From assembly GCA_031281585.1 (NCBI GenBank), contig JAITFE010000125.1:1-59148 (forward strand): a stretch of 59,148 nt of DNA. Reading direction: 5' to 3'. The stretch's first letter is position 1; each line of letters opens with the position of its first letter. The notes beneath the pieces were generated by a model. The model did not search any database. It saw only the letters and a program-made list of their open reading frames with translations, and had not been told where the DNA came from. The position numbers and the translations under genes were made by a program. The DNA is from Bifidobacteriaceae bacterium. GTDB lineage: Bacteria; Actinomycetota; Actinomycetes; Actinomycetales; WQXJ01. Positions 1-59,148 of the stretch are shown one piece after another.

Positions 1-512
1 TGGAGCGAGGTTTTCCAGTCCAGGCCCGCGCCCAGTTGGGCGGCCCGTTCGAGAGTCGGCCCGACCAGCCTCAAGACCACATCCCTGGTGTCCTCCAGGC
101 CGTGGCTGATGTAGACCGCGCCGAGCAACGCCTCCAGCGTGTCGGACAGGATCGAGTCTTTGTCGGCCCCGCCGGTCGTGGTCTCGCCGCGGCCCAGCAA
201 CACATAGTTTCCGATGCCGATCCCCCGCGCGACCCGCGCCAGGGCCCGTTGCGAGACCGTCGCCGCGCGCATCTTCGCCAACTCGCCTTCGGGGAGATCG
301 GGGTGCGCGCGGTACAGGTGCTCGGTCACCACCAGGCCGAGGATCGAGTCCCCCAGGAACTCCAGCCGCTCGTTGGTGGGGATGCCGCCGGCCTCGTGCG
401 CGAAGGAGCGGTGCGTCAACGCCAACACCAGCAACTCGGGGTCCAGGTCGACCCCAAGCCCGTCCGCCAGCCGCCTGGCCGCCTCCGGTCCGTGAGCCGC
501 CGGCTCGTTCAT
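1..512 (-). CDS. rnc: Ribonuclease III, 3-prime end beyond the window
   Basis: RNase III cleaves double-stranded RNA in rRNA maturation and mRNA turnover. The first 170 codons are visible and hold the catalytic domain: signature [10 protein letters not shown] at residues 47-56, with acidic residues E51 and D55, and the second acidic pair D124/E127 in [10 protein letters not shown]. The dsRNA-binding domain would lie before base 1, so the gene is cut by the window edge. The ATG at 512 is chosen because homology begins right after it; the frame upstream is low-complexity Arg/Pro/Ala. It lies downstream of rpmF on the same strand, the usual actinobacterial order. Confidence 0.96.
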
Positions 513-623
513 GCGCGTGCGGCCCCGCCGTCGCGGCAGGCGGCCGCCCGGCCCGGCGCGGCCGTCTCCGCCGGAGCGGCGCAGCGCCTGGTCGGCGTGC
601 CGCCGACCATGGTGGGCATGGGA

Positions 624-818
624 CTAGGCCTCAAACTCGCTGCGCTCGGCGGCGGCGTAGTAGCGCCCCTTGTAGGTCCCGCAGGTCGGGCAGGCCGTGT
701 GCGGTCGTGTCGGCGCGCCACAATGTGGACAAGTGGTCAGCGTGGTCGCGCTGGTCTTCCACTGGGAGCGGCGGGTCCGGGTGTTGGCCCGCGAGGTCTT
801 TCGCTTTGGAACAGCCAC
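624..818 (-). CDS. rpmF: 50S ribosomal protein bL32
   Basis: A 64-residue protein of the large ribosomal subunit. It begins [19 protein letters not shown] after the start residue, the canonical L32 N-terminus, and has a zinc ribbon made by CPHC and CPTC, so it is the zinc-binding (C+) form. The start is a GTG at 818, two bases after the DUF177 stop codon (821-823), with a purine-rich GAAGAGA site inside the end of that gene. The DUF177-rpmF pair is conserved across bacteria. The longer open frame upstream of the GTG is the shadow of DUF177. Confidence 0.96.
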
Positions 819-820
819 GG

Positions 821-1393
821 CTAAATCTCTTCTCTTTCGTCTTCCAATATTTCTTCCAGTGCGGCCCAGCGCGGATCCACCAGCCGGTGGCCGTGCTCCG
901 GTTCGTCCGCCAACCGGGCGCCGCATTCGGGGCACAGCCCCTCGCAGTCTTCCCGGCACAGCGGGCTGAACGGCAGCGATAGCACCACCGCGTCCCGGAC
1001 CGGGCCGTTCAGGTCGATCAGGTCGTCGACCACCGCGAAGTGGTCGTCGTCCCGCGACCCGCCCGCCTGGGCCGCCGCCCAGGTCCGCTCGGGGTATTCG
1101 AACAGTTCCTGGAAAGTCGCCTCGACAGGCAGTTCGACCGCCTCCAGACACCGCCCGCACTCACCCCGCGCGGTCGAGCGCGCCGTCCCGGTGGCGAGCA
1201 CCCCCTCCAGCACCGATTCGAGCAACAACTCGACGCTCACCGGTTGGCCTTCGGGAATGCCCATCACCTGGGTGCCGATCACCGCCGGAGCCTCGAAATC
1301 AATCGTCACCTGCTTGGACGTGCCGGGCTGACGGCTCAGCGATTGGACTGAGTACGTCAGTTCCGGCGCTAACGCAGCACTTGGTTCAGGCAT
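821..1393 (-). CDS. DUF177 (YceD-family) protein
   Basis: This 190-residue protein belongs to the family encoded just upstream of rpmF in most bacteria and tied to 23S rRNA accumulation and ribosome assembly. The C-terminal part has a four-cysteine cluster, [16 protein letters not shown], typical of the actinobacterial members and probably metal-binding, followed by the conserved [10 protein letters not shown] block and an acidic tail. It is two bases upstream of rpmF and likely co-transcribed with it. Exact molecular role unknown. Confidence 0.9.
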
Positions 1394-1558
1394 GTATCAG
1401 GATGTTTTCGAGGTCGGCAAAGGTCACGGCTCCGCCGGACAGGCTGAACCGACCTGCCAGTCTACTGCACGCCCCGGCCGCGCCCAAACGCGCGGGCTCG
1501 CGCTTCCGCGATGGCGCGGCCGCCCGCGCCTGGCGCGCGGCGCGGGCGGCAACCGGCC

Positions 1559-1600
1559 GCTACCACGCTTTGCCGATTACCGCGCTATTCGTGGTAGCAT
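1559..1600 (+). promoter_or_regulatory. Promoter inside a 9-bp inverted repeat, upstream of the lipoprotein gene
   Basis: Perfect inverted arms GCTACCACG (1559-1567) and CGTGGTAGC (1590-1598) are separated by 22 bases. A possible -35 TTGCCG (1570-1575) lies in the spacer and a possible -10 TAGCAT (1595-1600) overlaps the right arm, with 19 bases between. The -10 and following bases (TAGCATGGCCAGG) nearly match those before rpmB (TAGCATGTCCAGG at 8198). This could be an operator over a promoter. The rest of 1394-1671 is GC-rich sequence in which I see no gene. Confidence 0.4.
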
Positions 1601-1671
1601 GGCCAGGTATAGCGGCGGTTGACCGCGGGCGGGTAGACGCCGGCGGCGCCGCCTCGGAACTGGGGGAAAAG

Positions 1672-2649
1672 ATGAACAAGCTGTGTCTGGCCGCCGGCCT
1701 GGCGGCACTTGCTATCTTGACAGCCTGCGGCTCGAAAGAGTCGGCCCAGCCCGAGCCCACACCGATCGGGCCGGAAGAGGCCAGGCAGGCCGCAACCGCC
1801 GACCAGTTTGCCGACTGCTTGACACAGGCCGGTGTGCCGGTTTCGGTTGGCACCTCGCCTGACGGCCAAAAGGACGTCGAACCTGTGGGCAACGGCGAGT
1901 TGGTCGTCATCTCCATGGGGGGCGGGGGAGGTGAAATTGGCGGCGACTATCCGTCTGAGGCCGCCTGGAAAGCCGCCCGCCTCGCGGCCGCGGACCTGGT
2001 CAAGGCCCACGACCCATATCAGGCCGCCGCGATGTCGTGGGCCAGCGAAGGCGAGTTGGAGGCGCTTGGCGGCCCGGACCCGGACGCGCGGTACCTGATC
2101 ATCGGTACCACCGACCACACCGACGCCTTTGTAAAGTGCCTGGACCAGACCGGCTACCAGCCTTCGACCTACGCCGGCGATCCGAAGGAAATCCTCAGGA
2201 CACACCAGCGGGAGGCAGAGGCGGCCGCGAAATGGGCCCAATGCGCCCGCGAGAACGGCTATCCCGGCGTCAAGGACCCTCCGGCGCCGGTGCTCGGCGA
2301 CAGGACCGTGCCCACGGCTGTCTTGCCCGCGAGCATCACCGAAGCCGACCTAAACGCGCTGCTGGACCGGTGCCCCAACTTCGACATGGCCGCGCAACAA
2401 GCGTTCAACGACGCGATGGAGGCCTTGGGCGCCAACCCGCCAGAGGACGAATGGCAGCGCGTGTGGGATGAGTACGCCGTGGTCGCGCCCAGCATCGGAT
2501 TTGACGCTCCCGGCTGGGACGGAACCGACGCCGACAGCGGCCCGGCGCCCGACGCGGCGACCCTGAAACACCTCCAAAGCCTGCGCGAGGTGCTGAACGC
2601 CCGCTTATCGTGGAACCAGGAGTCAGTCCCCGCGCCGCACGCCACCTAG
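1672..2649 (+). CDS. Predicted lipoprotein of unknown function
   Basis: A 325-residue predicted lipoprotein. The N-terminus MNKLCLAAGLAALAILTACG is a type II signal peptide with lipobox LTAC and lipidated Cys19, so the mature protein should be anchored to the outer face of the membrane. The rest is soluble, acidic and Ala/Pro-rich. A short motif of the type C-x4-G recurs: CLTQAGVPV, CLDQTGYQP and CARENGYPG. The start is set by the signal peptide; GGGGGAAAAG precedes the ATG. The 3-prime end overlaps the convergent VapC-like gene by 27 bases. It breaks the usual DUF177-coaD neighbourhood, so it is probably an insertion. A second lipoprotein with CMKDKGFEYY lies at 40173. Function not recognised. 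Confidence 0.8.
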   Translation: MNKLCLAAGLAALAILTACGSKESAQPEPTPIGPEEARQAATADQFADCLTQAGVPVSVGTSPDGQKDVEPVGNGELVVISMGGGGGEIGGDYPSEAAWKAARLAAADLVKAHDPYQAAAMSWASEGELEALGGPDPDARYLIIGTTDHTDAFVKCLDQTGYQPSTYAGDPKEILRTHQREAEAAAKWAQCARENGYPGVKDPPAPVLGDRTVPTAVLPASITEADLNALLDRCPNFDMAAQQAFNDAMEALGANPPEDEWQRVWDEYAVVAPSIGFDAPGWDGTDADSGPAPDAATLKHLQSLREVLNARLSWNQESVPAPHAT

Positions 2650-3093
2650 ACCCGTCCCGCCGCCCGCGTCGATCCACGCGGGGAGGTCGGCCGGACTGAT
2701 CCGGACGAGGCCCGGAATGCCATCGAAGTCGCCGTCTGGGGTGATAACGGCGTCCAGCCCGTGCAAGAGGGCCGTGGCCGCATGCACCGCGTCGCGGCCG
2801 CGCGCGGCTCCGATGCCCGCCAAGCGCAGAGATTCCGCCAAGACCGCCCGGTCGAACGGCTCCAATCGCAGCAGCTTCGACAGCTCCGAGGCCTCCCCGG
2901 CCGCGCCGGACGGGTCGCCGTGGCGGCGCAAGCGGTGGAAGGCGAACTCCTGGACCAACTCGACCGACGCGACGGCATCGAAGGCCCGTGCCGCCGCCAG
3001 TTCCAAAACCCTAACGCACGCGGGCTTCAAAGCGTGCTCTCCGCCTAGCGCCAGCAAAGGCACCGCCGTGTCCAGCAGCGCGCTCGGCCTCAC
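2623..3093 (-). CDS. PIN-domain ribonuclease toxin (VapC-like)
   Basis: A 156-residue PIN-domain protein. Acidic active-site candidates are D8 in ALLDTAVP, the Glu in SVELVQEF, Asp in GRDAVHAATAL and Asp in ITPDGDFDGI, the usual PIN spacing. VapC toxins cut tRNA or rRNA and are held inactive by a partner antitoxin. The GTG at 3093 overlaps the antitoxin stop as GTGA, so the two are translationally coupled. The 3-prime end runs 27 bases into the convergent lipoprotein gene. Family assignment is firm; target RNA cannot be told. Confidence 0.85.
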   Translation of the reverse strand: MRPSALLDTAVPLLALGGEHALKPACVRVLELAAARAFDAVASVELVQEFAFHRLRRHGDPSGAAGEASELSKLLRLEPFDRAVLAESLRLAGIGAARGRDAVHAATALLHGLDAVITPDGDFDGIPGLVRISPADLPAWIDAGGGTGLGGVRRGD

Positions 3094-3362
3094 AGCGAGG
3101 AGCCCGGCAGGTGGGAATCGTGCTTGTGCCGTGTCCACTGCTTGAGTGTCAACGGGCTGGCGGACGCCCCGGCCTCGGACCGGTGGCCAGCGGCCAGCAA
3201 CCGCTCCAGAGCGGCTTCGCCCGCATCCCGTGCGAGATCCCGCGCCACGGCGCTGCGGACGAGCGCCCCCACAGTCCGCCCTTCGCTGGCGGCCCGCGCG
3301 GCCAGTTCCCCGTACATGTCTTCCGCGAACAGCACGTGCACGCGCCTTGTCAATGTGCGCAT
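3090..3362 (-). CDS. Ribbon-helix-helix-like antitoxin (VapB-like)
   Basis: A 90-residue protein directly upstream of the PIN toxin. The N-terminal half MRTLTRRVHVLFAEDMYGEL reads as beta strand plus helix, followed by RTVGALVRSAVARDL, the pattern of ribbon-helix-helix DNA-binding antitoxins. The C-terminal half probably wraps the toxin. A TAA stop lies four codons upstream in frame, fixing the ATG at 3362 as the first usable start. No Shine-Dalgarno site is visible, so the message may be leaderless. An inverted repeat covers the start codon and may be the autorepression operator. Confidence 0.78.
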   Translation of the reverse strand: MRTLTRRVHVLFAEDMYGELAARAASEGRTVGALVRSAVARDLARDAGEAALERLLAAGHRSEAGASASPLTLKQWTRHKHDSHLPGSSL

Positions 3363-3383
3363 ATGATCAGGTTAACATGCGCA
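3356..3383. promoter_or_regulatory. Inverted repeat at the vapBC-like start, probable operator
   Basis: TGCGCAT (3356-3362) and ATGCGCA (3377-3383) form perfect 7-base inverted arms around an AT-rich centre, unlike the GC-rich surroundings. The left arm contains the antitoxin start codon. Ribbon-helix-helix antitoxins commonly bind such repeats to repress their own operon; binding here is inferred. Confidence 0.4.
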
Positions 3384-3384
3384 T

Positions 3385-3672
3385 CTAGCGCACGGCACCG
3401 GGCCCGTAGCCGGATCGTGGCCGAACGGCTTGGCCCGCCGCGAAACACGGGCTGCCGCTCAGGTCCATGCCGTAGATCCGCTCGGCTCAGGCCGCCAGGC
3501 GGGAATAGCGCTGGCGGGCGGCCTCGCCCGAGGCGTCGGGCCCGTAAGCCTCGAATCGGGCGGCGCGCCCGCGGCATTCTGAAGAATCTCCTCTACGCTG
3601 CGTGGCGCGGAAACCACCTCGTGAGCTTTCTCCTGGTTGGCATGGCGTGAACGACAACCGGGCCTTCGGCGT
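3385..3672 (-). pseudogene. Decayed toxin-antitoxin remains
   Basis: No intact gene lies between the VapB-like gene and coaD. Minus-strand pieces still look protein-like but are broken across frames: VVVHAMPTRRKLTR near 3615-3660, resembling the LVVHAMKCRASYYRLI end of the toxin at 7520-7780; SVEEILQNA near 3575-3600; then ARFEAYGPDASGEAARQRY and, after an in-frame TGA, AERIYGMDLSGSP down to about 3385. I read this as a toxin C-terminus followed by a frameshifted, stop-containing antitoxin. By-eye inference only. Confidence 0.4.
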
Positions 3673-3681
3673 CCTCGGCGG

Positions 3682-4173
3682 TCACGTGGCGAGGCGTCTG
3701 AACGCCTGGGCCAACGCCTCCGCGACGGCCGGGGTGACATAGGCGGAGACATCGCCGCCGTGGCGCGCGACATCCTTGACCAGAGAACTTGAGATGTGGC
3801 CCCAGCTTGGGGCCGCCGGCAGGAAAACCGTCTCGATGCCCGTGAGCTCCTTGTTGACCAGCGCCATCGGCTCTTCCTTCCCCAGGTCGTGGCCCCCACG
3901 CAGGCCTTTGACGATCGCCACTGCCCCGAGGTCGCGGCAGAACTCCGCCAGCAGGCCGGGCACTTGGGCCACCGTCACGGACGGCAGGGCCGCCACGCTG
4001 TCCTCGATCAAGGCGATTCGCGTTTCCACGGGCAGCAACGTCCGCTTGGCGGAGTTGACGCCAACTCCGACCACGATCCGGTCGAACAACCCCGCCGCCC
4101 GGGCGATCACGTCGCAGTGCCCCAAAGTGATCGGGTCGAATGAACCCGGCGCCACCGCCAGTCTGTCCGTCAT
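3682..4173 (-). CDS. coaD: Phosphopantetheine adenylyltransferase
   Basis: CoaD makes dephospho-CoA from ATP and 4-phosphopantetheine, the fourth step of coenzyme A synthesis. The 163-residue protein has the nucleotidyltransferase signature GSFDPITLGH near the N-terminus, with the TxGH nucleotide-binding motif, the KGLRGGHDL block, and ISSSLVKDVA in place of the usual ISSTxVR. Length matches the family (about 160). The ATG at 4173 overlaps the rsmD stop as ATGA; rsmD-coaD is a common operon pair. Confidence 0.96.
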   Translation of the reverse strand: MTDRLAVAPGSFDPITLGHCDVIARAAGLFDRIVVGVGVNSAKRTLLPVETRIALIEDSVAALPSVTVAQVPGLLAEFCRDLGAVAIVKGLRGGHDLGKEEPMALVNKELTGIETVFLPAAPSWGHISSSLVKDVARHGGDVSAYVTPAVAEALAQAFRRLAT

Positions 4174-4949
4174 GAGATCTCCGTTTCGCTCGGTTCTGAG
4201 GCGGCGTTCGGTTCTGGGCCGCCGTTCGGATCCGGGACGCCTTGCGTTGGCTCGGCGCCTGCCAGAAACGCGGCGCCGCCCGCGCTCGCCGCCCGGCAGC
4301 CGCCAGCGGCGGTTGGACGCGGCCGCGGGGCGCCCTCTCGCGCCCTCGGCGCCTCGGCCAAGTGCAAGACGGTCTCGCCGTATTTCCGCACGCCAATATC
4401 CTCCCAGGTCGCGGGCCAACTGGGAGCGGCCGTCCGCGCCGAGCGCTCAACCACCACCAGGGCGCCGTCCGCCAGCCAACGCGGCCCGGCCCCGGTGAGG
4501 TTGGACCCCTGGGCCAGACTGGTCAACATGGCATCGAGCGCTGGCGGTGGCAGGTCATACGGCGGGTCTGCGAAAACCAGGCCGAAGGGAGCGGGCAACC
4601 CCCGGGGGGGCGGCCGGCCTAGGAGTTTCTCAACCCGCCCGGACACCACCGCCAGCTTGCCGGACACCCCCAGCGCGGCGGCATTGGCTCTAATGGCGCG
4701 CACGGCCTGCGCGCCGGATTCGACCGCCGCCGCGGCGGCGGCGCCCCGGCTGAGGGCCTCCAGCGCGAGCGCCCCGGAGCCGGCGTACAAGTCGAGGACC
4801 CTGAGCGTCGCCCAGCCTGGGGACCCGCCGAAACGGGCCTGGAGCAGCGAGAACAAGGCTTCGCGCACGCGGTCGGAAGTGGGCCGCGTGAGGCCCGGCG
4901 GCACCTTGAGCGAGCGCCCGCCCGCGCTGCCCGCCACGATTCGAACCAT
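4170..4949 (-). CDS. rsmD: 16S rRNA (guanine-966-N2)-methyltransferase
   Basis: RsmD methylates G966 of 16S rRNA on the assembled small subunit, using S-adenosylmethionine. The N-terminus MVRIVAGSAGGRSLKVP and TRPTSDRVREALF block are diagnostic, followed by the SAM-binding motif LDLYAGSGALALEAL and the catalytic ADPPYD. Most homologues are near 185-200 residues. This one is 259 because of a roughly 60-residue low-complexity Ala/Pro/Gly/Glu tail that is probably disordered. It begins one base after the recG stop and overlaps coaD. Confidence 0.93.
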   Translation of the reverse strand: MVRIVAGSAGGRSLKVPPGLTRPTSDRVREALFSLLQARFGGSPGWATLRVLDLYAGSGALALEALSRGAAAAAAVESGAQAVRAIRANAAALGVSGKLAVVSGRVEKLLGRPPPRGLPAPFGLVFADPPYDLPPPALDAMLTSLAQGSNLTGAGPRWLADGALVVVERSARTAAPSWPATWEDIGVRKYGETVLHLAEAPRAREGAPRPRPTAAGGCRAASAGGAAFLAGAEPTQGVPDPNGGPEPNAASEPSETEIS

Positions 4950-4950
4950 C

Positions 4951-7500
4951 TCAGCCCCGTTCCAGGTAGTCTTCGCGGCCCGCCAGCAAGGCGTCCACGG
5001 CTTTCCTCAACGCGGGATGCCCGGCCAAGTCCGGGTCGGCGCCCACCACCGCCTGGGCCGCCTCGCGCGCGTCGGCGATCAGCGGCTGGTCGGTGGTCAG
5101 GCGAACCAGTTTGAGCGAGGAGCGCCCGGACTGGCTGTCCCCCAGGATCTCGCCTTCCCGCCGGGTCTCCAAGTCGACCTCCGCCAGTTTGAAGCCGTCG
5201 CGGGTCTGCTCCATGGCCGCGAGGCGCCGCGCGGCGGCGCTGTCCGGCTCCGCCTCCGAGACCAGCAGGCAGACGCCCGGATCCTTGCCCCGGCCGATGC
5301 GCCCCCGCAGCTGATGCAGCTGGGACAGCCCGAACCGGTCCGCGTCCAAGACCACCAGGGCGGTGGCCTCCGGCACGTCGATCCCGACCTCGATCACTGT
5401 GGTGGCCACCAACACGTCGACCTCCCCCCGCTGGAAGGCGGCCATGGTCTGGTCTTTCTCCTGGCTGGTCATCCGGCCGTGCATGGGCGCCAGCCTGACC
5501 CCCGCCAGAGCCGGGTTGGCCCGCAGCTCCGCCAGGGTCTGGCTGACCGAGGCGAGCGGCCGCTTGCCGCCCGGCTGGCTGTCGCCGGTCGCCCAGGCCG
5601 CGCCGGCCAGGCCCGCCTGCGCCCATCCGCCGTTGGCCGGGCCGCCTTCGGCTCCGGCGTCCCCGGCTGATCGGCCGGTTCCTCCGGGCTCCAAGGACGC
5701 GCCCGGCGCCGTCCCGGCGGCCTCCGCCTGCGCGGCGCTTCCCCGGCGCCTCGTCCGCGCCGAATGGGCCGGGACCGTTTGCGCGCCCGGCACCGCGAAC
5801 GCGAGTTCGCCCTGGCGCGGCGCGTCGTCGGGGACCAAGTCGGCACCGGCCTCGACCTCGCCCGGCTCGATCGACGGGCACACGACGAACCCGCGATGGC
5901 CGGCCGCCACCTCCTCTGCAAGGCGTCGCCAGACCCGGTCCAGCCAGCGCGGGCGCTCCTTCGGGTTGACCCAGGTGGTCGCCACCTCGGGGCGGCCGGG
6001 GGGGCCGTCCCCCAAAGTGGTCACGCCCAGGTCCCCGAACACGGTCATGGCCACGGTGCGGGGTATGGGCGTGGCGGTCATGACCAACAGGTGCGGCCGG
6101 TCCCCCGCCCTGGTTCTGAGGACGTCGCGCTGCTCAACCCCGAAGCGGTGCTGTTCGTCCACCACCACCAGGCCGAGGTCGCGGAACTTGATGCTCTCCT
6201 CCAGCAGCGCGTGCGTGCCGACCATGATTTGGGCGCTGCCGTCCGCGACCTCGCCCTGTAGCGAAACCCTGGCCTTGGCGGGAACCGACCCCGTCAGCAA
6301 CCGGACGGCCACATCCGCGCCGCCACCGGGCAACCTGGCCAGAAGCTCCTCGATGGTCCGGTAGTGCTGGGTGGCGAGGACCTCTGTGGGGGCTAGGAGC
6401 GCGGCCTGACCGGCGGTGCCGACCACCTGGAGCATGGCCCTGAGCGCCACCACGGTCTTGCCGGAGCCGACGTCGCCCTGCAACAACTCGTTCATGGGGC
6501 GGTCCGTCGCCAGGAGGCCGGCCAGTTTCTCGCCAGCCCGGCGCTGCGCCGGCGTGAGCTCGAAGGGCAGCACGGCGTCGAGGCGCCCGACCAGGCTGGC
6601 GGGGCGGTCCGTGCCGGGCAGGGGGCGGGGCTTGGCGGCCGCGCCGGTCGCCAACTGGTGGCGGCGCCGCGCCAGCCCCGTTTGGAGCACGAACGCCTCT
6701 TCGAAGCGGAACCGGCGGCGGGCCGCCTGCCACTGGCTGGGCCCGGCCGGGTTGTGGATGTCCCAGAACGCCTTCCCAAGGCCCGGCAGCTGGCGCGCGG
6801 CCAATACCGCCTCCGGCAGCGGGTCGGTTGGAGCGTCATCGCCCAACGCTTTGAGCGCGGTGCGGATGGCGCTCTGCAACTGGGGCGATTGGACGCCCGC
6901 CACCGCCGGGTAGATGGGGATCAGGCGGTCCTGGAAGCGCGGGTCTTGGTCCCGCAACTCGTCCTCCCAGACCACCTCCGGGTGGACCAGCTGCTGGCGG
7001 TTCCGGTAGAGGCTGACCTTGCCGGTGAACAGGCCCATCCGGCCGACCACGTACTGGCGCGTGTAGAACTCGACCAAGTGCCACTTCTTGAGGAAGAACG
7101 TCAGGCCCAGTTGGTGGTCGCCGTCCGTGAGCTGGACGGCCACCAGCCACTGGGTGCCGCCTTTGATTTCCCGCACCGACGCGGAGGCGACGCGGGCGTT
7201 GATCGAGACGACCTCGTCCAAGCGCAGGCCGCCCATGTCGGTGGGCACGCGCGGATCGTCATACCGCTTCGGATAATGCCTGAGCAGGTCGCCCACGGTC
7301 TTGACGCCGGCCCCGGCCAGCTTCTTGCCGCCCCGGCCGACGACCCGTTCGATCCGCGCGGCCAGGTAGGCGTCCGCGGAGTTGGGCGCCACCGACGCCG
7401 CCGCGCGTCCGGCCGGCCGGGCCACCCCAACGGAAACTTCCACGCCTGCCAGGCTATAACGACCCTCCGACACCGTGGGCGGACTGGACAATCGAGGCAT
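4951..7500 (-). CDS. recG: ATP-dependent DNA helicase RecG
   Basis: RecG remodels stalled replication forks and branch-migrates Holliday junctions. Seen in order: N-terminal wedge domain with VGDLLRHYPKRYDDP (about 69-83), Walker A GDVGSGKT (342-349), DEQH helicase box (447-450), TATPIPRT (about 474-481), and motif VI QLRGRIGRGKDPG. The protein is 849 residues against about 690-740 in relatives. The excess is partly a roughly 90-residue Ala/Gly/Pro-rich insertion at about 555-648, before the conserved LAPMHGRM. The first 35-40 residues are weakly conserved, so the true start may be downstream of 7500. A copy of the 5-prime end of this gene lies at 8066-8142. Confidence 0.93.
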   Translation of the reverse strand: MPRLSSPPTVSEGRYSLAGVEVSVGVARPAGRAAASVAPNSADAYLAARIERVVGRGGKKLAGAGVKTVGDLLRHYPKRYDDPRVPTDMGGLRLDEVVSINARVASASVREIKGGTQWLVAVQLTDGDHQLGLTFFLKKWHLVEFYTRQYVVGRMGLFTGKVSLYRNRQQLVHPEVVWEDELRDQDPRFQDRLIPIYPAVAGVQSPQLQSAIRTALKALGDDAPTDPLPEAVLAARQLPGLGKAFWDIHNPAGPSQWQAARRRFRFEEAFVLQTGLARRRHQLATGAAAKPRPLPGTDRPASLVGRLDAVLPFELTPAQRRAGEKLAGLLATDRPMNELLQGDVGSGKTVVALRAMLQVVGTAGQAALLAPTEVLATQHYRTIEELLARLPGGGADVAVRLLTGSVPAKARVSLQGEVADGSAQIMVGTHALLEESIKFRDLGLVVVDEQHRFGVEQRDVLRTRAGDRPHLLVMTATPIPRTVAMTVFGDLGVTTLGDGPPGRPEVATTWVNPKERPRWLDRVWRRLAEEVAAGHRGFVVCPSIEPGEVEAGADLVPDDAPRQGELAFAVPGAQTVPAHSARTRRRGSAAQAEAAGTAPGASLEPGGTGRSAGDAGAEGGPANGGWAQAGLAGAAWATGDSQPGGKRPLASVSQTLAELRANPALAGVRLAPMHGRMTSQEKDQTMAAFQRGEVDVLVATTVIEVGIDVPEATALVVLDADRFGLSQLHQLRGRIGRGKDPGVCLLVSEAEPDSAAARRLAAMEQTRDGFKLAEVDLETRREGEILGDSQSGRSSLKLVRLTTDQPLIADAREAAQAVVGADPDLAGHPALRKAVDALLAGREDYLERG

Positions 7501-7519
7501 TGCGTATTACGGTTTGTTG

Positions 7520-7780
7520 ATGAACGTGCGTTTCACGGTGTCTGCTCGCAGGCATGACGTCTCGCTCCGCGACGCGGCCGCCGCGCTCGCCGGAGCGGTG
7601 GTGACGGTCACGGCGCTGGACGGCGAGGACGACAAGTGGCTCGCCTTAGGCTTCGACACCGCCGGCCGCCTGCTCGAGCTGGTGGGCTACGACCTGGACG
7701 GCGGCGCCGTGCTGGTGGTCCACGCCATGAAATGCCGCGCGTCCTACTACCGCCTGATCACTGGAGGTGACAGCAAGTGA
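7520..7780 (+). CDS. Small toxin-like protein of a two-gene module
   Basis: An 86-residue protein starting MNVRFTVSARRHDVS. It has DDKWLALGFDTAGRLLELV and a C-terminal LVVHAMKCRASYYRLI. The alternation of strands, with the conserved VHAMxxRxxYxxL end, resembles small RelE/BrnT-fold toxins common in actinobacteria (family placement is inference). GTGA overlap with the next gene and a strong GGAGGTGA ribosome site for that gene inside this one support a coupled toxin-antitoxin pair. It sits divergently from recG with only 19 bases between the start codons. The ATG at 7520 is preferred over 7475, which would lie inside recG. Confidence 0.65.
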   Translation: MNVRFTVSARRHDVSLRDAAAALAGAVVTVTALDGEDDKWLALGFDTAGRLLELVGYDLDGGAVLVVHAMKCRASYYRLITGGDSK

Positions 7781-8055
7781 GCGAATACCGGACGGCGACG
7801 GGTCGGCTGATCGGCGCGGCCGAGGTCGAAGCGGCAGCCCGCCAGGCCGAACGCGGATACGAGCCGGAGCAACTGGATTCCCTGCCGCGCAAGCGCGGAC
7901 GCAGGCCCACAGTCGGGGAAGCTGCGGCCGCGGTTGTGCCGATTCGCCTGGACCAAGCCCGCGTTGACGCGATAGACGCGCGCGCGGCCCAACTCGGCAC
8001 CACTCGCAGCGACTTCATCCGGGACGCCATCGACCGCCGCCTGGCAGCGGCCTGA
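7777..8055 (+). CDS. Ribbon-helix-helix antitoxin
   Basis: A 92-residue protein. The C-terminal part VVPIRLDQARVDAIDARA, continuing through GTTRSDFIRDAIDRRL, is a clear ribbon-helix-helix (CopG/Arc-type) DNA-binding domain: one strand, then two helices. The basic linker LPRKRGRRPTVGEAA joins it to a toxin-binding N-terminus. It begins with GTG at 7777, overlapping the upstream stop by four bases, with GGAGGTGA at 7763-7770. Toxin-first order with the antitoxin second is seen in some BrnT/BrnA-like modules. Right next to its stop is a fragment of recG. Confidence 0.75.
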   Translation: MSEYRTATGRLIGAAEVEAAARQAERGYEPEQLDSLPRKRGRRPTVGEAAAAVVPIRLDQARVDAIDARAAQLGTTRSDFIRDAIDRRLAAA

Positions 8056-8065
8056 CGCCCCAAGA

Positions 8066-8142
8066 TGGCCGCCCAGGCCGATGACGCGCTCGATCCGCGC
8101 GGCCAAGCGGGCGTCTGCGGGGTTGGGCGCCGCCGACGTCAA
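8066..8142 (-). pseudogene. Duplicated 5-prime fragment of recG
   Basis: On the minus strand this stretch encodes [20 protein letters not shown], closely matching [20 protein letters not shown] near the recG N-terminus. At the DNA level 8066-8139 aligns with 7327-7397 at roughly 80 percent identity by eye, in the same orientation, including an identical CGATCCGCGCGGCCA block. The reading frame soon leaves RecG sequence. The toxin-antitoxin pair lies exactly between the two copies, so this looks like the scar of an insertion or of a partial recG duplication. Confidence 0.7.
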
Positions 8143-8172
8143 ACACCCATGCCGGAACGCGCCGGCCGCCGG

Positions 8173-8203
8173 TTGGGCACGGCCCGCCTTGATGCGCTAG
8201 CAT
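8173..8203 (+). promoter_or_regulatory. Probable rpmB promoter
   Basis: TTGGGC (8173-8178) and TAGCAT (8198-8203), 19 bases apart, precede rpmB by about 60 bases. The same TTGnnn-N19-TAGCATGnCCAGG arrangement precedes the lipoprotein gene at 1672, which supports both calls. Zinc-dependent (Zur) control cannot be judged here. Confidence 0.4.
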
Positions 8204-8262
8204 GTCCAGGTTGCCTCCGCGCCTTGGCGCGGGACCAATCCACACCCTTCAGGAGTTTCATC

Positions 8263-8448
8263 GTGGCTGCCAAGTGCGAAATCTGCGGCAAGAAGCCGGG
8301 CTTCGGCTTTAGTGTGTCCCACTCGCATCGCCGCACCAAGCGGCGTTGGAATCCCAACATCCAGCGCGTGCGGGCGAAGATCAACGGGACGCCGCAGCGC
8401 CTCAACGTCTGCACCAGTTGCATCAAGGCCGGCAAGGTCACCCGCTAG
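8263..8448 (+). CDS. rpmB: 50S ribosomal protein bL28
   Basis: A 61-residue large-subunit protein. [20 protein letters not shown] is the canonical L28 start and [12 protein letters not shown] the end. The two CxxC pairs make it the zinc-binding form. The start is GTG at 8263, with AGGAG at 8251-8255; the upstream open frame is the recG-fragment region and not part of the protein. In many actinobacteria rpmB lies beside recG, as here, but a DhaK-like (DAK) gene often found between them is missing. Confidence 0.96.
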
Positions 8449-8461
8449 CCGCAACTCATTT

Positions 8462-8495
8462 GGCCCGGACCGCCTCAGGCGGGTCCGGGCCTTTT
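8462..8495 (+). terminator. Rho-independent terminator of rpmB
   Basis: GGCCCGGACC-GCC pairs with GGCGGGTCCGGGCC around a TCA loop (one bulge), followed by CTTTTA. It begins 14 bases after the rpmB stop. The following bases, up to the thiL stop at 8607, hold no gene that I can see. Confidence 0.85.
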
Positions 8496-8606
8496 ACTGC
8501 GCCCACGTCCGAAGACGCTCAACGCACCAGCCAGGTCCGGACTCCCGCCGGCTCATAGGCGCTCCCGGCGAGCCAACCGTCCACCTGGCTTGAACGTCCC
8601 CGTTCG

Positions 8607-9614
8607 TTAGGCGAAATGGTCCCAGCCCGCAGTTTGGGGGTTCCAGCCCGCGATTTCCACGCCCGGTCCGTTTGGGCCCGGTTCCGACACTTTCCCGATG
8701 CCGTGCCAGCCCCCCGGCAAACCAGCCCCGGCCGGGAACGTGGCCAAGAAGGCGTGGTCCTCTCCCCCAGCCAGCACCCAGTCGCGTTGGTCGGCGCCCA
8801 GCGCCCGGGCCAGGGGCGCCCACCGGGCCATGGACCCCGCCAGCGCGGGGCTGGACGGGTCGACCGCCGCCCGCACCCCGCTGGCCTTCGCCAGCCGGCC
8901 CGCGTCTTTGGCCAGCCCGTCCGAAATGTCTATCATGGCGGTGGCCCTGCCCAGAGCCGCCCGTTTGCCCAAGTCAAGCGGCGGGTCGGGGCGCAAGTAG
9001 GCGGCCACGGCGGCCTTCGCCAGAACTTCCTCCGCAATCCGCTCGGATTCCTCCCCCTTGGCCGCCAGCCAGGCCAGCCCCGCCGCTGAGCCGCCCAAAG
9101 CCCAAACGGGGGTGGAGCCGGGAGGCGTGGCGACGGCATCGGACACCGCCAGCACGTCGCCCGGCCGGGCGCCGAAGCGGGTGACGGGCTCCCGGCCCTC
9201 CAAGTCCCCCACCACGGTGCCGCTGGCGACCAAGACCGGGGCCGACGACAGGTCGCCGCCAACCACCCCGACCCGCCAACGGCGGCAGTAAGCGCCCAGG
9301 CCGCGGGCGAAATCGGCCCCCCATTCGCCGCCCAGGGCGGCGGGCGGGCCCGCCACGGCGACCACCAGCCAGCGCGGCACGGCGCCCATGGTGGCGGCGT
9401 CGGCCAAGTTCTGGGCGGCCAGCCGCCAGCCCACGTCGAAGCCGGCGGACCAGGCGGAGCGGAAATGGACGCCCTCGACAAGGATGTCGGTGCTGATCGT
9501 GGCGCGGCCGTCGGCAAGGGCGAGGACGGCCGAATCGTCGCCCGGGCCCAGCAGGGCCCCCTCCCCCGGGGGCAGGTCGCGGGTGAGGGCCGCGATCAGG
9601 GCGTCCTCGTCCAC
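8607..9614 (-). CDS. thiL: Thiamine-monophosphate kinase
   Basis: ThiL phosphorylates thiamine monophosphate to the active cofactor thiamine diphosphate. The 335-residue protein shows GPGDDSAV and STDILVEGVHF near the N-terminus (metal/ATP site of the PurM-like fold), NLADAATMGA, GGDLSSAP, IDISDGLAKDAGRLA, and GGEDHAFLATFP, all in family order. The start is GTG at 9614, five bases after the ddl stop (9620-9622); the longer frame runs back into ddl. The ddl-thiL pair is common in actinobacteria. Confidence 0.95.
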   Translation of the reverse strand: MDEDALIAALTRDLPPGEGALLGPGDDSAVLALADGRATISTDILVEGVHFRSAWSAGFDVGWRLAAQNLADAATMGAVPRWLVVAVAGPPAALGGEWGADFARGLGAYCRRWRVGVVGGDLSSAPVLVASGTVVGDLEGREPVTRFGARPGDVLAVSDAVATPPGSTPVWALGGSAAGLAWLAAKGEESERIAEEVLAKAAVAAYLRPDPPLDLGKRAALGRATAMIDISDGLAKDAGRLAKASGVRAAVDPSSPALAGSMARWAPLARALGADQRDWVLAGGEDHAFLATFPAGAGLPGGWHGIGKVSEPGPNGPGVEIAGWNPQTAGWDHFA

Positions 9615-9619
9615 GGCGG

Positions 9620-10750
9620 CTAGCGGAGCCCGACGGGGCGGCTCAGGGCCAGCTCGATCAGCTCCCCCACCAGGTCGGAGTAGCTCAGGCCGGAGGCCAG
9701 CCACATGCGCGGGTACTGCGAGATCGGGGTGAAACCGGGCATGGTGTTGATCTCGTTGATCACCAGCGGGTCGGCGGCGGTCGGATTGTAGAAGAAGTCG
9801 ACCCTGGCCAGGCCCTCCGCCCCGATCGCGCGGAAGGCGCGCGCCGCCATGTCCTGAACCGCCGTCAGCACGTCCGGCGGCAGGTCGGCGGGGCACAGCA
9901 GATCCGCGCCGGCCGCGTCGAGGTACTTGGCCTCGAAATCATAGAAGTCGTGGCCGCCCCTGACCACGATCTCCGAAGGCAGAGAGGTCCGGGGCACCCC
10001 GCCTCCGGGCGACCCGAGCACGGCGCATTCGATCTCCCGGCCGTCGGCGGCCTGCTCCACCAGGACGCGCGGATCGCACCGGCGCGCCTGTTCGACCGCC
10101 TCCTCCAACTGGCCGGCGCGGTCCACTCTTGAGATGCCGAGCGAGGAGCCGGCCCGGCACGGTTTGACGAAAACCGGCCAGCCCAATTCCCCAATCCTGC
10201 AGGCGGCCAGGCCGTCGGCCGGGGACTGGTCGGGCCCCAGGACAACATAAGGCTGGACGGGCAGGCCGTGGGCCTCCAGAACGCACTTTGCATACCCCTT
10301 GTCCATGCCGAGCGCGCTGGCCAGGACCCCCGCCCCGACATAGCGCTGGTCGGTCAGCTCCAGCAGCCCCTGAATGGTCCCGTCCTCCCCGAACGGGCCG
10401 TGGAGCAATGGGAAGACCACGTCGATGGGACCCAGGGGGGCGAGGGCGCCGTCGCCGCCCACCAGGCGCCATTCTGCGGAGCCGGCGTGGGCGGGAGGCA
10501 GCACCTCGGGGCCTTCGCCCGAAACCTCGGGGAGGCGGCCGTCCGCCGCCCTCAACGGCCCCGGATCGTCCGGGGCCAGCGACCACCGGCCCGCGCGGGT
10601 GATCCCGATGGGCACTGGCTCAAACCGGTCCCGGTCGATCGCCTCCATGATCGACCCGGCCGTCAAACAGCTAATCGAATGCTCGCCGGAGCGACCGCCA
10701 AACAGAAGGGCCACCCGGATACGCGGGGCGCGGGTCTCAGTCATCGCCAT
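9620..10750 (-). CDS. ddl: D-alanine--D-alanine ligase
   Basis: Ddl joins two D-alanines for the tip of the peptidoglycan stem peptide; MurF, encoded at 21094, adds the product. Visible: LFGGRSGEHSIS at the N-terminus, LHGPFGEDGTIQG, VKPCRAGSSLGIS (ATP-grasp lid), and NEINTMPGFT near the C-terminus with metal-binding Glu/Asn. 376 residues from ATG 10750. TTG 10753 and ATG 10744 are alternatives, none with a clear ribosome site. It is separated from clpP2 by a large palindrome and is probably transcribed independently. Confidence 0.95.
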   Translation of the reverse strand: MAMTETRAPRIRVALLFGGRSGEHSISCLTAGSIMEAIDRDRFEPVPIGITRAGRWSLAPDDPGPLRAADGRLPEVSGEGPEVLPPAHAGSAEWRLVGGDGALAPLGPIDVVFPLLHGPFGEDGTIQGLLELTDQRYVGAGVLASALGMDKGYAKCVLEAHGLPVQPYVVLGPDQSPADGLAACRIGELGWPVFVKPCRAGSSLGISRVDRAGQLEEAVEQARRCDPRVLVEQAADGREIECAVLGSPGGGVPRTSLPSEIVVRGGHDFYDFEAKYLDAAGADLLCPADLPPDVLTAVQDMAARAFRAIGAEGLARVDFFYNPTAADPLVINEINTMPGFTPISQYPRMWLASGLSYSDLVGELIELALSRPVGLR

Positions 10751-10838
10751 CAAGGCTACCCGTCGGCATGTGTCCGGGAGGTTGCCGCGCCAGCGCCGGT
10801 CAGGGGTTTGCCGGGAGCCGGCGACCCGCCTTTGCCCA

Positions 10839-10898
10839 AAGAAACGGGGACGGTACCTTTTTCCGGCTTGCCGGAAAAAGGTACCGTCCCCGTTTCTT
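10839..10898. repeat. Perfect 60-bp palindrome, REP-like
   Basis: Two exact 29-base arms (10839-10867 and 10870-10898) are separated by only TT. Each arm holds GAAACGGGGACGGTACC and a run of five T or five A next to CCGG. It begins two bases after the clpP2 stop codon, between clpP2 and ddl. It would form a very stable hairpin in RNA on either strand, so it may end clpP2 transcription or stabilise its 3-prime end. The sequence resembles repetitive extragenic palindromes tied to REP-associated (Y1) transposases; that link is from memory. Confidence 0.75.
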
Positions 10899-10900
10899 GG

Positions 10901-11587
10901 TTACTTGTCGACCGTCTTGCGGGACTTCAGGACCTGGTCGATCATCCCGTATTCCAGGGCCTGTTCGGCGGTCAGGATTTTGTCCCGCTCAATGTCGTCC
11001 CGGACCTGCTCCGGCGTCCGGTTGGAATGCTTCGCGATGGTGTCCTCCAGCCATTGGCGGATCCGCAGGATCTCGTTGGCCTGGATCTCAATGTCGCTGG
11101 CCTGGGCGTAGGCGCCGCCCTCGAAAGCCGGCTGGTGGATCAAGACGCGGGCGTTCGGCAACGCCAGGCGCAGGCCCGGCGTGCCGGCGGCCAGCACCAC
11201 GGCGGCGGCGGAGGCCGCCTGGCCCAGGCAGACCGTCTGAATGCGCGGGGTGATGTACTGCATGGTGTCGTAAATCGCGGTCAAAGCCGTGATCGAGCCG
11301 CCCGGCGAGTTGATGTACATGGTGATGTCGCGGTTCGGGTCCTGCGACTCCAACACCAGCAACTGCGCCATGATGTCGTCCGCCGAGGCGTCGTCGATCT
11401 GCACGCCCAGGAACACGATCCGGTCTTCGAACAGCTTCGCGTAGGGGTCTTGCCGCTTGAAGCCGTAGGGCGTGCGCTCCTCGAAAGAGGGCAGCACGTA
11501 CCTGGCCTGGGGCGTGGGCGCGGCGCGGCCGCCAAAGGCCAACGGCGCCAAAGAGCCGTAAGTCGAGCGCGGGTCAATGCCGGTCAT
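10901..11587 (-). CDS. clpP2: ATP-dependent Clp protease proteolytic subunit 2
   Basis: A serine protease subunit that forms a mixed tetradecamer with ClpP1 and works with ClpX or ClpC. Catalytic triad seen: S126 in [11 protein letters not shown]151 in LIHQPAFEG, and D202 in [10 protein letters not shown]. At 228 residues it is longer at the N-terminus than ClpP1, as usual for actinobacterial ClpP2 propeptides. Its ATG overlaps the clpP1 stop by four bases, so the subunits are coupled. No ClgR-box could be confirmed by eye. Confidence 0.95.
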
Positions 11588-12222
11588 GACTGCTCCTCCC
11601 CTGAGGCCTTCTTCTTCGACTGGGCCCGGACGACCGCCTCATGGGTCACCACCTTGTCGATGAAGCCGTAGTCCAGCGCCTCGGTGGCCGTGAACCAGCG
11701 GTCCCGGTCCGAGTCCCGGTTGATCTCCTCGACCGTCTTGCCGGTCTGCTGGGCGATCAGCTCCGCCAACTGGCGCTTCATGTGCAAGATCAACTGCGCG
11801 TTGATCCGGATGTCGGTGGCGGTGCCGCCAATCCCGCCGGATGGCTGGTGCATCATCACCCGCGCGTGCGGGGTCGCGTAACGCTTGCCCTTCGCCCCCG
11901 AGGACAACAGGAACTGGCCCATTGATGCGGCCATTCCGACCGCCACCGTGGCCACGTCCGGCTTGATGTACTGCATGGTGTCGTAGATCGCCATGCCGGC
12001 CGTGATCGACCCGCCCGGGGAGTTGATGTAAAGGTAGATGTCGCGCTCCGAATCCTCCGCCGCCAGCAGCATCATCTGGGCGCAGATCGCGTTCGCGTTC
12101 TCGTCGCGGACCTCGCTGCCGAGCCAGATGATGCGTTCTCTGAGCAGGCGGTTGAAGATCGAATCGCTCAATCCCATGCCTTGGCCGTCGGGCGCGGCCA
12201 GCGTCGGGGACTCCAAGCTCAT
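11584..12222 (-). CDS. clpP1: ATP-dependent Clp protease proteolytic subunit 1
   Basis: 212 residues with the triad S100 (VGMAASMGQ), H125 (MMHQPSGG) and D174 ([11 protein letters not shown]). It pairs with ClpP2 to form the active barrel, usually essential in actinobacteria. The ATG at 12222 is chosen because CAGGAG lies about eight bases upstream; the TTG at 12255 would add 11 residues lacking homology. A palindrome separates it from tig, so it probably has its own promoter in 12223-12335, a stretch where I see no gene. Confidence 0.95.
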
Positions 12223-12335
12223 TGCGGACTCCTGAGTGTTGAGTTGTCTTTTCAAGTCACGACCCTAACGCGCCGGGCCCGCGCTTGCTTTCCGGCGCGA
12301 CCCCGTTTCGCTACGGGCGTGGAAACCGGGGCGTC

Positions 12336-12389
12336 CCAAACGTTGCCCGATGCCGTTTGGCCACCCAAACGGCATCGTCCAACGTTTGG
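12336..12389 (-). terminator. Long imperfect palindrome after tig
   Basis: 25-base arms (12336-12360 and 12365-12389) match at all but two positions around a CCAC loop; both arms begin CCAAACGTTG and end CGTTTGG in palindromic sense. It starts 12 bases after the tig stop. It probably forms the transcript end of tig. It could also be a REP-like unit, as it shares design but not sequence with 10839-10898. No clear T-run follows. Confidence 0.55.
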
Positions 12390-12401
12390 CCTTTGGGCCC
12401 G

Positions 12402-13820
12402 TCAGGCGCCTTCTTTGTCGCCCAGGGCGAGCGCCTCTAAGTCGATGGCGACTTCCTCGATCAGCGCGTCGTCCGCGAGGTCGCCGTCTTGGAGCAGGTC
12501 GCCGTCCAGCGCGGCTAGGTCCTCCCCCAGCTGGTCCACCACCGGCGCCGCGAGGCGGGCCTTGACGTCGATCGCCTGGCCGTCCGCGTCTTCGACCGCG
12601 ATCTGTTTGAGCGCCTCGACGGCGGCCTTGTTGCGCAGAAGTTCGGCGTAGAAGTGCGGCAGCTCGCCGGACCGGACGGCGGCGTTCAAGAACTCGGTCG
12701 GGTCAATCCCGTAGCGGAGCGCCATCGGCACCACGAACCGCACCAACTCGCGTTGGTCGGCCGTCACCTCGAAGTGCTTGACCAGGGCGTCCATCAACAG
12801 TTCGGTGCGGATCGCCTTGGTCGAGTCGGCTTTGTACTCCGCCAGCGCGTCCTTGTCCTCCTTCGACTTGCCGTCCCGTTCGAGACGGGCCTCGGCGTCT
12901 TTTTCAACCACGCCGCCGGGGGCGGGGAAGTCGAGCGTCTCGAGCAGGTGGTCGATCAGCTTGTCCTGCGCCTGGACTATTTGGTCGCGCTCAGCCTGCT
13001 GGTCGGCTTCCCGGCGCAGGTCGCCCCGCAGCTCTTCGATGGTGTCGAATTCGCTGGCCATCTCCGCGAACTCGTCATCCGCGACGGGCAACTCGCGCTC
13101 TTTGACGGCGTCCAGCTTGACGGTGACCAGAGCCTCCTCGCCTTCGCGGTCCCCGCCCGCCAGGGGCGAGTTGAAGGTGGTGACCTCGTCCGCGGAAAGC
13201 CCGTCCAGCGCCTCGTCAAGCCCCTCCAGCATGTTGCCGGCGCCGATCTGGTAGGAGATCCCCGACACCGAGTCGATCTCCTTGCCGTCGATCTCGGCTC
13301 TGAGGTCGATCGTCACAAAGTCGCCGTCCTGCGCGGGCCGGTCCACCGTCTTGAGCGAGGCGAACCGCTCCCGCAACCCGTCCACCAGGCGGTCCACGTC
13401 TTCGTCGCTCGCTTGCGCCAAGCCCACCTGGACCTTGACCTTGGTCAGATCCGGAATGGCGATTTCCGGGCGGATCTCGACCGTGGCCGTGAACTCGAAC
13501 TCCGGCTCCGCAGCGGCCGGGTCCGGCTGCTTGGACAGGTCCACCTCCGCCTGGGCCATGGGCGCCAGGTCGTGCTCTTGGAGCGCGCTGCGGTACCAGT
13601 CGTTCAGCGAGTCGTTGATCGCCTGCTCGATCACCGCGCCCCGGCCGACCCGCCGGTCGATGATGGTGGCGGGGACCTTGCCCGGCCTGAAGCCGGGGAC
13701 CGAAATCTGACCCGCGATCTCCTTGTACGCCCGCTCCAGCGCGGGTTTGAGGTCGTCCGGTTCGATTTCGACGGTCAGCTTGACCTTGGTCGGCTCAAGC
13801 GATTCGACGGCGCTTTTCAC
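12402..13820 (-). CDS. tig: Trigger factor
   Basis: A ribosome-associated chaperone and prolyl isomerase that meets nascent chains at the exit tunnel. The 472-residue protein has the ribosome-binding signature VPGFRPGKVP (about 41-50), a central FKBP-like domain (about 150-250, GDFVTIDLRAEIDG), and a long helical C-terminal arm. The tail is very acidic (DGDLLQDGDLADDALIEE), as in other actinobacteria. GTG start at 13820 with AGGAG about nine bases upstream. The tig-clpP1-clpP2 order is conserved. Confidence 0.96.
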   Translation of the reverse strand: MKSAVESLEPTKVKLTVEIEPDDLKPALERAYKEIAGQISVPGFRPGKVPATIIDRRVGRGAVIEQAINDSLNDWYRSALQEHDLAPMAQAEVDLSKQPDPAAAEPEFEFTATVEIRPEIAIPDLTKVKVQVGLAQASDEDVDRLVDGLRERFASLKTVDRPAQDGDFVTIDLRAEIDGKEIDSVSGISYQIGAGNMLEGLDEALDGLSADEVTTFNSPLAGGDREGEEALVTVKLDAVKERELPVADDEFAEMASEFDTIEELRGDLRREADQQAERDQIVQAQDKLIDHLLETLDFPAPGGVVEKDAEARLERDGKSKEDKDALAEYKADSTKAIRTELLMDALVKHFEVTADQRELVRFVVPMALRYGIDPTEFLNAAVRSGELPHFYAELLRNKAAVEALKQIAVEDADGQAIDVKARLAAPVVDQLGEDLAALDGDLLQDGDLADDALIEEVAIDLEALALGDKEGA

Positions 13821-13927
13821 TTCGATTTCTCCTGGGAATGACTAGCTGGCGCCGCGCTTGTGCCCGGCGGCGCATAGAGCCCGCCTAGTCTATCCGCTCA
13901 GCAGTGGAGACACGGCCGCGGCGTCCA

Positions 13928-13972
13928 GGCGGTCCGGGACGTGGGGGAGCCCCGGAACGCGGTCAGACCGCC
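13928..13972 (-). other. Stem-loop in the ftsQ-tig gap
   Basis: GGCGGTC (13928-13934) pairs with GACCGCC (13966-13972), with a nested CCGGG/CCCGG stem inside. It lies in the 257-base space between ftsQ and tig and could end the dcw transcript, though no T-run follows. I looked for a tRNA and for ftsZ here and found neither. Confidence 0.3.
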
Positions 13973-14077
13973 GGGGCCGTGCTCCACCTGGACAAACGCC
14001 CGGGCTGGCGCCCGCATTCCGCTTCTCGCCCGGTTGCGCTGAGGGCGATCAGCCAGACCAGCTCGGCACCGCTTTCG

Positions 14078-15016
14078 TCAGCGGACCACCGGGGACTCTG
14101 GGGCCGTCACGTCGATCGACTCCACGTTCGGCTGCTTCATCAGGATCTGGACCGCCGCGGCCTTGACCGGCACGTTCGAGGAGTCGCCCCAAAGCACCTG
14201 GATGCCGCTGTTCAACGTCAACGCGACCGTGTCCTCGGTTTCGGCGCCAATCGACGCCACCTCCGCCGTCAGCCATTCGGGCAGGGACGCGGCCACGCGC
14301 AGCACCGACTCGACCGTCCGCCGGTTGCCCTCCGTCAAAGGCACGGCGATCACCGGCAGGCCCTCGGGGGGCTGGTCAACTTGCGCCACCGGGTTCGCCT
14401 CCGCGTCCAGCAGCAGGTAGCCCTCGCCATCCGGCACGGCGGCGGCCGGCAGGCGCGGCTCCAGACGCACGTCCAGGCCGGTGGGCCACGCCCGCGTCAC
14501 CGTGGCCGTCTTGACGGCGGACAACGCCATCAGGCGCTGCTCGATCTGTTTCGGGTTGAGCCGCACCAGCGGCACGCCCACATCCTTGGCCAGGACCTTC
14601 GACACCTCCCCCCGGTCGATCCAGCCGCTCAGCCCCGCCACCGCGATGTCCCCCTCCCGCACCGCGAACACCGGCGAGAACCACAACACGGCCGCCGCCC
14701 CGGCCGCCGCCGCGATGGGGACCAGCCATTTCATCGCCCGCGCCACGGCGGCCCAGCGGGCGGCCCGCCGCCGCGCCCGGAAGGCGTCCCGGCTCCGCTG
14801 GGCGGCCAGTTCGGCCGGCGTGGGGCCGGGGGCGACCTCCCGCCCGTTCGCCTGGGCGCGGTCGACTGGGCGTGGGCCCCTGGGCCCGCGGTCCGTCCGG
14901 CCAACCGCCGGCCTTGCGCCGGGCTGGTCCGGCGCGGCCGCCCGGCCCCGGCCAGCGGGCAGGTCGGTCAAGTCGGCTGGCGCCGGGCCGAAGCCCAGCC
15001 ATGCGGCCAGGCCCAT
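14078..15016 (-). CDS. ftsQ: Cell division protein FtsQ
   Basis: FtsQ (DivIB) links cytoplasmic and periplasmic divisome proteins by binding FtsL/FtsB partners. 312 residues: a Pro/Arg/Ala-rich cytoplasmic part (1-95), one membrane helix (97-118, WLVPIAAAAGAAAVLWFSPV), a POTRA domain starting VREGDIAVAGLSGWIDRGEV, and a beta domain. ATG 15016 shares one base with the murC stop (TGATG). It is the last dcw gene here; ftsZ, its usual downstream neighbour, is absent and tig follows. Confidence 0.92.
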   Translation of the reverse strand: MGLAAWLGFGPAPADLTDLPAGRGRAAAPDQPGARPAVGRTDRGPRGPRPVDRAQANGREVAPGPTPAELAAQRSRDAFRARRRAARWAAVARAMKWLVPIAAAAGAAAVLWFSPVFAVREGDIAVAGLSGWIDRGEVSKVLAKDVGVPLVRLNPKQIEQRLMALSAVKTATVTRAWPTGLDVRLEPRLPAAAVPDGEGYLLLDAEANPVAQVDQPPEGLPVIAVPLTEGNRRTVESVLRVAASLPEWLTAEVASIGAETEDTVALTLNSGIQVLWGDSSNVPVKAAAVQILMKQPNVESIDVTAPESPVVR

Positions 15017-16314
15017 CAGCCGCGGGCTTCCAGTTCGGCCAGGATGGCCGGCCCCAGTTCCGTGACGTCCCCGGCCCCCATGGTGAGCACGATGTCGCCG
15101 GGCCGGGCCGCCCGCGCAATCAGCGCCGGGACCGCCCCCCGGTCGCGCGCCCATTCCGCCCTGCCCTTGGGCAGCGCGGCGGCTATCAGGCCCGAATCGA
15201 CGCCGGCGACGGGCTCCTCCCGCGCGCCGTAGACGTCGAGCAGCCAGACCTGGTCGGCGCCGGCCAGCGCTTGCCCGAAAGCCCGCGCGAATTGCTTGGT
15301 CCGCGAATACAGGTGCGGCTGGAAGAGCACCAACACGCGGCCGGCGCCGACGCGCTCCCGCGCGGCCGCCAAAGTGGCGGCGATCTCCGTCGGGTGGTGC
15401 GCGTAGTCGTCGACCACGGCCACGCCGCCAGCCCGCCCGCGCTCCTCGAACCGCCTGGCAGTCCCGGCGAAAGCCGCCAAGCCGGCCCGCGCCCGCTCCC
15501 GGTCCGCGCCCAGCCACTCGGCGGCCAGCCCCGCCGCCTCCGCGTTGAGCGCCAAGTGACGCCCGGTCAGGCCCAGGTCTGACCATCCGCCGCCGGCGCC
15601 GTAGGCGATGATCTCCGGCGGTTCCGGCCGCGCCGCCACATGGTCCATCAACGCGCGCGCGCCCTGGTCGCACTCGCAGGCGATCAGACAGCCGCCCGGC
15701 AAGATGCGGTCGGCGAAGGCCGTGAAAGCCTCAAGATACGCCTCCCAACTGGGGTAATGATCGCCGTGGTCGAGTTCGACGTTGGTCACCACCGCCACCA
15801 GCGGCGCGTAGTTCAAGAAAGACCCGTCCGATTCGTCGGCTTCGATCACCATCACGTCGCCCGCGCCCAGGCGCGCGCCCGATCCGCGCCCGATCAGCTC
15901 CGAGCCGACGGCGTACGACGGGTCGAACCCGCCCGCCTCCAGGGCCGCCACGGCCATAGCCGAGGTGGTGGTCTTCCCGTGGGTGCCCGCCACCGCGATC
16001 AGACGTCGTTGGTTCGCGATCGCCGCCAGCGCCTGCGAACGGTGCTGCACGGTCACGTCCGGCCTGGCCAGCGCGGCGGCCAGTTCCGCGTTGTCCGGCT
16101 TGATCGCGCTGCTCACCACCAGGCGGTCGATTCCGTCCAGATGCTTCGGGTCGTGGCCCACGCAGGTGGCAACCCCGAGGGCGGCCAGGCGAGCCAGGGT
16201 GGCCGAATCGCGCCCGTCGCAACCGGACACGCGCCCGCCCCGGCCAAGCTCCAATTCGGCCACGGCGGCCATGCCGACTCCGCCCACGCCCATCAGGTGA
16301 ACCGCCTCGCTCAT
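15016..16314 (-). CDS. murC: UDP-N-acetylmuramate--L-alanine ligase
   Basis: MurC adds L-alanine to UDP-MurNAc, the first amino acid of the stem peptide. Seen: Rossmann GVGGVGM (9-15), P-loop AGTHGKTTT (109-117), EADESDGSF (158-166), GRHLALNAEAA (251-261), and DDYAHHPTE in the C-terminal domain. At 432 residues it is shorter than usual (about 460-490). Between AYG (237-239) and GRH (251-253) there are 11 residues, where E. coli has about 37, so a beta-rich part of the central domain is missing. Catalytic motifs remain. ATGA overlap with murG. Confidence 0.94.
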   Translation of the reverse strand: MSEAVHLMGVGGVGMAAVAELELGRGGRVSGCDGRDSATLARLAALGVATCVGHDPKHLDGIDRLVVSSAIKPDNAELAAALARPDVTVQHRSQALAAIANQRRLIAVAGTHGKTTTSAMAVAALEAGGFDPSYAVGSELIGRGSGARLGAGDVMVIEADESDGSFLNYAPLVAVVTNVELDHGDHYPSWEAYLEAFTAFADRILPGGCLIACECDQGARALMDHVAARPEPPEIIAYGAGGGWSDLGLTGRHLALNAEAAGLAAEWLGADRERARAGLAAFAGTARRFEERGRAGGVAVVDDYAHHPTEIAATLAAARERVGAGRVLVLFQPHLYSRTKQFARAFGQALAGADQVWLLDVYGAREEPVAGVDSGLIAAALPKGRAEWARDRGAVPALIARAARPGDIVLTMGAGDVTELGPAILAELEARG

Positions 16315-17399
16315 GGCCGGGCCACCGCCTCGACCAGGTCGGCCAGCCGCTCGGCGCCGTCGCGGATCGCCACCGTGGCGGCACCGGCGGCCATGCCCGC
16401 CAACCGGTCCTGGTCGAACAGCAGGCCGACCAGGTTGTCCGCCGCCCAGGCACCGAACTCGGCGTCCGCCACAAGGTTCGCCCCCCCGGCTCCGACCAGC
16501 CCCGCGGCGTTGAGCCGTTGTTCGCCGTTGCCGACGGGCAACGGCACCAGGACGCTTGGCAGGCCGGCGCAAGCCAGCTCGTGGACCGTGCCCGCCCCGG
16601 CCCGCTGAACCGCCAAATCGGCGGCGGCCAGCGCCAACTCCATGCGGTCCAAGTACTCCAGGACGTGATACCGCTGGGTGCCGTCAAGCCGCGCCACCGA
16701 CTGCCGCACCGCCTGGCCTTTGCCCCGGCCGGTCAGGTGCAGCACTTGCGCCCCCGCCGCCAGCAGCGCCGGGGCCACTCCCGCCAGGGCCTGGTTGAGG
16801 CTGGCCGCCCCCAGGGATCCGCCCGCCACCAGCAAGGTCCGGCGGTCCGGGTCCAGGCCCAGGATGGCCTGCGCCTCGGGCCGCAGCGCGGCCCGGTCCA
16901 GCCGAGCCAACTCGGGTCGCAAAGGCATTCCAACCAATTCGGCGCCCGGCAGCGCCGTGTCCGCGAACGCCACCCCGACCCCGGCGGCGCGGGCCGCCCC
17001 CCAGCGGTTGGCGAGCCCCGGCCTGGCGTTGGCCTCGTGGACCACGATCGGCACGCCCGCCTTGGCGGCGACCCGGTAGGCGGGGGTGGCGACATACCCG
17101 CCGAAGCCCACCACGGCATGGGGCTGGAAGTCGCGGAACAACTGGCCAAGCGACGTGACCGCCCGCCGCCACAGCATTGGGAACCGGACGGCGTAGGCAC
17201 CGGGGCGGCGCGGCAGCGGGGCGCGGGGTATCACCACGAGCTCCACGCCGGCGTCCGGAACCAGTTCCGCCTCTATCCCCTCGGCCGTGCCCACGGCCCG
17301 CAATTCGACGTCGCCGTGGCGACGGCGCAGTTCGCGCGCGGTCGCCAGCAGCGGGCCAACATGGCCAAAAGTGCCGCCCCCGGCCAGCACCAACCTCAC
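16311..17399 (-). CDS. murG: Lipid II synthase, MurG GlcNAc transferase
   Basis: MurG transfers GlcNAc from UDP-GlcNAc to lipid I at the inner membrane face, giving lipid II. 362 residues with GGGTFGHVGP in place of the usual GGTxGHxxP (Phe at x is uncommon, catalytic His kept), VVGFGGYVATP, VHEANARPGLANR, VAGGSLGAASLNQ and the UDP-binding RAGAGTVHELACAGLPSVLVP. GTG start at 17399 overlaps the ftsW stop as GTGA. A conserved neighbour of murC and ftsW. Confidence 0.95.
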   Translation of the reverse strand: MRLVLAGGGTFGHVGPLLATARELRRRHGDVELRAVGTAEGIEAELVPDAGVELVVIPRAPLPRRPGAYAVRFPMLWRRAVTSLGQLFRDFQPHAVVGFGGYVATPAYRVAAKAGVPIVVHEANARPGLANRWGAARAAGVGVAFADTALPGAELVGMPLRPELARLDRAALRPEAQAILGLDPDRRTLLVAGGSLGAASLNQALAGVAPALLAAGAQVLHLTGRGKGQAVRQSVARLDGTQRYHVLEYLDRMELALAAADLAVQRAGAGTVHELACAGLPSVLVPLPVGNGEQRLNAAGLVGAGGANLVADAEFGAWAADNLVGLLFDQDRLAGMAAGAATVAIRDGAERLADLVEAVARP

Positions 17400-18634
17400 G
17401 ATCCGCCTCCGCCGCGGGCGCCCCGGACGGACCGGGCCGCCCGGCCCGGCGCGCCGCCGTCAGTCACCGCCGCCACCCGGCTGGCCCGCCGCGAGCGAAC
17501 CCTCAGGGCGTTCTTCACCTCCGGATCGGTCCGCATCAGCCCAAACACCACCCCAATGGCGGCCAAACAGGCGATCAACGCCGACCCGCCGGCGGAGACG
17601 AACGGCAACGGCACGCCGATGACCGGCAGCAGCTTGATCACCATGCCGATGTTGATCAGCGCCTGACCCTCTATCCAGCAGCCGATCGTCCCGACCGCGA
17701 TCTGCACGGACCGGTCCGGGTGCAGACGCACCACCTGGAACAGCCCGAAACCCAGCAACCCGAACAGCACCAGCACGGTCAACGTGCCGACCAGGCCAAG
17801 CTCCTCGCCGATGATCGCAAAGATGAAATCGGATTCCGCTTGCGACAGGTAGGCCCACTTGCCCCGCGAGGCGCCCAGGCCCGCGCCGAACCAGCCGCCG
17901 GACGCCAGCGAGTATTCCGCCTGGCGGATCTGCCAGCACTGGTCCGCCAGCTCCTCGCAAGCCTCCGGGTTGTAGGCCACCATCAGCCGGTTGAGCCGGT
18001 GCGAGGCGCCAATCACGATCGCCACCCCGACCGCGCCCAGCGAGCCCGCCAAGAACGCCAATTTGGACCAGGGCACCCCGGCCAACACCAGGGCGCCGAA
18101 CGCCATCAGCCCAATCACCAGCGCGGTGCCCGCGTCGTCCCCCTTCAAGACCAGGCCCATCCCGATCGCTATGCCGATCAGCCCCGGCACCACCAGTTCC
18201 GACCATTTGGCCAGCACGTCCTTCTTGTAGGACAGCACCGAGCCGAGCCACAGGGCCAAGCCGAACTTGATGAACTCGGACGGCTGGATGGTTGTGAAAC
18301 CCAGGTCCAGCCAGTTCCGGTTGCCGAACTCGCCGCGGCCAAGCGACGTGAACACGACCAAGCCCTGCAGCGCCAGGGTGGCGAGCAGCGCGCTCCAGGC
18401 CACCGCCCGCCCCAGCAGGCGGTGGGTGTGGGCCAGCACGGCGCCGGCCAGGACCCCGATCCCCGCGAAAGCCGCCTGGTCAATCCCGGCCTGGTACGGG
18501 TTTTGGCCTTGCGCCAGCGCCGCGATGGTGTGCGCGGACATAGTCATGAACAAGCCGATCACGGTCAGCAACGCCACCGAGATCAGGATCATCAGGTGGG
18601 CGGTGCGCAGCGAATGAAGCCTCTCAGGCGACAT
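17396..18634 (-). CDS. ftsW: SEDS peptidoglycan polymerase FtsW
   Basis: FtsW polymerises lipid II at the septum together with the transpeptidase FtsI (24045). 412 residues with about ten hydrophobic segments. SEDS signatures: NRNWLDLGFTTIQPSEFIKF, GDDAGTALV, SLASGGWFGAGLGASRGKW, ESDFIFAIIGEELG and FVSAGGSALIACLAAIG. A basic C-terminal tail follows. The ATG at 18634 overlaps murD by 11 bases; the frame upstream belongs to murD. FtsW rather than RodA is assigned from location. Confidence 0.95.
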   Translation of the reverse strand: MSPERLHSLRTAHLMILISVALLTVIGLFMTMSAHTIAALAQGQNPYQAGIDQAAFAGIGVLAGAVLAHTHRLLGRAVAWSALLATLALQGLVVFTSLGRGEFGNRNWLDLGFTTIQPSEFIKFGLALWLGSVLSYKKDVLAKWSELVVPGLIGIAIGMGLVLKGDDAGTALVIGLMAFGALVLAGVPWSKLAFLAGSLGAVGVAIVIGASHRLNRLMVAYNPEACEELADQCWQIRQAEYSLASGGWFGAGLGASRGKWAYLSQAESDFIFAIIGEELGLVGTLTVLVLFGLLGFGLFQVVRLHPDRSVQIAVGTIGCWIEGQALINIGMVIKLLPVIGVPLPFVSAGGSALIACLAAIGVVFGLMRTDPEVKNALRVRSRRASRVAAVTDGGAPGRAARSVRGARGGGGS

Positions 18635-20018
18635 TGGCGCCCCCCAGCCGCGCGACGGCGTCCGCGAATTGGCGGCCGCGATCCGCATAGGACTCGAATT
18701 GGTCCATTGAGGCGCCGGCCGGGGCGAGCAGGACCGAATCGCCCGCGTCGGCGAGGCCCACGGCCGCCTTGACCGCCCGGTCCATCACCTCGGGGCCGGG
18801 CTCCACTTCGACCACCGGCACTTGCGGCGCCCGCCCGGCCAGGGCCGTCGCCAAAGCGGCGTGGTCCAGGCCGATCAGCACCGCCCCTTTGAGGCGGTCG
18901 GCGCGGTCGGTCACCAGCGTCTCGAAAGTGGCGCCCTTGGCCAGACCGCCGGCAATCCAGACGACCGACCCGGCCGGGAAAGAGGCCAGGGCCGCCGCCG
19001 CCGCGTGGGCGTTGGTCGCCTTCGAATCGTCCACGAACCGCACCCCGCCCGCCGCGCCTACCTTGGCCAGCCGGTGGGCCCCCAGGTGGAAACCGCTCAA
19101 CGCGCCGCCGATCGCGTCCGGCGGGGTCCCGTAGGCCAACGCCAGAGCGCTGGCGGCCAGGGCGTTGGCCGCCAAGTGCGGCGCCACTCGCCCGTCTGGC
19201 CCGGCCAAATGGTTCAAGTCGTCAAACGAGGCCAGGGCCTCGGCGTGGCGGTAGCGCCGCTCGGAGAAGGCCCGGTCCACCAACAAGCCGTCGACCACCC
19301 CCAGCTGCCCCAGCCGGGGGGCGCGCAAAGTGAAGCTGACCGGGCGGGCCGGCCGGGCGGCATCGGCGGCTTTGGCGGCTTTGGCCAAGCGGGCCGCGCC
19401 CAAGTCGTCCGCGTTGTAGACCAACGCGTCTTGGACCCCGTGCCAGACGCGCGCCTTGTCCGCCGCATACGCCTTGCGGGAGCCGTGCCAGTCAAGGTGG
19501 TCGGGGGCCACGTTCAGGACCACGCTCGCCAGCGCCCGCATCGAGTGGGTGTGATGCAGCTGGAAAGACGACAACTCGACGGCGAAAACCTCCACGTCCT
19601 CCGCGAGCACGGCGGTGACCAGCGGGTCGCCCACGTTTCCGGCCGCCCGCGCGGTGGCGCCGCCCGCTTTCAACATGGCCGCGAGCATTGAGACGGCGGT
19701 GGTCTTGCCGTTGGTGCCGGTGACCGCCAGCCACGGGGCGGCGGGGTTGGCCCGCAGCTGCCAGGCCAGTTCCACCTCCGACCAGATTGGCAGCCCCGCC
19801 TCCCGCGCGGCCCGCAGCAAAGGCGAGGACGGCGCCCAACCGGGCGACACGACCAGCAGGTCCAGGGTCTCCAGTTCGACCTGGTCGGGTCGCCGGGCGC
19901 CGTCCGCCACGTCGTCGATCAGGCAGAGGTCCGCCCCCAGCGGCTCCAAGGCGGCCGCCGCCGCCCGCCCGGACACGCCCAGCCCGGCTATCCCGACGCG
20001 GCGGTCTTCGAAGATCAT
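18624..20018 (-). CDS. murD: UDP-N-acetylmuramoylalanine--D-glutamate ligase
   Basis: MurD adds D-glutamate to UDP-MurNAc-L-Ala. 464 residues: N-terminal Rossmann VGIAGLGVSGRAAA, P-loop VTGTNGKTT, AVELSSFQLHHT, LNVAPDHLDWHG, and the C-terminal FVDDSKATNAHA and LAPAGASMDQFESY blocks, all in the usual order and length. The ATG at 20018 overlaps the mraY stop as ATGA. Upstream in-frame sequence is a shadow of mraY. Confidence 0.96.
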   Translation of the reverse strand: MIFEDRRVGIAGLGVSGRAAAAALEPLGADLCLIDDVADGARRPDQVELETLDLLVVSPGWAPSSPLLRAAREAGLPIWSEVELAWQLRANPAAPWLAVTGTNGKTTAVSMLAAMLKAGGATARAAGNVGDPLVTAVLAEDVEVFAVELSSFQLHHTHSMRALASVVLNVAPDHLDWHGSRKAYAADKARVWHGVQDALVYNADDLGAARLAKAAKAADAARPARPVSFTLRAPRLGQLGVVDGLLVDRAFSERRYRHAEALASFDDLNHLAGPDGRVAPHLAANALAASALALAYGTPPDAIGGALSGFHLGAHRLAKVGAAGGVRFVDDSKATNAHAAAAALASFPAGSVVWIAGGLAKGATFETLVTDRADRLKGAVLIGLDHAALATALAGRAPQVPVVEVEPGPEVMDRAVKAAVGLADAGDSVLLAPAGASMDQFESYADRGRQFADAVARLGGANVA

Positions 20019-21100
20019 CTGGCCACCACCCATTCCGCGTAGAACAGCCCCAGGCCCACGGCCACGAACAGGGCGGAGATCAGCCAGAAGCGGATGACGA
20101 TGGTCACCTCGCCCCACCCCGACAACTCGAAGTGGTGGTGCAGGGGCGCCATCTTGAAGACCCGTTTGCCGCCCGACAGCTTGAACCATCCGATCTGGAT
20201 AATGTCGCTGGCGGCCACCAACACGAACAGCCCGCCGATGATCGCGGCCAGCACCTCGGTCCGGGTAACGATCGAGAGGCCCGCGTAGGCGCCGCCCAGG
20301 GCGAGCGCGCCGGTGTCCCCCATGAAGATCGCGGCCGGATGGACGTTCCACCACAAGAAGCCCAGGCAGGCGCCGGTGATGGCCGCCGCGACCATGGCCA
20401 CGTCCAACGGATCGCTCATGACATAGCAATGGGCGATCGAGTCGACCTCCCCGCACAAGTTGGAGATCCCCCACAAAGCCACGATCACGTAGGCGGCGAA
20501 GACCATGGCCGAAGCGCCGGTCGCCAAGCCGTCCAGGCCGTCTGTCAGGTTGACGGCGTTGGTCCACGCGGTGATGAGGAAGTTGGCCCACAGGACGAAC
20601 AGGATTATCCCGAGCGTCCGGCCCGCGAACGCCAGGTCAATCGAGGTGTCCCGCAAGAACGAAACCTTGAACGAGCCGGGAGTCCAGCCCGACCGGCCCG
20701 GCAGGTTGATCGCCAGCAGCGCGAAGGCGACGCCCACCGCGCCCTGGCCGGCGAACTTCCAGACGGGCCTCAGGCCCAGCGAGCGTTGGCGGGAAATCTT
20801 GATGAAATCGTCCACGAAGCCGACCAGGCCCATGCCGACAAAGAGAAGCAGCACCAGCAGCCCGGCCGGGCGCGGCGTGCGCGCCAGGATCAGATCCGCC
20901 CCGAGGTAGGCCACGACGGCCGCCAGGATGATCACCACCCCGCCCATGGTCGGGGTGCCCCGCTTGATGTAGTGGGCCGTGGGGCCGTCTTGGCGGATGA
21001 ACTGGCCAAAGGACTTCTTGACCAGGAGGCGGACGAACAAGGGCGTGCCGAACAGCGCCAGCACCAAGGCCAGCGCGAACGAGTACAGAATGTTCAGCAT
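20015..21100 (-). CDS. mraY: Phospho-MurNAc-pentapeptide transferase
   Basis: MraY moves phospho-MurNAc-pentapeptide onto undecaprenyl phosphate, making lipid I. 361 residues, about ten membrane segments. Key motifs: GFVDDFIK, TNAVNLTDGLDGLATG, WNVHPAAIFMGDTGALALGG with the catalytic acidic residues, and MAPLHHHFELSGW. The ATG at 21100 overlaps the murF stop by seven bases. GTPTMGG near the N-terminus is also conserved. Confidence 0.97.
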   Translation of the reverse strand: MLNILYSFALALVLALFGTPLFVRLLVKKSFGQFIRQDGPTAHYIKRGTPTMGGVVIILAAVVAYLGADLILARTPRPAGLLVLLLFVGMGLVGFVDDFIKISRQRSLGLRPVWKFAGQGAVGVAFALLAINLPGRSGWTPGSFKVSFLRDTSIDLAFAGRTLGIILFVLWANFLITAWTNAVNLTDGLDGLATGASAMVFAAYVIVALWGISNLCGEVDSIAHCYVMSDPLDVAMVAAAITGACLGFLWWNVHPAAIFMGDTGALALGGAYAGLSIVTRTEVLAAIIGGLFVLVAASDIIQIGWFKLSGGKRVFKMAPLHHHFELSGWGEVTIVIRFWLISALFVAVGLGLFYAEWVVAR

Positions 21101-22503
21101 TGGGCGTCTTTCCCGATCAGAGAATCGGCCACCTTCCACAAGTCGGTGCCGTGGGAACCCTTGATCAAAATGAACTCCTGGCCTGCGATTGACTGCAAGT
21201 GGCCGGCTAGGCCGGCCACATCTGGCCAAAACTCTATGGCTTTGCCAGCCAATCCGTTGGATGCCGCGCCCGAGGCGATGTTCTGGGCGCCCTCGCCCAC
21301 CACGATCAACCGTTCCAAGCCCGCCCTTCCCGCCAGCCGTCCAATCCGGGTGTGTTCGGACGCCCCGTCTTTGCCCAGTTCCCGCATCTCCCCCAGGACC
21401 GCGATCGCGCCCCGGCCCGCCTGTTTGGCCAGGCGCGACAAGGTCTCCAGGGCGGCGGCCATCGACTCGGGGTTGGCGTTGTAGGAATCGTCCACCAAAG
21501 TGGCCCCGCCCGGCAGGTCGACCAACGCCATCCGGTGCGGGCTGGCGGCGGTGACGCCGTCCAGCGCCTGCGCGGCCTGTGGCAATGGAATGCCCGCGGC
21601 CACCGCCGCCGCCACCGCCGCCACAACGTTGATCGCCAGGTGCCGCCCCACCAGCCCCGTCTCGATCCGCGCCGAATGCCGAGCGTCCTGGTCCGCCACG
21701 GTCAAGTGCAGCCGTCCGCTGGGGGCCAACCCGCGCCTGAGGCCGCGAATTCGGGCCATGTCGTCAAAGCCGAAGGTGATCAGTTTCTCCGGCGCGCCGA
21801 AGGCCATGGCCCGCACCAACGGATCGTCCATGTTGAGGACGGCCGTGCCGGACGGGGTCAAGCCGGCGAGCAATTCGGCTTTGGCCCTGGCGATGGCTTC
21901 CCGCGAGCCGAACTCGCCGAGGTGGGCTTTGCCCACGCCGAGCACCACGCCCACGTCCGGCGGTGCGATCCGGGCCAGCGCCGCGATCTCGCCCTCGTGG
22001 TTGGCCCCCATCTCCACCACGACGAAGGCCGTGTCCCGGCCCGCCTTGACCACCGTCAGCGGGACGCCCAGGTGGTTGTTGAACGAACCCTCGGCCGCCA
22101 CCGTCGGCCCGGCCGTGGCGGTGACACGCGCCAGCAAATCCTTCGTGGTGGTCTTGCCCGTGGAACCCGTCAGGGCGATCACCGTCATGTCGCGCGCCGC
22201 CACCCGGGCCCGGCGCAGGGCGAGTTCGGCCAAGTGGCCAAGAGCCGCCACCGGGTCTTCGACCAGGGCAATGGGTCCCGGCACGGCCTGGCCCACCACC
22301 GCCACCGGGGCGCCGGCCGCGACGGCCTGGCCCACAAAGTCGAGGCCGTTGGCCTTTTGCCCCGGCAGCGCCACGAAAACCGCGCCCGGGCCGGCCAGGC
22401 GGGAGTCGATCACGACATCGGTCAGAACGGCCGCGCGGTCCACTTCGGGGCTGAGTTCAGCCCCAATCGCGGTGGCCAAGCCGACCGGGTTCCACGGGAT
22501 CAT
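21094..22503 (-). CDS. murF: UDP-MurNAc-tripeptide--D-Ala-D-Ala ligase
   Basis: MurF adds the D-Ala-D-Ala dipeptide made by Ddl (9620) to the UDP-MurNAc-tripeptide. 469 residues: DSRLAGPGAVFVALPG near the N-terminus, P-loop LTGSTGKTTTKDLL, EGSFNNHLGVPLT, VVEMGANHEGEI, VDDSYNANPESM and LGEMRELG. ATGA overlap with the murE stop. Normal length and motif set. Confidence 0.96.
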   Translation of the reverse strand: MIPWNPVGLATAIGAELSPEVDRAAVLTDVVIDSRLAGPGAVFVALPGQKANGLDFVGQAVAAGAPVAVVGQAVPGPIALVEDPVAALGHLAELALRRARVAARDMTVIALTGSTGKTTTKDLLARVTATAGPTVAAEGSFNNHLGVPLTVVKAGRDTAFVVVEMGANHEGEIAALARIAPPDVGVVLGVGKAHLGEFGSREAIARAKAELLAGLTPSGTAVLNMDDPLVRAMAFGAPEKLITFGFDDMARIRGLRRGLAPSGRLHLTVADQDARHSARIETGLVGRHLAINVVAAVAAAVAAGIPLPQAAQALDGVTAASPHRMALVDLPGGATLVDDSYNANPESMAAALETLSRLAKQAGRGAIAVLGEMRELGKDGASEHTRIGRLAGRAGLERLIVVGEGAQNIASGAASNGLAGKAIEFWPDVAGLAGHLQSIAGQEFILIKGSHGTDLWKVADSLIGKDAQC

Positions 22504-24038
22504 TGACTGCCTTCCGTCTTCGCTGCCAGTGCCTGCCGGGCCTGGACCGGATCAAGGTGGGGTTTGAGCTCCCCACCGTAGTCAATCGTCCGTTCGTGGC
22601 CCTTGCCGAGGATCACCACAGTATCGGCCCCGCCGGCTTCGGCGACCGCTTGCCCGATGGCGTCCGCCCGGTCCGCCACTTCCCTCGCCTTCGCGCCGGC
22701 CCCGGCCAGGAGTTCCGCGCGAATCGCGGCGGGGTCTTCGCCGCGGGGGTTGTCGTCGGTGATGAAGACCAAGTCCGCTCCGGCGGCCGCCGCGCGGCCC
22801 ATGGACCCCCGCTTGCCGTGGTCCCGGTCCCCGCCGGCGCCCAGCACGGCGATCAGCTTTCCGGCGGTGTGCGGCCTGAGCGCGGCCAGCGCTTTGGCGA
22901 CCGCGTCCGGGGCGTGGGCGTAGTCCACCACCACCAGGGGGGCCCCAGCCGGTCCGGGGACCACCTCCATCCGGCCCGGCACCGAACGGACCGCCGCCAC
23001 ACCGCGCGCCGCCGCTTCGGCCGCCACACCCAAAGCCATGGCGCTGACCAGCGCCAACGCCGCGTTGGCCACGTTGAACGCGCCCGGCAGGGCGACTTCG
23101 GCCGGCAGCAGCACGCCGTCTGGGCCGCTCAGCAGGAAGCGGGCCGCGCCGGGCGCCGCCGGCTCCGGCAGCGCCAGCCAGTCGGCGGGCGGGACGGCGG
23201 AGAGCGTTTCTACTGGGATCCCGGCCTGACGGGCCAACCGCCGCCCCCACTCGTCCTCCAGGTTGACCACCCCGCGCCGGGCGTGCCCGGACGCGAACAA
23301 GGCCGCCTTCGCGGCGAAGTATTCCTCCATCGTGTGGTGGTAATCCAAGTGGTCGCGCGTCAGATTGGTGAAGGCGACCACGTCAAAGCGGAACCCGTCC
23401 ACCCGGTGCTGGGCCAGCGCGTGGGACGACACCTCCATGACGCAGGCGCGCACCCCCCGTTCGACCATCGCCGCGAAGGCGGCCTGCAGCGCGGGCGCCT
23501 CCAGCGTGGTGCGGGCGGACGGCAACTGTTCGCCGTCAATCCGGGCGGCGATCGTGCCGAGCAGCGCCACCCGGCCGAAATGCTCCGCCAACGCCCCCTC
23601 CAGCAGGTGGGCCGTGGACGTTTTGCCGTTGGTCCCGGTGACCCCGACCAACGCCAAGCGGCGCGCGGGATGGCCGTAGAACCAGGCCGCGAAACCGCCG
23701 AGTTTGGCCCGGACGTCCTCGGTCACGATCCGAGGCGTGTCCGGCGCCAGCAGGGCCTCCCCCGCCGCGTCGGTCAGTACCGCGCGGGCTCCCGCCGCGA
23801 GCGCGGCGCGCGCGTGGCGGGCGCCGTGGGTCTTGGCGCCCGGCAAAGCCACGAACAGATCCCCCGGCGCCACATCGGCGCTGGCCAGGGTGAGGCCGGC
23901 CAGGGCGACCGGCGCCCCGGCGTCCGGGCCTCCTGACCGGTCAGACCCGGCCGCGCCGAAGCCAGCCAGACGGGCCCCCGGCAACTGGGCGGCGGCATCG
24001 GGCAACAAAACCTGGCGGGCGGCGGACGGACGCAGCAC
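22500..24038 (-). CDS. murE: UDP-MurNAc-dipeptide--diamino acid ligase
   Basis: MurE adds the third stem residue. 512 residues with P-loop GVTGTNGKTSTAHLL (132-146), EVSSHALAQHRVDG, FTNLTRDHLDYHHTMEEY and VDYAHAPDAV. The substrate loop has DNPR (429-432), the tetrapeptide of enzymes using meso-diaminopimelate rather than lysine; dapF in the same window fits. Start is GTG 24038, six bases after the ftsI stop. Alternative starts further in are possible because the first 40 residues are poorly conserved. Confidence 0.95.
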   Translation of the reverse strand: MLRPSAARQVLLPDAAAQLPGARLAGFGAAGSDRSGGPDAGAPVALAGLTLASADVAPGDLFVALPGAKTHGARHARAALAAGARAVLTDAAGEALLAPDTPRIVTEDVRAKLGGFAAWFYGHPARRLALVGVTGTNGKTSTAHLLEGALAEHFGRVALLGTIAARIDGEQLPSARTTLEAPALQAAFAAMVERGVRACVMEVSSHALAQHRVDGFRFDVVAFTNLTRDHLDYHHTMEEYFAAKAALFASGHARRGVVNLEDEWGRRLARQAGIPVETLSAVPPADWLALPEPAAPGAARFLLSGPDGVLLPAEVALPGAFNVANAALALVSAMALGVAAEAAARGVAAVRSVPGRMEVVPGPAGAPLVVVDYAHAPDAVAKALAALRPHTAGKLIAVLGAGGDRDHGKRGSMGRAAAAGADLVFITDDNPRGEDPAAIRAELLAGAGAKAREVADRADAIGQAVAEAGGADTVVILGKGHERTIDYGGELKPHLDPVQARQALAAKTEGSQ

Positions 24039-24044
24039 GGGCTT

Positions 24045-26165
24045 TCACCATTCCAACGGCAGTTCCGCCGGGGTCGTGGTCGAAGGCGGCACGCCCAACC
24101 GGTCCACGGCGGACGCGCCGATCTTCTCGAAAACCGGCCCGGCGACCTCGGCGCCGTAGTAGCCGCCGGACGTCGGATCGACCACGAAGACGCCGATCGC
24201 GACGCGGGGGTTCTCGGCCGGCAACACGCCCGCGAAGGAGCTGACGTGGATCTCCTTGCCGTCCTCGTACATCTGCGACGTGCCGGTCTTGCCCGCCGTC
24301 CGGTAGCCGGCCACCTCGGCGCTCTTGCCGGTGCCGCCCTCGACCGCGGCCTCCATCATGGCGATCACCTGGGCGGCCGTCTCCGGCGAGGTGACCCGGT
24401 CCTGGGCGGCGGCCGGCGCGGCCTGGAAGCCCGCCGCCCCGCAACTCCAGCCTTTGACCAGATGCGGGCGGACGTGCAGGCCGCCGTTGCCCAGCGTCGC
24501 GAACACCTCCGTGGCCTGCAGGGCGTTGACCGACAGGCCCTGGCCGAATAGCACGTTGCTCCTGGTCCGGCCGTCCCAGTAGGGTTGTCCGTCCGTGTCC
24601 GGCAGGACGCCCGGCTTGTGGACCACGCCCAACGCCTCCTGCAACTCGATCCCCGTCGACTCGCCGAAGCCGAACTTCTTCAGGTATTCGTAACGGGTGG
24701 CGTCCGGCACCTCCTGGGCAGCGAGCACCGTGCCCACGTTCGAAGACTTGGCCAGGATCCCAGCCAGAGTCAGCTGATAGGTCGCGTGGCCGGAGGAGTC
24801 CTTGAACCACTGCCCGCCCAAGGTGACGTTGTCCGGCACGGTGTAGCGGCTGGCCGGCGTGGCGAAACCCTCCTCCAGCAGCATGGCCATTGTCACCACC
24901 TTGCCGGTCGAACCCGGCTCGAAGATGCTCTCCAGCGCGTGCGAATTGGTTTCGCCCGTCGGGTGGGCCGGATCGGGTGTGCCCGAATCCGCCAGGAACA
25001 GGACCTCGCCGGTGGGGATGTCAATCCCGATCGCCATGCCGTAGCGGGCCTTGGCCTGGTCCACCCGCTCCTGAATCAGCTCCTGCGCTTCGAATTGAAG
25101 CGTCGAGTCGATGGTGAGGGTGACGTCGCAGCCCGGCTGTGCCGGGTCGGAGACCACCTTGCCGCCCGGGATGGGCTGCTGGTTGCCGCCGACCTCGGTC
25201 TTGGTCACGCCCGCTTTGCCGGTCAACTTGTCGGTCAGCTTGTCTTCCAACCCCGTGTACCGCTTGTCGCCCTTGGACTCTTCGGTCTCATATTGGTAGC
25301 CGACCAGGTTTCCCGCCAGGTTCCCCGCCGGATAGGACCGGATGTAGTGCTTCGATTCGTAGATGCCCGGATCGACGCCCTTCTTGCGGTAGGCGTCCAC
25401 GACTTGGCTGACCTGGTCCCACTGGTCTTGGGGCGCGTGTTTGACCAACGCCACCCACGTGAGGTCGGGTTGGCTGAGGGTTTGCTCCAACTCCGCCTGG
25501 TCCAAGCCCACCAGCGGCGCCAACTCCTCGGCCAGCTTGGCCGGTCCCGGGCCAATCAGCTTGCCCTCCGCGTCCCGCGCGTTCACGACCTTCGGGTTGG
25601 CTTGGATCTCATAGCGCGCCACGTCGTCCGCCAGCACCGTGCCGTCGGCGGTGATGAGTTGGCCCCGCTCCGCCGGCTGGACCGTCGTGGCCATCCGGTT
25701 GGCCTGGCCTTCGGCCGCCATGGCCGGGCCGTCCACCACTTGAAGCTCCACCAGGCGGACGGCGAACACCGCCAGCACCAACATCACCACAACCCGCACC
25801 AAACCTTGGCGGCTGGCCGGGTTGCCGATCCCGGTCAGCCAGCGCCACAACCGTTCGAGCCAGCGCGGCGGGCTCGGGCGGGCGGACGGGCCGTTCGGAG
25901 CCCCGGCCGTTCCGGCCCCGCCGGGTTTGGCGGCCTGGCCGGCCTTGGCGACCTCTGGGCGGTGCGGCCGGTGCGACCCGGAAGCGGACTCGCGGCGACC
26001 GGCAGGAGCCCCCGCGCTGGCGCGAGCCAAAGCGCGCGGGGGACGCGCGACCCCGGCGGGCTGACCCTGGGCAGGCGCCGGGCGCGCGGGGCCCCCGCGC
26101 GCGGGAATCCGGCCGCCCGCTCCCCCGCGTCCCGCCGGTGGCTGATGCGGCTTGTTTCCCATCAT
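24045..26165 (-). CDS. ftsI: Septal penicillin-binding protein 3 (FtsI)
   Basis: A class B penicillin-binding protein that crosslinks septal peptidoglycan with FtsW. 706 residues: disordered Pro/Ala/Arg-rich cytoplasmic part (1-105), one membrane helix (121-143), dimerisation domain, and transpeptidase domain. Active site: S419-T-G-K422 in EPGSTGKV (Gly where Phe is common), SSN at 474-476, and KTGTS starting at 626. No PASTA domains are seen. ATG 26165 overlaps the ftsL stop as ATGA. Confidence 0.95.
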   Translation of the reverse strand: MMGNKPHQPPAGRGGAGGRIPARGGPARPAPAQGQPAGVARPPRALARASAGAPAGRRESASGSHRPHRPEVAKAGQAAKPGGAGTAGAPNGPSARPSPPRWLERLWRWLTGIGNPASRQGLVRVVVMLVLAVFAVRLVELQVVDGPAMAAEGQANRMATTVQPAERGQLITADGTVLADDVARYEIQANPKVVNARDAEGKLIGPGPAKLAEELAPLVGLDQAELEQTLSQPDLTWVALVKHAPQDQWDQVSQVVDAYRKKGVDPGIYESKHYIRSYPAGNLAGNLVGYQYETEESKGDKRYTGLEDKLTDKLTGKAGVTKTEVGGNQQPIPGGKVVSDPAQPGCDVTLTIDSTLQFEAQELIQERVDQAKARYGMAIGIDIPTGEVLFLADSGTPDPAHPTGETNSHALESIFEPGSTGKVVTMAMLLEEGFATPASRYTVPDNVTLGGQWFKDSSGHATYQLTLAGILAKSSNVGTVLAAQEVPDATRYEYLKKFGFGESTGIELQEALGVVHKPGVLPDTDGQPYWDGRTRSNVLFGQGLSVNALQATEVFATLGNGGLHVRPHLVKGWSCGAAGFQAAPAAAQDRVTSPETAAQVIAMMEAAVEGGTGKSAEVAGYRTAGKTGTSQMYEDGKEIHVSSFAGVLPAENPRVAIGVFVVDPTSGGYYGAEVAGPVFEKIGASAVDRLGVPPSTTTPAELPLEW

Positions 26166-26680
26166 TCGGCCCCCGCCTCCTCGCCCGGCCCGGCCGGGTC
26201 GCCGCCCGCGCCTGAGCCCTCTTCGCCGGACTCGCCGGCGTCTTGTCCCTCACTCTGGTTCTCACCTTGGTCGCTGCCCGCCGGCGGCGCCGAACCGATG
26301 ATCACCCCGTCCCGCAGCACCAGGTAACCGGTGGCGGGCACCTCGATCATTCCCAACTCGGTCGCCTTGGCGGCCAACGCCCGCGGTTCCGCCCTGGCCA
26401 CCAGCGCCTCGTTGATGGCCTCCCGCTCGATCTCAAGCTGGTTCAGTTTGACCTGGTACTCGCGGATCTCGAAGGAGCCCTGGGCCAGCGCCGTGTTCAG
26501 CCACAGGACCGTACCGAGCGCGCCGGCCAGCAGAGTCAGGCACAGGCCCACGTAAAGCTGGAATCCCCGCCGCCGCTTCGGCGCGACGACCAGTCGCAGC
26601 GGCGCGGCCGGGGCGGTCCGCGCCGCCGCCGGGCGTCCAACCCCGCGACGGATCGGAGTGGCGGCTGGAGCAGCGCTCAT
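26162..26680 (-). CDS. ftsL: FtsL-like divisome protein
   Basis: 172 residues: basic cytoplasmic N-terminus (PKRRRG), one membrane helix (about 42-66), then a heptad-like segment FEIREYQVKLNQLEIEREAI that should form a coiled coil, and an acidic Gly/Glu-rich tail. This layout and its place between rsmH and ftsI identify FtsL, which bridges FtsQ and the FtsWI synthase. Sequence conservation in the family is low, so the call rests on topology and synteny. ATGA overlap with rsmH. Confidence 0.88.
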   Translation of the reverse strand: MSAAPAATPIRRGVGRPAAARTAPAAPLRLVVAPKRRRGFQLYVGLCLTLLAGALGTVLWLNTALAQGSFEIREYQVKLNQLEIEREAINEALVARAEPRALAAKATELGMIEVPATGYLVLRDGVIIGSAPPAGSDQGENQSEGQDAGESGEEGSGAGGDPAGPGEEAGAE

Positions 26681-27627
26681 GGTGTCTTCCTGATTCTCTC
26701 GGCCGCCCGCAGCCGCAAGGACTGGGAGCGGGGGTTGGCGGCGGTCTCCTGCGGCGAAGCGTGTTCGGCGCCCCGCGTCAACAGCTTCAAGTACGGCTTT
26801 GTCTGTTCCGGCTCGACTGGCAGCCCGGGCGGCGCGCTCGACTTGGCGCCCTCCGCCAGAACCCGTTTGACCAGCGCGTCCTCAAGGGATTGGTAGCTCA
26901 TGACCACCACCCGGCCGCCAACGGCCAGGCGTTCGATCGCGGCGGGCAGGCCGGCTTTGATTTGCTCCAACTCGCCGTTGACCGCCACCCTCAGGGCCTG
27001 AAAGGTGCGCTTGGCGGGATGGCCGCCGGTGCGCCGCGCCGGCGCCGGGATGGCGGCCCGGATCAAGTCGACCAGTTGGCCCGACCGCTCGATCGGCGTT
27101 TCGGCCCGGGCCTGGACCACGGCGCGGGCGATGCGGCCCGCGAAGCGCTCCTCGCCGAATTCGGCCAACACCCTGGCGAGGTCGGCCTTCGAATAGGTCG
27201 CCAGGATGTCGGCGGCGGTCGGACCCGTGGACTGGTCCATCCGCATGTCCAGGAACGTGTCCCGGGAGTAGGCGAAACCCCTCTCGTCGAGGTCTAGCTG
27301 AACGGAGGAGACGCCGAGGTCGAACAAGACGGCATCGGCGGCGGGCACGTCCAAGCGGTCCAGGACCTGGGAGAGTTCGGCGAACGGGGCCGCCACCACC
27401 TGGGCGGCGGCGCCCAACAGCGCCTGGGACCGCGCCACCGCGACCGGGTCGCGGTCAAGGCCCACAATGCGGGCGGCCGGGAAGCGGGCGGCGACCAGGG
27501 CGGCGTGGCCGCCCAGCCCAACGGTGGCGTCCACGTAAACGGCGCCCGGGCGCGCCAAAGCCGGACCGGCCAGTTGGAGAAAACGCTCCGGGGACACTGG
27601 CGTGTGCCCCCCGAGTGCCTGCTCCAT
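26677..27627 (-). CDS. rsmH: 16S rRNA (cytosine-1402-N4)-methyltransferase
   Basis: RsmH (MraW) methylates C1402 in the ribosomal P site. 316 residues: VYVDATVGLGGHAALV (SAM-binding), LDRDPVAVARS, LFDLGVSSVQLD, DMRMDQSTGPTA, FQALRVAVNGEL, and the C-terminal NPRSQSLRLRAAERI. ATG 27627 has GAAAGGACC upstream. The 178-base space before it, down from mraZ, is longer than elsewhere in the cluster and holds no gene; a separate promoter there is possible. Confidence 0.96.
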   Translation of the reverse strand: MEQALGGHTPVSPERFLQLAGPALARPGAVYVDATVGLGGHAALVAARFPAARIVGLDRDPVAVARSQALLGAAAQVVAAPFAELSQVLDRLDVPAADAVLFDLGVSSVQLDLDERGFAYSRDTFLDMRMDQSTGPTAADILATYSKADLARVLAEFGEERFAGRIARAVVQARAETPIERSGQLVDLIRAAIPAPARRTGGHPAKRTFQALRVAVNGELEQIKAGLPAAIERLAVGGRVVVMSYQSLEDALVKRVLAEGAKSSAPPGLPVEPEQTKPYLKLLTRGAEHASPQETAANPRSQSLRLRAAERIRKTP

Positions 27628-27805
27628 TGGTGGTCCTTTCTTGGGCGATGATGTCGATTGGGGTCAAAAAGGTTTGGTCGGGGGCCCTCCTCCACCCGAC
27701 CAGGTCCCCAACCCGCCGGTTGCGTCTGGCGCCGGGGAAGTGGCGTCAGAATCAATTGGCGGGGCGGAGACCAAGCCGTGCGGCGGGACGGGCCCGTCGG
27801 GGGCG

Positions 27806-28231
27806 TTACCTCACCCCCTCTTTGAGCTGCGAGTACTGCGCCTGGATCTGCTCCAGGTAGGTCCGCCAGCGGTCGGCGTCCCAGATTTCCGTGTGCGTTT
27901 CCATCCCGATCACGGCCAGTTCCCTGGCCAGGCCCGCGTACTGGCGCAGGCCCACCGGAATGGAGATGCGGCCCTGCTTGTCCATGTCCTGCGGCACCAC
28001 GGAGGAGTAGAAGACCCGGTCGAAGTCGAGCGGGGCCATCCCCTGGGGCGCCTCGGAGCGGTTGCGCTCCCGATACGCGTCGAATTGGGGCTTGGAGAAG
28101 AGGAAGACGCAGTCGCCTTGGCCCTTGGAGAGGTAGGTGCCGGCGGCCATGGCGGGGCGGGCGCGGGCGGGCAGGATGATGCGGTTCTTGTCATCCATTT
28201 TGATGAACGACTCGCCCCACGCCTCGCTCAC
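27806..28231 (-). CDS. mraZ: Transcriptional regulator MraZ
   Basis: MraZ is the conserved first gene of dcw clusters and a DNA-binding repressor of its own operon. 141 residues with two AbrB-like repeats: FIKMDDKNRIILPARARP with YLSKGQGDCVFLFS in the first, and DKQGRISIPVGLRQYAGL with TEIWDADRW in the second. The GTG at 28231 is used because AAAGGAGG lies about eight bases upstream and homology starts there. Tandem GTGGAG-type boxes lie 42-71 bases upstream. Confidence 0.94.
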   Translation of the reverse strand: MSEAWGESFIKMDDKNRIILPARARPAMAAGTYLSKGQGDCVFLFSKPQFDAYRERNRSEAPQGMAPLDFDRVFYSSVVPQDMDKQGRISIPVGLRQYAGLARELAVIGMETHTEIWDADRWRTYLEQIQAQYSQLKEGVR

Positions 28232-28272
28232 AACGCCCTCCTTTCCGGCCAATCCAACCCAGCTCACTACAA

Positions 28273-28302
28273 GTGGCTCCACTTTACTCCACGCGAGCCC
28301 AC
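28273..28302 (-). promoter_or_regulatory. Tandem MraZ-type boxes before mraZ
   Basis: Read on the minus strand, three decamers follow one another: GTGGGCTCGC, GTGGAGTAAA, GTGGAGCCAC, giving GTGG repeats at exactly 10-base spacing, one helical turn. Known MraZ operators are direct repeats of a short G-rich box at about this period. They lie just upstream of the mraZ start, fitting autoregulation. Confidence 0.65.
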
Positions 28303-28361
28303 CACAGCGCCGTTTAGGCCCGAAATTGACCAAAATCTGGACATCATGCCTGGTGAATTCG

Positions 28362-28581
28362 GTGGAGGGAAGTGGATGGGTCGGCGCGCCGCCACAGGTT
28401 CCGATGCCGTGGGGTCACCCACGCGGATCGCGCCGCCGTCGCCGCTGCCCGCGTTCGCAGCCGGCGTAGCGGCTGGCTGGGAGCCTTTCGGCCGTGGCGA
28501 AACCCCAAGCGGACTACGGGCACACAGCCGCTGGGCTGCTGGTGGAGGAAAATGGAGCGCCCCGAGTGGAGGCGGGTGGAG
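28362..28581 (+). promoter_or_regulatory. Further plus-strand GTGGA repeats at 10-base spacing
   Basis: In the 340-base gene-free stretch between the mraZ boxes and the DUF3040 gene, the plus strand has GTGGAG at 28362 with GTGGAT at 28372; GTGGAG at 28542 with ATGGAG at 28552; and GTGGAG at 28566 with GTGGAG at 28576. Each pair is exactly 10 bases apart and opposite in orientation to the mraZ-proximal set. They could be extra MraZ sites or chance in G-rich DNA. No convincing ORF is seen here. Confidence 0.35.
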
Positions 28582-28643
28582 AGACCGGCCGTCAGGCCGT
28601 GAAAGCGGGCGGCGGGGTCAAACCCGCGCTGGCGGACGGGACG

Positions 28644-29012
28644 TCAGAGCCCGTCGCGTTCCTCGAACCGCTTCTCGAACCGCTCCGACAAGCCGGGCTT
28701 GCGGGGCGGCTTGGCCTTCGGGGCCTTCGGCCCGGCGGCGGGGTCCGCCGACGGCCCCTTCGGCTTGGTGAAGGCGAAATAGGCGCCACCGAACATGACC
28801 AGGAACCCGAGCAAGGACACCCAGAGCTGCGACACCGCGACTCCCAGCACCAGCGCGGCCAGGCCGATCAGGCCGACGAAGACGCCCAAGGCCACGCGGC
28901 TGCGGCGAGGCGCGGCAACCGCCGCCATGCGCGACTCCAGCTTGGGATCCTCTGAGGCAAGCTGAGCTTCCAGTTGGTCCAAAACACGCTGTTCGTACTC
29001 AGATAGTGGCAT
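28644..29012 (-). CDS. DUF3040 membrane protein
   Basis: 122 residues starting MPLSEYEQRVLDQLEAQL, the hallmark of DUF3040, an actinobacterial family found upstream of the dcw cluster. Two membrane helices follow (VALGVFVGLIGLAALVLGVA and LWVSLLGFLVMFGGAYFAF), then a Pro/Lys-rich and charged tail. The ATG at 29012 has GAGGGGGGTGA upstream and is preferred to the start six codons earlier. Function unknown; a cell-envelope role is often supposed from location. Confidence 0.88.
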   Translation of the reverse strand: MPLSEYEQRVLDQLEAQLASEDPKLESRMAAVAAPRRSRVALGVFVGLIGLAALVLGVAVSQLWVSLLGFLVMFGGAYFAFTKPKGPSADPAAGPKAPKAKPPRKPGLSERFEKRFEERDGL

Positions 29013-29084
29013 TGCGGTCACCCCCCTCACTTAGGACAGTTAAAGCATACTTTCAAGCGCCGGGCCCGTGGGCCTTGTTCGCTA

Positions 29085-30242
29085 TCAAATTAGCGTACCG
29101 ATCGTCACCGAGCCGTCGCCGAACCGGCGGCGGACCTGATCGGCGATCCGGTCGATCCCCGGCCCCTCGCCGTCGGCCTGGTCGAGGGCCGGCTGAATGG
29201 GCTGCCCGGCCCGGCCGACCAAGTTCTCCAAACGCACTCCGACCAGGCGCACATGGCCGCCGACCGGCACCAAGGCGGCCACCAGGGACTGGGCCACCGC
29301 GTTGACGGTTTTGGTCTGGTCCGTCGGCGAGGCCAGCGTGCGGGACCGCGAGAACGTCTTGAAGTCGGCCGTCCGCAGCTTGATCGACACAGTCTGGCAC
29401 AACAGGTCCGCCCGCCTGAGGCGGTGCGCCGCCTTGTCCGCCATGCGCAGAACTTCGCGGCGCAGGCCGTCCCCCCAGGGCAGATCGTGTTCGAACGTCT
29501 CCTCGGCGCCGATCGACTTCTCCTCGCGATGCGGCTCGACCGGGGCGTGGTCCATCCCCCGTGCCAAGGCCAGCAAGTGGGCGGCGGCCGCCTGGCCGAT
29601 CGCGCGGACAATCTGCTCGTCCGGGGACTTGGCCAGGTCGCCGATCGTCGCCAGACCCAGCGAACCGAGGGTCGCCGCGGTCTTGGGCCCCAGCCCCCAC
29701 AGCGCGGACATCGGCAGGGGATGCAGGAACGCGAGCGTCTGGTTTGCGGGCACGTCCACCAAGCCGTCCGGCTTGGCGCGCTCCGAGGCGATCTTGGCGA
29801 CCGACTTGGACCGCCCTATCCCGACCGAGCAAGTGATGCCGAAGCGCTCCCGCACGGACCGGCGGACCGCCTCGCCAATCCCGCGCGCCGGCCCGAGCCG
29901 CGCCAACGAGCCCGTCAGGTCGAGGAACGCCTCGTCGATCGAGACCTGTTCGACCAGCGGCGTGACCTCCGCCAACAGGCCCATGACCCCGGCCGAGACG
30001 CGCACGTAGGCTTCCCGGTGCGGCTCAATCCAGACCGCTTGGGGGCACAGCCGCCGCGCCTGGCCGACCGGCATGGCGGAGTGCACGCCGAAGCGGCGCG
30101 CCTCATAGGTGGCGGCCACGACCACCCCGCGCCCGCCGAGCCGCCCCACGACCACCGGCCGGCCGCGCAATTCCGGCCGGTCGATCAGTTCGACCGAGGC
30201 GAAGAACGCGTCCATGTCCACGTGCATGATGGAGCGCTCCAT
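29085..30242 (-). CDS. dinB: DNA polymerase IV (Y-family)
   Basis: A translesion DNA polymerase. 385 residues: HVDMDAFFASVE with catalytic D9, YEARRFGVHSAMP, catalytic SIDEAFLD with D103/E104, GIGRSKSVAKIASERAKPDG, and a C-terminal little-finger domain. No C-terminal beta-clamp pentapeptide is obvious. The ATG at 30242 is nine bases from the divergent ATG of the next gene, so their promoters must overlap. The large open frame on the opposite strand is a shadow. Confidence 0.94.
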   Translation of the reverse strand: MERSIMHVDMDAFFASVELIDRPELRGRPVVVGRLGGRGVVVAATYEARRFGVHSAMPVGQARRLCPQAVWIEPHREAYVRVSAGVMGLLAEVTPLVEQVSIDEAFLDLTGSLARLGPARGIGEAVRRSVRERFGITCSVGIGRSKSVAKIASERAKPDGLVDVPANQTLAFLHPLPMSALWGLGPKTAATLGSLGLATIGDLAKSPDEQIVRAIGQAAAAHLLALARGMDHAPVEPHREEKSIGAEETFEHDLPWGDGLRREVLRMADKAAHRLRRADLLCQTVSIKLRTADFKTFSRSRTLASPTDQTKTVNAVAQSLVAALVPVGGHVRLVGVRLENLVGRAGQPIQPALDQADGEGPGIDRIADQVRRRFGDGSVTIGTLI

Positions 30243-30251
30243 ACGGCCATT

Positions 30252-31031
30252 ATGGAGGATGTGATTTCCACCCAGCCGTTCGCCATCGACACGGGCGAGG
30301 CCCGCTTCGAAGTCGACGGGGATTCGGTGACGCTTTACGTCAACGGCTGGCCCTCCTCGCAGTGGTTCGCCTCCCGGAGCGACCTGTTGGAGTTCGAGTA
30401 CATGAACTGGATGCTAGCCGCCACGGAAGTCGTCTGGCCCAAGGACGCCCGCCTGCGCTGCCTGCACCTTGGGGCGGGCGCTTGCGCGCTGCCACGGGCG
30501 GTGGCGACCCGCTGGCCCGCGTCGCGCCACCTCGCGGTCGAGGTCGACGCGAAGCTCGCCGCCGCCGTCCGCGCCCAGGTGCCGTTGCCGCGCTCGCCCG
30601 TCTTGCGCATTCGGGTGGACGATGCCGCCCGCACGCTTCGGGCCCGGCCGCCCGGCTCGCAGGAGTTGATCGTCAGGGACGTGTTCGACCAAGGCGGGCG
30701 GACGCCCGAGGACTTGGCCGATCTGACGGCAGCGGCGGCGGCCGCCCAGGCGCTCGCGCCCGGCGGCCTCTACTTGGCGAATTGCGGGGACCAGCCGGGG
30801 CTGCCCCGCGCCCGGCGCGAAGCGCGCACTTTGGCGGGGCCGTTCGACTACGTCGCGGTGATCGCCGAGCCCGGACAGTGGCGCGGGCGCCGCCGGGGCA
30901 ACGCCGTTCTGGTGGCCTCCAATTCGCCGCTCGGCGCAGCGCAAGAACGCGAACTGGCGCGTTTGCTGGCGGGCGGAGGTTTCCCCGCCCGCCTGATGGG
31001 CGCTAGCGACGTCCGGCGCTGGGCGGCCTGA
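30252..31031 (+). CDS. Spermidine-synthase-like methyltransferase-fold protein
   Basis: 259 residues. EFEYMNWMLAATEVVWP then LRCLHLGAGACALPRAVATR matches the spermidine-synthase fold: nucleotide-binding glycine-rich loop with the LPR signature, AVEVD as the ribose-binding acidic position, and VRDVFDQ later. Actinobacteria have many such SpeE-like proteins that lack proven polyamine synthase activity. The ATG at 30252 is used because it leaves dinB free and starts near the homologous region; no ribosome site is visible. Confidence 0.75.
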   Translation: MEDVISTQPFAIDTGEARFEVDGDSVTLYVNGWPSSQWFASRSDLLEFEYMNWMLAATEVVWPKDARLRCLHLGAGACALPRAVATRWPASRHLAVEVDAKLAAAVRAQVPLPRSPVLRIRVDDAARTLRARPPGSQELIVRDVFDQGGRTPEDLADLTAAAAAAQALAPGGLYLANCGDQPGLPRARREARTLAGPFDYVAVIAEPGQWRGRRRGNAVLVASNSPLGAAQERELARLLAGGGFPARLMGASDVRRWAA

Positions 31032-31091
31032 CGGCCAACCCGAACTGACACCGGGGCCAACCCCGCTGGGGACCGGGTGAAAGAGAAATCG

Positions 31092-31126
31092 TCCGGCCGA
31101 ACCCGGGTCCCGGGTTCGGCCGGACC
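31092..31126 (-). terminator. Terminator of the cold-shock gene
   Basis: 17-base perfect arms (31092-31108 and 31110-31126) built on GTCCGGCCGAACCCGGG sit seven bases past the csp stop codon. On the minus strand ATTTCTCTTTC follows. It lies between converging genes and may serve both. Confidence 0.8.
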
Positions 31127-31132
31127 AGTTGG

Positions 31133-31336
31133 TCAGACGGGCTTGACGTTGGCAGCCTGGGGACCCTTCGGCGAGTCGACTATGTCGAACTCGACCTGCT
31201 GATCCTTTTCCAGGGTCCGAAAGCCGTCGGACTGAATCGCTGAATAATGCACAAACAGGTCGCGGCCGCCGCCATCGGGGGCAATGAAACCGTAACCTTT
31301 TTCAGGAGTGAAGAACTTCACTACTCCTGTAGCCAT
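31133..31336 (-). CDS. cspA: Cold-shock domain protein
   Basis: 67 residues, a single OB-fold cold-shock domain that binds single-stranded RNA. RNP1 KGYGFI and RNP2 DLFVHYSAI are both intact, and the C-terminus [10 protein letters not shown] is typical of actinobacterial CspA. GGAAGGAAC precedes the ATG at 31336. The 147 bases up to the PAC2 stop hold no gene and probably carry a long 5-prime leader, as is common for csp genes. Confidence 0.96.
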
Positions 31337-31483
31337 GAACTATGTTCCTTCCGGGGACCGAGGCCCAGCCGGATGCTGAGCCACCAAAATACCGCTTATC
31401 CATGAGGCCCCAGCTCGGTCTCCGGAAAGACGCTTGCCCGGTCTCGCGAAACCGCCGCAGCCACGATTGTGGCATGCCGAGAC

Positions 31484-32407
31484 TCAATCGGTAAAGGGAC
31501 CGGCCTGATTGTCACCGTTTTGAGAAGCCAGGAACTGCTCGAATTCGGCTGCGAGCTGGTCCCCGTTCGGCAGCGGCCCAGCGGGCAGTTCGACCGTTCC
31601 CGCAGTTGGGCGCCGGTCGTATTCGTCCTCCATCTTCTTGATGGCATCGGCCAGTTCGGGCTGCTCGGCGATTTGCTGGTCGATCTGCTCCCGCTGCACG
31701 TTGGCCCCCTCCTGCAGCCGCGACAGGTCGAAATTGAGCCCAGTCGCCGCGCCGACCTCTTTCATCAGTTTGGCCGTCGCGATTGGGGAGGGCATCTGCG
31801 TCAGATAGTGCGGCACGTGCACCACGAAGGTGTGGGCGTCACGCCCGACCTCCCGCAGTTTGTATTCGGTCAACGCCATGGCGGAGCCCGGCAGTTGCAG
31901 TGTCGCGTCAGACCGCCCCGCGATCCGTTCGACCAATTCGCTGGCGTTGCCGGGGCCGGTCACCTTCCACTCCCTGGTGTGCGGCGCCCCGGAGGGCATG
32001 CCGTGCATGCCGACGGCCAGGCGCACGTCGAAGGTCTCAACGACCTCGATCACCGCGTCCGTGAAAGCCTCCCAACGCGAGTCCGGCTCGGTGCCGTACA
32101 TCAGCAGAAAGGGCGACCCGTCGGCATCGTGCACCAAGTCGATGCCGAGCTGCGGCTCGTGGTAGCCGGACCAGCCCTCGGCGGAGAACGCCATGGGCGG
32201 GCGCCGGGAGCGGTAGTCCACCAACTCGTCGGTGTTGAAGCTGACCAGACGTTGCGAGTCGGGCTGGCTGACCAGGTCGCCGATCGCCAGACCGGCGGCT
32301 ATGCCCGAGTCGATGAAGCCGTCGAAGGCGTACAAAAGCACGGGCGAGGCATCATTCTGCGCCAGCGCGGCTGCCGCGTCGGGATGGATTTTGTAAAGCT
32401 TCTTCAT
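31484..32407 (-). CDS. PAC2 family protein
   Basis: 307 residues of the PAC2 (proteasome assembly chaperone 2) family, widespread in actinobacteria. Visible: VLLYAFDGFIDSGIAAGLA near the N-terminus, PDSRWEAFTDAVIEVVE, GMHGMPSGAPHTR, and HVPHYLTQMPSPIATAKLMKEV. The C-terminal part has charged helices. GGAGGGGGAAACC precedes the ATG at 32407. Biochemical role not established. Confidence 0.9.
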   Translation of the reverse strand: MKKLYKIHPDAAAALAQNDASPVLLYAFDGFIDSGIAAGLAIGDLVSQPDSQRLVSFNTDELVDYRSRRPPMAFSAEGWSGYHEPQLGIDLVHDADGSPFLLMYGTEPDSRWEAFTDAVIEVVETFDVRLAVGMHGMPSGAPHTREWKVTGPGNASELVERIAGRSDATLQLPGSAMALTEYKLREVGRDAHTFVVHVPHYLTQMPSPIATAKLMKEVGAATGLNFDLSRLQEGANVQREQIDQQIAEQPELADAIKKMEDEYDRRPTAGTVELPAGPLPNGDQLAAEFEQFLASQNGDNQAGPFTD

Positions 32408-32544
32408 GGTTTCCCCCTCCGGTTGGTTGCGCGATGCAGTAGTCAACACTGGGACCTTGGACCTTATTCCCGGCCCCCAAGGCGTGCGGGGCTCAGGAGG
32501 AGTAGACTTGATGGCTCCGTTTTTTCGCCTGAAGGAACCAGCTC

Positions 32545-34788
32545 TTGGCCGCTACCATCTCTCCCATCTCCGGAGAGCAACGCTATGTTGACCGCCTCTA
32601 CGAACGCCTCGACGACCTGCGCGAACAGGCCCGCGAACGCCTGGCCAAAGTCAAGACCTCGCGGGCGGGCGGCTCGCCGCAGAACCGCTCCGAACGCGAC
32701 GCCTTCGCCACCTTGCACGCGGATCGCCTGGCCCAACTGGAGTCGGTCGAGGACCGGCTGGTGTTCGGCGCCTTGACGATGGACGACTCGGAAGTCCGGC
32801 ACATCGGGCGGATCGGCCTGCAGGACGAGCACCAGGCGCCCGTGCTGACGGACTGGCGGGCGCCGGCGGCGGAGGCGTTTTACCAGGCCACCCCCAACCA
32901 TCGCCTGGGCGTGGCCCGGCGGCGCCACATCACCACGGCCGGACGGCGCGTTACCGCCGTAGAGGACGAGTTGCTGGACTTGGAGGCCGCGTCCGGCGTC
33001 AGCGACGCGCAGGCCGTGGAACTGGCGGGCGAGGGCGCGTTGATGGCGGCCCTGGCGGCCGGCCGGACCGGGCGGATGAACGACATAGTCGCGACCATCC
33101 AGGCGGAGCAAGACCGGATCATCCGGTCCGACCTGGCGGGCGCGCTGGTGGTCCAGGGCGGGCCCGGCACAGGCAAGACCGCGGTCGCCCTGCACCGCGC
33201 GGCGTACCTGCTGTACACCCACCGGGACCGGCTGGCCGGCTCCGGCGTCCTGATTGTCGGCCCCACCCGGATCTTCCTCCGCTACATCGACCGGGTCCTG
33301 CCCTCGCTTGGCGAGACGGGCGTGGTGGCCACCACCATGGCCGAACTGGTGCCCGGCTTCACCGCCCAGGCGGCCGACCGGCCGGAGGTCGCCGCGATCA
33401 AGGGCCGTCTGGAACTAGTGGACGTGGTGCGCCGGGCGGTCCGCGAGCGCCAGCGGCTGCCGCGCCGCGACATCGCGCTGCCCGTGCTGGGCCACGACTT
33501 GGTGCTGCGGGTGGCGGACGTGGCCGAGGCTCGGGAGCTGGCCCGTGCCTCCTCCAAGCCCTACAACCTGGCCCGCAAGGTCTTTGTCCGCGAGCTCCTC
33601 AAGCGTCTGGCCAGGCAATTCGCCGAACAGTCAGGTGCCGAGGGGCTCACCGACCTGGACGAGGTCGCCGCCGACCTGCGTTCCGCTCGCGACGTGCGGG
33701 TCGCCATCAACCTGTGCTGGATGCCGATGACGCCCAAGCGGCTCTTGGAGGACCTCTACGCCAAGCCGCACCTGCTGGAGTACTGCGCCCCGCAGTTGAG
33801 CGCCGCCGACCGGGCGGCTTTGGCCCGGCCCGCCGGTTCGCCGTGGACGGTGTCCGACGTGCCGCTGATCGACGAGGCCGCCGAGCTCTTGGGGGAGGAC
33901 GATGCCGCCGCCCAGGCCGAGTTGCGCCACGCCGCCCTCCAGCAGCGCCGCGACGTGGAATACGCGGGCCTGGTGCTGGCCGGGCAGGGCGGTTCCGGCC
34001 TGGTCTCCCCAGAGCAGTTGGCGCGGCGGTTCGCCGCCTCCGGCCCGGCCCTGACCCTGGCGGAGCGGGCCGGCGCGGACCGCGCCTGGGCGTACGGCCA
34101 CATTGTGATCGACGAGGCCCAGGAGCTAACGCCAATGGACTGGCGGGCGCTGCTGCGGCGCTGCCCCACCCGCTCGCTGACCATTGTGGGCGACTCGGGC
34201 CAGACCCGCTCCCCCGGCGCGACCGGCTCCTGGAACGCCTCCCTCGACCGGGTGCTCGGCCGGGGAGCCTGGCGGCTGGAGGAGTTGACCGTCAACTACC
34301 GGACCCCGGCGGCCGTGGTGGCCGCCGCCCAAGACTTGGCCCGTTCCGCCGGGCTGCCGGTGGGCCACGACATGGCCGCCCGCGACACGCCCAATTCGCT
34401 GATGGAGTGCGACGTGGCCGATCCGGTCGGGGAGACGTTGGGGCTGGCCCGGGCGCGGCTGCCGCGCGGCGAGACGGGCCGGGTCGCGGTGATCGCGGCC
34501 GGGGCGGAGTTGGCGGCGCTGCGCGCCGCCGTCGCCGAGGGGGAATTGGCGGACAAGGTGGCGCGCGAGGGCGAGAACCCCCTGGACTTCCCGCTGGCGA
34601 TCCTCGACGCCGCGCAGGTCAAAGGACTCGAGTTTGACGAGGTCATAATCCTTTCCCCGGAGGCGGTGGCCGCCGGCGCGGGCACCGCCACCGAGTTCGA
34701 CCGGCGCACCGGCGCCGCCGACCTTTACGTCGCCATGACCCGGCCGACCCGCCGCCTTTGGCTGCTGCGCCCGGCCGCCGCGGACTGA
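32545..34788 (+). CDS. helD: HelD-type UvrD-like ATPase
   Basis: 747 residues, superfamily 1. The N-terminal helical region (EQRYVDRLYERLDDLREQ) is followed by HIGRIGLQ and the DWRAP motif, Walker A GGPGTGKT (205-212), Walker B-like DEAQE (523-527), and C-terminal YVAMTRPTRRLWLL. HelD proteins push into RNA polymerase and release stalled complexes or give rifampicin tolerance. This one has the actinobacterial class layout. Start is TTG 32545 with GAAGGAAC upstream. The 137-base gap before it is shared with divergent PAC2. Confidence 0.88.
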   Translation: MAATISPISGEQRYVDRLYERLDDLREQARERLAKVKTSRAGGSPQNRSERDAFATLHADRLAQLESVEDRLVFGALTMDDSEVRHIGRIGLQDEHQAPVLTDWRAPAAEAFYQATPNHRLGVARRRHITTAGRRVTAVEDELLDLEAASGVSDAQAVELAGEGALMAALAAGRTGRMNDIVATIQAEQDRIIRSDLAGALVVQGGPGTGKTAVALHRAAYLLYTHRDRLAGSGVLIVGPTRIFLRYIDRVLPSLGETGVVATTMAELVPGFTAQAADRPEVAAIKGRLELVDVVRRAVRERQRLPRRDIALPVLGHDLVLRVADVAEARELARASSKPYNLARKVFVRELLKRLARQFAEQSGAEGLTDLDEVAADLRSARDVRVAINLCWMPMTPKRLLEDLYAKPHLLEYCAPQLSAADRAALARPAGSPWTVSDVPLIDEAAELLGEDDAAAQAELRHAALQQRRDVEYAGLVLAGQGGSGLVSPEQLARRFAASGPALTLAERAGADRAWAYGHIVIDEAQELTPMDWRALLRRCPTRSLTIVGDSGQTRSPGATGSWNASLDRVLGRGAWRLEELTVNYRTPAAVVAAAQDLARSAGLPVGHDMAARDTPNSLMECDVADPVGETLGLARARLPRGETGRVAVIAAGAELAALRAAVAEGELADKVAREGENPLDFPLAILDAAQVKGLEFDEVIILSPEAVAAGAGTATEFDRRTGAADLYVAMTRPTRRLWLLRPAAAD

Positions 34789-34933
34789 GCGGAGCCGCCC
34801 AACAAGAGGGGGGCGGGTGTCTGAAGCTGCGGCCACAATGGCCGCCGCTGGGGCCGCCCAACGGGTAGAGGGGGCGTCTTGGCGGGGCCGCCCGCGGGCG
34901 GCCCGGCGGCGGCGCCTGCCGGACCTCGCCGGA

Positions 34934-34992
34934 CGGACGGCATCGGCGGAATCTCGTGGAACGTCGGGGACCTGGGCGGACGGCATCGGCGG
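34934..34992 (+). repeat. Pair of 16-base direct repeats
   Basis: CGGACGGCATCGGCGG occurs at 34934-34949 and again at 34977-34992, 43 bases apart, in the 239-base space between helD and serA. No gene is seen in that space. It may be a small duplication or a regulator site for serA. Confidence 0.45.
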
Positions 34993-35015
34993 CCTTGGGG
35001 AAAGCCGACGGGCGC

Positions 35016-35021
35016 TAACAT
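35016..35021 (+). promoter_or_regulatory. -10 box of a leaderless serA transcript
   Basis: TAACAT ends six bases before the GTG at 35028, the spacing expected if transcription begins at the start codon. No Shine-Dalgarno site is present. Confidence 0.5.
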
Positions 35022-35027
35022 TTGACG

Positions 35028-36230
35028 GTGCCGAAAGCCCTCCTCCTTGAAAACATCCACCCCGTCGCGGCCAGCCTGCTGGGGCGCGCCGGCGTCGAAG
35101 TGACGACCCGCCGCGAGGCGCTGGACGAGGACGACTTGATCGCCGCCCTGGACGGGGTCGAACTGCTCGGCATCCGCTCCAAGACGCAGGTCACGCGGGC
35201 GGTCGTGGCGGCGCGGCCGGAACTGCTGGCGATCGGGGCGTTTTGCATAGGGACCAACCAGATCGCGTTGCAGGCGGCCTCGCGGGCCGGGATCGCGGTG
35301 TTTAACGCCCCCTACTCCAACACCCGCTCGGTGGTGGAGCTGGCTGTGGCGGAAATCATCGCGCTGACCAGGCGTTTGACCGAGCGCGACCGGTCGCTCC
35401 ACGACGGGGTCTGGCGCAAATCGGCGGCCGGCTCGCACGAGGTGCGCGGGCGGACTCTGGGGATTGTGGGCTACGGCAACATCGGGTCGCAGCTTTCGGT
35501 GCTGGCGGAGTCGCTCGGCATGACGGTGGTTTTCTACGACGTCGCCGAAAAACTGGCGCTCGGCAACGCCCGCCGGGTCGACTCGCTGGACGAGTTGCTT
35601 CAGATCGCGGACGTGATCTCGCTGCACGTGGACGGACGCTCCTCCAACCAAGGCATGATCGGGCCGGACGAATTCGCCGCCATGCGCGAGGGGGCCGTTT
35701 TCATCAACCTGTCGCGGGGGCACGTGGTCGAGCTGGGGGCTTTGCGGCAAGCGGTCGAATCCGGCCACCTGGCCGGCGCGGCCGTCGACGTGTTCCCGGC
35801 CGAGCCGAACGCGTCCGGCGACCCGTTCGTTTCCGAACTCCGGGGGCTGCCCAACGTGATCCTGACCCCGCACGTGGGCGGCTCCACCGAGGAGGCGCAG
35901 GAGAACATCGGCCGGTTCGTGGCGGGCAAACTGCGGGACTACTGGAAGACCGGCTCGTCCTCGCTCTCCGTCAACCTGCCCTCCCTGACCCTGGAGGGCG
36001 GGGCGCGGGGCGACCACCGCGTGGCGCATCTGCACCGCAACATTCCGGGCGTGCTGGCCTCCATCAACTCGGCGCTGGCGGGACGCGGCGTCAACATTGT
36101 GGGCCAGGTCCTGGGGACGCGCGACGAACTGGGCTACGCGATCACCGACGTCGGCTCGCCCAAGGACGCCGAATCGCTGGAGTACCTCGCCTCCCTCGAC
36201 GAGACGATCCGCCTGCGCGTTCTCTACTGA
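35028..36230 (+). CDS. serA: D-3-phosphoglycerate dehydrogenase
   Basis: SerA oxidises 3-phosphoglycerate, the first step of serine synthesis. 400 residues: substrate domain with GIRSKTQVT, FCIGTNQIAL and YSNTRSVVEL; NAD-binding GIVGYGNIGSQ; INLSRGHVVE; TPHVGGSTEEAQENIG with the catalytic His; and a C-terminal ACT domain (NIPGVLASINSALAGRGVNI) that usually binds serine for feedback control. This is the E. coli-like short form, not the long mycobacterial one. GTG 35028 fits a leaderless start; TTG 35022 is the alternative. Confidence 0.94.
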   Translation: MPKALLLENIHPVAASLLGRAGVEVTTRREALDEDDLIAALDGVELLGIRSKTQVTRAVVAARPELLAIGAFCIGTNQIALQAASRAGIAVFNAPYSNTRSVVELAVAEIIALTRRLTERDRSLHDGVWRKSAAGSHEVRGRTLGIVGYGNIGSQLSVLAESLGMTVVFYDVAEKLALGNARRVDSLDELLQIADVISLHVDGRSSNQGMIGPDEFAAMREGAVFINLSRGHVVELGALRQAVESGHLAGAAVDVFPAEPNASGDPFVSELRGLPNVILTPHVGGSTEEAQENIGRFVAGKLRDYWKTGSSSLSVNLPSLTLEGGARGDHRVAHLHRNIPGVLASINSALAGRGVNIVGQVLGTRDELGYAITDVGSPKDAESLEYLASLDETIRLRVLY

Positions 36231-36303
36231 GCGCTTTTCAGGTCCGGGCGGTTGGCCCGCGTGGCGGCGCTCGGGGCCGTGGTCCCGCCCGCGGGCGGTC
36301 CCA

Positions 36304-36549
36304 ATGTGGGGCCAGGCCCGCGAATTCAAGGTCCGCGACATTGAGAGCCTGAGACCGGCAACCGCGAGCGATCCCACCCCCGGCGTTGTGGCGATTGGCC
36401 TTGGCAAACGCCGACTGTTCGTGGCCCAGTCCACAGCGATCGGCTACCGCGAGTTGGTGGCCTGGATCCGCCATTGGCGGCCAGAGCCGGTCTGGCCGAA
36501 GGGCGTTCTGGAGCGCGCCCGCGACATCACCGGCGACCCGGACCTGTGA
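36304..36549 (+). pseudogene. C-terminal fragment, PH-domain-like protein
   Basis: 81 codons. FKVRDIESLRPATAS, VVAIGLGKRRLFVAQS and AIGYRELVAWIRHW look like the end of a bacterial PH-like membrane-associated domain. No signal or membrane segment precedes it and the frame upstream turns into the shadow of serA, so the 5-prime part is probably lost. It could be a small independent gene from ATG 36304. Family call is weak. Confidence 0.4.
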
Positions 36550-36562
36550 CCTTGCCCGGCGG

Positions 36563-37225
36563 CTACAGGTCGCTGTCTTGGAAGCACGTGGTCGGTTCGG
36601 CGAGAAGGTTGAAGCGCTCGGTCCGGGTGACGGGCCCGATGCCCGCCAGCGAGAGGTCCAGGAATTGTTCGGCGGAGGCGTTGCCGCAGCGCGGCGGCGC
36701 CCGCCAGAGGAGGACCAACCATCCAGATTGGCCGGCGCCGATCTTTGCGGGCGGTTCGGTCGCGGCGGAAAGCGGCGCGCCGGCCGCCTCCAGTCGCTCG
36801 ATCATCCCAGCCGCGTCGGCGGCGTCCACCTCGCTGAACCCGCCGTCCCAAAGCGCCATGGCGAGCCGCCCCTCTTGGTCCCCGTCCAGCACCCACACCC
36901 CCAGCAATTCGACCTCGCCGGGGTTCGCCACCTTGCGCAGCGTCACGGTGGGCGCGCCGGACGCCCGCAGCTGCTCGCCGGTCAGCACGAAGCGGCCGCC
37001 GGCCAGCGAATGGCTGTATCCCTGCCGGTCGCCGCTCAGGAGCGACGGCCGCGCGAAGTGGGGCGAGAACCAGGCCGCCGCCGCCAGGGCCGCCAGCACG
37101 ATCCCGACCGCCACGGCGCGCCAGCGCGAGGGCCTGGGCAACAGCGCCGCATACGCGGCGTCCAGCGATTCGGTCGCCTGAGCCAGGCCGGCCGAGCCGC
37201 CCCCGGGGCGCCTTGCCTTGAACAT
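36563..37225 (-). CDS. Single-pass membrane protein, unknown function
   Basis: 220 residues: short basic cytoplasmic N-terminus, one membrane helix (about 36-55, AVAVGIVLAALAAAAWF), then an extracytoplasmic domain with GRFVLTGEQLRASG and GWLVLLWRAPPRCG. Two cysteines (RCG and TTCF) could form a disulfide. The ATG at 37225 lies six bases after TACAAT, so it may be leaderless. It is divergent from a polytopic membrane protein and a GntR regulator, with which it probably forms one regulated locus. Not recognised. Confidence 0.65.
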   Translation of the reverse strand: MFKARRPGGGSAGLAQATESLDAAYAALLPRPSRWRAVAVGIVLAALAAAAWFSPHFARPSLLSGDRQGYSHSLAGGRFVLTGEQLRASGAPTVTLRKVANPGEVELLGVWVLDGDQEGRLAMALWDGGFSEVDAADAAGMIERLEAAGAPLSAATEPPAKIGAGQSGWLVLLWRAPPRCGNASAEQFLDLSLAGIGPVTRTERFNLLAEPTTCFQDSDL

Positions 37226-37231
37226 AGTCAC

Positions 37232-37254
37232 ATTGTACTATGACAATATGACAA
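37232..37254. promoter_or_regulatory. AT-rich divergent promoter/operator
   Basis: A rare AT-rich patch. On the minus strand it reads TTGTCA, TATTGTCATAG, TACAAT, with TTGTCATA repeated in tandem and ATTGTCATAGTACAAT forming an imperfect inverted repeat. It lies between 36563-37225 (minus) and 37294 (plus). The GntR protein at 38175 is the likely binder; inference only. Confidence 0.4.
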
Positions 37255-37293
37255 AACGGAAGCCTCCGCAGCCGGTGCTCGGGTAGCCGGCCC

Positions 37294-38178
37294 ATGGGAA
37301 TCGTCGCCGGCGTGGCCTTGGCGCCGTTCGCCATCGGCCTGGCGTTGCTCCTCTGGCTGGTCCGGCGGGCCTGGCGCTACCCAACCCCCGAGGACATAAC
37401 CTGGGCGGCCACCCCCGAAGCCCCTTTGGCGGGCGGCTCCGCCGGCGGCGATCCGTTCGGGTTGCCTCCCGCCGGCCAAGGCCCCGCTTTGGCCGGGCTC
37501 TACCGGGCCTACCTGGCTCGCCAGAGCCGCTACCAGCTGGTTGGCGGCGCCGCTGGCGTGATCCTCGCGGTGATTGTGCAGGTTCGGGTCTACCAGGGCA
37601 TTTGGGTTGGCGCCAGCGGCCCGTCGCTGCCGCTCGACCCCGTTTTCGCCTGCCTTTCCGGGACCGTGGCCGGGGCCCTCCTCGCCCAGGCCTACCGTTT
37701 GCGGCCCGGTCCGGCGGGCGCCCCGGTCAGCGCCAGGCTTGAGCCGAGGCCCAAGCGACCGGGCCGGTCTCCGCGCGTTTGGAGTTGGGCGCTGGTCGCC
37801 GCGTGCCTGGCCGGCGGCCTGGCCGCCGGCGCCGCGTGGCGAAACTGGGCACCGCTCGCCTGCGCGGCCACGGGCGCCGTCGTGGTCGCCTTGTCGGAAC
37901 TCACGCAGGACGCCATCTGGTCGCGCCGGCGGCCTCTCCTGGAGCCCGGGGCGATGCGCGCCGACGCCCGCCTCCGCGCGCTCAGCGCCGTGTCGCTCGC
38001 CTGGACTCAGCTAGCCATTGGGCTGTTGACCACGGCTTGGGTCTTCGGCGTTCTTCTGGACGGCGCCTTCGGCGCCCTCGTCTGGGCGCCGCTCGCCGCG
38101 GCCTTTTGGGCGGTGCACCGCGGCTCGCTCCACGCGCCCCGTGCTTGGCGGCGGGCAAGGGCCGCCGCGCTCGCATGA
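37294..38178 (+). CDS. Polytopic membrane protein, unknown function
   Basis: 294 residues with about seven hydrophobic segments, among them VALAPFAIGLALLLWLVRRAW at the N-terminus, a paired block near 83-133, and AIGLLTTAWVFGVLLDGAFG toward the end. No known catalytic motif is seen. Its stop overlaps the GntR start as ATGA, so it is co-translated with the regulator. GntR proteins of this small type often sit beside ABC transporters, but no ATPase subunit is encoded here. Confidence 0.7.
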   Translation: MGIVAGVALAPFAIGLALLLWLVRRAWRYPTPEDITWAATPEAPLAGGSAGGDPFGLPPAGQGPALAGLYRAYLARQSRYQLVGGAAGVILAVIVQVRVYQGIWVGASGPSLPLDPVFACLSGTVAGALLAQAYRLRPGPAGAPVSARLEPRPKRPGRSPRVWSWALVAACLAGGLAAGAAWRNWAPLACAATGAVVVALSELTQDAIWSRRRPLLEPGAMRADARLRALSAVSLAWTQLAIGLLTTAWVFGVLLDGAFGALVWAPLAAAFWAVHRGSLHAPRAWRRARAAALA

Positions 38179-38663
38179 TCCTCAGCGTTGACCCCGACTC
38201 CGACTTGCCCGTGGGAGCGCAGCTCAGGGACCAGATCGGCCTGCTCATCCGGTCCGGTTCGCTGGCCGACGGCGCCCGGTTGCCCGCCATCCGCCACTTG
38301 GCCGCCGACTTGGGCCTGGCGCGCGGCACCGTCGCGAAGGTCTATGAGCAGTTGGCCCGCGACGGCCTGATCAGGTCGTCCGGCCGCCAGGGCACGGTGG
38401 TGGCGCCGAATCGGGGCGGGAGCCTGCCCCGGGGGGAGGCGGCCACCCGCTTGCACGATGCCGCCTGGCGGCTCGCCGTTCTAGCCCGCCAGTTGGGCCT
38501 CGGCGAGTCGGCGGCGGCGGCCGCCCTGGTCGCCGCGCAGCGGGAGCTCGACAGGCTCGACGCGCCGGGCACGGACAGCGGGCGAGCGCCGGACGGCCAG
38601 GCCGACCACTCGTCCGGCCTGGTCGCGGCCGAACACCAGCCAAAGCCTCCTGGCGCGCGTTGA
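38175..38663 (+). CDS. GntR-family regulator, YtrA-like
   Basis: 162 residues. The N-terminal winged helix is clear: PVGAQLRDQIGLLIRSGSLADG, LPAIRHLAADLGLARGTVAK and VYEQLARDGLIRSSGRQGTVV. The C-terminal part is too short for an effector-binding domain of the FadR or HutC type, matching the YtrA subfamily, which usually represses its own operon. Likely targets are its operon and the divergent gene at 36563. The last 40 residues look disordered. Confidence 0.85.
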   Translation: MILSVDPDSDLPVGAQLRDQIGLLIRSGSLADGARLPAIRHLAADLGLARGTVAKVYEQLARDGLIRSSGRQGTVVAPNRGGSLPRGEAATRLHDAAWRLAVLARQLGLGESAAAAALVAAQRELDRLDAPGTDSGRAPDGQADHSSGLVAAEHQPKPPGAR

Positions 38664-38748
38664 ACGCCGCGCCCGCAGGGCGCGCCTGCGAAGGTCGGCC
38701 TGTCGCGGGGGCGCGTTGGGCGCGGGCCGTTGTGGTGTACTGGACGGC

Positions 38749-39765
38749 GTGAAGATCAAGGTGGCGGTGGGCCAGTTGGCTCCCACCGAGGACGCGGCGG
38801 CCAATTGGGAGGCCGCGATGCGGCTGGCCGAACAGGCCGCCCAGGGCGGAGCGCGGCTGCTGGTGCTGCCCGAGCAGACAATGCTGGCGCAGCGCGGGGA
38901 GGACGCCGCCCATTTCGCCGCCCTGGTCGCGCCAGCGTGGGATTGGTGGCCCCAGGCGGTGCGCGATGCCGCCCGACGGCTCGACCTCGCGATTGTCGCC
39001 GGCGGTTTCGCCCCGTTCGGCGCGCCGATGGCGCCCTGCTGGCACGGCGGTTGCCCTGATTCGGCTGGCCGCGCCGCCGACCCGGCGGCCAAGGCACCCG
39101 ACGCGGCGGGGCGGTCCTGGGACGGACGACCCGGATTCCCGGCCATGGCAAACGCGGGGACGGCTGAAGACTCCGAGGCGCATGGCCGAGCCGACTCGCC
39201 TGGCGGGGCCGGGGCGACGCCGGACGGGCCAGAGGGGACCAGGCCCTGGAACGTTCTGTTGGCCTGGGACCCGGCGGACGGCATCATCGCGGTGCAGGCG
39301 AAGACCCGGCTCTACGACGCCTTCGGCGGACGGGAATCGGCCATGGTCAGGCCCGGCGAGGCGGGTATGGTCAGGCCGGTGCGACTGGCTGGCCTGACGC
39401 TGGGCCTGGTCAACTGCTATGAGCTGCGCTTCCCGGAGCACGCCCGGCAACTCGCCCGGGCGGGCGCGGAGATCTTGACGCTCAGCGCCGCCTGGGCGCG
39501 CGGCCCGCTGAAAGAGGATCAATGGGCCACGCTGGCCCGCGCCCGCGCCATTGAGAATTGCGCCTACCTGCTGGCCGCCGGCACCCGCGCCAAAGACACG
39601 ATCGGCCGGTCGATGATCATCGACCCGGCCGGGATCATCCGCGCCGGCCTGGCGGACGAACCCGAAGGCTTGGCGATCGCGGAGATCGACACGGACCTGG
39701 TGGCCGCCACCCGCGCGCGGGTCGGCTCCGTGCCGGCCGCCAACCCGCGCGCTCAGGCCCGGTAG
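38749..39765 (+). CDS. Carbon-nitrogen hydrolase (nitrilase superfamily)
   Basis: 338 residues. Catalytic triad: E42 in LPEQT, K185 in AKTRLYD, C223 in NCYELRFPE. The C-terminal half (ARAIENCAYLLAAGTR, GRSMIIDPAGII) matches Nit2/omega-amidase-like members acting on amides such as alpha-ketoglutaramate. E-to-K spacing is about 65 residues longer than usual because of a Gly/Ala/Asp-rich insertion around 105-165. GTG 38749 lies seven bases after TGTACT, so the transcript may be leaderless. Substrate not determinable. Confidence 0.85.
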   Translation: MKIKVAVGQLAPTEDAAANWEAAMRLAEQAAQGGARLLVLPEQTMLAQRGEDAAHFAALVAPAWDWWPQAVRDAARRLDLAIVAGGFAPFGAPMAPCWHGGCPDSAGRAADPAAKAPDAAGRSWDGRPGFPAMANAGTAEDSEAHGRADSPGGAGATPDGPEGTRPWNVLLAWDPADGIIAVQAKTRLYDAFGGRESAMVRPGEAGMVRPVRLAGLTLGLVNCYELRFPEHARQLARAGAEILTLSAAWARGPLKEDQWATLARARAIENCAYLLAAGTRAKDTIGRSMIIDPAGIIRAGLADEPEGLAIAEIDTDLVAATRARVGSVPAANPRAQAR

Positions 39766-39839
39766 TCCCCTTGTTCAGCGACCGTCTCGCCGACCGACAG
39801 TTCGCAGTGGACCTCGACTCGGTGCGGCCCTTCGGATCC
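39753..39839 (-). pseudogene. HipA N-terminal fragment, copy 1
   Basis: On the minus strand PHRVEVHCELSVGETVAEQG is followed by DYRA and a stop. It matches HRVEVYCELPNGETVPAG of the fragment at 41453-41566, and 39779-39838 aligns with the DNA there at about 75-80 percent by eye. Upstream bases still hint at the end of a hipB-like gene. A decayed hipBA remnant. The following bases up to 40114 contain no clear gene. Confidence 0.5.
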
Positions 39840-40114
39840 CACGCACGTTTCGCGAGGGCACGCTGCACCGCGAACCGCGCGGTCACGGGGACCCACGGCG
39901 CGAAGAGTCAAGGGACCCTGGTCCCAGGTCACGGGGATTTTCGGGGTAGATTGTGCAGACTGGATCGCCCCGATCCGGCTGGCTTCGTCGGACTAATGCC
40001 TGCTGCGCGCCCCTCGACGCCTCCGCTACAAGCCCGAAAGGATACGGCATCGGCGTTGACGGCAGGTATGGGACGGAAACTCGCCCCAAGTTGAAGTACG
40101 GCGAGGAGACGTAC

Positions 40115-40180
40115 ATGTCAGACGGGAACAAGTGGGTCGTGAGCCCGCTGTGGGGCGGTGGCCAGCCCGTCTATGTCTGA
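40115..40180 (+). CDS. Possible 21-residue peptide
   Basis: A short ORF with a good ribosome site (GAGGAG seven bases before the ATG). The peptide begins MSDGNKWVV, has a central PLWGGG and ends QPVYV; it is rich in Trp, Val and Gly. Its stop codon overlaps the start of the lipoprotein reading frame (ATG 40173), and a 13-bp hairpin follows at 40230. It could be a leader peptide, a translational-coupling device or a secreted peptide precursor. A longer in-frame reading from GTG 39953 (75 residues) is possible but less likely. Confidence 0.4.
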   Translation: MSDGNKWVVSPLWGGGQPVYV

Positions 40181-41468
40181 AACTAAGCCCCTCAAGCCCT
40201 TCGCAATAGTCAGCCTAACCAAGACCTGCGGGCTGGGCGGCGTTATCACCCGCCGCCCAGCCCGTGGTGGCCAGGTCCCGGGCCGAGCAGCTAATGCGGT
40301 ATTCGTTGTGCTCTTGGCGGTAGCGGGGGTTGGTGGCTGCAAAGCCGATGATTCTCACCGGGCGGCCAGCCCCTCGACGCAGCACTCGTCGGCACCAGCC
40401 AGCCTGGCGGCGCGGGGTGACGCGCCGGAGGCCAGGCTTTGGGTCGACCGCGCGGAATTGCCCTTCGACTACTACAGTGACCTAATCGCGGCGACCTATC
40501 TGCGAATGTCCGACGTCGCCTCCGGCGACGGCGGCCAATGGGAGATCGAACAGGAAAAGTGGATCGCCAGCTGCATGAAGGACAAGGGCTTCGAGTATTA
40601 CCCAAAGGCGGTCGAACCGCCCGCCGAGGGCGCGTCGAACGATCAGGCAGGCGACCGGAAGCTATGGGTGCCGTGGATGCCGGATGACCTGGCAGAAGTC
40701 GAACGCTACGGGTACGGCTACTCGCAGGGCATCGGCCCGAGCGACACCGCGGCGGCTCCCGAAACGGACGACCAGCCGGACCGCAACGCCGATTACGTCT
40801 CCTCGCTCAGCCACTCGGCCCAAGAGGAATACCAGATCGCCTTGATGGGGCGGGAATTGGCCGACTGGTTCGCGCAGGGCGCGGACCCTGGGGCGCCGCT
40901 GCCCGCGCAAGGCGGCTGCATGCTAGGCGCGTCCGAAGCGCACCCCTACCCTTGGGCGCAGGTGGCGGAGGAGTCCCCAATCACCTTGTACGAGGACCTC
41001 ATCGACCGCATGCGGGACGAGGGCGGCGACCCATACGCGCAGATAACACCCGGCGACCGGCCTGCCGCTGGCACATTCTTGAGACGCCAGGAAGTCGACG
41101 CCCTGGACACCGAGTGGAGGGAATGCTTCGAGCGGGACTTCCCCGAGCCGGAGGGGTCCCGGATCGCGGGCGCCCCCACATCCGACGCCGATGGACCGAC
41201 AGGCGCCTGGAGCATGGCTTTCAACACCAACCAGGACGGCGAGTGGTGGACCGGTCTGCCAGACAAGATCCCGCTCGAATACGCGTCTTTGACTGGCACC
41301 CCGAGGGAGATCGCCATCGCGGTGGCGGATTTCAAATGCCGCCAGGAAACTGACTACATCCAGCGGTTCTTGACCCTCCAACGCGAAGCCCAAGAGGAGT
41401 TCGTCGCCAAGCACAAGTCTGAGCTCGACCAAATGGTCGCCGCGCTGGAAGACTACCTGGGCGGATAG
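40173..41468 (+). CDS. Predicted lipoprotein of unknown function
   Basis: 431 residues from ATG 40173. A hydrophobic stretch NAVFVVLLAVAGVGGC ends in a lipobox-like VGGC (Cys56), but the region before it is unusually long (about 40 residues) and no better start exists in frame. The mature part is acidic, with CMKDKGFEYYP, GGCMLGASEAHPYPW and ECFERDFPEPEG, recalling the C-x4-G motifs of the lipoprotein at 1672. The C-terminus is a charged helix (EEFVAKHKSELDQMVAAL). It lies between two hipA fragments. Function not recognised. Confidence 0.7.
   Translation: MSETKPLKPFAIVSLTKTCGLGGVITRRPARGGQVPGRAANAVFVVLLAVAGVGGCKADDSHRAASPSTQHSSAPASLAARGDAPEARLWVDRAELPFDYYSDLIAATYLRMSDVASGDGGQWEIEQEKWIASCMKDKGFEYYPKAVEPPAEGASNDQAGDRKLWVPWMPDDLAEVERYGYGYSQGIGPSDTAAAPETDDQPDRNADYVSSLSHSAQEEYQIALMGRELADWFAQGADPGAPLPAQGGCMLGASEAHPYPWAQVAEESPITLYEDLIDRMRDEGGDPYAQITPGDRPAAGTFLRRQEVDALDTEWRECFERDFPEPEGSRIAGAPTSDADGPTGAWSMAFNTNQDGEWWTGLPDKIPLEYASLTGTPREIAIAVADFKCRQETDYIQRFLTLQREAQEEFVAKHKSELDQMVAALEDYLGG
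40230..40263. other. 13-bp hairpin inside the lipoprotein 5-prime region
   Basis: GGGCTGGGCGGCG (40230-40242) pairs exactly with CGCCGCCCAGCCC (40251-40263) around an 8-base loop. It lies 50 bases after the 21-codon ORF and within the first codons of the lipoprotein frame. It could attenuate downstream expression. No T-run follows, so it is not a classic terminator. Confidence 0.55.
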
Positions 41469-41566
41469 CCAAAGCGGCGCTGGCCCGAAGGCGGATAGCG
41501 CCGATAGCCCGCCGGCACCGTCTCGCCGTTCGGCAACTCGCAATAGACCTCAACACGGTGGTTCAC
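41453..41566 (-). pseudogene. HipA N-terminal fragment, copy 2
   Basis: GTG 41566 overlaps the hipB-like stop as GTGA. It encodes NHRVEVYCELPNGETVPAGY then diverges into RRYPPSGQRRFGYPPR and stops after 37 residues, overlapping the end of the lipoprotein gene. HipA kinases are about 400 residues, so only the N-terminal strand region remains. It is homologous to copy 1 at 39753-39839, in the same orientation. Confidence 0.6.
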
Positions 41567-41904
41567 TTCGGAGTCCTCACCCGAGACACCAGGGCGCGCT
41601 CCGCCACCAACCGGCCGTGATCCGAGTTCAGCGCGTCAACTGCCCTGATCACCGCCTCTGACTGGCCCAGAACCCGCAGCACGCGGAACACGTTCTCGAT
41701 CGACACGCCGCCCTGCCCATGCTCAATGGCGCGCAGGGTGTCGCGGCTGATTCCAGCCCGTTCCGCCACCATCCGTGCGGTCAATCGCTGGATCTTCCGC
41801 CAGTTTGCCAGGTTCACGCCGAACCGAGCCAGGTCTCGAACTGCCAGGGTCGACGGCCGCTTGACCACGCCACCCCCTTCATTTATGACAAAGATTCCCG
41901 TCAT
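41563..41904 (-). CDS. HipB-like XRE-family antitoxin
   Basis: 113 residues with an XRE helix-turn-helix: LANWRKIQRLTARMVAERAG then ISRDTLRAIEHGQGGVSIENV. The C-terminus AVDALNSDHGRLVAERALVSR matches the tail of actinobacterial HipB-type antitoxins. HipB normally represses its operon and neutralises the HipA kinase, but here hipA is reduced to 37 codons, so this is an orphan. Start ATG 41904; a GTG 13 codons later (before VKRPSTLAVRD) is also plausible. Confidence 0.75.
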   Translation of the reverse strand: MTGIFVINEGGGVVKRPSTLAVRDLARFGVNLANWRKIQRLTARMVAERAGISRDTLRAIEHGQGGVSIENVFRVLRVLGQSEAVIRAVDALNSDHGRLVAERALVSRVRTPK

Positions 41905-41929
41905 TACAACCCATAACGGCGGGAATCTT
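41891..41929. promoter_or_regulatory. Inverted repeat over the hipB-like start
   Basis: AAGATTCCCG (41891-41900) and CGGGAATCTT (41920-41929) are perfect 10-base arms 19 bases apart, spanning the antitoxin ATG. HipB proteins bind paired repeats before their gene. It also lies 16 bases past the nrdJ stop and could fold as its terminator. Confidence 0.5.
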
Positions 41930-41944
41930 GGCCTTTAGCGATAG

Positions 41945-44746
41945 TCAGCTGCAGCCGCTGGTGGCGCCGCAGCCCTCGCAGACGTGGCAGGAGCCGGAGG
42001 GCCGCATCTTGGTGCCGCAAGTCATGCAGATGGGGGCGTCCGCCGCCCGGCCCTGAAGGGCCTCGAACAGTTCGGCTGTCGAATGCACGCGCTTGTCCGG
42101 GGCCGCGCTGGTGGCGTGTCCCCGTTCAATCGCGACGCCCTGGCTGACCGTGTCCGGGTCCACGTCCTCGAAATCGTCGTAGGAACCGGTCTCCAGTTGG
42201 CGCTCGCGTTCCGCCGCCGTGTAGATGCCGAGCGCCGAACGGGCCTCGAAGGACAGGTGGTCCAAGGCCAGGCGGCGGAAAATGTAGTCCATCACCGACT
42301 GGGCCATCCGCACGTCCGGGTCGTCTGTCAGGCCGGCCGGCTCGAAACGCTGGTTGGTGAACTTCTGGACAAAGGTCTCCAGGGGCACCCCGTACTGCAG
42401 GCCGATCGAAACCGCGATCGAGAAGGCGTCCATCACCCCGGCCAGGGTGGAGCCCTGCTTGCCGAGTTTCAGGAAGACCTCGCCCAGTTCGCGGTGCTCG
42501 TTGTCGAAGCAGCCCGCAGTGATGTACCCCTGGGCGCCCCCCACGGAGAAGGACGTGGTGATCGAATACCGCCGCTTCGGCAGCCGCCGCCGGGACGGCT
42601 GATGCGACGGCGCGGCGTTGGCCTTGGGCTCCTTGTTCGCTTTGGCGTCTGAGAGCGGCTGCGACACCTTGCAGTTGTCGCGGTAGATCGCCAGCGCCTT
42701 GAGGCCCAGCTTCCAACCTTGGAAATAGACGTCCTCGATTTCCTCGACGGTGGCCGATTCGGGCAGGTTGACCGTCTTGGAGATGGCCCCGGACAGGAAC
42801 GGCTGGGCCGCCGCCATCATGCGCACGTGGCCCATGGGGCCGATCGACCGCTGGCCCACGGCGCAGTCGAAGACCGGGTAGTGCTCGGTCTTGAGGCCTG
42901 GGGCGTCCACCACATGGCCGTGCTCGGTGATGTGCTCGACGATCGCCTCGATGGTCTCCGGCTCGTAGCCCAGCTTGGCGAGCGCCAGCGGCACGGTCCG
43001 GTTGACAATCTGCATGGACCCGCCGCCGACCAGTTTCTTGTACTTGACCAGCGAGAAGTCCGGCTCAATGCCGGTTGTGTCGCAGTCCATCATGAAGCCG
43101 ATTGTGCCGGTGGGCGCCAGCACCGAGGCCTGGGCGTTGCGCCACCCGTTCTCCTGCCCCAGGCGCAGCACGTCCTCCCACGCCTTCGACGCAGCCCGAT
43201 GCACGTCCCCGTCAAGAGCGGAGGAGGGGGTCAGCGCGTCGTTGGCGGCGTGGTGTTTGCGCATCACCCGCTGGTGGGCGGCGGCGTTTTGGGCGTAGCC
43301 GTCATAGGGGCCGACGACCGCCGCCAGTTCGGCCGAGCGCCGGTAGGCCGCGGCGGTCATCAGCGAGGTGATGGCGGCCGCGAGCGAACGCCCGGCGTCC
43401 GAGTCATAGGCCAGGCCGGAGGCCATGAGCAGCGCGCCCAAGTTGGCGTACCCAATCCCAAGTTGCCTAAAGCGCCTGGTGGTCGCCCCAATCGACTCGG
43501 TCGGGAAATCGGCGAAGGTGATCGAGATGTCCATTGCGGTGATGATCAATTCGACCGCCCGCTCAAACCGGGCCACTTCGAAGGCGCCGTCGGATCCCAC
43601 GAAGGCGAGTAGGTTCAGCGAGGCCAAGTTGCAAGACGAGTTGTCCAGGTGCATGTACTCGGAGCAGGGGTTCGAGGCCGTGATGCGCCCGGTTTCCGGC
43701 GAGGTGTGCCAAGCGTTGATCGTGTCGTCGTACTGGATCCCCGGATCGGCGCACTCCCAGGCCGCCTGGGCCACCTTCCGGAACAGTTGGCGGGCGTCAA
43801 CCTCTTCGATGACCTCGCCGTTCAGGCGGCCGCGCAGACCGAAGCTGGCGCCGTTCTCCACCGCCCGCATGAATTCGTCGGACACCCGGACGGAGTTGTT
43901 GGCATTCTGGTACTGGACCGAAGAGATGTCCCGCCCGTCCAGGTCCATGTCGAAGCCGGCGTCTCGCAACGCCCGGATCTTCTTCTCCTCGTGCGCCTTG
44001 GTCGCCACGAACTCCTCGATGTCGGGGTGGTCAATGTCCAAGACGACCATTTTGGCGGCGCGCCTGGTGGCGCCGCCGGACTTGATGGTCCCGGCGGAGG
44101 CGTCCGCGCCGCGCATGAACGACACGGGTCCCGATGCCGTGCCGCCAGACGAGCGCAGCAGTTCCTTTGAGGACCGGATTCGCGACAGGTTGACCCCCGA
44201 GCCGGAGCCGCCTTTGAAGATCATGCCCTCTTCCCGGTACCAGTTCAGAATCGACTCCATGGAGTCGTCAACCGACAAGATGAAGCAAGCCGAGACCTGC
44301 TGCGGGGAGGGGGTGCCCACATTGAACCAAACCGGCGAGTTGAACGAGAAGTGCTGGTGCAACAGCAGCCAGGTCAACTCGTCGCCGAAGACCTCGGCGT
44401 CCTTGGGGCTGGCGAAATAGCCGGCGTCCAAACCCGCCTGCCGGTACTTGCCGACCACCCGGTCGATGACTTGGCGCAGGGAGTATTCCCGCTCGGGGGT
44501 GTCCAGGGCGCCGCGAAAATACTTGGTGGCGACGATCGTGGAGGCGTTGACCGACCAGAAGCTCGGGAACTCCGCGCCATACTGGGCGAAGACCATCTCC
44601 CCCGTCTTCCAGTTGGTCTGGACCACGTCCCGCGCCTCCCAGTCGACCTCCGCGTAGGGATGAACGGACGGCTTGGAAAACACTCTCGGTATGGTTAATC
44701 CGCGGTCAAGCTGGCGGGCGGCAGGGGTCGAAGTTGTCTGGGTCAT
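41945..44746 (-). CDS. nrdJ: Class II (B12-dependent) ribonucleotide reductase
   Basis: It reduces ribonucleotides to deoxyribonucleotides using adenosylcobalamin, with no oxygen requirement. 933 residues: C154 in [30 protein letters not shown], the radical-site block [40 protein letters not shown], and a C-terminal cysteine cluster ICMTCGTKM...CHVCEGCG that probably shuttles electrons. No class I or III genes are in the window. ATG 44746 overlaps nrdR as ATGA. Confidence 0.96.
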
Positions 44747-45222
44747 GATTCCTGTTCCTGTTCCAAATCGTTGTCTTCGCCTGGTCCTCGAAGGACGGCG
44801 ATCTCCTTGAGGAAGTCGTCAATTGACTCAAAAGAGCGGTAGACCGAGGCGAACCGGAGGTACGCGACCTCGTCCAGCCGCCTGAGCGGGCCGAGCACTG
44901 CCAGCCCCACCTGGTGCGAATCGACCTCGGCCGCGCCGGTTGACCGGATCTGGTCTTCAACCTGATGGGCCAGCATGGTCAACTGGTCTTCGCTGACCGG
45001 GCGGCCCTGGCAGGCCCGCCGCACTCCGCGCACCACCTTGTCCCGGCTGAACGGCTCCGTTGTGCCGCACCGCTTGATGACCGCAAGCGCCACCGTCTCC
45101 ACGGTGGTGAAGCGCCGCGAACACGATTGGCACTGGCGGCGCCGACGGGTCGAGGTGCCATCCTCGGCCGTCCGCGAGTCGATCACGCGCGAGTCCTCAT
45201 GGCGGCAGAACGGGCAATGCAC
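44743..45222 (-). CDS. nrdR: Transcriptional repressor NrdR
   Basis: NrdR senses ATP/dATP and represses ribonucleotide reductase genes. 159 residues: N-terminal zinc ribbon with C3, C6, C31, C34 (CPFC and CQSC) and an ATP-cone domain ([20 protein letters not shown]). The GTG at 45222 starts the conserved HCPFC block. TAGAGT ends seven bases upstream, consistent with a leaderless message. Expected NrdR boxes (ACACnATATATnGTGT type) are not clear by eye. Confidence 0.96.
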
Positions 45223-45320
45223 GGGGAACACTCTAACAAGATATTGGGCCGATTCAAGCGGCGACCCACTACATCTTGGGCCGACTTCGGAATCGAACCG
45301 ACCGCCCCAGGCCGGTTCGC

Positions 45321-45764
45321 TCACTCCCTTGGAACCTCCAGCACGTCGCCGACCTGGAGCGTGGAGCCCCTCAGCCCGTTGATACGTTGCAAACGGGTCA
45401 CCACGCCTTGCACGTCTTGGCCGCCGTCCGCCAGCGCGCTGGCGATCGACCAGAGCGTGTCGCCGGACTGCACCACCACTTGCCGGGTCGGCACATAGCG
45501 CTCGTCCGCCGTGGCCGCGCCGGCCCGAAACGCTCCGGCCGCCAGCGCGAGGGCCAACCCGGCGACCACGATCCAACCGCGCCGCGTCAATTCCGAGGCT
45601 TGGCCGCCAGGCCGGGGCCGGGCGCCTGTCCGGCTCCGGGGAGCCATCCCGCCGGTCCACGCGCCGCCCGCGACATCTTGGCGAACCGCCCGCCGCGGGG
45701 CCCGCGTGCCGGCCCACTTGCCAACCGGCCCCCGCGTCCCGGAGGCCATCATCACCGCTGTCAT
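45321..45764 (-). CDS. LysM-domain membrane protein divergent from lexA
   Basis: 147 residues: basic Pro/Arg/Gly-rich cytoplasmic part, one membrane helix ([16 protein letters not shown]), and a C-terminal LysM domain ([18 protein letters not shown] to [10 protein letters not shown]). LysM-type proteins divergent from lexA, such as Rv2719c and DivS/YneA types, are SOS-induced and slow division. The ATG at 45764 follows GGGAAGGCG and lies downstream of the probable LexA box, which rules out the earlier ATG at 45839. Confidence 0.82.
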
Positions 45765-45783
45765 AACTCGCCTTCCCTTCACG

Positions 45784-45799
45784 TAGTACATCTGTTCCA
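45784..45799. promoter_or_regulatory. Probable LexA (SOS) box
   Basis: Minus strand TGGAACAGATGTACTA matches the Gram-positive SOS consensus TCGAACATATGTTCGA at 12 of 16 positions, with the GAACAnATGT core kept. It lies between the LysM gene and lexA, overlapping the region expected for the -35 of lexA (TATGCT at 45818-45823 being the -10). It would let LexA control both genes. Confidence 0.6.
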
Positions 45800-45880
45800 T
45801 TTTGGCCAGACTTCGACTATGCTGGTAGCCAACACCCAACCTCTGACACTGTTTCCACCAGGGGAAACGCAGGAGAGATC

Positions 45881-46546
45881 ATGAATCAAGACAAGAAGTA
45901 CCCCAAGACAACCCAGCGCGGCCTGTCCCCCAGGCAACGGGCCATCCTGGACGTGATCAAGGAGTCACTGGAGCGCCGCGGCTACGCCCCGTCAATGCGG
46001 GAGATCGGCGACGCGGTCAACCTGACCAGCCCCTCCAGCGTCAAGCACCAACTCGAGGTGATCGAGGCGAAAGGCTATCTCCGCCGCGACCGCCGCCTGC
46101 CCCGCGCCATGGAGGTGATCGATCCGAACGCCGACATGCCCCAACTGCTGCGACCGGGCGCGGAAGAGCCCAAACCGCGGTATGTGCCGTTGGTGGGCCG
46201 GATCGCCGCGGGCCATCCCATCCTGGCCGAACAGAACGTCGAAGCCCTGTATCCGCTTCCCCGCGAACTGGTCGGCGACGGCGAGGTCTTCATGTTGACT
46301 GTCCACGGCGACTCCATGATTGACGCCGCCATCGCGAACGGCGACAAGGTGGTGGTGCGGCGGCAGCCGACTGCTGAGAACGGCGAGATCGTGGTCGCCC
46401 TGATCGGCGACGAGGCGACCGTCAAGACCCTCGACACCTCCACCAACCGGGTGTGGCTGCGCGCGGCCAACCCGGCCTACGAGCCGATAGAGGGGCACAA
46501 GGCCCGCATCCTCGGCCGGGTCACCTGCGTTCTCCGCAGCCTCTAG
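45881..46546 (+). CDS. lexA: SOS repressor LexA
   Basis: LexA represses DNA-damage genes until RecA filaments trigger its self-cleavage. 221 residues: winged helix (SPRQRAILDVIKESLERRGY, PSMREIGDAVNLTSPSSVKH), cleavage bond A110-G111 in GRIAAGHP, and Ser-Lys catalytic pair S145 (HGDSMIDAAI) and K182 (EATVKTL). AGGAGAG precedes the ATG at 45881. recA, recX and dinB are in the same window. Confidence 0.97.
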   Translation: MNQDKKYPKTTQRGLSPRQRAILDVIKESLERRGYAPSMREIGDAVNLTSPSSVKHQLEVIEAKGYLRRDRRLPRAMEVIDPNADMPQLLRPGAEEPKPRYVPLVGRIAAGHPILAEQNVEALYPLPRELVGDGEVFMLTVHGDSMIDAAIANGDKVVVRRQPTAENGEIVVALIGDEATVKTLDTSTNRVWLRAANPAYEPIEGHKARILGRVTCVLRSL

Positions 46547-46591
46547 CCCGGCCCCACGCCCCACGCGCGCCCCAGGCGGCAGGCCGGCCGG

Positions 46592-48094
46592 TCAGCCCAC
46601 CGCCGCGTCCACTCCGGCCAATTCTGCGGCCAGCGCCTCCGGGACGCGGGCGCGCAGGCGCGTGCCCGCAGCCTCATAGGTTTGCCCCAGGATCTCGCCC
46701 TGCCGGTGGGTTCGCGCGACCAAGTCGCCCCTGGTGAACGGCACCACCACGTCGACCTCGACCGGCGGACGGGGCAGCGCCCGCTCAATCGCCCGGCCCA
46801 GGTCCTCCAAGCCCTGGCCTGTGCGCGAGGAGACGGCGACCGAACCGGGATGAGCGGACATCAACAGGTCTAGCTCGGCCGGGTCGGCGGCATCGGACTT
46901 GGTGAAAACCATCAACTCCCGGCCCCGCTCCTGGGGCCCGGCGATCTCCGCCAACGTCTGGCGGACGGCTTCGATGCGGCCCTCCGCGTCCGGCGCCGAG
47001 GCGTCCACGACGTGCAGCAGAACGTCCGCCAAAGCCGACTCCTCCAAAGTGGAGGCGAAGGCGTCGACCAACTCGTGGGGCAACCGGCGCACAAACCCGA
47101 CCGTGTCGGCAATGGTGTAGAGGCGGCCGTCGCCGGTCTTGACCGCCCGCACGGTGGGGTCGAGGGTGGCGAAAAGCTGGTCGTCCACCAGCACGTTTGC
47201 GCCCGTGAGCGCGTTGAGCAGCGAAGACTTCCCGGCGTTGGTGTAGCCGACCAGGCCGACCGAGGGAACCCCGGCCCGCTCGCGCTGGGACCGGCGCGCC
47301 GCCCTGCCCGGCGCCATGGCCTTGATGTCGCGGCGGAGCTTTGCCATCCGGGTGCGGATGCGGCGGCGGTCCAACTCGATCTTGGTCTCACCCGGGCCGC
47401 GCGAGCCGATCCCGGCGCCGCCGGCCACCCGGCCGCCAGCCTGACGGGACATCGACTCGCCCCAGCCGCGCAGGCGCGGCAGCAGATATTCCAACTGGGC
47501 CAGTTCGACCTGCGCGCGCCCCTCCCTGGACTTGGCGTGCGAGGCGAAAATGTCGAGAATGACCGCCGTGCGGTCAACCACCTTCACTTTGACCACGTCT
47601 TCCAGCGCCCGCCTCTGAGACGGGGCCAACTCCGAGTCGGTCACAACCGTGTCCGCCCCCAGAGTCTTGACCAGGTCCGCCAACTCGGCCGCTTTGCCAG
47701 AGCCCAGGTAGGTGGCCGGGTCGGGCTGCGGACGCTTCTGCAAAACCGCGTCCAACACCTCCGAACCCGCCGTCTCCGCCAGTGCCGCCAGTTCGCCGAG
47801 GGACGCCTCCGCCTCCGTTTTGGTGACGTCGCCGCCGTACAGGCCGACCAGCACGACCCGTTCCAGGCGCAGTTGGCGGTACTCGACCTCGCTGACGTCG
47901 TCGAGTTCGGTCGCCAGGCCGGCGACTCGTTGCAGGGCCGCGCGCTCCTCGCGCTCCAGTTGGTCCCACCGCTCGTCACGGGAATGCTCCCGCGGCTCTT
48001 GCCCGGGCGTTCGGCCCTGCCCGCCGCCGCCGCCCGAACCGGCCGTTTGGGCGGTCGCCGGACCTTGGCGCGGTGGCCACCTTGATTCAGTCAT
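46592..48094 (-). CDS. hflX: Ribosome-associated GTPase HflX
   Basis: HflX splits stalled or hibernating ribosomes and in mycobacteria influences macrolide tolerance. 500 residues: N-terminal HflX domain with RPQPDPATYLGSGKAAELAD, the glycine-rich linker GGRVAGGAGIGSRGPGETKIE, G1 GYTNAGKSSLLNAL, G3 DTVGFVRRLPHELV and G4 TKSD. The first 45 residues are low complexity. ATG 48094 is divergent from the methyltransferase at 48119. Confidence 0.94.
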   Translation of the reverse strand: MTESRWPPRQGPATAQTAGSGGGGGQGRTPGQEPREHSRDERWDQLEREERAALQRVAGLATELDDVSEVEYRQLRLERVVLVGLYGGDVTKTEAEASLGELAALAETAGSEVLDAVLQKRPQPDPATYLGSGKAAELADLVKTLGADTVVTDSELAPSQRRALEDVVKVKVVDRTAVILDIFASHAKSREGRAQVELAQLEYLLPRLRGWGESMSRQAGGRVAGGAGIGSRGPGETKIELDRRRIRTRMAKLRRDIKAMAPGRAARRSQRERAGVPSVGLVGYTNAGKSSLLNALTGANVLVDDQLFATLDPTVRAVKTGDGRLYTIADTVGFVRRLPHELVDAFASTLEESALADVLLHVVDASAPDAEGRIEAVRQTLAEIAGPQERGRELMVFTKSDAADPAELDLLMSAHPGSVAVSSRTGQGLEDLGRAIERALPRPPVEVDVVVPFTRGDLVARTHRQGEILGQTYEAAGTRLRARVPEALAAELAGVDAAVG

Positions 48095-48118
48095 CTCGCC
48101 TCACATTACTCTTGGCCT

Positions 48119-48733
48119 GTGTCGCATTACTTTGAACCCGCCCCCGAGGTCCCGCCCCGTGAACTGAAGGAGTTCGAAGTCCGCCTGGCCGGAGCCCCCG
48201 CCCGTGTGGTCTCCGCGCCGGGAGTCTTCGCTTCCGGCCGCCTGGACCTTGGCACCGCGCAGTTGCTGCGGACCGAGGACCGACTGGGCGGCGCTATCCC
48301 CGCGACCGGCCAGTTCCTGGACTTGGGCTGCGGCTGGGGACCCATCGCCCTCACCCTGGCCCGCCTGGCGCCCGCGGCGCAGGTTTGGGCTGTGGACGTC
48401 AACCCGCGCGCGCTCCAGTTGGCCGCCCTGAACGCCGAGCGGCTCGGCCTGGCCAACGTCCGCGCCGCCTTGCCCGGCGCCGTTCCCGCCGGTCTCGAAT
48501 TCGACTTGCTGTGGTCCAATCCGCCAATCCGGATCGGCAAGGACGCGCTGCGCCGGCTGCTGCGGGAATGGCTTGGCCGTCTGCGCGCGGGCGCGCACGC
48601 GGACCTGGTGGTCCAAAAGAACCTCGGGGCCGATTCGCTCAGCCGTTGGCTTGACTCCGAGCCGGGTTGGCGCGCCGCGAAGCTGGCCAGCGCGAAAGGC
48701 TACCGAATCATCCGGGCGGCCCGCACCGCCTGA
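48119..48733 (+). CDS. RsmC-like class I methyltransferase
   Basis: 204 residues. HYFEPAPEVPPRELKEFEV then FASGRLDLGTAQLL, SAM-binding LDLGCGWGPIALTLARL, AVDVNPRALQLA and the catalytic NPPI. This is the single-domain form of the RsmC/RlmG family that N2-methylates guanine in rRNA; the exact base is unknown. Start is GTG 48119. TACTCT ends six bases upstream, fitting a leaderless transcript. Confidence 0.88.
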   Translation: MSHYFEPAPEVPPRELKEFEVRLAGAPARVVSAPGVFASGRLDLGTAQLLRTEDRLGGAIPATGQFLDLGCGWGPIALTLARLAPAAQVWAVDVNPRALQLAALNAERLGLANVRAALPGAVPAGLEFDLLWSNPPIRIGKDALRRLLREWLGRLRAGAHADLVVQKNLGADSLSRWLDSEPGWRAAKLASAKGYRIIRAARTA

Positions 48734-48744
48734 CCCGCCAGACG

Positions 48745-49617
48745 TCAGAGGATTTCGCCCTTGGCGACCAGCTTGGCCGGGCCGGTCAACTCGACCACGT
48801 CGTCCACCATCCGGACGCCCAGGGTTCCGCCGGGAACCTCCACGGTCCAGGTGGTCGGGCCCGCCGCGCCCGCCCAGGCCCAGGCGGCCAGGGCCGCCGC
48901 CGCAGCGCCGGTGCCGCAAGACAAGGTCTCCCCCACGCCGCGTTCGTAAACCCGCATCTTGATCACGCCCGCCGCCCGGTCGATCAGCGCGAACTCGACG
49001 TTCGCGCCGGCCGTCGGCGCCGGCGTCAGCTTGGGCGCGTCCGACAAGTCCAAGGCGGCCAGTTCTTCGGCCGTGACGGGCGCCACGACATGCGGATTGC
49101 CGACGTCGACCGTCAGCCCGCCGAGCGGCCGGTCCAGGCCGTCGACGAAGACCTGCCTGTCGCAACCGCGCCGGACGGCCCCCTGGCCGCCGCAGAACTT
49201 CCACGTCCCCAGGTCGACCACATAGTCCTGGTCCTCTTGGCGGACGGTGACCACGCCGCCGCGCGTGCCTATCCGCAGGCCCTGTCCGTCCGACAGGTCG
49301 GCCAGCCCCTCGGCCAGCAGGAACGCCGCGAAGACGCGGATGCCGTTGCCGCACATCTCCGCCAGCGACCCGTCCGCGTTGCGGTAGTCCATGAACCATT
49401 CGGCCCCGGCCGCCGCCGCGTCGGCCCCGTCTTCGGTCGCCGACGCGCGAACGGCCCTCATGACGCCATCGCCGCCAATCCCGAATCGCCGGTCCGCCAG
49501 CGCCGCCGCCAATTCCTTGGTCAGCGGGCGCTCCCCCGCGGGATCCGCGTACAGCACAAAATCGTTGCCGGTGCCCTGACCCTTGGTAAAGGCCAACCCC
49601 TCCGGCAAGGGGGTCAT
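48745..49617 (-). CDS. dapF: Diaminopimelate epimerase
   Basis: DapF converts LL- to meso-diaminopimelate for lysine and for MurE. 290 residues: AFTKGQGTGNDFVLY, RRFGIGGDGVM, the first catalytic Cys in EMCGNGIRVFA, the second in LSCGTGAAAAALA, and GNPHVV. ATG 49617 gives the usual N-terminus; TTG 49647, right after the miaA stop, is an alternative. The miaA-dapF order is a conserved actinobacterial pair. Confidence 0.95.
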   Translation of the reverse strand: MTPLPEGLAFTKGQGTGNDFVLYADPAGERPLTKELAAALADRRFGIGGDGVMRAVRASATEDGADAAAAGAEWFMDYRNADGSLAEMCGNGIRVFAAFLLAEGLADLSDGQGLRIGTRGGVVTVRQEDQDYVVDLGTWKFCGGQGAVRRGCDRQVFVDGLDRPLGGLTVDVGNPHVVAPVTAEELAALDLSDAPKLTPAPTAGANVEFALIDRAAGVIKMRVYERGVGETLSCGTGAAAAALAAWAWAGAAGPTTWTVEVPGGTLGVRMVDDVVELTGPAKLVAKGEIL

Positions 49618-49647
49618 GTCGTTTGGCACCCGGTCAGCATAAGCCAA

Positions 49648-50565
49648 TCAGCGTGAGTTTTCCTCATCGCGCAGTACCGCCAAGGCCTGATCGGTCAGGT
49701 CCGGCGCGGCGGCGTCCAGCCAAACGATCCTCGGATCGCGCCGGAACCACTTCAACTGCCGCCGGGCCAGTTGCCTGGTGGCCAGCGCGATTTGGGATTC
49801 CGCCTGGTCAGCGCCCAGTTCGCCGTCAAGGACGGCGAGCCCCTCCCGGTAGCCGATCGCCCTTGACGCCGTCCGGCCCCGCCGCAAACCCCGGGCGTCC
49901 AGCCGGGCGACCTCCTCCATCAGGCCGGCCCGCATCATGCCGCCCACCCGCCGGTCGATCAGCGCGTCGAGTTCGGCCAGGTCGCGCCGCAAGCCAATGA
50001 TCCGAAGCGGCCGCCAGGCGGTGTAGGCGGGCAGGTGGGCGCCGAACGGCCGTCCGGTCAGTTCGATCACCTCCAGCGCCCGCGCGATCCGCCGGAGGTT
50101 CCCGGGCAGGATCGCGGCCGCCGCCGCCGGGTCGCGTCGCGCCAACTCGCCATGCAGAAACGCGGCGCCCCGTTCCTCGCCAAGGGCCTCCCATTTGGCC
50201 CTGACCACGGGATCCTGTCCGGGGAACTCAATCACGTCGGTGACCGCCCGGACATACAGGCCCGAGCCTCCCACCAGGATTGGTTGCCGCCCCCGCGCCC
50301 ACACGCCGCCGATGTCGTCCCGCGCGTGCCGTTGATAGGCCGCCACCGACGCCTCCTCCGTCACGTCGAGCACGTCCACTTGGTGGTGCGCGATGCCGCG
50401 CCGGCCGCTTTCCGGAGTCCGCGCCGTCCCGATGTCCATTCCCCGGTAGAGGGCCATGGCGTCGCCGTTGACGATCTCGCCGCCCAGGCATTCCGCCAGG
50501 TCCAGCGCCAACTCGCTCTTGCCGGTGGCGGTCGGGCCGACAATGGCGAACAGCTCAGGCCGCAT
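49648..50565 (-). CDS. miaA: tRNA dimethylallyltransferase
   Basis: MiaA prenylates A37 of tRNAs reading UNN codons; MiaB (55926) then adds the methylthio group. 305 residues: P-loop GPTATGKSELA, NGDAMALYRGMDIGTART (DSMQxY region, here DAMALY), HHQVDVLDV, GGSGLYVRAV, and ATRQLARRQLKWFRR. ATG 50565 lies within the end of the oxidoreductase gene (11-base overlap). Confidence 0.95.
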   Translation of the reverse strand: MRPELFAIVGPTATGKSELALDLAECLGGEIVNGDAMALYRGMDIGTARTPESGRRGIAHHQVDVLDVTEEASVAAYQRHARDDIGGVWARGRQPILVGGSGLYVRAVTDVIEFPGQDPVVRAKWEALGEERGAAFLHGELARRDPAAAAAILPGNLRRIARALEVIELTGRPFGAHLPAYTAWRPLRIIGLRRDLAELDALIDRRVGGMMRAGLMEEVARLDARGLRRGRTASRAIGYREGLAVLDGELGADQAESQIALATRQLARRQLKWFRRDPRIVWLDAAAPDLTDQALAVLRDEENSR

Positions 50566-53389
50566 TGCCCAAACGCTCGGCGAGAAGCTGGGCCAGGTGA
50601 ACCCCGCGCCGCCCGGCCAGATCGGCCGCCTGGGTGCGGCAGGAGAACCCGTCCGCCAGGAAAACCGCGTCAGGCGCGTCCGCCAGCGCGGGCAGCAGCG
50701 AGCGTTGGGCCACTTTGACGGACGTCTCGTAGTGTCCGGGCGTCATGCCGAAGTCGCCCGCCATTCCGCAGCACCCGGCGAGCCGTTTGACCTTGGCGCC
50801 CAGGCCGGTCAGCAGCTTGAAATCGGCGTCCCAGCCCATCACCGCGTGATGGTGGCAATGCGGTTGGGCCACCAGGTCAAGGCCGTCCAGGGAGGGGCCG
50901 CGCCAACGTCCGGCCTCCAGATCCGCGGTCAGCTGTTCGGCCAATGTCTTGACGGAGCGCGCCACCGCCGCCGCGCGGGGGTCGTTTGGGAGCAAATCCA
51001 CCAGGTCGGAGCGCAGAGCCGCCGTGCAACTCGGCTCGACCCCGACAATCGGCAGTCCGTTGACCGCGAACGGGCCCAGCACGTTCATCAGATCCGCCAA
51101 CCGCCGCTTGGCGCCGCCCAGTTGGCCGGTGGTGATCCAAGTCAAACCGCAGCACGCCGCCGGGGGCACTGTGTAGACCGTGTGCCCGGCCGCGGCGAGA
51201 ACCCGTGCCGCCGCCAGATCCACCTCCGGGTCAAGGGCGGAGCTGAAAGAATCCGCCCACAACAGCACCGGGTTGGCGCCTTTGACCTGGCTGGTGTCGC
51301 CCGCCGGCGCAGGCGCGGCCGCCTGGCTGTGGAAGGGCTGGGCGGCGAAGCGCGGCAGCGACCGCCGCGTGTCCAATCCGCCCAGCCGCAGAATCGCCTT
51401 GCCGAGGATGGGCGCGTGCAAAGCCAGGTTCGCCAGCGCGGGGACCCGGCTCGCCAGGCGGGTCCAGCGCGGCAGCCAACCCAGCAGGTAGTGCACCAGC
51501 GGCCGGGGCCGGCGCCGGTAGCGCCGGAACAGCGACTCGGACTTCAGCCGCGACATGTCGACGGCGGCCGGGCAGTCGCTTGAGCAGGCCTTGCAAGCCA
51601 AGCACAGGTCGAGCGCCTCGGCCAGTTCGGGAGCGTCGAAGCCATGCCCGATCAACGAGCCGTTCGCAACCTCCTGCAGCACCCGCGCCCGCCCCCGCGT
51701 CGAGTCCTTCTCCTCGCCCGAGGCCAGGAACGACGGGCACATGAAGCTTCCGGCGGGCGACCCGTCGGCGTGGCACTTCGCCACGCCGGTGCAACGATGC
51801 GCCGCCTTGGTGATGTCGCCGCCATCCGACTTGAACGCGAATCCCCCGCGAGCGGGCAGCCGCCGAGCCGCCGGGCACCGCAAATCCGCGTCAAGCGGCG
51901 CCGGAGCCGCCTTGACCCCCGGATTCATCAGCCCCAGCGGATCGAACAGGCCCTTGAACTGCTCCATCGCCTTGATCGCGGCGGGCGAGTACATCAGCTT
52001 CAACAGTTCGGAGCGCGCCCGGCCGTCGCCGTGCTCGCCGGAGAGCGAGCCCCCATGCGCCACCACCAGCTCCCCGGCCGCCTCCATGAAGCCCCGGAAG
52101 ACCCGCGTGCCGCGCTCGAACGGGAAATCGATTCGAATGTGGACGCAACCGTCGCCAAGATGGCCGTAGGGAGACCCCTCCAATTCGAACTCGTCCAACA
52201 GTCGGTCGAAGGCGCGCAGATAGGCGCCCAAGTTTTGGGGTGGCACGGCGGCGTCCTCAAAACCCGGCCAGCCCTGATGACCGTGCTGCGTCCGGCCGCC
52301 CAGGCCCGCGCCGTCCTCGCGGATCCGCCACATCGCCCGGGCCTGAGGACCCGAGGGAAAAACCTGGTGGTGGAGGGTGGAGGCGGCGGAGATCACGCCT
52401 TGGGCGGCCGCCTCGTCCTCGACCTCGACCATCAGCCACGCGCGGCCCTCCGGCAGGTCGGGCGCACGGCCCCGATGGCGCAAGTACACCTCCAAGAGGC
52501 GGGCGTCCAGCCCCTCAACGGCCAACGGGCCCAGCGGGAGGAGGGCTGGGACGTTGTCTGCGGCATCGGGCAAGGTCGGGTAGCCCAACACAACCAAAAC
52601 CGGGGCCCTTGCCAGCGGAACCAGACGCAACGTCGCCTCGGTCACCATGCCGAGGGTTCCCTCGCCGCCGACCAGGGCTTTGGCGAGGTGGGCGCCCTTT
52701 TCGGGAAGGAGGTGGTCAAGGCCGTAGCCGCTGAGCTGGCGGCGGAAAAGCCCGAACTCCGTGCGGATCACCGCGAGATTGGCGGCGACCAACTCCGTCA
52801 AGCCGGGCACCGCGTCAAGGCCGCCCGCGCCCGCCTCAAGACGGCGGCCGTGCCCGTCGATCAGAGTCAACGCCACCACGTTGTCCGCCGTGCGGCCATA
52901 GGCGACCGCGTGGTTGCCGCAAGCGTTATTGCCGATCATGCCGCCAAAGGTGCAACGGGAATGCGTGGACGGATCGGGGCCGAAGCGGAGACCGTGTGGC
53001 GCCGCCAAGCGCTGCAGGGAGTCCATCACCACGCCCGGCTGGACCGTCGCGGTGCGGCCGGCCACGTCGATGTCGAGAATGCGGTTCAGGTGGCGCGAGG
53101 TGTCAACCAGAATTCCGGCGCCCACGGCGTTGCCCGCGCAGGAGGTGCCCGCGCCGCGCATGGTCACCGGGGCCTCGAATTGCCGGGCGATGTCGCCAAT
53201 GACGGCCAGGTCGTGGTCGTCTTCCGGGAACGCCACGACGGCGGGGACCACTCGGTAGTTCGACGCGTCCGTCGAATACATGGCCCGGCTCAGCGTGGTC
53301 GTGTCGACCTCGCCCCGCAGCTCCTTCGCCAGAGCGGCAGCCAGCGGTTCGGCAAGCGAGTTCGGGTCCACGTGACAATAGTCTCCCAT
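50555..53389 (-). CDS. FAD-linked oxidoreductase fused to Fe-S/CCG domains
   Basis: 944 residues. The N-terminal FAD_binding_4 region (PVTMRGAGTSCAGNAVG, STHSRCTFGGMIGNNACGNH, LVGGEGTLGMVTEATL) is followed by an FAD-oxidase C domain (GHLGDGCVHIRIDFP, HGGSLSGEHGDGRARSELL), two 4Fe-4S clusters (CTGVAKCH and CLACKACSSDCP), and a cysteine-rich CCG domain (PPAACCGLTW, CCGMAGDFG). This matches Dld3/YdiJ-type D-2-hydroxyacid (D-lactate or D-2-hydroxyglutarate) dehydrogenases passing electrons to a quinone. ATG 53389 is chosen for homology. Substrate uncertain. Confidence 0.9.
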   Translation of the reverse strand: MGDYCHVDPNSLAEPLAAALAKELRGEVDTTTLSRAMYSTDASNYRVVPAVVAFPEDDHDLAVIGDIARQFEAPVTMRGAGTSCAGNAVGAGILVDTSRHLNRILDIDVAGRTATVQPGVVMDSLQRLAAPHGLRFGPDPSTHSRCTFGGMIGNNACGNHAVAYGRTADNVVALTLIDGHGRRLEAGAGGLDAVPGLTELVAANLAVIRTEFGLFRRQLSGYGLDHLLPEKGAHLAKALVGGEGTLGMVTEATLRLVPLARAPVLVVLGYPTLPDAADNVPALLPLGPLAVEGLDARLLEVYLRHRGRAPDLPEGRAWLMVEVEDEAAAQGVISAASTLHHQVFPSGPQARAMWRIREDGAGLGGRTQHGHQGWPGFEDAAVPPQNLGAYLRAFDRLLDEFELEGSPYGHLGDGCVHIRIDFPFERGTRVFRGFMEAAGELVVAHGGSLSGEHGDGRARSELLKLMYSPAAIKAMEQFKGLFDPLGLMNPGVKAAPAPLDADLRCPAARRLPARGGFAFKSDGGDITKAAHRCTGVAKCHADGSPAGSFMCPSFLASGEEKDSTRGRARVLQEVANGSLIGHGFDAPELAEALDLCLACKACSSDCPAAVDMSRLKSESLFRRYRRRPRPLVHYLLGWLPRWTRLASRVPALANLALHAPILGKAILRLGGLDTRRSLPRFAAQPFHSQAAAPAPAGDTSQVKGANPVLLWADSFSSALDPEVDLAAARVLAAAGHTVYTVPPAACCGLTWITTGQLGGAKRRLADLMNVLGPFAVNGLPIVGVEPSCTAALRSDLVDLLPNDPRAAAVARSVKTLAEQLTADLEAGRWRGPSLDGLDLVAQPHCHHHAVMGWDADFKLLTGLGAKVKRLAGCCGMAGDFGMTPGHYETSVKVAQRSLLPALADAPDAVFLADGFSCRTQAADLAGRRGVHLAQLLAERLGNAA

Positions 53390-53542
53390 GATTGGGCGCC
53401 GCGGCGTTTGAAGCACGGGGCTCCGAACTGCGACCTGTCACGGTCCCGTCTAGTTTCGGCGGCGCCGCGCCCGGAAACGCCCTGTCATTCGCTGGTACCG
53501 TTGCAGCCAGCTTCCACACGATCTGAATGGAGGAGTCGCGCG

Positions 53543-54019
53543 ATGACTGTCCCCCAGGACCCCGTCAACCCGGAGCCGTCGAACGGACCCGAGCCGGGAC
53601 AGCCGGCGTATCCGTATCAACAACCCGAGTACGGCCAGCCGGGCTATCCGCCCGAATACGGCGAGCCGGCCTACGGCCAGCCCCCGTACGGGCAGGGCTA
53701 TCCGCCTCCAGCGCCGGGTTACGGGACTGGTTATCCGCCTCCGGGGCCCGGATACCAGCCTTACTATCCGCCAAACCCCAACGCCAAGTCGAAGATAGCG
53801 GCGGGCCTGCTGGGGATCTTCTTGGGCGCTTTTGGCGTCCACAACTTCTATTTGGGCCGCACCGGCCCCGCCGTGGCCCAGCTTCTGATCACAGTTCTGA
53901 GCCTGGGATTCCTCGGATTCGTCTCTGGGATCTGGGGCCTGATCGAGGGGATCATGATCTTAACCGCCAAGCCCGGCACCTCGTGGGCCTACGACGCCCA
54001 CGGCTTCCCGCTCGAATAG
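53543..54019 (+). CDS. TM2-domain membrane protein
   Basis: 158 residues. A Pro/Tyr/Gly-rich N-terminus with repeated GYPP and QPxYG units (1-78) is followed by a TM2 domain: KIAAGLLGIFLGAFGVHNFY, LGRTG, and LLITVLSLGFLGFVSGIWGLIEG, with the conserved G-x-H-x-F-Y-L-G pattern. GGAGGAG lies before the ATG at 53543. TM2 proteins have no firm role. The neighbouring DUF805 proteins have the same type of tyrosine/proline-rich tail. Confidence 0.88.
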   Translation: MTVPQDPVNPEPSNGPEPGQPAYPYQQPEYGQPGYPPEYGEPAYGQPPYGQGYPPPAPGYGTGYPPPGPGYQPYYPPNPNAKSKIAAGLLGIFLGAFGVHNFYLGRTGPAVAQLLITVLSLGFLGFVSGIWGLIEGIMILTAKPGTSWAYDAHGFPLE

Positions 54020-54049
54020 CCCGGACGGCTTCCCCGGCCTGCGGCCAGG

Positions 54050-55015
54050 TCAACGGCGGCGGTCGTACAGCATCCTGCCGGCTTCAGAAGGCCCCTGGAC
54101 CAAGAAGATCAACAGCACTACCTCAGCGATCAAAACCGTGATGTTGCCAAGGGGGTAGGGGGCAAAGGCACCAAGACCACCCGCGACGACCAGGAGGAAA
54201 AACCAAGCGCCCGAGTGCCCCGCGTCATGCAGACGCCGCCAAAACAAGGCCAGGTTGGGGATGAATGTGCCCAGGATCCACACCAGATAGGCAATCACGA
54301 AGATGAGCGCGGACACCGTCTCGGCGAGGGACGCAGGGGATCCGCCGGCCCTGAAATCTGAAGCGGTTTCCATGAAGTCATTCCCGGTGGCGGCGTTGGC
54401 CGCTATTACCATGCCGGCCCCGAGGCCCAACGTGATCAGGAAGTTCGCCAGGAAGAACCACCAGAATTCAGCGCGCGACGCGCGGCCTGAAAAAGTCGCG
54501 TACTTCCGAAACGCGCGTTTGAAGGCGCCGAACAAACCGATTCCATACCAAGGTTGATCGAGGGGCGGCTTAGCCCGCGGGATGGGCGGGACGTTGAGCG
54601 GTTCGTTCGACAGCGGATAGGTGGCCGGGCCGTAGCCGGTGGGGCCGTAACCCGCCGGGCTGTAGGGGGGCGGGCCGTATGGGGACGAGCCAAACTGAGG
54701 CTGGCCGTAGCCGGGCTGGGCGCCGTAACCGCCTGCCGCGCCGGGATACTGGGACTGGCCATAGGCCGCGCCGGCGCCGGGCGGCGGCTGCTGTCCCGCG
54801 ACCGGTCCCCTGTAAAACGGGTCAGGCGCCGAACTTGGCGCCGACGGCGCGTAGGGGCTCGGGGTGCCAGCGAAAGGTTGCGAACCTGGCTGGCCGTATG
54901 GGGGTTGCGGAACCGGCTGGCCATAGGGCGACGGCGGAACCGGCTGGCCGTAGGGGGGCGGCGGAACCGCCTGACCGTACGGATCGCTCGGCGCGGCGAA
55001 AGGTGGGATGGTCAT
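54050..55015 (-). CDS. DUF805 membrane protein with long Pro/Tyr/Gly-rich tail
   Basis: 321 residues. Residues 1-140 are low-complexity repeats of the PYGQPVP type, probably disordered. The DUF805 domain follows: [61 protein letters not shown] and the closing EAGRMLYDRR. About four membrane segments. ATG 55015 preceded by AAGGCC. It is the intact member of a tandem pair with the gene at 55213. Confidence 0.85.
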   Translation of the reverse strand: MTIPPFAAPSDPYGQAVPPPPYGQPVPPSPYGQPVPQPPYGQPGSQPFAGTPSPYAPSAPSSAPDPFYRGPVAGQQPPPGAGAAYGQSQYPGAAGGYGAQPGYGQPQFGSSPYGPPPYSPAGYGPTGYGPATYPLSNEPLNVPPIPRAKPPLDQPWYGIGLFGAFKRAFRKYATFSGRASRAEFWWFFLANFLITLGLGAGMVIAANAATGNDFMETASDFRAGGSPASLAETVSALIFVIAYLVWILGTFIPNLALFWRRLHDAGHSGAWFFLLVVAGGLGAFAPYPLGNITVLIAEVVLLIFLVQGPSEAGRMLYDRRR

Positions 55016-55212
55016 GGCTTGGCCTTCGGTTGGGGTGCAAATGCCAGCGCCAGCATAACCCCAGCGCAGGTCGCGCCACCAGACGTCGGCCACGCGAGCC
55101 CTTGACAATGAGCCATCACGGGCCCCGAACCGGGCGCTCCGGCGAGTGCAGCGGCCACAAACGCAGAGACCGAGCGTCAATGAGTGGCTGTCGCGGCGCC
55201 TGCGGGACCGAA

Positions 55213-55929
55213 TCAGCCAATCACGGTGGTCTGCCCAAACGCGTGTTGGTCGTATCGAGCGCCGGCGAGCGCGGCGGGCTGGGCCAGGGACACGATCAAC
55301 TGGATGAAGAACCAGCCGCCCGAATGGCCCGCGTCGTGGAGGCGACGCCAGGTCACCGCGAGCTTGGGGAAGAGCGAGACAAGCCACCACAGGGCCCCAA
55401 GGCCGAGCAAAAGGTAGGCCGGCACCCATTCGGCGTTGGCGGCGCTGAATGGGAGCAGGTTGAGGCCGCCATACACAATGGTCCAAGCCAAGCCGGGGCT
55501 CACCAGAAAGGTGACCACAACGACCCCCGTCTCGATCAGCGAGTTGGCCAGGAAAAACCACCAGAATTCGCCGCGCGAGGCGCGGCCGGAGAAATCCCCC
55601 TGCTTTTGGAACGCCCGCTTGAAAGCATCCGTGAAGCCAATCCCGTACCAAGGCTGGTTCAGCGCCGGTTTCACGCCTGTCATAGAACGCAGCACAATGT
55701 CCGGGTTCGGCAACTCGTAGGTCCGCCGGCCCGCCTGGGTCGGGAACTGTTCGGCGGGATCCGGGACGGGCGGGGCGGCCGGATCCTCTGGCCCCGGCGG
55801 ATGGACGCCGACGGCCTGCGGTTCGGCGGCCGCGTATTCGCGGTAGAAGGGATCGGGCCCCGGCGCCGTGGACGGCCCGGTCCGCCAATCGAACCGCGGC
55901 GCCGGGCCGGGATCGGGATGGCGGGTCAC
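55213..55929 (-). CDS. DUF805 membrane protein, shortened C-terminus
   Basis: 238 residues. [35 protein letters not shown] and [18 protein letters not shown] align with the neighbour at 54050. After [10 protein letters not shown] the protein ends with [16 protein letters not shown], so the last membrane helix and the closing GPSEAG-type motif are missing. It may be a frameshifted or decaying copy. The N-terminal tail is shorter and less repetitive. GTG 55929 overlaps the miaB stop as GTGA. Confidence 0.8.
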
Positions 55930-57455
55930 CGTGCCGCGACCCGCAACTTCAACGGCGCCAGGCGGCCGGGCCGCGCCGCGTGGGGCGGCGCCGCGTCCGG
56001 CCGGCGTTCCGCGTAGGGGACAACCTGGAACGGCCCGCCCGACAGGGCCGCGTCCGCGATCAAATGGTGCGGCGCGCTGTCCGTCACCACCGTGTGCACT
56101 ATGTCGCCGGGCTGGGCCGCGGCATGGGAGGCAGTTTCCAGCCCAGCCGCCAAAGCTCCCGCCGAAGCGGGGGCGGTAGGCAACGCGATGTGGACAAGGC
56201 GGCCTTCGCGGCTGCGGCCGGAAACGCGGGACCGCAACCGGTCTTTGCGGCCTTCGCCGGCCGCCACCAGCACCTCGACGGGTTTGCCAACCTGGGCGGC
56301 GTTGTCCTCCTCGCTGATCCCGTCCTGCAACTCGACCAGGCGGCCGAAGCGCTCCCCCACCACCTGGGGCGGCACCTGATCCGGCATGGTCGCCGCCGGG
56401 GTGCCCGGCCGGATCGAGTATTGGAAGGTGAACGCGCTGGCGAAGCGGGCCTCGGCCACCAGGTCGAGCGTGGCCTGGAAGTCGGCCTCCGTCTCGCCCG
56501 GGAAGCCCACTATCACGTCCGTGGAAATGGCGGCATCCGGCATGGCCGCCCGCACCCGTTCCAGCACGCCGAGGAAGCGCGCGGCCCGGTAGGAGCGGCG
56601 CATGGCGCGCAGAATCCGATCCGAGCCGGACTGCAAAGGCATGTGCAATTGCCGGGCCACCACCGGCGTCTCGGCCATCGCGGCAATCACGTCGTCGCTG
56701 AACGCCGCCGGGTGCGGCGAGGTGAAACGCAGTCGTTCCAGGCCGCGCACCTGCCCAACCGCCCGCAGCAACTTGGCGAATGCCCCCCGGTCGCCAAATT
56801 CGGCGCCGTAGGAGTTGACGTTTTGGCCCAGCAGGGTGACCTCGACGGCGCCAGAGGCCACCACCGCCTCGACTTCCGCCAGGATGTCACCCGGCCGGCG
56901 GTCGCGTTCACGCCCGCGCAGCGACGGGACAATGCAAAAGGTGCAGGTGTTGTTGCAGCCAACCGAGATGGACACCCACGCGCTGAAAGCCGAGTCCCGC
57001 CGGGTTGGCAGAGTTGACGGGAACACCGTCAACGCCTCTTCGATCTCGACTTGCGCCTGTTGGTTGTGACGGGCGCGGTCCAGAAGCGCGGGCAGCGCGC
57101 CCAGATTGTGCGTGCCGAAGACCACGTCCACCCAGGGCGCCTTCTCCACAATGCCAGCCCGGTCCTTTTGGGCCAGGCAGCCGCCCACCGCGATCTGCAT
57201 GCCCGGCCGTTCTTGTTTGAGCTGGCGGAGCTGGCCCAGATTCCCAAACAGCCGGGTGGCCGCGTTTTCCCTGACCGCGCAGGTGTTGAGGACCACCACG
57301 TCGGCTTCGGGGATCCCGTGCGCCCGGATTGGGGCGCCATCCGCCGCCACGTAACCCGCCGCCTCGAGCAGGCCCGCAATGTGCTCCGAATCATGCACAT
57401 TCATCTGGCAGCCAAGGGTGCGCACGGCGTAGGTGCGCGGCGGTGTGACAGTCAT
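55926..57455 (-). CDS. miaB: tRNA-2-methylthio-N6-dimethylallyladenosine synthase
   Basis: MiaB is a radical-SAM enzyme that adds the 2-methylthio group to A37 after MiaA. 509 residues: N-terminal UPF0004 domain with cysteines in [22 protein letters not shown] and VGGCLAQKD; radical-SAM cluster CNNTCTFC in [34 protein letters not shown]; and a C-terminal TRAM domain ([15 protein letters not shown]). The ATG at 57455 is used; the frame upstream has no homology. Confidence 0.95.
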
Positions 57456-57472
57456 AGCGCGCTCAAGCCTAG

Positions 57473-57955
57473 CTAGGCCGTCAGTTCCTCGGCCAGCAGC
57501 CGTTTCGCGGTGGCGAAGGCCACGCCGGGACCGTGCCCCTTCCGCGTCAACAGCGTTGCCGTCCGGCGGAGCCGCGCCTCCGGCGCCAGACCCCGGGTGG
57601 CGGACAGCTTCTTCCTGGCCCAACACTCGGCGGCCTCGAGTTCGTCCTCCCTGGTCACTTGCGCCATGGCGGCCTGGGCGGTCTCAGGGTCGATCCCTTT
57701 GCGCTGAAGCTCCGCCGCCAAGGCGCGGCCGACCAGCCCGCGTTCGGCGTGCCGTGTTCGCACCAGCATCTCCGCCAACGAGCGGTCGTCGACCAGCCCC
57801 ACTTCTTCGAAGCGGTCCAAGAGCGCGGCCGCTATTTGGTCCGGCACGTCCTTTTGCGTCAGCAGTTCCGCCAGTTGCGCGCGCGAACGTGGCGACCGAT
57901 CCAAGGCTTTGAGGGCGATCGAGCGGGCGAACTCCGCCCGGTGATCCACCTTCAT
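57473..57955 (-). CDS. recX: RecA regulator RecX
   Basis: RecX caps RecA filaments and limits recombination. 160 residues made of three-helix repeats: [61 protein letters not shown] and a final [15 protein letters not shown]. It begins three bases after the recA stop, the standard recA-recX arrangement, so one transcript is expected. Confidence 0.94.
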
Positions 57956-57958
57956 GCG

Positions 57959-59074
<1,116 letters not shown>

Positions 59075-59121
59075 AGGGGTGCCCTTCACTTCTAGCGTGG
59101 AAATCCGATTGAACGCTATCC

Positions 59122-59144
59122 AGGCTAGAACCGCCCTCTGACAC
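59122..59144 (-). promoter_or_regulatory. RecA_NDp-like (PafBC-type) promoter of recA
   Basis: Minus-strand TGTCAG (59143-59138) and TAGCCT (59127-59122) are 10 bases apart, the same spacing as TGTCAG and TAGTGT in the mycobacterial LexA-independent recA promoter. That promoter class is activated by PafB/PafC after DNA damage. A LexA box is not visible before the window ends. Confidence 0.6.
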
Positions 59145-59148
59145 CGTC

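Follow-up and report, generated by a model that had tools for sequence, protein, structure and literature searches.

The locus described here comprises two Clp protease genes, a D-alanine-D-alanine ligase gene and a long palindrome that lies between clpP2 and ddl (Table 1). It belongs to a window of 59,148 nucleotides, the whole stretch of DNA analysed, which is contig C125 of a 3.98-Mb genome in 169 contigs. Pfam identifies the clpP2 product as a Clp protease, and the '2' in the name rests on the position of the gene after a second Clp protease gene; clpP2 orthologs are 93–98% identical in eight of the nine same-genus genomes. As an earlier note on this DNA had described, the palindrome is perfect and stands directly after clpP2: its arms (10839–10867 and 10870–10898) are 29 nt each and 100% complementary around a 2-nt centre. 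Because the clpP2 stop codon occupies 10901–10903, just 2 nt separate the gene from the palindrome; on the other side, the ddl start (10744) is 94 nt away.

Table 1. Features of the clpP2–ddl region, in window coordinates.
Feature	Coordinates	Strand	Remark
ddl, D-alanine-D-alanine ligase, downstream of the palindrome	9620–10744	-	Pfam Dala_Dala_lig_N and _C
Block GGGTAGCCTTGATGGCG immediately upstream of ddl	10745–10761	-	Also in G001, G004 and G005, one base changed
60-nt perfect palindrome (29 + 2 + 29), one dimeric copy of the GGGGACGGTACC repeat	10839–10898	.	
Left unit of the dimer, core GGGGACGGTACC at 10846–10857	10840–10867	+	
Unpaired centre, TT at the clpP2 site	10868–10869	.	Central dinucleotide differs among dimers
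Right unit of the dimer, inverted, core at 10880–10891	10870–10897	-	
clpP2, Clp protease proteolytic subunit	10901–11587	-	Pfam CLP_protease
clpP1, second Clp protease gene, upstream of clpP2	11584–12222	-	Pfam CLP_protease

The earlier judgement that such a structure cannot be accidental agrees with a chance expectation of ∼7 × 10−10 perfect palindromes of this kind in the window (loop of at most 50 nt, calculated from base composition with the length and G+C content of the window). Twenty inverted repeats were listed in the window with a minimum of 18 nt and arms at most 200 nt apart, and apart from the palindrome the sole fully complementary one is a pair of 18-nt arms separated by 150 nt. 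RNA of the palindrome transcribed with clpP2 has a predicted folding energy of −56.8 kcal/mol (z −12.1; none of 200 shuffles is equally stable), and the plus-strand DNA one of −35.5 (z −13.4). A further inverted repeat in the window, an imperfect 25-nt one (92%) at 12336–12389 between clpP1 and the trigger-factor gene, is possibly the terminator of the latter.

A long G+C-rich hairpin close behind a stop codon, with a T-rich stretch after it, makes the palindrome resemble a Rho-independent terminator. Six of the eight matches to a terminator-like consensus between 9000 and 13000 belong to the palindrome structure, on both strands (shuffles, 2.8). One explanation of the locus is accordingly that a plain intrinsic (or bidirectional) terminator of clpP2 has been kept by selection and has no mobile origin. 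The terminator-like score of the stem and tail on either strand speaks for this explanation; the T tails themselves, TTTCTT and TTTCTTT, are short and interrupted. We return to it below, together with the positions of the other copies.

The palindrome is one of many copies in its genome. The 12-nt core GGGGACGGTACC has 183 matches there (84 + 99), as opposed to three for a reversed-string control. Each of the nine same-genus genomes contains 0 or 1 copy, and among 98 other genomes searched (which include nine of the same genus and eight of the same family) the core occurs in 25, with a maximum of five copies. A 22-nt pattern of the repeat, AAAYGGGGACGGTACCTNTTTC, had no exact match in the genome_contigs and viral_contigs collections, and blastn against plasmids and phages returned no match to the repeat; all these collections may omit the genome under study. 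Rfam gave nine matches at E up to 1, every one far under its gathering score. The core string was not found in the literature searched by text, nor was literature found on repetitive extragenic palindromic (REP) elements in Actinobacteria with a tyrosine transposase; for RAYT combined with Bifidobacteri, the matches listed were unrelated titles alone ('rayt' is probably a name there). The low counts in other genomes and the lack of matches in the collections suggest that the burst of this repeat is, as far as searched, private to one genome or species. Two side observations concern short strings of this kind. A distant genome of the same order (G074, locus L087, C2:667911–668032) carries four GGGGACGGTACC cores in direct orientation with starts 35–40 bp apart. 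Another string, CGATGCCGTC, occurs at window positions 2971, 9132, 27328, 34936 and 34979 and in other fetched regions of the same genome (165 occurrences in 778 kb, 36 of them intergenic); the reversed-string control is unfair in its case because the reversed string holds a stop codon, and CGATGCCGTC may be a further repeat or a codon effect.

To describe the repeat family, units were extracted from 100 fetched regions, some of which are repeat-free background, plus the window. The yield was 56 tight inverted dimers plus 70 units of other kinds, which together account for 182 of the 183 cores. The repeat unit is about [A/G][A/G]AAA[C/T]-GGGGACGGTACC-T-N-TTTC, and two facing units form an element of typically 58–60 bp, predicted to fold as a single long hairpin, whether it is RNA or single-stranded DNA. 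Conservation spans ∼6 bases before the core to ten after it, and the farther flanks of the two sides agree at chance level. In 37 of 59 inverted pairs the cores are spaced by 22 nt, which gives 58 bp counted from position −6 to −6. By type, 100 sites comprise 51 dimers, 29 singles and 20 clusters. Many units also have a weak mini-hairpin stem of their own (GGAAA...TTTCC). In one unusual dimer (L228, 3001–3033), two units overlap at GGTACC and form a ∼32-bp palindrome without the usual spacer.

A short constant core in many copies, arranged as inverted pairs after genes, is also what a signal for DNA uptake or protein binding might look like. Neisseria and Haemophilus have DNA uptake sequences that are often paired behind genes, and such words are usually common to a whole genus. 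Here the same-genus genomes are nearly devoid of the core, the conservation extends well past it, and a transposase gene is framed by the repeat (see below), so that we hold an uptake-type or binding signal to be highly improbable.

The two arms of a dimer vary together. Among the 37 dimers with 22-nt spacing, the arms agree at positions −5, −1 and +13 in 33, 35 and 36 cases (17.7, 19.7 and 13.4 expected), and the two central bases differ from dimer to dimer. Thirty-one of the 56 dimers have at most one mismatched pair, centre included. Dimers are also better conserved than other units: TNTTTC is retained in 96 of 111 dimer arms (one arm at a contig end was dropped) versus 38 of 70 other units. 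In the part of their paper drawn on here (PMC3116915), Bertels and Rainey based the definition of REPINs as mobile doublets on properties that include greater conservation of doublets than of singlets, folding into a hairpin and compensatory changes. The dimers described above resemble REPINs, and the GTAG REPs that go with RAYT transposases, in each of these respects and in their set spacing, to the extent that these are covered in the portions of PMC3116915 and PMC8266576 that we cite.

Arms that agree within a dimer where dimers differ from one another, around a free centre, could also be produced on the spot, if hairpin-templated (strand-switching) synthesis converted a lone unit into a perfect palindrome and the dimer itself did not move. 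The 50 distinct sequences among the 56 dimers fit this route as well. However, compensatory changes on both sides of published REPINs were read, in the pages cited, as the mark of mobile doublets (PMC3116915), five dimer sequences recur two or three times, and whole dimers occupy two intragenic spots where relatives have nothing. We consider local synthesis unlikely. One of the recurrences, on contigs C25 and C112 (L209 788–867 and L260 6629–6709), probably represents one locus held twice, although it is counted as two dimers in all tallies. The two copies share their flanks, and they differ in the 3-nt centre (TCT versus AGA) and in one flanking base pair; this reflects either strain variants in which the palindrome was flipped in place or an assembly effect.

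Bases outside the two boundaries match for 2, 3, 4 and 5 nt in 4, 1, 0 and 2 of the 56 dimers, with no consistent target-site duplication, which is a counterpoint to mobility, as is the fact that mobility is read from a single genome of the species. GTAG or CTAC within 8 nt of a boundary occurs in three of 56 dimers, not above the background rate of 0.08. CGTC, the unpaired tag at one stem end of CGTC REPs, or its complement GACG stands close to a boundary without being part of the core in 13 of the 56, by raw count.

The copies are distributed unevenly with respect to genes, whose positions were taken from a home-made codon-usage gene caller trained on the fetched regions. One hundred sites divide into 38 in tandem gaps, 35 in convergent gaps, seven in divergent gaps, 14 within ORFs and six at edges. 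The convergent gaps are overrepresented, with 35 of 80 sites as against 45 of 288 gaps of at least 80 nt (p = 2 × 10−9). Moreover, 55 of 74 sites lie at most 20 nt from a facing stop codon, compared with 16% of random positions in repeat-free gaps. Published REPs likewise lie near 3′ ends, in convergent and unidirectional arrangement, and some supply a stop codon or lie inside ORFs, according to the relevant part of PMC3733652; our repeat shares with GTAG REPs the preference for positions behind genes and in convergent gaps and the occasional supply of a stop codon.

Two dimers are inserted in frame in conserved genes. The first, in a gene for a tyrosine recombinase (XerC/D-like), encodes ∼18 residues, and the insert is missing in all seven same-genus genomes read (four recombinase loci failed the motif filter; L299, L300 and L304 were read separately, and L306, from another genus, was left out). 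The second is in the gene for an M50 membrane protease (RseP-like) and is absent in six of six aligned orthologs, five from the genus and one from the family, in a comparison that left out L317 and the partial loci L313 and L318–L323; because linker length varies between species at this site, the absence is weaker evidence. A Maf protein of uncertain start has a third dimer at its N-terminus. In-frame palindromic inserts of ∼20 residues in conserved proteins recall the Rickettsia palindromic elements and intragenic REPs, as these are treated in the section of PMC3733652 consulted. In contrast to these elements, few of the copies described here are intragenic and a candidate transposase is framed by the repeat in the same genome. 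In long ORFs (L279 1995–2150, L249 3081–3254 and L252 3063–3263), repeats of the unit encode NGDGTYF or ETGTVPI peptides, with a spacing of 63 nt in L279, and may be in-frame expansions of the repeat.

The site beside clpP2 is also empty in relatives. The end of clpP2 was read in 14 of 16 loci (not in L188 and L193). In the three genomes where ddl adjoins clpP2 (G001, G004 and G005), the palindrome is absent (3/3), and the spacers are too divergent to place the insertion point to the base. A block directly before ddl, GGGTAGCCTTGAKGGCG, is common to all four genomes, our own included. This shared block suggests start signals belonging to ddl alone and a palindrome inserted at the junction of two transcription units; the block is perhaps the promoter or start region of ddl itself. 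The positions behind stop codons and in convergent gaps would suit a selected terminator. Against that explanation, terminators of independent origin would have no need of a common 12-nt core, here present 183 times, and the repeat also flanks a transposase gene, sits in frame within genes and is missing beside clpP2 in three relatives. Unlike Rho-independent terminators, the palindrome is a near-identical multi-copy sequence with mobile features. A terminator kept by selection, with no mobile origin, thus seems to us improbable.

Two genes for Y1 transposases (Y1_Tnp), on contigs C137 and C142, are present in the genome outside the window, and both exceed the Pfam cut-off. The C137 protein, P0003, is 200 aa long (Y1_Tnp score 43.3 bits, cut-off 23), and its gene is framed by the repeat: a dimer upstream ends 142 nt before the ATG, and an inverted unit downstream supplies the TAG stop. 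At E ≤ 0.001, Pfam recognizes Y1_Tnp alone in both proteins and no helix-turn-helix domain. P0003 ends in RRKGGRPRKGGADGRK, a short basic GRPRK tail, and the tail of the C142 protein looks helix-turn-helix-like, by eye only. A sequence search of the PDB with P0003 returned no match at E ≤ 0.001. In an alignment of 87 proteins that includes these two, the HUH histidines are kept in 86 and 87 proteins and the tyrosine of YIHLNP, which we take to be the catalytic tyrosine of the Y1 transposases, in all 87; 52 of the 87 have GRP in their tails. With the repeat on both sides of its gene, the resident C137 transposase probably spread the GGGGACGGTACC repeat. The second Y1 gene (L031, G000:C142:12759–13316) has another repeat at its flanks, GGGGACGGTCCTTTCTT. 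When up to two mismatches are allowed, this repeat gives 25 matches (control, 1), of which 15 form direct pairs or triples ∼70–110 bp apart.

The idea, put forward in the earlier note, of a mobile palindrome that landed at a gene end is supported by the repeat-flanked Y1 gene, the 183 cores and the empty clpP2–ddl sites of all three relatives. The refuting condition set in that note, one occurrence in the genome, none in relatives and no RAYT gene, does not hold, given the 183 cores and the two Y1 genes, one of them flanked by the repeat.

Related transposases are found elsewhere in the genus. P0003 has matches at E 1 × 10−10 or better in six genus genomes, its own included, with eight proteins in all. 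In a tree of these eight and the first 40 of the other relatives, the genus proteins form one group (99/92). By transposase, the nearest named relative is the metagenome-assembled genome Bifidobacteriaceae bacterium isolate Pcl387_bin33, and the repeats flanking its gene match those of G005. Repeats with a GGGGAC box flank the Y1 genes of G005 (GGGGACGGTCCC), G004 (GGGGACAGGCCCC) and G009 (GGGGACGTACTTGG). Allowing up to one mismatch, the G009 repeat occurs 20 times in G009 and 0–4 times in the other eight same-genus genomes searched. Several of these (L324–L331) are palindromic dimers, GAGCCACGGGGACGTACTTGGTGGCTC, laid out as in our genome with quite different stems, and every unit is itself a small hairpin with the stem GAGCCAC...GTGGCTC. 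G004 holds 14 copies of its own repeat type, and those read are single units. The three copies in G005 all adjoin its Y1 gene. In G003, a single copy of the G005-type repeat is present, with no gene match. For the Y1 gene of G002 no flanking repeat was seen, and one Y1 gene of G009 is at a contig end. The three copies in G005 and the lack of a flanking repeat in G002 indicate that the link between Y1 gene and repeat does not always yield amplification.

It may be that species of this genus keep private pairs of Y1 transposase and palindrome, in which related transposases each recognize a variant of their own built on a fixed GGGGAC box in the place of GTAG, and which have repeatedly given rise to private REPIN-like populations (GGGGACGGTACC in our genome, GGGGACAGGCCCC in G004 and GGGGACGTACTTGG in G009), whose palindromes later become gene-end hairpins and in-frame peptide inserts. 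We regard this generalization as evenly poised between right and wrong.

The association extends well beyond the genus. With L098 excluded as a duplicate of L091, 87 relative loci remain, 74 of them with enough flank; they come from many phyla, with our two genes and the other genus loci counted in. Exact inverted repeats of at least 12 nt surround the Y1 gene in 48 of the 74 loci, versus 3–7 of 72–73 mismatched pairs, and such a repeat holds GGGG[A/T]C in 34 of the 74, versus 0–3 in mismatched pairs. These two counts agree with the TIRtron class of Di Nocera et al. The earlier note had supposed a widespread repeat. For the sequence itself this does not hold, given the lack, in the collections searched, of an exact match to AAAYGGGGACGGTACCTNTTTC and of any blastn match; it is the less strict GGGG[A/T]C box that occurs widely next to Y1 genes. 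A box placed in a hairpin loop was also considered as a feature of the class. A stem of at least five occurs in 7 of 34 loci (0.21), and 200 control shuffles had a median of 0.12 and a maximum of 0.23; the mini-hairpin was rejected as a class feature because this count is not beyond chance.

TIRtrons consist of a Y1 gene framed by inverted repeats, some of which share the sequence GGGGWSAS and form dimers and clusters, as set out in the portion of PMC3733652 used here. The same portion provides further parallels: our Y1 gene is framed by inverted repeats that carry a GGGG[A/T][C/G] box as many TIRs do, and the repeats have multiplied as singles, dimers and clusters, some of them self-complementary. 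Our core, GGGGACGG, is one base off, matching seven of the eight GGGGWSAS positions (G for A at position 7), and the G004 repeat GGGGACAG matches all. In contrast to TIRtrons, our repeat has 183 cores in one genome and 0–1 in same-genus genomes. Twenty of 26 TIRYTs have been placed in TnpAREP subclass 2.1, with helix-turn-helix tails, in the relevant section of PMC6006769; as far as that section describes the subclass, P0003 departs from it in its GRPRK tail and in having no Pfam helix-turn-helix domain. GTAG REPs are a poorer match. The repeat behaves like a REPIN, but a GGGGAC box takes the place of the GTAG tag that REPs carry at one end of the stem, and both transposases, at 69.3 and 66.8 bits, are under the cut-off of 80 of the NCBIfam RAYT model (NF047646). 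These comparisons support the GGGGAC-box TIR repeats (TIRtron/TIRYT) as the right reference class, rather than the GTAG REPs, and the palindrome family is a further instance of this already published kind.

Very probably, then, the palindrome represents a short mobile repeat of the non-autonomous type, present here as a dimer, with the HUH/Y1 transposase of C137 as its most likely mover and with copies kept mainly behind stop codons. The units on both sides of its gene mark this transposase as the best candidate. On the model proposed for REPINs and their transposases, the dimer would leave and enter DNA in the form of a single-stranded hairpin, and the copies that persist would mostly be those in places where damage is slight, directly after stop codons. 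The clpP2 copy lies between clpP2 and the start region of ddl, where its G+C-rich stem and the short T-rich stretch on both strands could act as a bidirectional, terminator-like 3′ hairpin and so affect the clpP2 and ddl transcripts. The chances seem about even that termination or stabilization of the transcript at clpP2 is a side effect of the palindrome.

Biochemical work on REP-like spread and on recognition by the transposase has so far, in the part of PMC8266576 cited, concerned the GTAG repeats of Proteobacteria. The matched transposase–repeat pairs within one genus combine different repeats with a common GGGGAC box and, in two species, with a shared arrangement of the dimer, and would offer a natural swap experiment on recognition. 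The effect of the element on its host is visible in a burst confined to one genome and in a recombinase and a membrane protease that carry inserts in frame.
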